Assembly (NCBI GenBank): GCA_013290045.1
Contig: JABCYU010000008.1
Coordinates: 1-32,353, forward strand
Length of the DNA: 32,353 bases
Direction: 5' to 3'
DNA from: Methanobacteriota archaeon
Lineage (GTDB): Archaea; Thermoplasmatota; Thermoplasmata; Lutacidiplasmatales; UBA184
Positions 1-32,353 of the stretch are shown in pieces. Both the position numbers and the translations under genes were made by a program. The notes below the pieces were generated by a model, which had not been told where the DNA came from, did not search any database, and saw nothing but the letters and a program-made list of their open reading frames with translations. Numbering within the stretch: position 1 is the first letter of the stretch; each line of letters starts with the position of its first letter.

Positions 1-2
1 AC

Positions 3-380
3 GAGACCCGGCTGCTCCCGTACCTCGAGAAGGCCCACGGGTTCCGGGTGATCGGGATCTCGACCCTCGAGCAGCTCTGCTACGCGACGAACTTCCTGAC
101 GATCCGCGATCGGTCGATCGTCGTCCCCGACGTGGGGCGCAACGCCGAGCGCGTCCTCTCAAGGTTGCGTCGGGAGGCGGAGCACCGGCCGGCCCGCTAC
201 CACCGGCTCTACCTTCGGGCGGCGAGCGAGTTCGGCGAGCTGCGGGCCGAAGGGAGCTTCTTCCCCCACAAGCCGGAGGCGAAGGAGCTCGGGTTGCAGA
301 GCGTCCAGGTTCCGCTCGAGAACCTCACCGGCGCCTTCGGCGGGGCGCACTGCCTGACGGCGACGATGGAACGGGGCTAG
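3..380 (+). CDS. arginine deiminase-like (amidinotransferase) protein, C-terminal part
   Basis: The window opens inside this gene; 125 codons remain and the start is missing. The visible part has the C-terminal layout of the pentein/amidinotransferase fold: a strand-rich stretch ending in AFGGAHCLT, where the family places the nucleophilic cysteine just after a glycine-rich loop and a histidine. Arginine deiminases end in a very similar Gly-Gly-x-His-Cys-Met motif. An upstream segment (ATNFLTIRDRSIVVPD) fits the strand that precedes it in this family. Related enzymes hydrolyse or transfer the guanidino group of arginine or similar compounds in the cytoplasm. The substrate cannot be told from a C-terminal fragment. 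The stop codon overlaps the stop of the convergent leftward gene by three bases. Confidence 0.7.
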   Translation, partial: ETRLLPYLEKAHGFRVIGISTLEQLCYATNFLTIRDRSIVVPDVGRNAERVLSRLRREAEHRPARYHRLYLRAASEFGELRAEGSFFPHKPEAKELGLQSVQVPLENLTGAFGGAHCLTATMERG

Positions 381-721
381 CGGGCCGGCGGCGCGAACTG
401 GCGGCCGAACCCCTCGGCCGGTCCGGGGCCGGCCGAGAGCGCGGCGGTGAGCCGCACCAGGGCTCGCGGCGACGGGGCGGGCCGGGCGAGGTCGACCCGT
501 TCCTCCACGGCGCCGAGCAGCCGGCGGCGCTGCCGCTCCGGCAGGCGTCCGAGGATCGAGAGGTCGGTCGACCGAACGGCGTCCTGGACGACCCGGACGA
601 GCGGGCCCTCGTGCGTCCTCTCGAGGAGAGGTTCGACCTGCAATTGGAGGAAACGACACGCCTCGCGGACCGCCACATCCGGCGGAAGGGGACGAGCGGG
701 CGACGTGCTACCCAAACGCAT
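377..721 (-). CDS. small hypothetical protein, 114 aa
   Basis: I do not recognise this protein. It is 114 residues from the ATG at 721 (a GTG two codons upstream is also possible), rich in Arg, Leu and Pro, with a helical, amphipathic-looking middle (ACRFLQLQVEPLLER and LPERQRRRLLGAVEERV). It has no signal peptide or membrane segment. It lies 42 bases downstream of the DNA methyltransferase stop on the same strand, so it may be the last gene of that transcript. Its stop overlaps the stop of the convergent deiminase-like gene. Two other reading frames over this stretch are also open because of the high GC content. This frame is chosen for its position and plausible composition, not for homology. 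Confidence 0.45.
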   Translation of the reverse strand: MRLGSTSPARPLPPDVAVREACRFLQLQVEPLLERTHEGPLVRVVQDAVRSTDLSILGRLPERQRRRLLGAVEERVDLARPAPSPRALVRLTAALSAGPGPAEGFGRQFAPPAR

Positions 722-763
722 CCCCACCGGTCGCCGAGGCCAAGGGGGAAATCGTTCGACCGG

Positions 764-1702
764 CTACTTAACCGTCGGGCTGCGTCGGGGAGCGGAGACG
801 AGCGCCGGAGTCGCCCGGGCGACATCTTCGGGGCGCGCTCCGTCGGCGAGCAGTCGATCCCTCGCCGTAGCGAGGTACCCCGGGTCCAGGTCGATCCCGA
901 CGAAGGGGATCCCCAGGCGGGCGGCGGCGACGGCCGACGCCCCGATCCCGAGGAACGGATCGAGGGCGAGGCGTACCCGGGAGACCCCATGCAATCGCAG
1001 GCACCGCTCGGGGAGCTCCGGGGGGAACGCGGCGGGATGCGGTCGGTCGGTGGCCCTACGTCGGATCGTGGGGTAGGGGAGGAACCAGGTGTTGCCTCGG
1101 CACCGGAGGTCCCCGCCCGGCCCCTTCCAACGCCGAACGTTGCTCTTGTCCTGGTACGGGACGCCGATCGCCAGCCGGTCGAGCTCGACGTCGCCGCGGT
1201 GCGAGAAATGGAAGAGGTACTCATGGGCGCTATGCAGGTATCGGGGGGAGCCGACCGGCTTGTAGTGGCCGACGGCGAGGTCCCGGTCGAGGCCGGCGAG
1301 GCGCCCGGCCGAGGCCCGATCGATGGCGATGGACTTCACCCAGTGGATCACGTTCTGGAGGACCAGGCGGCGCCCGACCTCCCGAGCCACGTCCCAGGGG
1401 AGCCACGGATCGCGGGGCGGTCCCCCGACGTTCAGGAAGAACGAGCCGCCTTCGCCGAGCAGCCGTTCGACCCCGAGGCCGACCCGGCGGATCCATCGTA
1501 GATACTCGTCCCGGGGGCGTCGGTCCTCGTAGGCGGTGTACGGGACCCCGAGGTTGTACGGTGGCGAAGTGACGACGACGTCGACGGAGCGAGGCTCGAA
1601 CAGCTCGGCCATCGCCGGCACGCAGTCCGCCTGGTACAGGGTGATCGGCGTTCCTCGGAGGACCAGGCGGGCGAACGGGGCCACGCCCCCCGGGACCGAC
1701 AC
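764..1702 (-). CDS. DNA methyltransferase, beta class (N4-cytosine or N6-adenine)
   Basis: A 312-residue S-adenosylmethionine-dependent DNA methyltransferase. The catalytic motif TSPPYN is at residues 45-50, and the cofactor-binding motif DPFLGIGAS is at 248-256, followed by a motif II-like GIDLD near 269-273. Catalytic motif first and cofactor motif last is the beta-class order. Ser-Pro-Pro-Tyr is more typical of N4-cytosine than N6-adenine enzymes, but the sequence alone does not settle the base. The segment between them (GNTWFLPYPTI and HPAAFPPEL) is typical of the target-recognition side of this class. Translation starts at a GTG. No restriction endonuclease is adjacent, so this looks like an orphan methyltransferase. 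It follows secretion ATPase 2 by 75 bases on the same strand. Confidence 0.9.
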   Translation of the reverse strand: MSVPGGVAPFARLVLRGTPITLYQADCVPAMAELFEPRSVDVVVTSPPYNLGVPYTAYEDRRPRDEYLRWIRRVGLGVERLLGEGGSFFLNVGGPPRDPWLPWDVAREVGRRLVLQNVIHWVKSIAIDRASAGRLAGLDRDLAVGHYKPVGSPRYLHSAHEYLFHFSHRGDVELDRLAIGVPYQDKSNVRRWKGPGGDLRCRGNTWFLPYPTIRRRATDRPHPAAFPPELPERCLRLHGVSRVRLALDPFLGIGASAVAAARLGIPFVGIDLDPGYLATARDRLLADGARPEDVARATPALVSAPRRSPTVK

Positions 1703-1777
1703 ACAGGGCCACCACCCGGGTCGCAGAAAGCCTGTCGCCCGGTGGGCAGGCCCGCCGGACCGGCGGTCGACCCTCGA

Positions 1778-3502
1778 CTAGCCGCGGCCCGGCGTCTTGG
1801 CCGCGGCCATCTCCGCTCGGGCCTCGGCGAGCGCCTTCTCCCGCTCCTTATAGTAGAACGAGACGAGACGTCCGACGTCGCGGTGGGTGAACGGGTGCTG
1901 CCGCGTCGCCTGGCTCTCCTTCCACTGGAGATACTCGAGCATCTCGACGCGGTTTCGGACCTCCCGCTCCATCTCCTTCATCGTCCAGTTCTTCATGATC
2001 GCGACGCGCTCGTAGACGTAGGAGTGCCCGCTGAACAGGAACGTGTCGTCGGCGGGGTTCCACGAGTAGACGGAGTTCGTGATGAGCTCGTTCGTCTCCG
2101 GGTCGAGCCCGACGATTTCGGTCAGCGACTGGACGCGCCGGGTCATCTTCGTGCCGACCTTCACCTGGCGTTGCAGGAGGACGAGGTTGAGCGCGCTCAC
2201 CAGCGAGCGCGGGAGCGAGATCGGCGGGTTCTCCATCCGATGGACCATCGCCGACACGCTCTCCGCGTGGAACGTCGTATAGCAGGTCTTGCCGGTCGCC
2301 ATCGCCTGGAAGACGATGAACGCCTCGGCGCCCCGCACCTCCCCGACCATCAGGTACTGGGGGCGCTGGCGGAGCGCGGCGGCCAGTAGGTCGAACATGT
2401 CGATCTCCCCGGGCGCCTTCCCGCTCGTGATGTTCTTCGCCCCGAAGCCCGCCCGGGTGAGCGAGGGGACCCAGTTCTCGTGCGGGAGGTTCAACTCGCG
2501 CGTGTCCTCGATGGAGACGATCTTCATCTGGGGCGGGATGAACAGGAGCGTCGCGTTGAGGGTGGTCGTCTTCCCGCTCGCCGTGCCCCCGCAGACCATC
2601 ATCGACTGGCCCGTCTCGATGGCGATCCACAGGTAGGCCATCATGTCCGGGCTCATCGTCCGGAACTTCAGCAGGTCGACGGGCGTGAACGGATTGTCGC
2701 GGAAGCGCCGGATGGTGAACGAGCTCCCCCTCTTGGTGACGTGCTTGCCCAGCGTCGCCTGGAGCCGCGAGCCGTCCGGGACGGTCGCATCGAGCATCGG
2801 GGTGGCGACCGAGATGTGCTTGCCGGAGCGCTGGGCGAGCCAGACGACGTAGTCGTCGAGCGTCTCGGCCGTGTCGAACTTGAGGTTCGAGCGGATCGAG
2901 CCGTACTTGCGGTGGTAGATGTAGAGGGGGATGCCGACCCCATCGCAGGAGATGTCCTCGACCTCGCTGTCGGTCATCGGCACGTCGACGATGCCGTAGC
3001 CGATGAAGTTCCGCTCCAGGTAGTAGACGATCCGGCCCTTCGTCGTCGGGCTCGGGGAGATCTCCCACGCCTGGAACTGGTCGTCGACCATCCGGCGCAG
3101 TTCGCGGCGCTTCGTCTCCGGGTCGAGTTCCGGCAGCGGTTCGAACTGGTCGACGAGGACGACCTTCAACTTGTCGAGGAGCTCCTTCTCGATCGGGGAG
3201 AGCGGAGGTTCGATCACCTCGTAGAGGTGCTCATTGTGGGTGTTGTGGTACGTGACGCGGACGAATGAGAAGTTCTCCCGGATCGGAGCGAGCTCGAGCT
3301 CTTTGAGCTCGGGATCGTCGAGTGGCGGCACCGGCGTCACCAGGCCCTCGCTTCCCTGGCCCGACACCCCGAGGCGCGCCAGCTTCACGGGGCGCGGGTC
3401 GGCCGTCCCCTTGCGCATCGCCGCCCCGACCTTCAGCCAGGCCGGGAACCGCCCGGTCCCGCGGTGACGGGCGGACCCGGTCGCCGGAGTGGTATCGTCC
3501 AT
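1778..3502 (-). CDS. type II/IV secretion system ATPase (GspE/FlaI/TadA superfamily), paralogue 2
   Basis: A 574-residue hexameric secretion ATPase that powers assembly of an archaeal pilus- or archaellum-like filament from the cytoplasmic face. Residues 60-300 match the N-terminal domain of this family, including VEDISCDGVGIPLYIYH near 181-197. The Walker A loop GGTASGKTT is at 305-313, the Walker B region YLMVGEVRG at about 383-391, and the conserved histidine box TTFHAE at about 409-414. The start is the ATG at 3502; an upstream in-frame extension overlaps the previous gene and is not protein-like. It ends the pilus operon and lies 38 bases after the TadC-like gene. It is clearly paralogous to the ATPase at 5505-7154, sharing the same motif spacing. 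Confidence 0.93.
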   Translation of the reverse strand: MDDTTPATGSARHRGTGRFPAWLKVGAAMRKGTADPRPVKLARLGVSGQGSEGLVTPVPPLDDPELKELELAPIRENFSFVRVTYHNTHNEHLYEVIEPPLSPIEKELLDKLKVVLVDQFEPLPELDPETKRRELRRMVDDQFQAWEISPSPTTKGRIVYYLERNFIGYGIVDVPMTDSEVEDISCDGVGIPLYIYHRKYGSIRSNLKFDTAETLDDYVVWLAQRSGKHISVATPMLDATVPDGSRLQATLGKHVTKRGSSFTIRRFRDNPFTPVDLLKFRTMSPDMMAYLWIAIETGQSMMVCGGTASGKTTTLNATLLFIPPQMKIVSIEDTRELNLPHENWVPSLTRAGFGAKNITSGKAPGEIDMFDLLAAALRQRPQYLMVGEVRGAEAFIVFQAMATGKTCYTTFHAESVSAMVHRMENPPISLPRSLVSALNLVLLQRQVKVGTKMTRRVQSLTEIVGLDPETNELITNSVYSWNPADDTFLFSGHSYVYERVAIMKNWTMKEMEREVRNRVEMLEYLQWKESQATRQHPFTHRDVGRLVSFYYKEREKALAEARAEMAAAKTPGRG

Positions 3503-3540
3503 GGGGATCGGTTCCGCCTCTCCTGCCACGATTCTTCCTC

Positions 3541-4518
3541 CTACGTCGAGAGCGGGGGCACCACGAATCGCATGATCGCCCAGCCCGTCACCAGCATGAT
3601 CGACGCGTGCTGGAAGCCATCGGCCAATCGCCCGTTGAATAGGACGCCCGCCATGATCCCGTCCCCGACGGCGTGGACGATGACCGCCACCATGAACGCG
3701 AGGAACAGGATCGGGACGAACGTGAACTGGAGGCTCACGGCGCCGCTGCTCCCGAGGTTCGAGGTGGAGATCCCCTTCCCGGCCAGGATCATCTGCGGAA
3801 GGAACACCGCCGCCATGATGTAGATCGTGACGAGGAACACGAAGAACGCGATGTAGATGACCGTCACGTAGGTCAGCATCGAGATCTGCCGCGCCGAGAA
3901 CGCCAGCTGCACCTCGCGGGTGTCGTGGGCGACCATCGTCAGCACATCGGCCACGTTCCCGCCGGCCTCGTTGGCGCGGGTGATGATCGAGACGACCCGC
4001 CCGACGAGCGGCGTCGGGACCCGCTGCTGGAACAGCTCGAGGGCGGTGGCGACCGGGACCCCCCACTCGAGCTGGCTCGCCATCTTCTTGATCTCCTCGG
4101 TGAGGAGCCCGTAGCGGCCGCGGCTCGCGACGATGATCGCATCGGGAAGCGTCATGCCGAACCGGCCGGCCTCGGCCACGTCGCGCAGGAAGTCCGGAAG
4201 CCGCTCCTCGATCTTCTGGATCCGGCGGAGCTTCGCGCTCGCCACGGTGCCGTAGGGCCCGAGCAGCGCGAGGAGGCCGAGCACGAAGAAGTCGAGCCCG
4301 GGGTTCGCCCCGGAGCCCTCGCCGGGACGGATCTCCCAGTCGACGGTCCCCGTGAAGTTGAGGACGGCGATGACGAACAGCACGATCCCCACGACGGCGC
4401 CGGCGATCCCGACGAGCGTCTCGCGGGGGAGGCCGGGGGTCTCCGACGACTTCCCGAGCTGGGGAACGAGGGAGCGGTGGGAGACCGCCGGGGCCGCAGC
4501 GGCGCTGGCGGCCGCCAT
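3541..4518 (-). CDS. TadC/FlaJ-like membrane platform protein (T2SSF domain)
   Basis: A 325-residue inner platform protein for a type IV filament or secretion system. It has one hydrophobic helix pair near the N terminus (around residues 35-55 and 75-90). A cytoplasmic domain follows with the family pattern (ERLPDFLRDVAEAGRFGMTLPDAI, GVPVATALELFQQRV, IITRANEAGGNVADVL), then three C-terminal membrane helices. The ATG start overlaps the stop of the upstream platform gene by one base (TGATG), a strong sign of translational coupling. Together with the preceding gene it forms a TadB/TadC-like pair; archaeal FlaJ carries both halves in one protein. The N-terminal run of Ala residues is low-complexity. 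Confidence 0.88.
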   Translation of the reverse strand: MAAASAAAAPAVSHRSLVPQLGKSSETPGLPRETLVGIAGAVVGIVLFVIAVLNFTGTVDWEIRPGEGSGANPGLDFFVLGLLALLGPYGTVASAKLRRIQKIEERLPDFLRDVAEAGRFGMTLPDAIIVASRGRYGLLTEEIKKMASQLEWGVPVATALELFQQRVPTPLVGRVVSIITRANEAGGNVADVLTMVAHDTREVQLAFSARQISMLTYVTVIYIAFFVFLVTIYIMAAVFLPQMILAGKGISTSNLGSSGAVSLQFTFVPILFLAFMVAVIVHAVGDGIMAGVLFNGRLADGFQHASIMLVTGWAIMRFVVPPLST

Positions 4519-5504
4519 CAGATCTCCTGGGCCAGGGTGTACATGAAGAAGATGAAGCCGAACTGCGAGAGCGGGATCATCGCCCCGACGATCGCCCAGA
4601 GGATCTCGAGCATGAACCCGCCGCTCCCCCCGATGATCGCGAAGATCGCGATGATGATGACCAGGAAGAGGGGGAACGCGACGACGACGGTCACGAACGT
4701 CTCGGCGAGCAGCCCCATCGTCTCGACCCGCTGCAGGCTCTCGAGCTTGTTCTCCCGCTCGTACTGCTCGGCCTTGACCAGGAAGTACGGCTTCAGCTGG
4801 CCGCCGGAGGTCGCCGTGGTGACCACGCCCTGCAGGAAGTCCTGGAACCGCTTGGAGGGGGTCCGGGCCGCGCCGTTCTTGATCGCCGTCAGGATGTCGA
4901 CCCCGAGGAGCTCCGTGTCGCGCGTGATCCACGCGGCCTCCTCGGCGACCTCGCCGTAGATCTTCTGCTTCGAGAGCTCCTTGAAGATCTGGTCGATGTT
5001 CACGTCGGCCGACGCCATCGCCGAGACGAAGCTCATCGACGCCGAGATCCGGCGATCGATGTTCTTGCCGCGGGAGGAGGCGGTCGACCCGGGGAGCCCG
5101 CGGAGCACGAGGAACGCCAGGAACGTGCCGCCGACCGGCACGACGACCCCGAGCACCACCCCGATGAGCAACGCGCCACCGGACGAGGCCAGGAGGGCGA
5201 CCACGCCACCGACCACCGCGAGGGCGATCGCGACGATCATCGTCGTCGCGTAGACCTTCGCCATGTACTCGTCGGCGCGGATCCGCATGTGGGCCTTGAC
5301 GAGGTTGTCCTCGAGGGTCGGGTCCGGCGGCTTCGCCGTGACCCGTTCGCGGAACGTTCGCCACGCGAACTGCTCGAACGAGGAGAGCGGGGAGTGCGTC
5401 GGCTGGGCCCCCCGCTTCACGCGGACCGTCCGGGCCGGTTCGGTCACCGGGACCGGGTGGCCGGCCGATGGGGCGCGGATCGCGGGCACCGTCACGCTCG
5501 CCAC
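4518..5504 (-). CDS. TadB/FlaJ-like membrane platform protein (T2SSF domain)
   Basis: A 328-residue membrane protein that pairs with the next gene as the filament-assembly platform. After a charged N-terminal region (FEQFAWRTFRERV; KAHMRIRADEYMAKV) come two membrane helices (about residues 85-135). A cytoplasmic T2SSF-type domain follows, with VSAMASADVNIDQIFKEL and the FQDFLQGVVTTATSGG loop, then two more helices near the C terminus. The GTG start directly follows the TAG stop of ATPase 1 with no spacer, and its own stop overlaps the start of the TadC-like gene. So the unit ATPase 1 - TadB-like - TadC-like is tightly coupled. Confidence 0.88.
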   Translation of the reverse strand: MASVTVPAIRAPSAGHPVPVTEPARTVRVKRGAQPTHSPLSSFEQFAWRTFRERVTAKPPDPTLEDNLVKAHMRIRADEYMAKVYATTMIVAIALAVVGGVVALLASSGGALLIGVVLGVVVPVGGTFLAFLVLRGLPGSTASSRGKNIDRRISASMSFVSAMASADVNIDQIFKELSKQKIYGEVAEEAAWITRDTELLGVDILTAIKNGAARTPSKRFQDFLQGVVTTATSGGQLKPYFLVKAEQYERENKLESLQRVETMGLLAETFVTVVVAFPLFLVIIIAIFAIIGGSGGFMLEILWAIVGAMIPLSQFGFIFFMYTLAQEI

Positions 5505-7154
5505 CTACGCGCCTCCCGCGGCCACGGGCTTCTGGATCCGCTCCATGACCTCCTTGGGGTCCTTGTAGTACCCCGTCACGAGCTTCCAGAGCTGCCGGTA
5601 GTCGTTGATCTTCGCGTCGGCGAGATAGTGGACCACGGCGACGCGCCGCTGGAACTCAGAGTCCATCTCGTCGTGGGTGAGGTTCTTCAGTTCCATGATC
5701 TTGTCAAACAGGAAGGAGTGGCCCTTGAACACGAACTTATCCGTGCCGGGGTCCCACTCGTAGACGGTGTTGGTGATCAGCTCGTTCGTCTCGGGCTCGA
5801 ACCCGACGATCTCCAGGACCTGTTTGAGGCGCCGGACGACCCCCTTGTCGGTCCGCGCCTGGATCTGGATGATGACGTTGTTCAGCGCCGACAGGAGGAT
5901 CCTCGGGGTGTTGATGGGCGGGTTCTCCAGCCGGTTGACCATCGACTTGACGCTGTCCGCGTGCATCGTCGAGTAGGTCGTGTGGCCCGTCGCCATCGCC
6001 TGGAACATCGTGTAGGTCTCCTTGCCGCGGACCTCGCCGACGATGATGTAGTTCGGGCGCTGCCGGAGGGCCGCCCGGACCAGGTCGAACATGTCGACCT
6101 CGCCGGCCGCCTTGCCGTCGGGCCCGCGGTCCCCGGTCCCGCTGCGCGTGGCGCCCGGGATCCAGTTCTCGTGGGGGAGGTTCACCTCCCGGGTGTCCTC
6201 GATGGAGACGATCTTCGAGGTGGGGGGGATGAAGAGGGCGATCGCGTTGAGCGTGCTGGTCTTCCCCGCGGCGGGGCCGCCGCAGATGATCAACGACTCG
6301 CCCTGCTCGGCGGCGAGCCAGAAGTACGCGATCATCTCTTCGCTCGCGCTCCCCGTCAGCACGAGGTCGACGGGGGTGAACGGCTTCTCCTTGAAGCGTC
6401 GGATCGTGAAGCTCGCCCCGCGGGTCGTGATCTCCCGGGCGTACGTCGCCTGGACCCGGTGACCCTCCGGGGTCGTCCCGTCGAGGATCGGCGCGGAGAC
6501 CGACACCGCCTTCCCGCACCGCTGGCCGAGGGCGACGATGAACGAGTTGAGCGTGTCCTCGTCCGCAAAGACCACGCTGGTCTTGACCGACTCGTAGTGG
6601 CCGTGATAGATGAACAACGGGACGTCGACGCCGTCGCAGGAGATGTCCTCGACGAGGGGGTCGAGGATCAACGCGTCGATCGGACCGTAGCCGACGAAAT
6701 CCCGCTGGATGTAGTAGACGATCCGCTCCGTCGATAGCGGGCTCAAGGTGATCTGCCGGGTCCGGAAGTATTCCTCGACCTCGCCGCGGAGGTACGACTT
6801 CTTCTCCCCGGCGGTCAGCGTCGAGGTCTCGGAGCCGAGGATCTTCGCGAGCGTGGACTTGAGGTGGGTGACGAGCTCCTGCTCGTGCCGGGAAAGCTGG
6901 GGCTCGATCACCTCGTAGAGGTACTCCTTCGTCCGGTCGTTGTAGCTGATCCGGGAGTACGAGTAGGGCGGGTTCACCGCCGCGACCTCGAGCTCCTTCA
7001 TCTCCGTCTCGGCGAGCGGGGGCATGGCGGTGATGAACGTGCCCGGGACGTCGGTGGTGGTCTCGGCCGCCCCGGCCGCGTTGGGTGCCGCGAGCGGGTT
7101 CGACTCCGTCGGGGCGGTCCGGGGGATCTTCACACGGAACGACGCCGTCCCCAC
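5505..7154 (-). CDS. type II/IV secretion system ATPase (GspE/FlaI/TadA superfamily), paralogue 1
   Basis: A 549-residue filament-assembly ATPase. The N-terminal 45 residues are low-complexity and Ala/Thr/Pro-rich. The conserved N-terminal domain follows (EYLYEVIEPQLS near 77-88; LVEDISCDGVDVPLFIYH near 167-184), then Walker A GGPAAGKTS (292-300), Walker B region YIIVGEVRG (369-377) and the histidine box STMHAD (395-400). Translation most likely starts at the GTG at 7154, three bases after the pilin-like gene's stop. The Walker A loop has Pro-Ala-Ala where paralogue 2 has Thr-Ala-Ser. Two such ATPases in one operon suggest separate roles, for example extension versus retraction, or two substrates. 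That is inference. Confidence 0.93.
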   Translation of the reverse strand: MGTASFRVKIPRTAPTESNPLAAPNAAGAAETTTDVPGTFITAMPPLAETEMKELEVAAVNPPYSYSRISYNDRTKEYLYEVIEPQLSRHEQELVTHLKSTLAKILGSETSTLTAGEKKSYLRGEVEEYFRTRQITLSPLSTERIVYYIQRDFVGYGPIDALILDPLVEDISCDGVDVPLFIYHGHYESVKTSVVFADEDTLNSFIVALGQRCGKAVSVSAPILDGTTPEGHRVQATYAREITTRGASFTIRRFKEKPFTPVDLVLTGSASEEMIAYFWLAAEQGESLIICGGPAAGKTSTLNAIALFIPPTSKIVSIEDTREVNLPHENWIPGATRSGTGDRGPDGKAAGEVDMFDLVRAALRQRPNYIIVGEVRGKETYTMFQAMATGHTTYSTMHADSVKSMVNRLENPPINTPRILLSALNNVIIQIQARTDKGVVRRLKQVLEIVGFEPETNELITNTVYEWDPGTDKFVFKGHSFLFDKIMELKNLTHDEMDSEFQRRVAVVHYLADAKINDYRQLWKLVTGYYKDPKEVMERIQKPVAAGGA

Positions 7155-7157
7155 GGT

Positions 7158-8087
7158 CTACTCCACCCCCACGCCGACGACGATGCTGAACTGCGCGAGG
7201 ACGAGCGTGAACGAGTTGAGGCTGGAGAAGTTGAGGCGGACCTGGTGGGCGAAGCCGCCCGCCGCGGTGCAGGTCGACGGGGTCAGGGTGTAGTGCGCCG
7301 CGCCGATCCCCGAGTTCGCGAGCGTGCTCGATAGGAAGGTCGACCACGCGCACGGGTAGTGGGTCCCGATCTGGAACCGCGCGGTGAACGGGGCGGCGCT
7401 CGTCGACGTGAACGACTGCGTGCTGATGAAGTGGGAGTAGACCTCCTGAGAGCCGGTGGAGACCGTCTGGGTGGCGTTCCCGTAGAGCTGGAGGAGCACG
7501 AGCGTGACGCCGGTGTGGGTCCCGGTGACGTTGATCGTGAGCGGAGGCGGGTAAGCGAGGATCTGGTGGGTGTCGGACTGGCTCATGATCACGGCGTCAT
7601 CCTCGTACTCGAACGTCTCGGAGGAGTAGTACCGGTTCGGAAGCTGGAGCTGGAGCGTCCCGAGCGTGAAGTTCTGGAAGAACGGCCCACCGCCCCCCGG
7701 GCCCCGGCTGACGGAAACGTTGGCGTAGACCCCGGGTTGGCTGGGGACGAAGTTCATGATCGCGCTGGTGGGCTGGGCGATGAGGGGGATCCCCTCGGAC
7801 GCCATGACGAACGGGGTGGCGAAGACCGGTGGGCTTCCGAGGGCGACCTGGGTGTCGATGTTGGACTTGAGGTCGGCGAAGGAGACCTGCGCCTGAGCGG
7901 TGAACTGCGACTCGTTGTCGGTCATCCACAGCGGGACATACTGCGTCAAGAAGACCCCGAAGAGGGCGAAAAACACCAGGAGCGCCAGGAGCGTGCCGAC
8001 GACGGAGACGACGCCCCGACGATGATCCCGAAGATGGCGGGCCCGGCGATAGCGCCGCCCGTCGGCTCGACCGTAAACACCCCCCAT
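7158..8087 (-). CDS. pilin-like secreted or surface protein with N-terminal membrane anchor
   Basis: A 309-residue protein that heads the pilus operon. After about 25 charged residues ending in Arg-Arg-Gly there is a long hydrophobic helix (VVSVVGTLLALLVFFALFG). This is the layout of an archaeal class III (prepilin/archaellin) signal sequence, where PibD/FlaK-type peptidase would cut after the Gly. The rest is exported-protein-like: Ser/Thr/Gly/Asn-rich, few charges, several N-glycosylation-type sites (NVS, NFT, NVT, NAT, NFS), and two cysteines in the last quarter. At 309 residues it is larger than a typical pilin, so it could be a minor pilin or an adhesin. ATG start at 8087; a TATA-like element lies about 55 bases upstream. 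Confidence 0.72.
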   Translation of the reverse strand: MGGVYGRADGRRYRRARHLRDHRRGVVSVVGTLLALLVFFALFGVFLTQYVPLWMTDNESQFTAQAQVSFADLKSNIDTQVALGSPPVFATPFVMASEGIPLIAQPTSAIMNFVPSQPGVYANVSVSRGPGGGGPFFQNFTLGTLQLQLPNRYYSSETFEYEDDAVIMSQSDTHQILAYPPPLTINVTGTHTGVTLVLLQLYGNATQTVSTGSQEVYSHFISTQSFTSTSAAPFTARFQIGTHYPCAWSTFLSSTLANSGIGAAHYTLTPSTCTAAGGFAHQVRLNFSSLNSFTLVLAQFSIVVGVGVE

Positions 8088-8139
8088 GACGTGGACCGCC
8101 CGGGGCTGACCGCCCTAGGCAACGAGAATTTAGCCGAGT

Positions 8140-8152
8140 CCGTGTATAAAAA
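8140..8152 (-). promoter_or_regulatory. TATA-like box for the pilus operon
   Basis: Read on the minus strand this is TTTTTATACACGG, an archaeal TATA-box-like run in otherwise GC-rich DNA. A start site about 25 bases downstream would give a leader of roughly 35 bases before the ATG at 8087. The same AT-rich core (tataaaaa at 8145-8152 on the plus strand) could serve the divergent ACT-domain gene, although a second weak candidate (ttttag near 8197-8202) is better spaced for a short leader to the ATG at 8240. Confidence 0.45.
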
Positions 8153-8239
8153 CCCGCGCAGTTTGGTGGCACGGCTCCTCGCCTCCGGGCGCTACGTTTT
8201 AGGGGGCGGACGCGTCGTTGCGGTGGGTCCCCTTCTACC

Positions 8240-8728
8240 ATGGTGCTGAAGCAGTTGTCGCTGCGCCTCCCGAACCGCCCCGGGGCCCTGGCCGGCGTCG
8301 CCCGCCTCCTGGCGGAACAGAAGATCAACCTCGCGGCGATCTCCGTCGACTCCTCTGGGGAGAAGGGGTACGTGCGGCTCGTCGTGAGCGACCCGGAAAA
8401 GGGCCAGAGGACCCTGCGAAAATCGGGCTACACCGTCGAGTCGAAGGAGCTCCTCGCGATCCATCTCGAGGACCGGGCGGGGAGCTTTCTCCGCGTCCTG
8501 GAGGTCTTGGCGTTGGCGAAGGTCAACATCCGTTCCGTCGTCATCCTCGTCGCCCGGGAGGGGTCGGAGAGCCTGGTAGCGATCGAAGCCGACAACCTGC
8601 CCAAGACGCGCAAGGCCCTCTCCCAGTCCGGCTACATCTCCCGGACGGCGGAGCGCCTGGTAACGAACGCGGACCTGCTCGCGGGGATCCCGGCGATCCC
8701 CGCCGAGTCGGTGGGATTGTTGCTTTAG
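8240..8728 (+). CDS. tandem ACT-domain protein
   Basis: A 162-residue cytoplasmic protein with two ACT domains, the small-molecule sensing fold that often binds amino acids. The first (residues 1-65) opens with LSLRLPNRPGALAGVARLLA and the second (about 72-140) with LAIHLEDRAGSFLRVLEVLA. Both show the ACT signature of a strand, a Pro/Asp-Arg-x-Gly turn and a helix. No catalytic domain is attached, so it is probably a regulator, perhaps of amino-acid metabolism. It is divergent from the pilus operon and the last core gene before the tRNA. No clear Shine-Dalgarno site precedes the ATG, which fits a short or absent leader. Confidence 0.85.
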   Translation: MVLKQLSLRLPNRPGALAGVARLLAEQKINLAAISVDSSGEKGYVRLVVSDPEKGQRTLRKSGYTVESKELLAIHLEDRAGSFLRVLEVLALAKVNIRSVVILVAREGSESLVAIEADNLPKTRKALSQSGYISRTAERLVTNADLLAGIPAIPAESVGLLL

Positions 8729-8784
8729 CGGGGCCTCGCCACGGCCAAAAGGCTGATGAGTCGATGGACCTCCCCGGCGTTCGC

Positions 8785-8857
8785 GCGGTTGTGGTCTAGC
8801 GGTCTAGGACGGTAGCTTCCCAAGCTACCTACCCGGGTTCAAATCCCGGCAACCGCA
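8785..8857 (+). tRNA. tRNA-Gly (anticodon CCC)
   Basis: A complete 73-base cloverleaf can be drawn by eye. The acceptor stem is GCGGTTG/CAACCGC with discriminator A. The D stem is GTCT/GGAC. The anticodon stem is GTAGC/GCTAC with loop TTCCCAA, giving anticodon CCC, which reads GGG glycine codons. The T stem is CCGGG/CCCGG with loop TTCAAAT. CCA is not encoded and no intron is seen. The integrase gene follows 43 bases later, so the 3' half of this tRNA is the likely attachment site. Confidence 0.96.
8830..8857 (+). other. probable attL core within tRNA-Gly 3' end
   Basis: The T arm and acceptor 3' strand of tRNA-Gly(CCC) adjoin the integrase gene. Integrases of this type usually recombine within a tRNA 3' end and leave an intact tRNA on one side and a short direct copy on the other. 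I searched by eye for a copy of this segment across the window and found none. The exact crossover limits are therefore not defined, and the call rests on position only. Confidence 0.5.
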
Positions 8858-8900
8858 CTCCCCTCTAGTTCATATCCCATTGGGGCCCTACGTCAGAGCG

Positions 8901-10370
8901 ATGGGCCGGAAGAAGACGCCGCCGGACGACGCGTTCGCCGACGTCCACTTCGTCCGAACCTACATTGAGCACCGGATTGCCCAGCTGAAGTCCAACGGCC
9001 CAGTTGGCGGCGAGAAGGACCTCGGACGAGCAGAAAGAGATGCCATTCTCGATTTCGTCCAGAGCCGCCGAGGGGTTGTGGGGGAGCTCCGCATCCGCAC
9101 CTACCTCGCGTGGCTTCCGCTCGCGGGTGCGCGAATCGGCGAGCACTTCCTCGATCCGGGTCGGGACGCCCCGACCAAGTTCAACGCCGTGTTTCCGACC
9201 ACGGCGTACGCCCGAGCGTCACGCACCACCGTCGCTCAGTGTCTCGCCTCATTCTGGCGCTGGCGCTTCGAACGGGTCGGGAAGGAGTACCCCTCGTGGT
9301 TGCGGATCAAGCTGGAGAAGTGGAAGTCGACGAGCACCGCTTCCGATATGCTCACGCGCGAAGACATCGCTTCGATCGTCGAACAGGCCCAGAACTTCCG
9401 GGACCGCGCCTGGATTTGGACTCTGTTCAACTCGGGATGCCGACCCGGAGAAATTTACCAGCTCCGCGTCGGGGACGTGGTCCCCCATGAGGAGGGATAC
9501 ATCGAACTCCGCGTAAACCGGGAGAAGGGCTCGGCCCCTGAGCCAGCCCCCGTCTACGAGGACGCTGTTCCGGCACTACTTGCCTGGTTGAGCGCCCACC
9601 CGAGGCGCGAGGAGCCAAATGCCCCCCTCTGGGTCAACTTGGGCGGAGGCAATGCCGGGAAGCCCGCGACGTATCGGGCCATGTACAAGGCGCTCGAGAG
9701 TGCGGCTCGCAGGGCGAAAATCTCGAAGCCGGTCACGGCGTACGCCCTCCGTCGGTCTCGCCTAACAATACTGGCGAAGGATCCAGCGGTATCGACATCC
9801 ATCCTCGAGAAGGTCGCCGGGTGGGTTCCCGGAAGTAACGTGGCGCGTCACTACGTGCACCTGAGTGGTAAGGACGTCATCGGGGCTCTGAACACACGGT
9901 ACGGCGTCAAGACCCGAGGACCAGGCGAGCCTCCAGCGGCACCACGGACGCCATCGAAATGTGGCCGTTGTAGGACTGTTAACCCGCCAGGGGCGTCCTA
10001 CTGCTCGACTTGCGGGGGACCACTTTCGCTGCCGGCGGTGAAACAGATCGAAGAGGCCCGGGGTGCCGAGGAACGTCTCGCGGAGCTCTTGAGCGACCCA
10101 TCCGCGGTCGAGTTTCTTGCCCGGTTGTTGGCCGAGAAGGGCCGTACCCCCCCTGACCGACGGGCGGGCGCTTCGAGCGATGAAGGAGTGCGTTTCCCTG
10201 GGGTCCAACTCGACCCCGACGTGGAAGGTCATGCTCGATCATCCCCGACGTCCCAACGAGTTGTCTCGCTGTCGGAGGCCGAAAAGTTGATTGGGTCGGG
10301 CTACGAGTTCGTGGCGTCGTTGGGTCCAGATCGGGCAGTGCTGCGCTTCTTGGGGGGGCCCGCGAGTTGA
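8901..10370 (+). CDS. tyrosine recombinase/integrase with C-terminal zinc ribbon
   Basis: A 489-residue integrase counted from the ATG at 8901; a TTG at 8880 would add seven residues. The N-terminal 150 residues form a SAM-like DNA-binding region. The catalytic domain shows Arg in NSGCRPGEI (residue 181), the beta-hairpin Lys in NREKGS (209), Arg in YALRRS (284), Trp in VAGWVPGS (308) and the nucleophile Tyr in ARHYVHLSG (318). Box II has Tyr where most recombinases have His (YALR instead of HxxR). A CGRC...CSTC zinc ribbon (354-371) and about 115 further residues follow the catalytic domain. It presumably integrates and excises the element at the adjacent tRNA-Gly. A small hairpin overlaps its stop codon. 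Confidence 0.92.
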   Translation: MGRKKTPPDDAFADVHFVRTYIEHRIAQLKSNGPVGGEKDLGRAERDAILDFVQSRRGVVGELRIRTYLAWLPLAGARIGEHFLDPGRDAPTKFNAVFPTTAYARASRTTVAQCLASFWRWRFERVGKEYPSWLRIKLEKWKSTSTASDMLTREDIASIVEQAQNFRDRAWIWTLFNSGCRPGEIYQLRVGDVVPHEEGYIELRVNREKGSAPEPAPVYEDAVPALLAWLSAHPRREEPNAPLWVNLGGGNAGKPATYRAMYKALESAARRAKISKPVTAYALRRSRLTILAKDPAVSTSILEKVAGWVPGSNVARHYVHLSGKDVIGALNTRYGVKTRGPGEPPAAPRTPSKCGRCRTVNPPGASYCSTCGGPLSLPAVKQIEEARGAEERLAELLSDPSAVEFLARLLAEKGRTPPDRRAGASSDEGVRFPGVQLDPDVEGHARSSPTSQRVVSLSEAEKLIGSGYEFVASLGPDRAVLRFLGGPAS

Positions 10371-10383
10371 AGGGTCTTTCAAC
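10366..10383 (+). terminator. short hairpin at the integrase stop
   Basis: GTTGAA and TTCAAC form six-base arms with a six-base loop, and the TGA stop lies inside the left arm. There is no T-run after it. It may help end the integrase transcript, but the stem is short. Confidence 0.25.
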
Positions 10384-11188
10384 CTGGCGTCGTGCGCCCT
10401 GCCGTCGTGGGGACGGGAGGGGGGTGAGACGTCCATTTGCCGTTCCCCGGCGCGAATGCGGTCCTTTCCCGACCCGCCCTACCGCCCAAGCAGAGAGCAC
10501 TCCCTCAGGGAAGTTTGCTAATCGTTTTTGACCGGAGGCACCGAACCCCGATGATGGCCTTGGACGCGGGGGGGTTACATAGACCCCAATTCCCACCACG
10601 ATCACGGGGGACGTATTCCGATCTGGGGGTTACAGAAGGCACGCATTGTGAGGGAACTCCCCCTCACGGGGTAGCTCGGGGACCCTCTCTAAAATCCGTG
10701 CAGGCGACCGTGACCGAAGGGCGCCCCCCGTTCTCTGCCCTCGTCTTTCGACATGACCCAGAGGGCCGGGCCCGAAGTGCTGCCATGGGCCACGGTCGGG
10801 GCCAGTCGTCGACCACACCGTCCTGAGACGGTCCGACCCCAATCGGGGATGGGAGTGACCCTACGCAAACAGCTCGGTTGGAACCAGATGGAACCCCGCA
10901 ATCCCATGAGCCTGCGTATCGGCCGGCTCTTCGACAAAGTGCCGGCACTAGTAGGGACCCGATATCCGTCGAGGGAATACCCCGTAGGGCGGACCCGTCT
11001 GATGAGTCGCTTGTCGGGGGCGAGCGGAGGGTTGATACCTCGGAACGCGTCCCGCACCCAGCGGGCGGGGGTGCGCTCGGTAGGTGTCCCTTCCGCCAAG
11101 CCGTCCCGATGGGTTCCTGCCGGTAGGCGTGCACCGGTGTCCCCTTTCAGAGCTCGCCTCGCGATTCGCAACGAACGGGGAGCGCCAG
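10371..11188. other. gene-free stretch of about 820 bases
   Basis: Open frames exist on both strands, but their products are Arg/Pro/Gly-rich and look like GC-driven chance. Features seen: a direct repeat of GGGGGTTACA-type sequence (around 10568-10577 and 10625-10635); a hairpin with seven-base arms GTGAGGG (10648-10654) and CCCTCAC (10661-10667); and a weak TATA-like ctctaaaatcc near 10687. No gene is supported. The stretch may hold regulatory DNA or a decayed gene. Confidence 0.4.
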
Positions 11189-11524
11189 ATGCTTCACGAG
11201 CTGTTGATCAAGGTCGTCGGGGTGCTTGGTTCATTCCCCGAGGTGAAACGCATCATTATCGATGGGTGTTTCGTTGGGTCACGGGTTCCCACTACCGATG
11301 TCGATGTGGTGGCGGTACTGGAGCCCCCTACGAACAGGGAAACTGATTGGTTGCTATCCAGGAGATTGATGACGGTGAGAAAGGGGTTCGCGCCACGCGT
11401 CGAGCTGCTCTGGGTGTTCGACGGGAGTCCCAAGGAGGACTTGGCGATTCACTGGCTGCAGCGGGACAAGCCTGAGCACGGCGGTGCCCTCAAGGGTATC
11501 GTCGAGTTAGAGGATTTCCGATGA
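11189..11524 (+). CDS. small nucleotidyltransferase-like protein (DNA polymerase beta superfamily)
   Basis: A 111-residue protein. The core FVGSRVPTTDVDVV (about residues 28-41) fits the minimal nucleotidyltransferase pattern, a Gly-Ser followed after a short loop by Asp-x-Asp (Asp37, Asp39). A possible third acidic residue is Glu72 in RVELLWV. Such proteins move a nucleotide onto a protein or RNA and are common in toxin-antitoxin and defence units (MNT-like, DUF6932-like and relatives). The ATG at 11189 is preferred over an upstream GTG (11084) because GGGGAG lies just before it and the upstream part is not domain-like. The stop overlaps the next gene's start (ATGA), so the two are translated together. 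The exact family is uncertain. Confidence 0.65.
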   Translation: MLHELLIKVVGVLGSFPEVKRIIIDGCFVGSRVPTTDVDVVAVLEPPTNRETDWLLSRRLMTVRKGFAPRVELLWVFDGSPKEDLAIHWLQRDKPEHGGALKGIVELEDFR

Positions 11525-12543
11525 TCACTACACCAGACCAGCTGGAGGTCTCCCGCCAGCAGGCCCGAGAACTGGAGGAGATCATCAAAGACATTCGCGG
11601 CTCCCTCGGAGAACGCACGGATCTTGCCGATGAGATGGTCGCAGGATATGCATCCAGGCTCCGGAAGCTGCGTCTCGACATGGACACGTACATCGGGGTC
11701 GGAGGTCCGAGCGAGACCGACCTAGTGGTCAGGGTGGAGTCCCCCGACATCAGCTCGGAGGGGGCGCCTTCGACGATTTTAGTCGACACCCTAGAGCGAC
11801 TACGCAAAGCGCTGAGCAGCTCGTACATCCGGGTCTCTGGCGGGCAGGCGCGGGGTCCCGGGCGTACTTCGGATGAGATTCGCGTCGCCTCCGAGCCGCG
11901 TGTGGTATGGCTCGGGCCCGGCAGTCTTCGAATCGGGGTCGACCTGCCGGCGTCGTTCCACCTGAAGTCGGTGGAGAAGTGGATGGCCGACCCTTCGGCT
12001 GGGGAGTTCCAGTCGCCGATTCAGAGGTCCGTGGCCCTTCTGCTCGCCGCCGCGTCGTGGGCCTCCTCTGACCAGCCGGTCGACGCGATTGAAACCACTA
12101 TCCCGGATGGCGGCATCCGAAAAGTGATTCTGGAGCAGGTGCGGCAGCTGAGCCCTACCCCCCGAGGGAGGGTTTCTGCGCTCTCGATCGAGGGGGACCC
12201 GGCCGTGGTGATCAGGCCCATCCTGCTAACCAGCGACTCCAGAATCCGTGCGAGACAGGGTGCTTATCCCGGTGCGAACACCCAGGAGTTCGAGGATTCA
12301 GGGACCCTCCGAAGGGTGTCAGTGGATCTGGACAAGGACGAGCACTTGTTCGAACTCCGAGGACGGCCCGACTCTCGGCCCCCAATCAAAGGAGATTTTC
12401 CCGAGGAGCTTCGGGCGAGAGTCTTCGAAGCCATCCACCGGAAGTACCGGGTGAAGGCGAGGGGGATTCTCGAGACCCGAGTGGGTCAGCACGCGCGGGA
12501 GATCCTCCACTTGGAGGAATTCGAACGCATGCCCGACGATTGA
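11521..12543 (+). CDS. 340-aa partner of the nucleotidyltransferase-like protein, unknown function
   Basis: Residues 1-58 look like a two-helix coiled coil (QQARELEEIIKDIRGSL; ASRLRKLRLDMDTYI). A strand-rich domain follows (TDLVVRVESPDIS near 66-78, then a helix TILVDTLERLRKALSS), then a mixed helix/strand half with IGVDLP and EVRQL-type segments and a basic C-terminal part. There is no membrane segment or obvious catalytic motif. From memory, an N-terminal helical hairpin followed by a 'VRxESP(D/G)xxxGxxP' strand-helix unit recurs in proteins paired with small nucleotidyltransferases, but I cannot name the family. The four-base ATGA overlap makes a two-gene system very likely; roles as toxin, target or sensor are unassigned. 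Confidence 0.72.
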   Translation: MITTPDQLEVSRQQARELEEIIKDIRGSLGERTDLADEMVAGYASRLRKLRLDMDTYIGVGGPSETDLVVRVESPDISSEGAPSTILVDTLERLRKALSSSYIRVSGGQARGPGRTSDEIRVASEPRVVWLGPGSLRIGVDLPASFHLKSVEKWMADPSAGEFQSPIQRSVALLLAAASWASSDQPVDAIETTIPDGGIRKVILEQVRQLSPTPRGRVSALSIEGDPAVVIRPILLTSDSRIRARQGAYPGANTQEFEDSGTLRRVSVDLDKDEHLFELRGRPDSRPPIKGDFPEELRARVFEAIHRKYRVKARGILETRVGQHAREILHLEEFERMPDD

Positions 12544-12813
12544 TAGGGTCGTCTCACGCCCCGGAAGCGTGCGATTGGAACCGGAACGAGCCGGAGGACT
12601 TGCCTGCGCCACGTCGCTGCGTTGAAAAACTGGCGGCGTGACCGAAGGGCTGGGTTTTCGCTCAGGCTAACCTGTGGCCATAGGCCGAGGGACCATAGGT
12701 TGTCCCGAACGAATTCGCTTGCGAATAGTGCTCGGGTTGGATACAAATGTGTACTGCTCCGGAGCATCCTCCAGCGTTCTCAGAGTCTCTCGTTGCCGCT
12801 CGGCGACCTGGGG
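12544..12813. terminator. convergent gap with hairpin
   Basis: This 270-base gap lies between two converging stop codons. It holds a compact hairpin ATTCGC-TT-GCGAAT at 12713-12726 and a repeated CCATAGG motif (near 12677-12704). The position fits a two-sided transcription stop. No gene is visible. Confidence 0.3.
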
Positions 12814-15800
12814 TCAGGGCTCGGCGACCAGCCGGATCTCGCGAATCTGAAGCTTGATGCCGTTGATCGTTCCGATTTGGAGATCACCAACCTCTTTGAT
12901 CGCCTTCTCCATGAGGGTCAGCCCGGGAGCGTCCATCCTTGGTCGGATGGTTGGATATTTCTGACCAGCGAGGATCGAGTCAAAGATATCCGGCAGCGCT
13001 TGCAGCTCAGTCGAGGATGCCCAATCCATCCGGTCCTTGAACTTGAGGTTTAGGAAACTGGTGCCCGGGTACGAGTAGAACAGTAAATTTTCGATTCCCT
13101 TCTCGAACGTGGCGAATCGTCCCCAGCTGACCGGTTGAGAAACGAAATCCGTGCAGCGCTCTGCTTCGGGCTTCCACCCAGTACGCGGTGGCTCGAGGCT
13201 GAGGCGTCCTTCCGCCCCTTCCACAATGGCCGTGAATTTGGGCATGACTAGGTCGAGCAACGACCTGTAGAGATCCGACCCGAACCCTCCGAGGGGCAGG
13301 GGCGGACCCATCGAGTTCTCCCACTGGGTGAAACGGGCGCCGAGTTGGCCGTTCTCGATTCCTCCCCGCAAGTGAGTGACCCACCCGCTCCTCGCCAGCA
13401 GGAAAACCCGATACGCGCCGAAAGGCTGAAGAAACCGCCAATCACGGGGCCCGCGAAATCTTGTACGGCTATTCCCGAGCTGGCCAAGCGCTATTCGAGC
13501 CGGATCTTCCAGGAAGTGTGACATCCAAATCCGGGCGACCTCTGCAGCTATCTCGCCGCGAGCCGAGGGGTGGGAGCGGGCGAGGTCCGTCTCGGGCAGT
13601 TTCGCGTTACTGCGCCCCCGCCACTTTAGGGAGAGTCGCGCCTTCGGAGGGAACGGAGAATATGCCTCTGGCAGCCCTGGAACGGGTCCCAAGAGGAATC
13701 CACCGCGAAGAAGCGAAGAACCCAAGGATTGGGTCCGATGTCCATGGTCGTCCGGTAGGTCTTCGACACCAGGACCCATCTCTCGGACGGTCACGAAGAC
13801 CGCATCCGGATTTCCCTTCGTCTTCTCTTCCAGGTACCCCTCTATGGCGCCGAAGTTTGGTATCGCGATCTCACCCTCGATTAGGTTCGAATCTGTCCCC
13901 ACGGTGATTCGCGTGAAGAATTTCTCGACCTCCGGTGCTAGGGTGATCGTCCGCGCGACTGGTCGCAAAACATCCGTCGTCGGTTCTGGCCCCCCACTCG
14001 TGGTAAGAAGCACGTCATATGGCAGCTCTTGACAGACCCGTAGTATGTACTGCCGTATCTCCGACCAAGCCCAATCGGCCGGTTCGGCTTCGGATCCCGC
14101 CCGAGGTCGAAGCACCAACGTCACTTTGGTACCCTTGAATCGTTCTACGCCCTGATTCTTCGCCATCCTGAGGTGAATCAGCCGTGTGGGTCCGTCGATG
14201 GTCAGAGTCCTTTTCGCCGTATCCCCCGAGGGCGATGCCCATGAACTGGTTTCGACTTGGACTCGATCAGAAAGCAGAAAGCACGCGAGGAAACCGACGC
14301 CAAATTCGGACACGGGCGCGAAGTCAAGCCCTGCACGACGTAGTTCGATACGGGTGCGGAAGAAGGAGTCGGAATCATAATACGAGCACCCAACGCGGAG
14401 AAAGTACCCCTTCAAGGTGGCCTCGTCCATCCCGACGCCACTGTCTTCTACCGTGAGAGTGGGGGGGAAATCTTGGCCAGACCGATCCGTGAATCGAATC
14501 ACAATTCTGTCACGCCTGGTCGGGGTGACCGCGGGGTCGTGCAGTTGCGTTAGGGCGTCCCGGAGCAGGCAGGCATCAACCGAATTCTGGATAAGCTCCC
14601 GAATCGCGTCGAGCGGGTTGGAGTAGATGGCCCCACCCATGAGGAGCTTATGGATGCGGTCGTCGTCGAGGCTGAAGCTGTACGGAAAGTATGTGTAGCC
14701 TTCGGCATCGATTATCGTGCGCACCTCGCGCGGGAGCGCGATAGTACCGGTGCCGAGTTCAGCCGGCTCGAACGTGTCTAGGGTCGAGACTACTTCCTTT
14801 CTTATCACGTCTGTAAAGTCCAGAATCGCCTTGTGTACGACCGGCGATGAGCACCTCCCCCGGAAGATCAGGCTCTCGCGGCCGATTTCCCAATTGGAGA
14901 TCGATAGGTGCTTGGTCCACTCGCGGATCGACGCTTGTTCAGCAGACCCGGAGGGGGGGCTCACCAGGTAGTAGAAGAGAATCGGCGGGGTCCGCTCCCT
15001 GTCGAAGTCTAGGATATCCCCAAGGCGGAGGCAGGCGGCAGCTAGATGGGTGTCGACCGTGAAGCGGCCGATTGGAATGGCTCTGAATCGTCGCCGCGAG
15101 GGATCCTCTGGGGAGGCCTCGGCGAGACAATCGGCAGACTCGCCATGACTGGTGCAGACCTCGATCAGGGCCGGTACAAGAGAATCTCCGCCTTGGGAGA
15201 GGCAGGAATCAACTGATGGCACCGCTTCCGGGTCCTTGAGATTAGCGGCTCGGAGCACCGCCAAGAGTTCCTCGTACCGTTCCCTTGTTGCATGCCGTTC
15301 TCTGGTGTCGTCAGCTAGCGCCACCTCTTCGAGCTCGTGCAGGTTCCACTGGATCCGGGAAAGCTCCTCCGCCTCGTGAGGTTGATCAGATAGGACTCTC
15401 CTGAGATCATCTATTCTCCGCTTGAGGGGTTGATCGGCAGACATTCCAGAAATGCGTTCGAGTACCTGGGGAAGCCGGAGCTTTCGTTCGTTGGGGGAAA
15501 GGGCCATCCCCATGTCATGGAAGTAAGCCGCAGCGACGATGAGCACAATCTCGGGCGGAGATAGCCGCCTGCGCCGTTCAGGATCGAGAATACACCAGGC
15601 CAAGTGGGCTACCTTCCGCCCATGGGTCTCATCATGGAGCGTAAACGTGCTCAGCTCTCCGCTTGTGGTTCGATTGAGGATTGGTCCCACGAGCTGTTCG
15701 ACAAACTGTCGCAGCCCCACCAGCAGCGCGCCCGCAGCCTTCAGCTCGGCCGGTGCCATCCGAACAGCCTCATCCTCGTGGTATGACTCCGAGCCTGCGG

Positions 15801-16071
15801 CATACGCCGCGAGTCTCTTGACTAGATCAAGGTCATCGAATGACTCGGGAGTCGGGGGAAGGGCCACGTTCGGCGATGATTGGGGTCTTGATAACTCCCT
15901 CCGCGCGCGAGGTGAGCCGCCCAGGGGTGTCGCCTTGGCCCGGCCGAAACGCAGCCACAAGGAAACGGCGCTTCCAGAAGAGGTGGATTGGAGAAGGGGG
16001 ATTCCGACCTCCCAGGAATGGGGAGGTTCCGTAAGCGGGCCCTCATGACGCTGCCTTTGGGTAGCGAGCAT
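12814..16071 (-). CDS. HD-domain / Hsp90-type ATPase fusion protein (candidate defence protein)
   Basis: A very large protein of 1085 residues from the ATG at 16071. Residues about 140-355 form an HD-type metal-dependent domain: HDETHG (146-151), AAYFHDMGM with the His-Asp pair (185-186), HGESAD (309-314) and LRLGDILDFD (348-357). Residues about 460-660 form a GHKL/Hsp90-type ATP-binding domain with the N box RELIQNSVDAC (491-501), DSGVGMD (543-549), EFGVGFLACF (589-598) and GTKVTL (647-652). The last 420 residues are unassigned. HD plus Hsp90-type ATPase in one chain occurs in bacterial and archaeal conflict proteins, with the ATPase as a likely sensor or switch and HD as a possible nucleotidase or nuclease. 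The first 75 residues look unstructured, so the true start may lie further in. Confidence 0.82.
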   Translation of the reverse strand: MLATQRQRHEGPLTEPPHSWEVGIPLLQSTSSGSAVSLWLRFGRAKATPLGGSPRARRELSRPQSSPNVALPPTPESFDDLDLVKRLAAYAAGSESYHEDEAVRMAPAELKAAGALLVGLRQFVEQLVGPILNRTTSGELSTFTLHDETHGRKVAHLAWCILDPERRRRLSPPEIVLIVAAAYFHDMGMALSPNERKLRLPQVLERISGMSADQPLKRRIDDLRRVLSDQPHEAEELSRIQWNLHELEEVALADDTRERHATRERYEELLAVLRAANLKDPEAVPSVDSCLSQGGDSLVPALIEVCTSHGESADCLAEASPEDPSRRRFRAIPIGRFTVDTHLAAACLRLGDILDFDRERTPPILFYYLVSPPSGSAEQASIREWTKHLSISNWEIGRESLIFRGRCSSPVVHKAILDFTDVIRKEVVSTLDTFEPAELGTGTIALPREVRTIIDAEGYTYFPYSFSLDDDRIHKLLMGGAIYSNPLDAIRELIQNSVDACLLRDALTQLHDPAVTPTRRDRIVIRFTDRSGQDFPPTLTVEDSGVGMDEATLKGYFLRVGCSYYDSDSFFRTRIELRRAGLDFAPVSEFGVGFLACFLLSDRVQVETSSWASPSGDTAKRTLTIDGPTRLIHLRMAKNQGVERFKGTKVTLVLRPRAGSEAEPADWAWSEIRQYILRVCQELPYDVLLTTSGGPEPTTDVLRPVARTITLAPEVEKFFTRITVGTDSNLIEGEIAIPNFGAIEGYLEEKTKGNPDAVFVTVREMGPGVEDLPDDHGHRTQSLGSSLLRGGFLLGPVPGLPEAYSPFPPKARLSLKWRGRSNAKLPETDLARSHPSARGEIAAEVARIWMSHFLEDPARIALGQLGNSRTRFRGPRDWRFLQPFGAYRVFLLARSGWVTHLRGGIENGQLGARFTQWENSMGPPLPLGGFGSDLYRSLLDLVMPKFTAIVEGAEGRLSLEPPRTGWKPEAERCTDFVSQPVSWGRFATFEKGIENLLFYSYPGTSFLNLKFKDRMDWASSTELQALPDIFDSILAGQKYPTIRPRMDAPGLTLMEKAIKEVGDLQIGTINGIKLQIREIRLVAEP

Positions 16072-16755
16072 CGGGCGTATTCGCACGTTTCAAGCGGAAT
16101 ATCTGCTTGGGGCTACCCAGGGACTCTGGGATCGTTGCCGCAAGGCGTCCTGAGCCGAAACCCAGCACTTCAGGCACACCCCCCCGGGTCACCTCAGACG
16201 GCACGAGCGTGGTCGAGAGGGCCAACTTCGGTCTCACTTCCTCTCAGAAATCTCTACCGGACCGCCCTCCGCTTTAGCGAGGGGGACGCCGTTCCCAGCC
16301 GGTTCATCCCCAGTGAAGCCAGGCCACTGGGATTCGAACGGACGGAGGAATCTCTGCGCAAGCACTCTCGAGGGGAACGAGTTGGGTAAGGGGCGCGCGC
16401 CCATATCCCCGAGACGGGTCAGAGGCGCGTTCCAACCCACTCCCGGGATGCCGAGCGTCGGCCACCGCGTGACGTCTTCAGTGGCAAGGAGGAGGCCGAT
16501 TTAGGTTGGCTCCTTGGCCGGGTCAGCGACTTTCGGGGACTCACCAGGGGGATCCATTGAGAGTTCTTTCGCTCGACTCTGAATCGCCCGAAAGGCTCTC
16601 AGTAGCCCCGACGAATCGAATAGCTGCGCTCGGACACCATCCAGCGAGGAGGGGGGCTCAGGGTCCCTGGACTGAACACCGGTGCCTGCTCGACGTTGGG
16701 GAGGGTACGACATGGATGGGTAGGGTCCTCACCTGAGCCCGCATCCCGGCAGTTT
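16072..16755. other. gene-free stretch between divergent genes
   Basis: No protein-like frame is found. On the minus strand an AT-richer spot (agatattcc, around 16107-16117) lies about 40 bases before the HD/Hsp90 start and could be its TATA element. A tRNA-T-loop-like string (gggattcgaac at 16329-16339) is present but has no stem. The rest shows nothing I can name. Confidence 0.35.
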
Positions 16756-16844
16756 GGCCCTCGGAAATCGAGGGCCTCTCGAGGGCCGAAGGCGCAATAG
16801 GGGCGGCCGGGTTTCCGGCGAGGGGCTGCCGGAAATCGAGGGCC
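16756..16844. repeat. inverted and direct repeat cluster upstream of the 253-aa gene
   Basis: GGCCCTCG (16756-16763) and CGAGGGCC (16769-16776) form perfect eight-base arms around a five-base loop. A third CGAGGGCC copy follows at 16780-16787. The 15-mer CGGAAATCGAGGGCC occurs at 16762-16776 and again, identical, at 16830-16844. The cluster ends 85 bases before the ATG of the 253-residue gene, whose N terminus looks DNA-binding. An operator set for that gene is a reasonable guess. Confidence 0.5.
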
Positions 16845-16929
16845 GGGGGCATCACAGGGACCTCTCGGTCCGATCCGAGGACTCGACGAAGCGCCAACTT
16901 GAGGTTCGTGTCAGGCCTGGGGTACTCAG

Positions 16930-17691
16930 ATGGGACGTCGCACGAAGTTCCCGGCCGAAGCCCTCGAGCGGGTTCAAGGGGTTGCGTGGCAGGCGTCGAA
17001 AGAGCTGGCGAGAGAGGGTCGCCCCGTCACGGAGAAGGCACTCAAACGCCGAATGGGGCGGCTTGCGACTGGTGGGGGTTCATCCGAACGTCAGGACATC
17101 GTTAATCATTGGCTCGGAGGCTACAGTCGAACGACACAACGGGAGCAGCTCATTCAGTGGGGCTTTCTTGACCCCGTTGCCCGAGGAACCCACCACCGGA
17201 GGGCGAGTGCGGCCGTGCCCTCGGCCAGCCTGGTCACCCCCGACGAAACCTCCGGGGTCTTCGCATTCTATGGTCGGTTGGCATCGACCTCGAGAGGCGG
17301 GCGGAGTTGGTTGGAGATAGAGAGTGAAGGGCGGCTCGCGTTTGCTTCAGAGGTTCTGAGGATCGACCACCTGTCAGGGAACCCGCGCCTCGGCCGTATG
17401 AGCCCAGTCGGGCTTCAAGGTCTTCTCGACTCGATGACCGTTGGAACCTATCGGGGAGACGGGCTGACACCCCAACAAGAAATCGCGTTGCTGACGTATG
17501 CGAGGGCGTACGGCGTCATCCCCTGGCCCAATTGGTCAGAGGGTGGCGACACGTTGGCCTGCCGAGTCAGTCTCAGCCTTGGGTGGCCTCTGTATTTTCG
17601 ACTAGAGAGTGGGTTGCCGGCCCGCGACCGTTTTTCACGGGTTTCCAGCGTCCGGCGCTGGCTTACTTGGTTCATTCCGTGGCTGGCCTAG
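16930..17691 (+). CDS. hypothetical protein with helix-turn-helix-like N terminus, 253 aa
   Basis: I do not recognise this family. The N-terminal 75 residues are basic and helical (FPAEALERVQGVAWQAS; PVTEKALKRRMGRLA; SERQDIVNHWLGGYS), arranged much like the DNA-binding region of plasmid KfrA-type or other helix-turn-helix proteins. The middle has a Ser/Arg-rich stretch. The last 100 residues (TPQQEIALLTYARAYG; LACRVSLSLGWPLYFRLESG; a Trp-rich end) could be a small effector or oligomerisation domain, or a peripheral membrane end. The gene stands alone, with a repeat cluster just upstream and a hairpin about 100 bases downstream. Codon use is GC-rich at third positions, as expected of a real gene. 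Confidence 0.6.
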   Translation: MGRRTKFPAEALERVQGVAWQASKELAREGRPVTEKALKRRMGRLATGGGSSERQDIVNHWLGGYSRTTQREQLIQWGFLDPVARGTHHRRASAAVPSASLVTPDETSGVFAFYGRLASTSRGGRSWLEIESEGRLAFASEVLRIDHLSGNPRLGRMSPVGLQGLLDSMTVGTYRGDGLTPQQEIALLTYARAYGVIPWPNWSEGGDTLACRVSLSLGWPLYFRLESGLPARDRFSRVSSVRRWLTWFIPWLA

Positions 17692-17794
17692 CGACGATCT
17701 CGCCAACCGGTTCGTCGTCAACGCTTGGAGTTGGACTGAAGGCAGCCCGGCGGGGGGCTAGGCAGGTCCGAACGAACCCGCCCTCGGGGACCCC

Positions 17795-17820
17795 GAAACC
17801 CTTGGGTTTCACCAATTGGT
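17795..17820 (+). terminator. hairpin plus palindrome downstream of the 253-aa gene
   Basis: GAAACCC-TT-GGGTTTC (17795-17810) is a perfect seven-base-arm hairpin. It is followed immediately by the perfect 10-bp palindrome ACCAATTGGT (17811-17820). They lie about 105 bases after the stop codon. They could form a terminator or a protein-binding site. Confidence 0.35.
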
Positions 17821-18275
17821 CGTTTTCGGGCCCTCGCCCCCCCCCAGCACGACCCCCGCAAGTTCTGACTTATTCCAGAAGCAGGGTCACCGAGCAGAGC
17901 TCTCGGATCCTTGAAACGGGGCACCCAGTGTGGTCCACTCCACGCAGGCTCGGGAAGCGAAGCAGAGGCCAGAAACGAAGCGGAACTCGCACTCCACGGC
18001 CCCGCTTAGCAGGCTCGGGGGGAGTCCTAGAATCCGCCCTGGCCAGCCTGGAGAACCTGCGGTAGGTCGTCACGGGAAATCGCCCGGGTCACCATTCACC
18101 ATAGGGTCTCGGGGCGGGGTCGGAGCTGGACACGGCCCGCCCGGGGCGATGAGGCCAGACGCTCCCCTCTTTCGCGAGGACCAGGCCGCAATGCTTTGAG
18201 AGGGTGTGCTTCGCGCGGGGGGTCATGCGACCCCGCGCCGCTCTCCAGAGAGAGAACCGTGGGGGGTACGGCAAG
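17821..18275. other. gene-free stretch
   Basis: C-rich runs (cccccccccc-type near 17836) and Arg/Pro-rich chance frames only. No RNA gene, repeat or convincing coding region is seen. Confidence 0.35.
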
Positions 18276-18308
18276 AAAGCGCGCTTTTCTCCAAGAAAAG
18301 CGTGCTTT
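18276..18308. terminator. 15-bp hairpin with T-rich flank
   Basis: Arms 18276-18290 and 18294-18308 pair over 15 positions with one G-T wobble and a three-base loop (cca). The right arm runs on into tttccc. It is the strongest hairpin in the window's gene-free DNA. It would suit a terminator, or the stem of a small structured RNA. Confidence 0.5.
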
Positions 18309-18318
18309 TTCCCAGTCC

Positions 18319-18396
18319 CGGGGGGCATATAACAATACGAGACCCCCGTCCTAACGAAAGTGGCCCGGACGCGGATTGACTACTCAGATCTGAGTA
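18319..18396 (+). promoter_or_regulatory. TATA-like box with a perfect 16-bp palindromic operator
   Basis: CATATAACAATA (18326-18337) is a TATA-like run in GC-rich DNA, framed by a G-run (18320-18325) and a C-run (18343-18347). About 50 bases downstream, TACTCAGATCTGAGTA (18381-18396) is a perfect 16-bp palindrome. A TATA box followed by a palindrome near the expected start site is the usual arrangement for an archaeal repressor operator. The controlled gene is unclear: only doubtful short frames follow. Confidence 0.5.
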
Positions 18397-18694
18397 TCCC
18401 CGAGAAACCCTTGCTTTCCGAGCCGGCGGGTCAGCGGGTCGACTGCCGGTCCCCGCCAGATAGAGCCGGTGGCAGGTGTCAATCTCCTGATACCGGGTAA
18501 GCGGGGGGAGCCCGGGAAGCCGCTGAGGGCTACGGACGACGAGATGACCGCAGCAGTGGTGGCAGGCCGAGTTGTGCCGAACTTCATTTGACAGCCTGGC
18601 TCGCCGGCAGATACGCAAAGGGTACCGGTGAACCTATCATTCATCTGCCGCTGAAGAAGGGCCTCCCGCTCGAGACGCTCTCGAACTGGCCCAA
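18397..18694. other. ambiguous stretch with several open short frames
   Basis: Several frames here have gene-like codon use but none has a convincing start. On the minus strand, a frame open between about 18618 and 18223 contains a zinc-finger-like Cys-His-His-Cys-Cys (near 18560) and LPGLPPLTRYQE. On the plus strand, a 50-codon frame starts with TTG at 18588 and includes HLPLKKGLPLETLSNW. They overlap, so at most one is real. A decayed gene is also possible. Confidence 0.25.
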
Positions 18695-18844
18695 GTGGAC
18701 GCCGAAAACTGGCTCGAGGAGCAAAGTTCGCTTTGCCTGATGGTCGTGCGGCATACGAACGCGGAGAGCGGGCGGTTTCGGTTGCACGTCGGTTGGGATC
18801 CGCTACTGCGCGACATCCTGGGTCGGCGCACGAGGGTCTCCTGA
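18695..18844 (+). CDS. possible small protein or gene remnant, 49 aa
   Basis: A frame without an ATG start. From the GTG at 18695 it gives 49 residues, including LEEQSSLCLMVVRHT and RFRLHVGWDPLLRDILG. Third positions are mostly G or C and the composition is protein-like. It lies about 300 bases downstream of the TATA/palindrome site. The same frame is open to a stop just upstream of 18640 but has no start there. It could be the 3' end of a broken gene. Confidence 0.3.
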   Translation: MDAENWLEEQSSLCLMVVRHTNAESGRFRLHVGWDPLLRDILGRRTRVS

Positions 18845-19159
18845 ACTATCGCTGGGGGGGGTGATACTCCGAGCGGTACCTACGGCTTTCGCCCGCTGGG
18901 CTAAGAAAAGGGCGTTTGTGACATCGTCGTTCTCCAGCTCCCGACGGAATCCAGCCCTGTGTGCGGTAGACCGAGTCTGCCAGCGGTGAGGGATAGGCAA
19001 GGAGCCAGCGGATTGCTGGGCGTCGCTGTGTGTACCCGATAGCAGGCCGCGACCAACTCGTTGACCGGGCTCCGCCGGGCTTGCCTGAAAAGCCTTCCAG
19101 CTTCGAATAAGTAGGAGTTTCCCGAGAACGGAATCGCCCCTGAATCGGGCTTGTTCGAG
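18845..19159. other. gene-free stretch
   Basis: 315 bases between the doubtful 49-residue frame and the stop of the leftward 277-residue gene. Minus-strand open frames here are Arg/Ser-rich shadows. No site or RNA is identified. Confidence 0.35.
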
Positions 19160-19993
19160 CTATGGATGAAGGATTGACCAGACGACGGTAAACACCGACG
19201 CGACGATTGCGACGGCACTCGCTGTGTACACCATGGCCTGGGGCAACCATCTCTCCCAAAATGGCGTAACGCGAAATTCCAAACGGTACGTCGAAGACTT
19301 GACATGGCCTGCGGTCTCGTAAGTCAAGACGAATGGGATGCTGTAGTCCCCTCCCTTGGCGGTTCTGGAGATCGTGGCTCTCAGGATGACGGGCGGGATT
19401 CTTTTCTGATCGATGTCGCCGGGGGCAATGTAGTCCACCTCCCCCACGGCACGATGGCCAGGATCATCAACGATGTCTCCGACATCGCGGGACCCGGCAG
19501 GGTTGCCGCTTATCGCGAGCGGAAAGAAGTTTCCCGGGGTAAGCTTCTGCGAGCCCCCCACTCTCCCAGTCCATATCGACTCGGCGAACGAGACTGCCCA
19601 CTCTGCCGGCTTCAAACCACCGGACGACGGTTTTCCAGCCAAACCCTCCCATGAGGCCACGCCCACCTGAATGTGAATCGAACCCTCGTCGGGGTTTCCG
19701 GATTTGGGGTGCGGCTTTGATTCGAGAACATCAACCGGTGGATAGAACGAAAATTTCGCCCAGCCCGGCCGTCCGTAACCACAGAAGTAGATGCGAACAA
19801 AGAGGCCCTCTCCACGGTCCAGAGTGTGCTTCCCTACACTTGCTGCGATCTCCCAATTTGCCTCGGACGCCCCCGTCCAACCCAAAGGCATGAAGGGACT
19901 GAGAATGGGGGCGGATCCGAGGTCTACCGACCTTTGATGGGGCGTGCCCTCAACTGGTCGGTTTGGGCCTCTACCCGAGGGGGACTTGCTCAT
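19160..19993 (-). CDS. hypothetical protein with C-terminal membrane anchor, 277 aa
   Basis: Not recognised. A soluble, strand-rich body (residues about 45-245; for example GLFVRIYFCGYGRPGWAKFSFYPP, DEGSIHIQVGVASW, SSTYRLEFRVTPFWERW) is followed by one C-terminal membrane helix (about 250-273, MVYTASAVAIVASVFTVVW) and a very short tail. This tail-anchored layout would keep the body in the cytoplasm. Alternatively the body faces out if the first residues act as an unseen signal, which I consider less likely. Start at ATG 19993. It is divergent from the 389-residue membrane protein, 419 bases away. Confidence 0.6.
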   Translation of the reverse strand: MSKSPSGRGPNRPVEGTPHQRSVDLGSAPILSPFMPLGWTGASEANWEIAASVGKHTLDRGEGLFVRIYFCGYGRPGWAKFSFYPPVDVLESKPHPKSGNPDEGSIHIQVGVASWEGLAGKPSSGGLKPAEWAVSFAESIWTGRVGGSQKLTPGNFFPLAISGNPAGSRDVGDIVDDPGHRAVGEVDYIAPGDIDQKRIPPVILRATISRTAKGGDYSIPFVLTYETAGHVKSSTYRLEFRVTPFWERWLPQAMVYTASAVAIVASVFTVVWSILHP

Positions 19994-20371
19994 CCGCCAC
20001 CCAGCTTCAGCATTTCCATCGAGTTCATAGAGACGACGTCGATCGCTCCCGGCGTCATAGAATGAAAGCGACCCGCTCAGAACCCCAGGGAACGACCATC
20101 ACCACCGGTAGGACCTGGGGATCCTGGACGGCCCGGCCAAGAGACGATCGGTGAGCAGCCAACCGCCTACCCCCTTGCTATAAGAGATTCGTTACCATGG
20201 CTAACTGAAACCGGAATGGAATGCCCGAGGACGACACCAATCGGGGCCATGTCCCCGAGGTCGGACTGCCTTGAGGTACTCCGCCCGGATCAGAATTCTT
20301 CGCCCCCTTGACGTCTCCCAAGTCCCCCCGGATACCTTAGACATTAGACCAAGCAACGCAGTAAAATCGTC
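19994..20371. other. divergent intergenic region
   Basis: A TATA-like gctataagag (20178-20187) lies on the plus strand, and an AT-richer stretch (acattagacc, gtaaaatcg; 20341-20369) sits shortly before the membrane protein group. No gene is seen apart from the short upstream frame reported next. Confidence 0.35.
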
Positions 20372-20416
20372 ATGAGTGATAGCTGCAACCCGCCCGTGGG
20401 GTTCAGCACCAGATGA
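20372..20416 (+). CDS. 14-codon upstream ORF, possible leader peptide
   Basis: ATG at 20372 opens a 14-residue frame (Met-Ser-Asp-Ser-Cys...). Its TGA overlaps the ATG of the 389-residue membrane protein in an ATGA. It could be a leader that couples translation. It could also be chance, since the overlap alone is weak evidence. Confidence 0.25.
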   Translation: MSDSCNPPVGFSTR

Positions 20417-21582
20417 GTTCGGCGTCCTGGCTCCGAGAGCCCATCGGATCATACTTTACAAGGGGGACCTTGCTGATCCCACTGGCCTGGATCGTTCTTG
20501 CGATCTTTATCCCGGTTTGCACTGGAGGATGGTCTCGCCTCATTCATGACGGCGGGCTGGTCTTGGCCTCCATCTCTTGGTTCTCAGTGTTCGCCTTCGG
20601 CCTACACTTCTTCAGGCGAGTGGAGGCGCTCATCGACCGATCCGTAAAGAACGGCCTCATCAACGAGGAGAGAGCTGGACGGTATCGTCAACTTCTGCGC
20701 GGTAGCCGCCCGAAGTTGCAGAAGACCGCCAACGCCGGGTCGCGGCGGTTCAGCTACTCGGAATTCGCCGCATCCCTCGTACCCTTCTGGATCCCCGCCG
20801 GACTCGGGGTGTTGATCTGGGGAGTCCTGATGGTCTACGTGGCGGGTAGCTTCACGGCCTATCCGTTGTTCGAGTCGCCGTATTCGGGCGGATTCACTTT
20901 GGCCCAACACTACGGAAGTCTTCCGTACCTCCTGTTCTTCGGCGTCTACGGACTTGCTCTCATCGTTCTCTGGTTCAGTGCCGTCGTTCGCATCCCGATT
21001 GCAACCCTACTGATACGGGACATTTGTGTCCACTGGAAGTCGGCGTGGACAGCCCAAGATCGTACTATCTACCCCAGCCCGAAACCTGGAATCACTAGCC
21101 CCCTTGACCGTCGATTCAAGATAGAGGTAAAGGAATTGAGCAGCGTGTTGTTTGCTACACAGTTCGCGCCTGCCATTCCATTCGTTCTCTACTTCCCAAT
21201 CCTATGGACGCAATCAAATGGTTTCAGTCTAGGTCTGGGGCCAGACTACCTTCTCACCCTCGGGCTGAGTTACTCGCTGCTGGTGCTCCCCGGGCTGGTG
21301 GCGATGTCATACTACATTCACACAACCATCAACTCGATTCGCGTGGAGACACGGGACTTCGTGACCGAAGAACTTGACCGCCTCCAAGGCGAGGTCGATT
21401 TATCGGGCAAACCGTTGCTGAATGTCGACAGGATCGCTCAGCTCACGAAGGACGAGGAGGCTCTCGATGACCTGCCAAGTTGGTTTCTCAACAAGAGGAA
21501 CCTTCGTGACGTCCTCATTCTGCTCGCTGGTGCCGGCCTTGGCTTGTTAACGACTGCTCTATCCTCGGGAACTCATTGGTAG
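20413..21582 (+). CDS. polytopic membrane protein, 389 aa
   Basis: Unrecognised membrane protein with about seven predicted helices: residues ~19-37, 47-67, 118-140, 172-196, 248-264, 276-300 and 366-386. A basic cytoplasmic loop sits between helices 2 and 3 (FRRVEALIDRSVKNG; ERAGRYRQLLRG). A soluble stretch after helix 6 (TRDFVTEELDRLQGEVDLSG; NVDRIAQLTKDEEALDD) precedes the last helix. There are no transporter signatures I can name. It is followed after eight bases by a two-helix membrane protein, so the two probably form a complex. Confidence 0.65.
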   Translation: MSSASWLREPIGSYFTRGTLLIPLAWIVLAIFIPVCTGGWSRLIHDGGLVLASISWFSVFAFGLHFFRRVEALIDRSVKNGLINEERAGRYRQLLRGSRPKLQKTANAGSRRFSYSEFAASLVPFWIPAGLGVLIWGVLMVYVAGSFTAYPLFESPYSGGFTLAQHYGSLPYLLFFGVYGLALIVLWFSAVVRIPIATLLIRDICVHWKSAWTAQDRTIYPSPKPGITSPLDRRFKIEVKELSSVLFATQFAPAIPFVLYFPILWTQSNGFSLGLGPDYLLTLGLSYSLLVLPGLVAMSYYIHTTINSIRVETRDFVTEELDRLQGEVDLSGKPLLNVDRIAQLTKDEEALDDLPSWFLNKRNLRDVLILLAGAGLGLLTTALSSGTHW

Positions 21583-21590
21583 GTGCTCTC

Positions 21591-21797
21591 GTGATTCAGT
21601 TCCCGTTCATCCTCATTGGACTCGGGCTCCTTTTGATGGCTCTCACGGTAGCCTCGGCGGGACTTGTTTCGATGGACGGTCACGCGGAGCATGGCTTGTT
21701 GTGGATTCCCCGACCGATTCGGCGCGCAGGGTTTGTTGCCATTTTCATACTCGGGCTAACCGTCATGACTGTTGGCCTGGTACTAACGTACGCCTAA
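21591..21797 (+). CDS. small two-helix membrane protein, 68 aa
   Basis: GTG start at 21591, preceded by an AGGTG Shine-Dalgarno-like motif; an in-frame TTG at 21576 would add five residues. Helix one spans about residues 2-25 and helix two about 45-66, with a short loop containing Asp-Gly-His-Ala-Glu-His between them. It lies eight bases after the stop of the larger membrane protein and is almost certainly co-transcribed with it. Function unknown; a partner or holin-like role is possible but not shown. Confidence 0.6.
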   Translation: MIQFPFILIGLGLLLMALTVASAGLVSMDGHAEHGLLWIPRPIRRAGFVAIFILGLTVMTVGLVLTYA

Positions 21798-21918
21798 GAC
21801 GAGGAGGGTTTTGGCGTCGGGCTCGGCGATGATCACCTCGGCTCACAGTTCAGGGCTCGAGTTGAATCCTTGCGACGGGATAGCGGGGGGCGGATTTGCC
21901 CGGGCTCTTGTCGCAACC

Positions 21919-21997
21919 TTCGAACCTCTGGAGTCTACAACAGATTCAGCAAGGGAACCGATTCCACGCTTCCGATCGGTCCGCCCAGAGGTTCGAA
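21919..21997. repeat. 13-bp perfect inverted repeat, 53-base spacer
   Basis: TTCGAACCTCTGG (21919-21931) and CCAGAGGTTCGAA (21985-21997) are exact reverse complements. They lie between the membrane gene pair and the 326-residue gene. The arms could form a long stem in RNA, ending the upstream transcript, or act as recombination or binding sites. The core TTCGAA is itself a palindrome. Confidence 0.5.
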
Positions 21998-22109
21998 CAA
22001 CCCTGCAATGCCCCCTCCCCGAATTTTCTGAGTAGTGGGGAGAAGACCTGATCGCTCCTGCCGGCAGAGAGCCCAGGCTTCTGTGCGACCCTGGGCGACC
22101 CATCTCGGA

Positions 22110-22122
22110 CGACAATTTAATC
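22110..22122 (+). promoter_or_regulatory. TATA-like element before the 326-aa gene
   Basis: An AT-rich run (caatttaatcg) stands out about 40-50 bases upstream of the ATG at 22161. That is suitable spacing for a TATA box and a short leader. Confidence 0.35.
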
Positions 22123-22160
22123 GAAAGGGTCTTCTCCTAAAGCGCCATCGTACCCGAGAG

Positions 22161-23141
22161 ATGGACCCCGCGACTAGGTTCAGACCCACCACGCTTGAAT
22201 TTGATATCCATGACCGTACGAACCTGGAGCACCTTTCCCAGCTTATCGACGCCAGCGCCGAGTTCAAGAAGCTAAGTCCCGACCTTCCTGCGTCGACGAT
22301 AGCCGACACAGTTCTGGCTTGTCGCGGGATCGAGGTGTTAGGTTTCGCTGGCTCGACAGCCGATCTTTCGCGTCAGTTCCTCTCTTCAAGGCTACCGGAG
22401 CGGGCGTTGGAAGTTTTCGCCGGGTTCCTCCCGGATGCTGACGAGAAGGTCGAGGTACTGTTACCCAAAGAGGTGGTCGCTAGAGAGATTACGGACCGTC
22501 TGGCTACGCAGATGCCTGGCTCGTCCGGCACGCAAAAGCTGCTCGAGTACGACCGGCTCGGGGGCGGGGGCAAGGGGAAGTTCTTTCTCGCCGAGATGGA
22601 CTTCGGAATCCAACCAAGCGCTCAATACGGGGTGGAGTACGCAAGGTTTAGCGCGGCGTGGAGGCCTGCTCAGTGCAAGGATGGGCGCCACCTTCGGACA
22701 TACGCGATCGCCCCCGACACAGACTGGCAAAAGTACGGAAACCGGACCTGGAAGCTTGCCGTCACGGGCGACCTGGGCCTCGGCCTGCCAGAGGCAGCCG
22801 TTCCGGGAGTATCCGCCGGCCTCAAGGCAGGGGTGAGTTACGTTTACGAGACTCAATTGACCCTGACGCAGGCGGTCGTGACCGCCACTAACAACGGTAA
22901 CGACGAGATGTCCTGGGCGATGAAACGAAACCCAGAGACGGGGGAGGACCCCCGTGGATCGTTCAGGATGTTCGCCACGCTCGGGATTCCAGATGGCTTC
23001 GGCCAGACATTGGAGGAGCTCCGCTCCCGGGTTCGAGTCCGGCTTGGCGGGAAGGTGAAGCGATCGACCGGCTGGAGTTTCACTGAACCTCGGAGGACCC
23101 AGGAGGCGGTAACCGCGCGCATTAGGTTCATCACCGGGTAG
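22161..23141 (+). CDS. hypothetical protein, 326 aa, first gene of an unknown group
   Basis: ATG at 22161. Not recognised. The N-terminal 130 residues are mostly helical (NLEHLSQLIDASAEF; LPASTIADTVLAC; REITDRLATQM). A Gly-rich hinge (LGGGGKGKF) follows, then a strand-rich second half (FLAEMDFGIQPSAQYGVEYARFSAAW; RTYAIAPDTDWQKYG; LAVTGDLGLGLPEA; SYVYETQLTLTQAVVTAT; FRMFATLGIPDG; RVRVRLGGKVKRSTGWSF). The alternating polar and hydrophobic pattern there suggests a beta-sandwich or barrel-like domain. No signal sequence. It stands before the AT-rich small ORF and the 728-residue gene on the same strand, separated by a 480-base gap. Confidence 0.6.
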   Translation: MDPATRFRPTTLEFDIHDRTNLEHLSQLIDASAEFKKLSPDLPASTIADTVLACRGIEVLGFAGSTADLSRQFLSSRLPERALEVFAGFLPDADEKVEVLLPKEVVAREITDRLATQMPGSSGTQKLLEYDRLGGGGKGKFFLAEMDFGIQPSAQYGVEYARFSAAWRPAQCKDGRHLRTYAIAPDTDWQKYGNRTWKLAVTGDLGLGLPEAAVPGVSAGLKAGVSYVYETQLTLTQAVVTATNNGNDEMSWAMKRNPETGEDPRGSFRMFATLGIPDGFGQTLEELRSRVRVRLGGKVKRSTGWSFTEPRRTQEAVTARIRFITG

Positions 23142-23621
23142 CCATCCGGCGAGACCCTCTGGAAGCCCGGCATGCGCGTCGCGTCCTTCCAACAGCTCTG
23201 CCTGAAGCCAGCGTTGATTTCTGGGGACAGGCAACCCCAGATTGTTCTATCGAGCCCGAGAGAGGACACACCCCCTGACCCGACTCCCCTACCCGGATCG
23301 CTTGAGGAAACGATGCTTTGAACCTCTTTTCAATGCGCGATAACCGCATGCCCCCGAGACTGGACCGCCCGGTGGGTTAGCGGGTCGGATCTCAGTCGAA
23401 TGCCAGGGCCCAAGCCGGAGGGCTAGCCAGGTAGGAGATCGGCCGAGACGGCACCTGGATATCGATTCCGGCTCAGGCCGATTGAGGGCCCCCACGTCGG
23501 CCGCCTCGGAGGACTCGCCTGGAGCTCGGCCAAGCAGGAATCCCGACGCGACGGGATGCTGAACGGGCAAGAACGAGTCGATTCCAGTCTTGTGGAACCG
23601 TGGGAGCGACCTCCCCTTCCG
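23142..23621. other. gene-free stretch
   Basis: 480 bases without a convincing frame; open frames on the minus strand are Arg/Ser/Gly-rich shadows. No strong hairpin or repeat is seen. Confidence 0.35.
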
Positions 23622-23810
23622 ATGAACATCACCCTTCAGGTGGGGCCGGTAGACTCCACTATACAGGTCGACACCGGCCTAGCCAGCTACAGTACGCCAG
23701 ATTATTCTGGTGTCCTTTATGATTGGATGTATTCTAGGTTTTCTAACATTGATACACATTTACGCACCATAATGCGCACGAACGTCGAATCAATCGTTCT
23801 TCAACGCTGA
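23622..23810 (+). CDS. possible 62-aa protein in an AT-rich patch
   Basis: The ATG at 23622 opens a 62-residue frame (MNITLQVGPVDSTIQVD..., ending in NVESIVLQR). Its second half uses many A/T-ending codons, unlike every neighbour, because 23690-23830 is the most AT-rich stretch of the window. The product is protein-like in composition, with Tyr/Trp/Asp residues and no Arg/Pro bias. It could be a small recently acquired gene, or chance coding over an AT-rich regulatory region. It lies about 240 bases before the 728-residue gene. Confidence 0.4.
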   Translation: MNITLQVGPVDSTIQVDTGLASYSTPDYSGVLYDWMYSRFSNIDTHLRTIMRTNVESIVLQR

Positions 23811-24051
23811 TAGGCAGATTCATTAGGTGCGTAGATGGGCGGAGTTCAGCACGCCGGTGGACGAAACTCAGCAGATTCCGCGGAGTTACTCCAATCATTC
23901 GACTTTCTGGACCCTCGCTCGGGGCTCTGACTGGCCTCCCGGCCTCACGGCGCCGCCAATTGGGACGGCGCACCCTGGGAGGCGGCCGGTTGAGTCCGCC
24001 TTCTGTCATTTCGATTCCCCTGTTCTTGAGCAAGGGGGGTAGGAGATTCCA

Positions 24052-26238
24052 ATGTCGAGAAATGAGTCGGGATCGATAGAAGTTCGGCTGGCCGGCCTCC
24101 AGCCCGGGGACCGCAAGCCCGTTGTGGCCCTGTACCTCATCGGACCGAAGGGTGTGATTGAAAGCAAGATTGGCGCGGTATCTGAAGATCGGCTAACCAT
24201 CCCAGCCAAACTCCCTCGAACAAGGGAGACAATCCTCGCCCTCGGGCCAGACAGCCCCGACCCATCAACTCTGAACCCCGGTGCACTCTTTCAGGTGCGG
24301 GGGGACCAGATTGCGAGCTGGGAGGCCGGTGGCCTCGTCACCATTCCCAGGAGCATTTGGTTCCCGTGGCCATTCTGGTTCGCCTGTGTCTCCGGGAAGG
24401 TCCAGAAGTGTCCCTGGATCATCTGGGATCAGCCCAGCCCCGGTTATCGCCCGATCCAGTTTCCCCCATTCCCCTGGCGATGTGCCCCAATCTGTAACGG
24501 GGTGGTGGAGGTTTACGAGCAGCGGTGCTGCTGCAGGCTCCTCTACGAGCCGATTGATCTCGCGGGGCTGATTGCTGCGCTCCGAGAGTACGTCGTCCAG
24601 TTCCCTCCGATCCCCATTCCTGGACCGGGACCGGACCCTTTCCTGGTAGATCGGGAACTCGCTTACAACATCAAGGTTGGCCAGGCGACCGCCGAACGAA
24701 CCAACGGAGGGCTGCCTGGGTTCGACGCAGTGGCCGAAATCGAGAAACTACAGTCCTACACCCCCGAGGAAGCGACGGTCTACGTTCGGGGGGCCACCTA
24801 TCTTTGGCCTTTCATCTGCTCGTGCGAGTCCCGGTTGGTTGGGGAAACAGTTCTCGGACCGGGCGGCGACTTCTCATTCTGCTACTTTAGATTCCCGTTT
24901 TTTGAATGGCCTTGGCTCGACTGCTCTTTCAGCTACGCCTACAAGGTCAAGCAGTGGAATGGGACAGGATGGGACTACGTCTACGACGGAGTCGCGCTTC
25001 GACAGTACTTCATGGACGACTCGAACGCGCTTATCACCACGTTCCTTGGCCAGGCCTGTGACCCCGGATCCCCTGTCGGATCCAACCGCCCATACGTCAT
25101 GTTGGAGGCAATCGGCTCGACGGACAGCTGGCACCTCGTGAGCGGAGATCAGACGGCAAACCTGACTATGCCCTCTCCTCCTGCTAACGGAGGTCTGGTG
25201 TTCCCTCCCGCGTCCGGTTCAGGGGACCTCGCAGGCGGGGCTGGTGCATCGCCGCTCAACGCCCCCTGGGGGCAGACCCTCCCGCTCCGCCTCCGGTTCG
25301 ACCCGGGTATGCAAGGGTTGGGCGCAGCGTTCTACAGAATCAGTGTCGTTCCTACCACCGACGGGATGAACCCCTCCGGACCGGCACAGGTTCTGACCAG
25401 CCCGGTAGCATGGGGAAAGTTCGTTTCGGTCGGCGGCCAGGTGGTCGTACAGAACACCAGTCTCGGGCCCCAAGTTGTCGGGGGCCAGGATGGGCTTTAC
25501 GAGATTCCGTACGGCCCAGATTGGCTCTGGAGTCAGTTCCACAACTACTGGACCACCGCTTCGGGCGACCCCACGGCGGGGGGAGCCAAGTACTTCGCGG
25601 ACGGGAGGTACTTCGCGATGGTGGAGGTCTTCGATGCTACCGGAACGAGGCTGGTCCCGGACACGCAACCCGCCGTTGCGCCCGATCAAGCACAAGCATT
25701 TGACTACCTGAAATGGGAGACGGCCGCGACCACAACGAAGATTCCCTACGCCGATCTCCTTCACCTGTTATGGATCGACAACAACCCGTGCGTCGCCCAC
25801 ATCGTTGACCTCCGCGAGAACGGAGCGCCCAACCCCGATACCTGCCAGTACATGTCCGGGGGGTGTTGCGATCAATTCTCGGCCGGTTTCCGCGCCTACC
25901 ATCCAACGATTGACTCGATCACTGCACCTGAGACCTTCATGCAGTATTTCGAGGTGTGGTGGCGTCAAGGGCTTGGTGGGTCCAGCGGTATCCCTCAGGA
26001 GGGCTCAACCAACGAACCCCACCCCTGGTCCGCGTTCAACCCTGCAGTCACCCCGCCTGGGTCCTTCTGCAGCATGTTGGGCGTCCTACCCGACCTGATC
26101 GACCCGTGCAAGCCCCAATCCCCCGCGAAGTGCACGTTCGCGCTCAACCTCTACGTCTGGGCCAAGCATTGGAACGGGAGCGGTCGACTTTCCATCTACG
26201 ATCGCTCGGATCAGGCCTCCTTCTCGCTGGAGGTCTAA
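24052..26238 (+). CDS. large cysteine-rich beta-sandwich protein, 728 aa
   Basis: ATG at 24052 with a good GTAGGAG Shine-Dalgarno site. Residues 1-100 form a strand-rich opening domain. Then come aromatic/Pro-rich segments with clustered cysteines: FACVSGKVQKC (112, 120), RCAPICNGVVEVYEQRCCC (144, 148, 159-161) and ICSCES (256, 258), plus Cys277, 291 and 336. The pattern of a carboxypeptidase-regulatory-like beta-sandwich (GxVxxC..., then ...NGxVEVYE...) resembles a bacterial family I know only as unnamed Cys-rich proteins. Residues 340-728 are Gly/Pro/Trp-rich with further Cys pairs (SGGCCDQF). There is no signal peptide or membrane helix. The dense Cys set could bind metal or form disulphides. 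Function unknown. Confidence 0.68.
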   Translation: MSRNESGSIEVRLAGLQPGDRKPVVALYLIGPKGVIESKIGAVSEDRLTIPAKLPRTRETILALGPDSPDPSTLNPGALFQVRGDQIASWEAGGLVTIPRSIWFPWPFWFACVSGKVQKCPWIIWDQPSPGYRPIQFPPFPWRCAPICNGVVEVYEQRCCCRLLYEPIDLAGLIAALREYVVQFPPIPIPGPGPDPFLVDRELAYNIKVGQATAERTNGGLPGFDAVAEIEKLQSYTPEEATVYVRGATYLWPFICSCESRLVGETVLGPGGDFSFCYFRFPFFEWPWLDCSFSYAYKVKQWNGTGWDYVYDGVALRQYFMDDSNALITTFLGQACDPGSPVGSNRPYVMLEAIGSTDSWHLVSGDQTANLTMPSPPANGGLVFPPASGSGDLAGGAGASPLNAPWGQTLPLRLRFDPGMQGLGAAFYRISVVPTTDGMNPSGPAQVLTSPVAWGKFVSVGGQVVVQNTSLGPQVVGGQDGLYEIPYGPDWLWSQFHNYWTTASGDPTAGGAKYFADGRYFAMVEVFDATGTRLVPDTQPAVAPDQAQAFDYLKWETAATTTKIPYADLLHLLWIDNNPCVAHIVDLRENGAPNPDTCQYMSGGCCDQFSAGFRAYHPTIDSITAPETFMQYFEVWWRQGLGGSSGIPQEGSTNEPHPWSAFNPAVTPPGSFCSMLGVLPDLIDPCKPQSPAKCTFALNLYVWAKHWNGSGRLSIYDRSDQASFSLEV

Positions 26239-26324
26239 CCGGAGTTAGACCCGGGGGCGGCCCGGCGGTCAGTTGATACGATTGCGTAGTTTAGGACCGA
26301 CTACATGCTACTCCCCGGTTGGAA

Positions 26325-26669
26325 ATGGTACTCCTAGCTTGGGGGTCGTGGAGTCCGTGGTTCGTTCTCGTCTTGGCCGTCCTGGTGACCTGGCGAATCG
26401 CCCACCTAGTCGCTGTCGAAGACGGGCCGCTAGGTCTGATGGCTCGGATACGGGCAAGTCTTGGACCGTCCGGTGCCGGAGGGCTCGTCAGCTGCTTCGG
26501 GTGCGTGAGTCTCTGGATCGGGTTGATCCTTGCCGTGCTAACCTTCCCGACGTTGCCCCAAATCGTCCTGGCGTGGTTGGCCTACTCCGGGGGCGCCTTC
26601 CTGTTGGAGCGATTCACCCCACAGACAGTCGTGATCGAGCGCGTGCCTGAGGGAGCGGGAGACGGGTAA
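26325..26669 (+). CDS. DUF1360-like membrane protein, 114 aa
   Basis: ATG at 26325. Membrane helices at about residues 9-28 and 64-92 flank a short loop. TWRIAHLVAVEDGPLGLMARIRA is followed by SCFGCVSLW with a Cys-x-x-Cys pair (57, 60). This succession (Thr-Trp-Arg in the first helix, Glu-Asp-Gly-Pro, then C-x-x-C-x-S-x-W at the second) is what I know from DUF1360-type proteins, often found in phages and phage-derived clusters. Their role is unknown. It lies between the 728-residue gene (86 bases upstream) and the Met-Gly-Cys-Cys protein (three bases downstream). Confidence 0.7.
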   Translation: MVLLAWGSWSPWFVLVLAVLVTWRIAHLVAVEDGPLGLMARIRASLGPSGAGGLVSCFGCVSLWIGLILAVLTFPTLPQIVLAWLAYSGGAFLLERFTPQTVVIERVPEGAGDG

Positions 26670-26672
26670 GCC

Positions 26673-26936
26673 ATGGGATGTTGCGGTGGCAACCGGGGGG
26701 TGGGCTCGCCCCACACCCCTCGCAGGATGGAACACGGGCCCGAGGCCGTGGTATCGCCTTCCACCAATGGCGATGTCAGAATCCGCTATGTGGGGAAGGA
26801 TTCGATTGCAGTCCTGGGGCCTGCGTCGGGTCGTAGGTACGAGTTCAACAGCACGACCCCCGTTGGACTCGTTCGGGCGGCGGATGCATCGATACTCGTC
26901 AGAACCCGACTTTTCGTGACGGCAGAGGTCAAGTAG
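26673..26936 (+). CDS. small Met-Gly-Cys-Cys protein, phage-associated type, 87 aa
   Basis: ATG at 26673, three bases after the stop of the DUF1360-like gene, so surely co-transcribed. It starts MGCCGGNRG. A flexible region follows, then a compact strand-rich unit (VRIRYVGKDSIAVLGPASGRRYEFN; VRAADASILVRTRLF). The succession CCG - 'YVG...VxGPxSGRxYxF' - 'xDAxxLxxxxxF' matches small proteins I know from phages, especially Mu-like ones. I recall the pattern but no family name. Function unknown; the N-terminal cysteines may bind a metal. Confidence 0.65.
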   Translation: MGCCGGNRGVGSPHTPRRMEHGPEAVVSPSTNGDVRIRYVGKDSIAVLGPASGRRYEFNSTTPVGLVRAADASILVRTRLFVTAEVK

Positions 26937-26966
26937 GTTTCGAATTCGCGACTGGTTTCGAATCCG
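26936..26966. repeat. 12-13 base direct repeat
   Basis: GGTTTCGAATTCG (26936-26948) is followed by GGTTTCGAATCCG (26954-26966). The two differ at one position. They lie directly behind the Met-Gly-Cys-Cys gene. Possible binding site; meaning unknown. Confidence 0.35.
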
Positions 26967-27068
26967 AGCCTCCTCGTGGCATGCTCGCATCCGTCGACTC
27001 GATGAGCGGGTTTGAACTGTTAGGGAATGCCCGACCGCCGAGTTGAACTGACCCTGCGAATCCGGCTT

Positions 27069-27099
27069 GGGAGCTCCCGGAGTGGCCGCCCCCGGGAGC
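27069..27099. terminator. GC-rich hairpin between convergent genes
   Basis: GCTCCCGG (27073-27080) pairs with CCGGGAGC (27092-27099) across an 11-base loop. A 10-bp palindrome GGGAGCTCCC (27069-27078) overlaps it. It sits between the converging Met-Gly-Cys-Cys and PKD-protein genes, where a two-sided terminator is expected. Confidence 0.4.
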
Positions 27100-27130
27100 C
27101 GAATGGGTTTCACGGCCGGGCCCTGCCGCG

Positions 27131-27850
27131 CTAGAGTGGAACGCTGACTCCTCCGAACGTATGTTGGGCCGTGTTGTGGTTAGCGTCGGTCACCGACGAC
27201 CCCACGTTGTATGAACCTGACCCCGCGTAAGAGTGGCTCGGGTTCCAGGTGTTGCCATACGTGCCGTCCCCCCATGAGGTGGTGAACGACACCGGACTCA
27301 CGCCGTTCCAAGCGGTGCTGTAGCTCTGTGTGTTGAAGCAGTTGCAAGGGGTGGGTGTACACCAAACCCAGGCCGGGCCGCACGGGCCTAGCCAATGCCA
27401 CCCGATGATGATCCCGCCGGACAGCCCTCCGCGGAAGTGTGCGCCCCCGCCGCCCCCGTTCACATAGCTGTAGATGTGGAAAGCAGCCGACGCCTTCGCC
27501 CCCGAATGGTCGGTTACGGTCAGGGTGACCAGGTAGGTGCCGTTGTTCCAACCGTGCGAAGCGCCGCATAGGAGAGAGGTGTGGCTGTCTCCCCAGTCCC
27601 ACTTGCACGTGTACGGGGCGACACCTCCCACGCCCGTCCCGCTGAACGAGACGGTGCCCGAGATGCCGGGACCAGCGGGCTGGGTGACTCCGGTCCAGGT
27701 CGCGTTAGCCTGAAGTCCGTTGAACGGTCGGAGTTGAGCACCGCCCTTCGGAACCCAACCCATGAGAGCAAAGCTGCTCATCAGAAACACTCCGGACAAC
27801 GCGACTATCGCCGCTAGGCCTACCGCCCTTCTCACTCCTCTCGTTTCCAT
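27131..27850 (-). CDS. exported protein with PKD-like repeats, 239 aa
   Basis: The ATG at 27850 has a strong GGAGG Shine-Dalgarno site seven bases before it. A signal or anchor helix (about residues 12-32, LAAIVALSGVFLMSSFALMG) follows a basic start, so the body is outside the cell. The first PKD-type domain is around 65-125 (GVAPYTCKWDWGDSHTS; GTYLVTLTVTDHSGAKAS). A Gly/Trp/Cys-rich linker follows (GGIIIGWHWLGPCGPAWVWC), then a second PKD-type unit (SFTTSWGDGTYGN; YNVGSSVTDANHN) around 190-235. PKD folds serve in archaeal S-layer and adhesion proteins. Six cysteines suggest disulphides. Confidence 0.75.
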   Translation of the reverse strand: METRGVRRAVGLAAIVALSGVFLMSSFALMGWVPKGGAQLRPFNGLQANATWTGVTQPAGPGISGTVSFSGTGVGGVAPYTCKWDWGDSHTSLLCGASHGWNNGTYLVTLTVTDHSGAKASAAFHIYSYVNGGGGGAHFRGGLSGGIIIGWHWLGPCGPAWVWCTPTPCNCFNTQSYSTAWNGVSPVSFTTSWGDGTYGNTWNPSHSYAGSGSYNVGSSVTDANHNTAQHTFGGVSVPL

Positions 27851-27910
27851 AGAGTTTCCTCCTACCGAGTCGAGACTCGCGGCCCCGACTCTCTGACCGT
27901 GATCGTGTTC

Positions 27911-27924
27911 GAATAGATATAGTG
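27911..27924 (-). promoter_or_regulatory. TATA-like box of the PKD-protein gene
   Basis: On the minus strand this reads CACTATATCTATTC, a good archaeal TATA-like match in GC-rich DNA, about 65-70 bases before the ATG at 27850. A start site about 25 bases downstream leaves a 40-base leader that contains the strong Shine-Dalgarno site. Confidence 0.5.
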
Positions 27925-27952
27925 TAGTGCTGTTCAGCAATGTGCGGAACAT

Positions 27953-28632
27953 TCAAGCATTCGCGCACTCTACTCTGGGACGCCGTCTGAATCTCAGAAG
28001 ACCCGCGCCCGTCCCCATCCGCGGAGATAAGGGGCGGACACCATCTCCCAGGGCTCATGAGGTCGGCGCCGTTCGATGAGGCTTCTCCAGCCCGTGGACG
28101 TTCGCATCTGGGCTAGACGCGGGAGGCGACGTACGGGAGGGCGACCCACGAGGATTCTCGAGTGAATCCGAAGGGGATTACCAGGGTGGAACCGCCGCGC
28201 TCGCTTCGATCATGCCGCCCGCCGGAGGCGGCTCCGTTTCGGACCCCCGACTTTGGGGCCCCGTCGGTGGGGTGCCAACGCGCTCCTCCGATTGAGCGGC
28301 GGCGATTCAGGGCAGATCGCTGAAATGGATTGCACTCGCAAGAGGCAAGCAGAGGTATTTGCTACTAAGGGAACGTCCGGACAACGCCCGGTGGAATTCA
28401 AACCGCAAGGATTGGACCTCAGAGGACCATCGGACAACCCCGAGTAGTTACCGCGGGGCCCATCTCGGTCTCGTAGACTGCCATCTCGGTCGCCTTGCCG
28501 GAGATCGAGGGTCCCGGGACGCGTGGAGTATAACTCTTAAATCCTGCCTTAGTGATTCTATACCGAACGTGTTGACCGCACCCTGAGGCTCCGGGGGCCG
28601 AGGGGACCGACGGTCGCACGCCGGGGAACCAG
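27953..28632. other. divergent gap of 680 bases
   Basis: No convincing gene. A 64-codon frame from a TTG at 28253 is open but has weak codon bias. AT-richer stretches around 28527-28567 (gtataactcttaaatcc; gattctatacc) probably contain the promoter of the ribbon-helix-helix gene. Confidence 0.35.
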
Positions 28633-28812
28633 ATGCCACGGGGGCAGCGTAAGCGCGTTTCGAAGAGAGTGCCGTTGGCTGCATATTTGCCCGAAGACTT
28701 GATGAACGAGCTGAAGGAGCGGGCGGAAACCGAGGATCGCTCGGTCTCAAGGCAAGTCATCCTGTACGTGAAGGAGGGGCTGCGGCGAGGCAAGGCGCAA
28801 GCAGACCGCTAG
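28633..28812 (+). CDS. ribbon-helix-helix DNA-binding protein, 59 aa
   Basis: A 59-residue protein with the CopG/Arc-type ribbon-helix-helix layout. There is a basic N terminus (RGQRKRVSKR), one strand (VPLAAYLP), helix one (EDLMNELKERAETED) and helix two (SVSRQVILYVKEGLRR). The Ser-Val-Ser turn before helix two is typical. Such proteins bind DNA as dimers through the paired strand and often repress their own gene, or act as antitoxins or plasmid copy control. No toxin gene is adjacent. ATG start at 28633; AT-rich promoter-like DNA lies 70-105 bases upstream. Confidence 0.8.
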   Translation: MPRGQRKRVSKRVPLAAYLPEDLMNELKERAETEDRSVSRQVILYVKEGLRRGKAQADR

Positions 28813-29250
28813 TGGACTGCTTGCCTGGCAGCGCTTGTCCACTCTGTGACCGTGAGAACTTCCTGAGGCCCGACCAGGTTAGTAGGGCCGCGTCATCGCG
28901 ATGCGGGGCTACAGATCCGTAGATTCCCGACCGCGACTGAGCCGAAGACAGACCGGTGAGACGGGGTCTCAGCTTCACCCCAGATACGGGCCCCGATCGG
29001 GAGAAGAGTTGGCACCAGCCTCAGCCTAACGCCCAGTCGTAAAGGGTTATGGGGAGTCTAGCAAACCCCTAAAGCCAGCCATGTCTTAGCCGCTCAATGT
29101 CCAGAGAGTATTCCGAGGACATTCGCAGAACGCGCGAGGCCGATACCGGGTGTCGACCCTCGAGTCCAAGGGCGGAGCGGAACGGGATCCATTGGGATTC
29201 AGTCTACCACCGCCGTCGGGTTCGTCGGGCGAGTTGGGAGTCCCGGTACG
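28813..29250. other. gap before the winged-helix gene, with a small inverted repeat
   Basis: AATGTCC (29096-29102) and GGACATT (29117-29123) form a seven-base inverted repeat around a 14-base spacer, about 130 bases before the winged-helix ATG. A G/C-run pair (ggggagtctagcaaacccc, 29051-29069) could form a weak hairpin. No gene is seen. Confidence 0.35.
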
Positions 29251-29712
29251 ATGCTGGACGAAATCTATAGAATTGATCGGAGCACTGGAACTCTTCCGAT
29301 TCTTCTCACGCTTGACGCGGTCGGGGAACTTCTGCTTACGGATTTGTGCAGGCGGTTGCGCTTGGACAGGAGCACGACGGTGAGGGCCTTGGCCGTCCTC
29401 CTCGATCTTAGGCTCGTTGCGGTTCGAGAATCAGGGTTGTTCCCCTTCTCCCGGTATGTCCGACTCTCTCTCGTTGGAAAGCGCTTCTTGAGCCTCCCTC
29501 TCTCTTCGTGGCCCCCCTTCTTCTTCCCCGAAGGAGAGGATCCGAATCGCCCGAGGCCGCTTGTTCCCAGCCAGGACACGCTCGCCCACTCGGTCGAACC
29601 GCGACTTGAGGGCGCGGCATCCGGGGTCGACACCCCGTCACCGCTGTCCGCTAGATTTGTCCCCGCCGCCCCTCGACGATCCAAGCAAGCTCGGCCCGGC
29701 GCCGGTGTGTAG
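29251..29712 (+). CDS. winged helix-turn-helix DNA-binding protein, 153 aa
   Basis: Residues about 10-80 match an ArsR/MarR-like winged helix. LTLDAVGELLLTDLCRRLRL leads into a recognition-helix region (DRSTTVRALAVLLDLRLVAVRESG), followed by a wing and last strand (FPFSRYVRLSLVGKRFLSLP). The Pro/Ser/Arg-rich tail after residue 88 looks disordered, so the functional part may be only the first 85 residues. Probably a transcription regulator of element genes. It lies 500 bases before the surface protein gene. ATG start at 29251. Confidence 0.7.
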   Translation: MLDEIYRIDRSTGTLPILLTLDAVGELLLTDLCRRLRLDRSTTVRALAVLLDLRLVAVRESGLFPFSRYVRLSLVGKRFLSLPLSSWPPFFFPEGEDPNRPRPLVPSQDTLAHSVEPRLEGAASGVDTPSPLSARFVPAAPRRSKQARPGAGV

Positions 29713-30212
29713 CTTGAACTGGGGTAGGATTAGTCCGATTCTTGCGCCTAGTACCGATCGAGTGATCCAGGGCAATCTGCGAGCCACGGGGGGCCGAGAT
29801 CGGGAAACCGAATCCGATAAGCTGACTCGAGAAAGGGGAAAGTCCGGGACAGGCTGAGGCCCTGGAGCGCTGAGCTGAGGGGTTGCGCTGGGGTACCCCG
29901 CAGCCCCGTCGGCCGCGGCGGACCGTTGATGCAACGTGCGATAGATCGGAACCGGGCCCGTCTGGCCGATCCGAATGGTGCCGATTCCTGAGCGTTCAAG
30001 GGGTGTGAAGGTCGAGCATACCCCGAGCTCCTTCCGTTGCGGGCGCAGTCGCTAGCGGGGCGTCCGTTGCTCGCAATGAGTAGATGTAGTACTTCATAGT
30101 GCCAAACAATGTGCCAGGAGCCATTGACCGTGCGACGATCACCGTTCAGGTGTTCCCGCGCCAACGCATTCCTGGCCGCTCGCGGTCCAACCCTGGAATT
30201 GAGGTGAGGGAC
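29713..30212. other. gap before the surface protein gene
   Basis: 500 bases. An AT-richer stretch (gatgtagtacttcatag, 30083-30099) contains an imperfect palindrome around AGTACT and may be the promoter region. A strong Shine-Dalgarno site GAGGTGA (30201-30207) ends the gap. No gene is seen. Confidence 0.35.
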
Positions 30213-31178
30213 ATGTCTAGAAAAAAAACAGCAGACGAAGAACAACTGCGACTGACTTCCCAGAGAGACGACCGCCCTAGCTGGATTCAATCCGAGAACT
30301 CGACTCGTCGGTGGGATCTCCACCAAACGACATCGAAATGGCCCACTCTGGGATTCGGTATCCTCGCCGGAGTACTCATGGTCCTAGGGGGTTTCGGCGT
30401 AGGCCAATTTTTCAAGAGCTCCACCGCCACACCCGCTGGGGCGGCTCCGCCTAACGCAGGATTACTCCCCCTCACGAGCTGGAACAGCTACGCCAGCCCT
30501 TGGAACAACGCGGCACACCAGTATCCCGGATGCGGCAGCTACGGTTATTCGGGACCTGGAGAGGGCCAACCGACATCTGGCGGCGTGAGTAGCAACGGGC
30601 ATGTAGGGGTTTACTCCTATCCCGGGACCGGTTGCACCACTCAGACGTTGGTAGAGAGGGCCTGGACAGGGACCCACACATCGGGAACCTACACACCGAC
30701 ATCGACCGGGACCTACACCTTTACGGCGACGTGGCACTTCACCATCGCGTTCTCGGTGTATGCTCAATGCGGCAGCTCTACGGCGTATGGAGTCTCTCTC
30801 AACAACTACGCAACGCTGAACGTGACCACCTACTTCGCCCTCTACGACAACACGGCGAACGACGGCCAGACGGTGCCAAACACGTTCATGACCTCTGTCT
30901 ACTGGCTCGACAGCCGTGACCAGCAGTGTGTCAGTGGCGCGCCGTCAAGTTGGGGCAACCCCAACGCCGCCTACGCGATCGTAGACCTTGACCAGTCGTT
31001 CTCAATGACGTGCCAGGCCCTCCTGAATTCCGCGAACACATACGCACCCCGAGCAGCTTTCCAGATGACTGCCTTTGCGTACGGTGACTCCGGATCTGGC
31101 GGTGGCGCCGGCTCAGCTCAAGGTTCGCTCTACGGTAACAACATCGTCGCCACCCTAACATCGGTGTCGGTGAGCTGA
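30213..31178 (+). CDS. membrane-anchored surface protein, 321 aa
   Basis: The ATG at 30213 follows GAGGTGAGGG, the clearest Shine-Dalgarno site in the window; an in-frame start at 30099 is possible but less likely. The first 43 residues are charged and cytoplasmic. A membrane helix spans about 44-66 (PTLGFGILAGVLMVLGGFGVG), and the remaining 255 residues would lie outside. They are Ser/Thr/Tyr/Gly-rich with five or more Cys. A threonine-rich repeat (GTHTSGTYTPTSTGTYTF) leads into a strand-rich domain (FTIAFSVYAQCG; LNVTTYFALYDNTAND). It is reminiscent of archaeal surface proteins of element origin, but the family is not recognised. Confidence 0.72.
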   Translation: MSRKKTADEEQLRLTSQRDDRPSWIQSENSTRRWDLHQTTSKWPTLGFGILAGVLMVLGGFGVGQFFKSSTATPAGAAPPNAGLLPLTSWNSYASPWNNAAHQYPGCGSYGYSGPGEGQPTSGGVSSNGHVGVYSYPGTGCTTQTLVERAWTGTHTSGTYTPTSTGTYTFTATWHFTIAFSVYAQCGSSTAYGVSLNNYATLNVTTYFALYDNTANDGQTVPNTFMTSVYWLDSRDQQCVSGAPSSWGNPNAAYAIVDLDQSFSMTCQALLNSANTYAPRAAFQMTAFAYGDSGSGGGAGSAQGSLYGNNIVATLTSVSVS

Positions 31179-31225
31179 AGGTCGGGAAGCACCAAACGCG
31201 GCCTGAACGAGCCAAGCCCAAACAA

Positions 31226-31250
31226 GCCGGGGGGGGTGTTCCCTCCCGGC
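31226..31250 (+). terminator. GC-rich hairpin after the surface protein gene
   Basis: GCCGGG (31226-31231) pairs with CCCGGC (31245-31250), and inner G/C pairs extend the stem. It starts 48 bases after the stop at 31178. Plausible transcription end, though without a long T-run. Confidence 0.4.
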
Positions 31251-32309
31251 GTCCAGTTATCCACCGTCTTTGGGAGTGAGGTCGAACCCGGATTCAGTTA
31301 CCGTAACGGCTGAAAGGGGAACCCGAGCTGCACTTGGCCACCCCCCTCCCCGACCTGACGCAAAGCGATGGCTCGTATGCCGCTGCGGGTAGTCTGACAT
31401 GAGTCATAGGAGGGTGTGCAGCAATGACATTCGGGGATTGACTCACGAAATATGTCCGGACCTGCGACGGTTGTCCGAGGGTTGCAACACCGGAGTGGGT
31501 CTACCCGGCGGGTGGCCCCCTCAGCGTGGCTGACCCGCACCTCGAACCCGAATTTGCCCATCCGACGTCTCTCGGAGCTCACCTGTGGGGGAGGTCGATC
31601 CGCACTGTAGGAGGTCTTGAGAAGCAATCCTGGACAGGGGGGGTCGAATCGACGTGCTCAGCATTGCAAATTTGAGGTGAATCCCGGTAACAGACTAGAA
31701 CCACAGAATCCGAAACTGGGCAGTCGACCCAGACAACGGCGATGGATGAAGAGCCAGCTCCGACGCCGCGTCCGCTTTCCTCGGCTGTCCTACGGGCACG
31801 GCCTGGGTACATTCGGTTGGCTCCCGCCGCGCCCCCGAAGTTTCCCGTATGAGTTCGCGGCATTCCAGCTCGTTGGTCTGTTCAGAGCGGTCTTTCAGAT
31901 GGACTGGGACTGGGTCCCGATGGCATTGAAGTGTCAAGCCTTCGTCTGAACCGGCGCCATGCTGGTCCACCACGAATCCACATTTCGGACGGGCTTGCGT
32001 GACGAGGACTGACAGGCAGTCGTAGATCAGGAGGATTGACTGGTGGTGCGGTGGTTAGCTCCGCCCGTTCCCATAGGGCAGGCTCGCCCCCTCCCCTATT
32101 TTCGAGCGCAACGAAACCCGCGAATGGTAGTCGACTTACCGTGCACTACGGCGGTTCGGGAGATCCGTGTCCAGATTCCTCTGAGGGGTGGACCTGCGGC
32201 GCCCACAGGGCCGCGGAAGGTCGGACTCGTGGGGCCGTCGGGCACCACTTGGCGCGCTAGTGTCATTTCTAGGGCGGTAGAGTAGGTTCTGCCGGACCGC
32301 AAAGGCTAG
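31251..32309. other. gene-poor stretch of over 1 kb
   Basis: Only doubtful frames: one of 67 residues from the ATG at 31746 (reported separately), and one near 32043-32285 whose product is Arg/Pro/Val-rich. No RNA gene or strong repeat was found. It is the longest such stretch in the window. Confidence 0.35.
31746..31949 (+). CDS. doubtful 67-aa ORF
   Basis: ATG at 31746 opens a frame ending SFPYEFAAFQLVGLFRAVFQ... and MALKCQAFV. The second half is protein-like; the first half is Arg-rich. No clear ribosome site. Low-confidence hypothetical. Confidence 0.2.
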   Translation: MKSQLRRRVRFPRLSYGHGLGTFGWLPPRPRSFPYEFAAFQLVGLFRAVFQMDWDWVPMALKCQAFV

Positions 32310-32336
32310 TGCCGGGGAGTGCTCCCTCCCCGGGCA
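32310..32336. other. strong hairpin close to the window end
   Basis: Arms 32310-32319 and 32326-32336 pair over ten positions with one bulged G and a six-base loop (TGCTCC). The window then ends with CCGGGTTCGA, which looks like the start of a tRNA T arm. No full tRNA can be drawn from what is visible. Confidence 0.4.
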
Positions 32337-32353
32337 TGGTGCTCCGGGTTCGA

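Follow-up and report, generated by a model that had tools for sequence, protein, structure and literature searches.

In type III-E CRISPR systems, an ECF sigma factor is coupled to a TPR-CHAT protease and to the protease substrate Csx30 (PMC10028731). This assembly, the Craspase (Csx29-Csx30-CASP-sigma), is a parallel in logic only to one form of the three-gene cassette described here (type B, see below), in which an ECF-like sigma factor, a TPR-CHAT protease and a large partner protein (hereafter BIG) are likewise encoded in a single gene run. However, neither Cas7-11 nor Csx30 was seen with the cassettes, and the archaeal copy comes without the sigma factor and CHAT genes: no TPR-CHAT protease, ECF sigma factor or Cas7-11 was detected beside the BIG gene anywhere within the window, that is, the entire 32,353-base contig of a fragmented 2.2-Mb archaeal genome.

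The second point of comparison is the DUF1360 family (PF07098), which has in common with the membrane protein of the cassette its C-x-x-C-containing second half. With a curated cut-off of 21 bits, the profile match is borderline for the archaeal protein (20.6 bits, E = 4.7e-4; 21.1 bits when the genome was searched) and clear for a bacterial one (25.8 bits at locus L018). The cassette subfamily stands apart from the wider family by invariant WR-x-x-HL, EDGP and R-x-R motifs of its own and by a neighbouring small gene dedicated to it, denoted MCCG in bacteria and MGCC in the archaeon. Remote DUF1360-like membrane genes (28-33% identity, E = 1e-4 to 3e-3) are present in the actinophages A3Wally (gp81; L077, 5986-6270) and Sixama (gp71; L078, 5998-6291); they differ from the cassette genes in being located directly before the portal gene, and neither BIG nor MCCG was recognised beside them.

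The left part of the archaeal contig encodes an archaellum/pilus-type ATPase and a membrane protein with nearest matches to FlaI (E = 2e-123) and FlaJ (E = 2e-20), respectively, and has a GC content of 66-72%, compared with 56-64% beyond a tRNA-Gly(CCC) gene (8785-8858, plus strand). A tyrosine integrase with a C-terminal zinc ribbon (8880-10370, plus strand; PF00589, E = 1.7e-15) starts 21 bases 3' of this tRNA gene, and the region looks like an integrated island, with the tRNA gene as the probable integration site. No second att copy of the tRNA-Gly end was found before the contig end, placing the right end of the putative island beyond the contig. The same island carries, on the minus strand (12814-16086), a gene for a 1090-aa protein combining HD-CE (PF24391, E = 1.5e-35) and HSP90-like ATPase (PF13589) domains, a pair associated with conflict systems.

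Further along the contig, the first-pass annotation had listed four same-strand open reading frames, the last two three bases apart, and all four were found where it had placed them, on the plus strand. They encode a 326-aa protein (22161-23141, ATG at 22161, nested in a longer 368-aa frame that starts with GTG), the 728-aa BIG with 19 cysteines (24052-26238), the DUF1360-like membrane protein (26319-26669; 116 aa from the TTG at 26319 or 114 aa from the ATG at 26325) and, after the three bases gcc, the 87-aa MGCC protein, which starts with MGCCGG (26673-26936). The 728-aa, 326-aa and 87-aa proteins produced no match in Pfam, PHROGs or NCBIfam, and BIG did not resolve to a well-known family; it fits no named one. 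Because each of the BIG, DUF1360-like and MGCC genes has significant homologues arranged in the same order elsewhere, the coding status of the three is, on homology grounds, beyond chance. The 326-aa gene had been placed in the same candidate gene group, but its product has no match at any cassette locus; as judged by this comparison, it is outside the shared unit and is given here as context only.

No match to the archaeal 728-aa protein came from direct searches of genome contigs, viral contigs, phages or plasmids. By contrast, a degenerate DNA pattern derived from the core of the 87-aa protein and scanned over 84,980 genomes yielded nine loci, in eight of which a DUF1360 gene lies directly upstream of the small gene, with a large gene (~730-820 aa) 5' of DUF1360 wherever the contig extends far enough. 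A second search, seeded with the DUF1360 profile alone and thus blind to the small gene, added loci in Acidobacteriota and Methylomirabilota as well as a second locus in genome G432. Of the nine strong new loci from this search, eight place a large gene before DUF1360 and MCCG after it; the remaining one, L057, consists of frame-broken remnants. Given that the DUF1360 profile alone recovers the complete set at these eight loci, the arrangement is not just a product of the search. Altogether, BIG, DUF1360 and MCCG are found in the same order on one strand at 16 bacterial loci, in Acidobacteriota, Methylomirabilota and one burkholderial genome, in addition to the archaeal one. In-frame stops interrupt the small gene of L013 and the BIG gene of L043; the latter stop, a TAA in the frame 330-2582 of what is the closest complete bacterial cassette, means either that the gene is broken or that the assembly is in error.

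We define the cassette as three genes in fixed order on the same strand, with a DUF1360 protein that contains EDGP and C-x-x-C-x-S-x-W and with MCCG directly downstream, and the archaeal copy, compared with the 16 bacterial loci, displays every one of these features. At the level of sequence, this comparison demonstrates that the three archaeal genes are a copy of the bacterial cassette. The earlier proposal of a transferable module in an archaeon, with relatives described as bacterial or phage-associated, is thus borne out for a bacterial-type unit, whose genes occur together in other genomes; the phage association holds only weakly, through the remote actinophage DUF1360-like genes, because neither BIG nor MGCC produced a match in viral contigs or phages. 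Degenerate patterns made from the C-terminus of BIG also gave no match in viral contigs.

The two short proteins form the constant part of the cassette. The DUF1360-like protein is predicted from hydropathy to span the membrane with about three helices, and the archaeal sequence is 33-49% identical to the intact bacterial cassette proteins (tblastn E down to 1e-27). The alignment, at ~40% identity, reveals the motifs WR-x-x-HL, EDGP, R-x-R and C-x-x-C-x-S-x-W, comprising the invariant residues W25, R26, H29, L30, E34, D35, G36, P37, R43, R45, C59, C62, S64 and W66 (116-aa numbering), so laid out that the first helix is followed by a loop with EDGP and the invariant arginines, and C59-x-x-C62 opens the next helix. 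MGCC matches the bacterial MCCG genes with tblastn E values of 3e-12 to 3e-5; its C-terminal domain follows the pattern RY.........G...G..Y.F....PV..V...DA, and the small proteins have in common R38, Y39, G49, G53, Y56, F58, P63, V64, V67, D71, A72 and F81, an invariance that is partly by construction because some of these residues were built into the search pattern. In the AlphaFold model of MGCC, residues ~34-87 mostly have pLDDT >85, which corresponds to a folded C-terminal domain preceded by a flexible Cys-Cys N-terminus. The likeness of this model to the GINS B-domain and to the C-terminal domain of lambda gpFI (E = 0.12 or worse) was not used. Conservation extends further for the DUF1360 C-x-x-C and for the Cys-Cys start of the small protein than for the cysteines of BIG, although a few copies, L046 among them, depart from the Cys-Cys start, and it was not seen in L016.

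The large proteins differ between loci. BLAST comparison sorts them into five families without detectable mutual similarity: type A (L010, L011, L014, L017, L018, L037 and the Methylomirabilota copies), type B (L036, L040 and L046), type C (the archaeal protein and L043), type D (L045, with transthyretin-like domains) and type E (L044). The archaeal BIG, which has no evident signal peptide or transmembrane segment, is 30% identical over 612 aa to that of the Acidobacteriota locus L043 (E = 2.5e-59), where it is followed by DUF1360 and a clear MGCC gene in a full cassette. The locus comparison demonstrates that the DUF1360-MGCC pair is constant, with an upstream large protein interchangeable among at least five families. 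Profile comparison (P = 2e-5 for A and B, P = 0.002 for A and C) hints at a C-terminal beta region shared by types A, B and C, which we regard as suggestive only. A C-x-[YF]-x-x-x-[LIV] pattern near the end of BIG is present in 15 of 17 proteins of types A-D, against 0.45% of shuffled tails; we dropped it as a docking tag because it was picked post hoc and because some BIG proteins encoded outside cassettes carry a similar motif.

Such standalone proteins came from a type C search, which identified seven further Acidobacteriota genomes (L087-L093) with the gene standing by itself. They resemble the archaeal BIG in sequence, size and lack of a signal peptide and differ from it in having neither DUF1360 nor MCCG; the nearest two match it almost end to end (L087, E = 1e-77; L088, E = 8e-58). 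The remote relatives L090-L093, also large signal-less single genes of Acidobacteriota, contain a PVC.ATVEIYEVDP-like motif. The occurrence of the archaeal-type BIG without the pair in at least seven Acidobacteriota implies that BIG can work alone. Of the 19 cysteines of the archaeal BIG, roughly twelve recur in most members of the close subgroup (the archaeal protein, L043, L087 and L088), whereas only C148, C336 and C598 are shared by the whole alignment of nine type C proteins, and the distant relatives lack most of the others. Since the conserved cysteines are also found in cassette-free relatives, they do not define the module. The description as metal- or disulphide-rich accordingly suits the BIG of the archaeon and of its close kin, where such chemistry is possible, but it is not a trait that the module conserves.

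The cassette is patchily distributed. Matches to the DUF1360 profile were found in 6 of 247 Acidobacteriota genomes (~2%; five of them strong), in 5 of 95 Methylomirabilota (one remnant included) and, among 299 sampled Pseudomonadota, in the starting genome and as one marginal match only. In the archaeal phylum, the cassette DUF1360 is present in 1 of 293 genomes, the one under study, which is also the only one of 390 archaeal genomes with BIG; other archaeal BIG matches (E = 2e-4 to 9e-3, <20 bits) were rejected as short chance matches. A set of 60 relatives gave no match. With no other sampled archaeon carrying the cassette and with the tRNA-Gly/integrase island around it, the archaeon likely gained the cassette horizontally from bacteria in a rare event. 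In the DUF1360 tree, the archaeal sequence branches with L044 with modest support (90/85) and on a long branch, so that the donor cannot be named.

What the three proteins might do together we infer from sequence comparison for all steps past gene co-occurrence. We tentatively favour a model, itself held at well under even odds, in which DUF1360 and MGCC dock the signal-less, cysteine-rich, beta-domain BIG at the cytoplasmic face of the membrane as part of a stress or conflict device. DUF1360 would be an integral membrane adaptor with its EDGP, R-x-R and C-x-x-C motifs facing the cytoplasm, an orientation predicted by the positive-inside rule: the invariant arginines follow the first helix in a loop, and loops rich in arginine usually lie on the cytoplasmic side. 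BIG and MGCC would also be cytoplasmic, and MGCC would be the soluble member of the pair, its Cys-Cys end cooperating with the C-x-x-C of DUF1360 through a shared metal or a thiol relay, although the DUF1360 cysteines could serve folding only. Together, the pair may hold BIG at the membrane, where it would serve as a scaffold or as an effector, induced under stress or attack and perhaps deployed under special sigma factors. The structure model of a type A BIG was poor (pLDDT 49.5) and unfit for a fold search, so no fold supports the docking idea.

Gene neighbourhoods bear on what such a device might be for. At the type B loci L036, L040 and L046, the same three genes come after the cassette in the same order: first one for an ECF-like sigma factor (region 4 confirmed), next one for an anti-sigma factor with a confirmed zf-HC2 domain, and last one for a TPR-CHAT protease (E = 1e-48 to 2e-57), which makes an arrangement of six genes. 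These neighbours suggest protease-gated regulation at the type B loci. The CHAT link was seen with type B BIG only, and the archaeon would have gained the three-gene core only. A trypsin-PLD protein is encoded ~1.2 kb past the L043 cassette and a trypsin-like gene lies near L042; sigma-54 response regulators occur within ~8 kb of five cassettes, a raw count of genes that are common. A possible, if doubtful, alternative is a conflict system proper, in which a BIG effector or sensor held by DUF1360-MGCC is freed or activated by a nearby TPR-CHAT or trypsin-like protease under ECF or sigma-54 control. The protease neighbours, the HD-CE/HSP90-like ATPase protein on the archaeal island, the sparse occurrence in Acidobacteriota and the analogy with type III-E CRISPR are consistent with this scenario. 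However, none of BIG, DUF1360 and MGCC matched the PADLOC anti-phage defence profiles, and most cassettes have no adjoining protease, including the archaeal one and that of Pelomonas (L014), which stands alone among metabolic and housekeeping genes. Still more doubtful is an extended form of the docking model, in which a portable docking unit with interchangeable BIG proteins, switched by sigma factor and CHAT protease in bacteria, was transplanted into the archaeon as a working stress or immunity device.

An alternative role for BIG as a disulphide- or metal-linked, coat-like scaffold of a structural envelope layer, anchored by DUF1360 in the manner of the Bacillus subtilis spore coat, seems unlikely. 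Among 14 control genomes, DUF1360 matches were obtained in B. subtilis, where the protein is presumably YjcA, encoded near cysteine-rich coat genes, and the dozen or so cysteines common within the close type C subgroup would suit such a layer; however, distant BIG relatives lack most of them, BIG showed no sequence link to coat proteins, and no cassette host is known to sporulate.

Equally improbable, or slightly more so, is a role for BIG as accessory or cargo of a contractile injection system, in which an eCIS-like particle would carry it as a payload or use it to dock at membranes. In the Methylomirabilota genome G1007, a contractile-tail cluster on the same strand ~5 kb downstream of the cassette encodes sheath, tube, spike/PAAR and baseplate-like proteins (sheath and emfourin confirmed by Pfam, the others read from sequence), with genes for an M4 peptidase, emfourin and DUF3467 in between that recur downstream of the L057 remnant. 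Yet this link rests on one genome and one clade: no matches to the G1007 tail genes were found in the tens of kb around the cassettes of G433, G608, G460 and G434, nor was a sheath gene (PF04984) matched in the archaeal genome, which is 89.5% complete. At L056 (12273-19724) and L059, we noted a contractile-tail cluster ~5 kb from the cassette with M4 peptidase, emfourin and DUF3467 genes upstream.

Finally, that the genes have no joint function, and that chance and common descent keep them together as hitchhikers on mobile DNA, is very unlikely: BIG families do also occur alone and sequence data cannot prove an interaction, but order and strand are kept from the archaeon to three bacterial phyla at 30-49% protein identity in differing surroundings.

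We found no description of the cassette in the open-access papers searched, a single one of which mentions DUF1360, and it corresponds to no known system; although a prior description elsewhere is possible, we rate it on present comparisons as an undescribed kind of module. It places part of DUF1360, a membrane family without known function, in a genomic context for the first time and appears to represent a bacterial three-gene unit that moved whole into an archaeon. With a constant membrane pair and an exchangeable partner, identifying the process served by the pair would explain five uncharacterised families of large proteins together.
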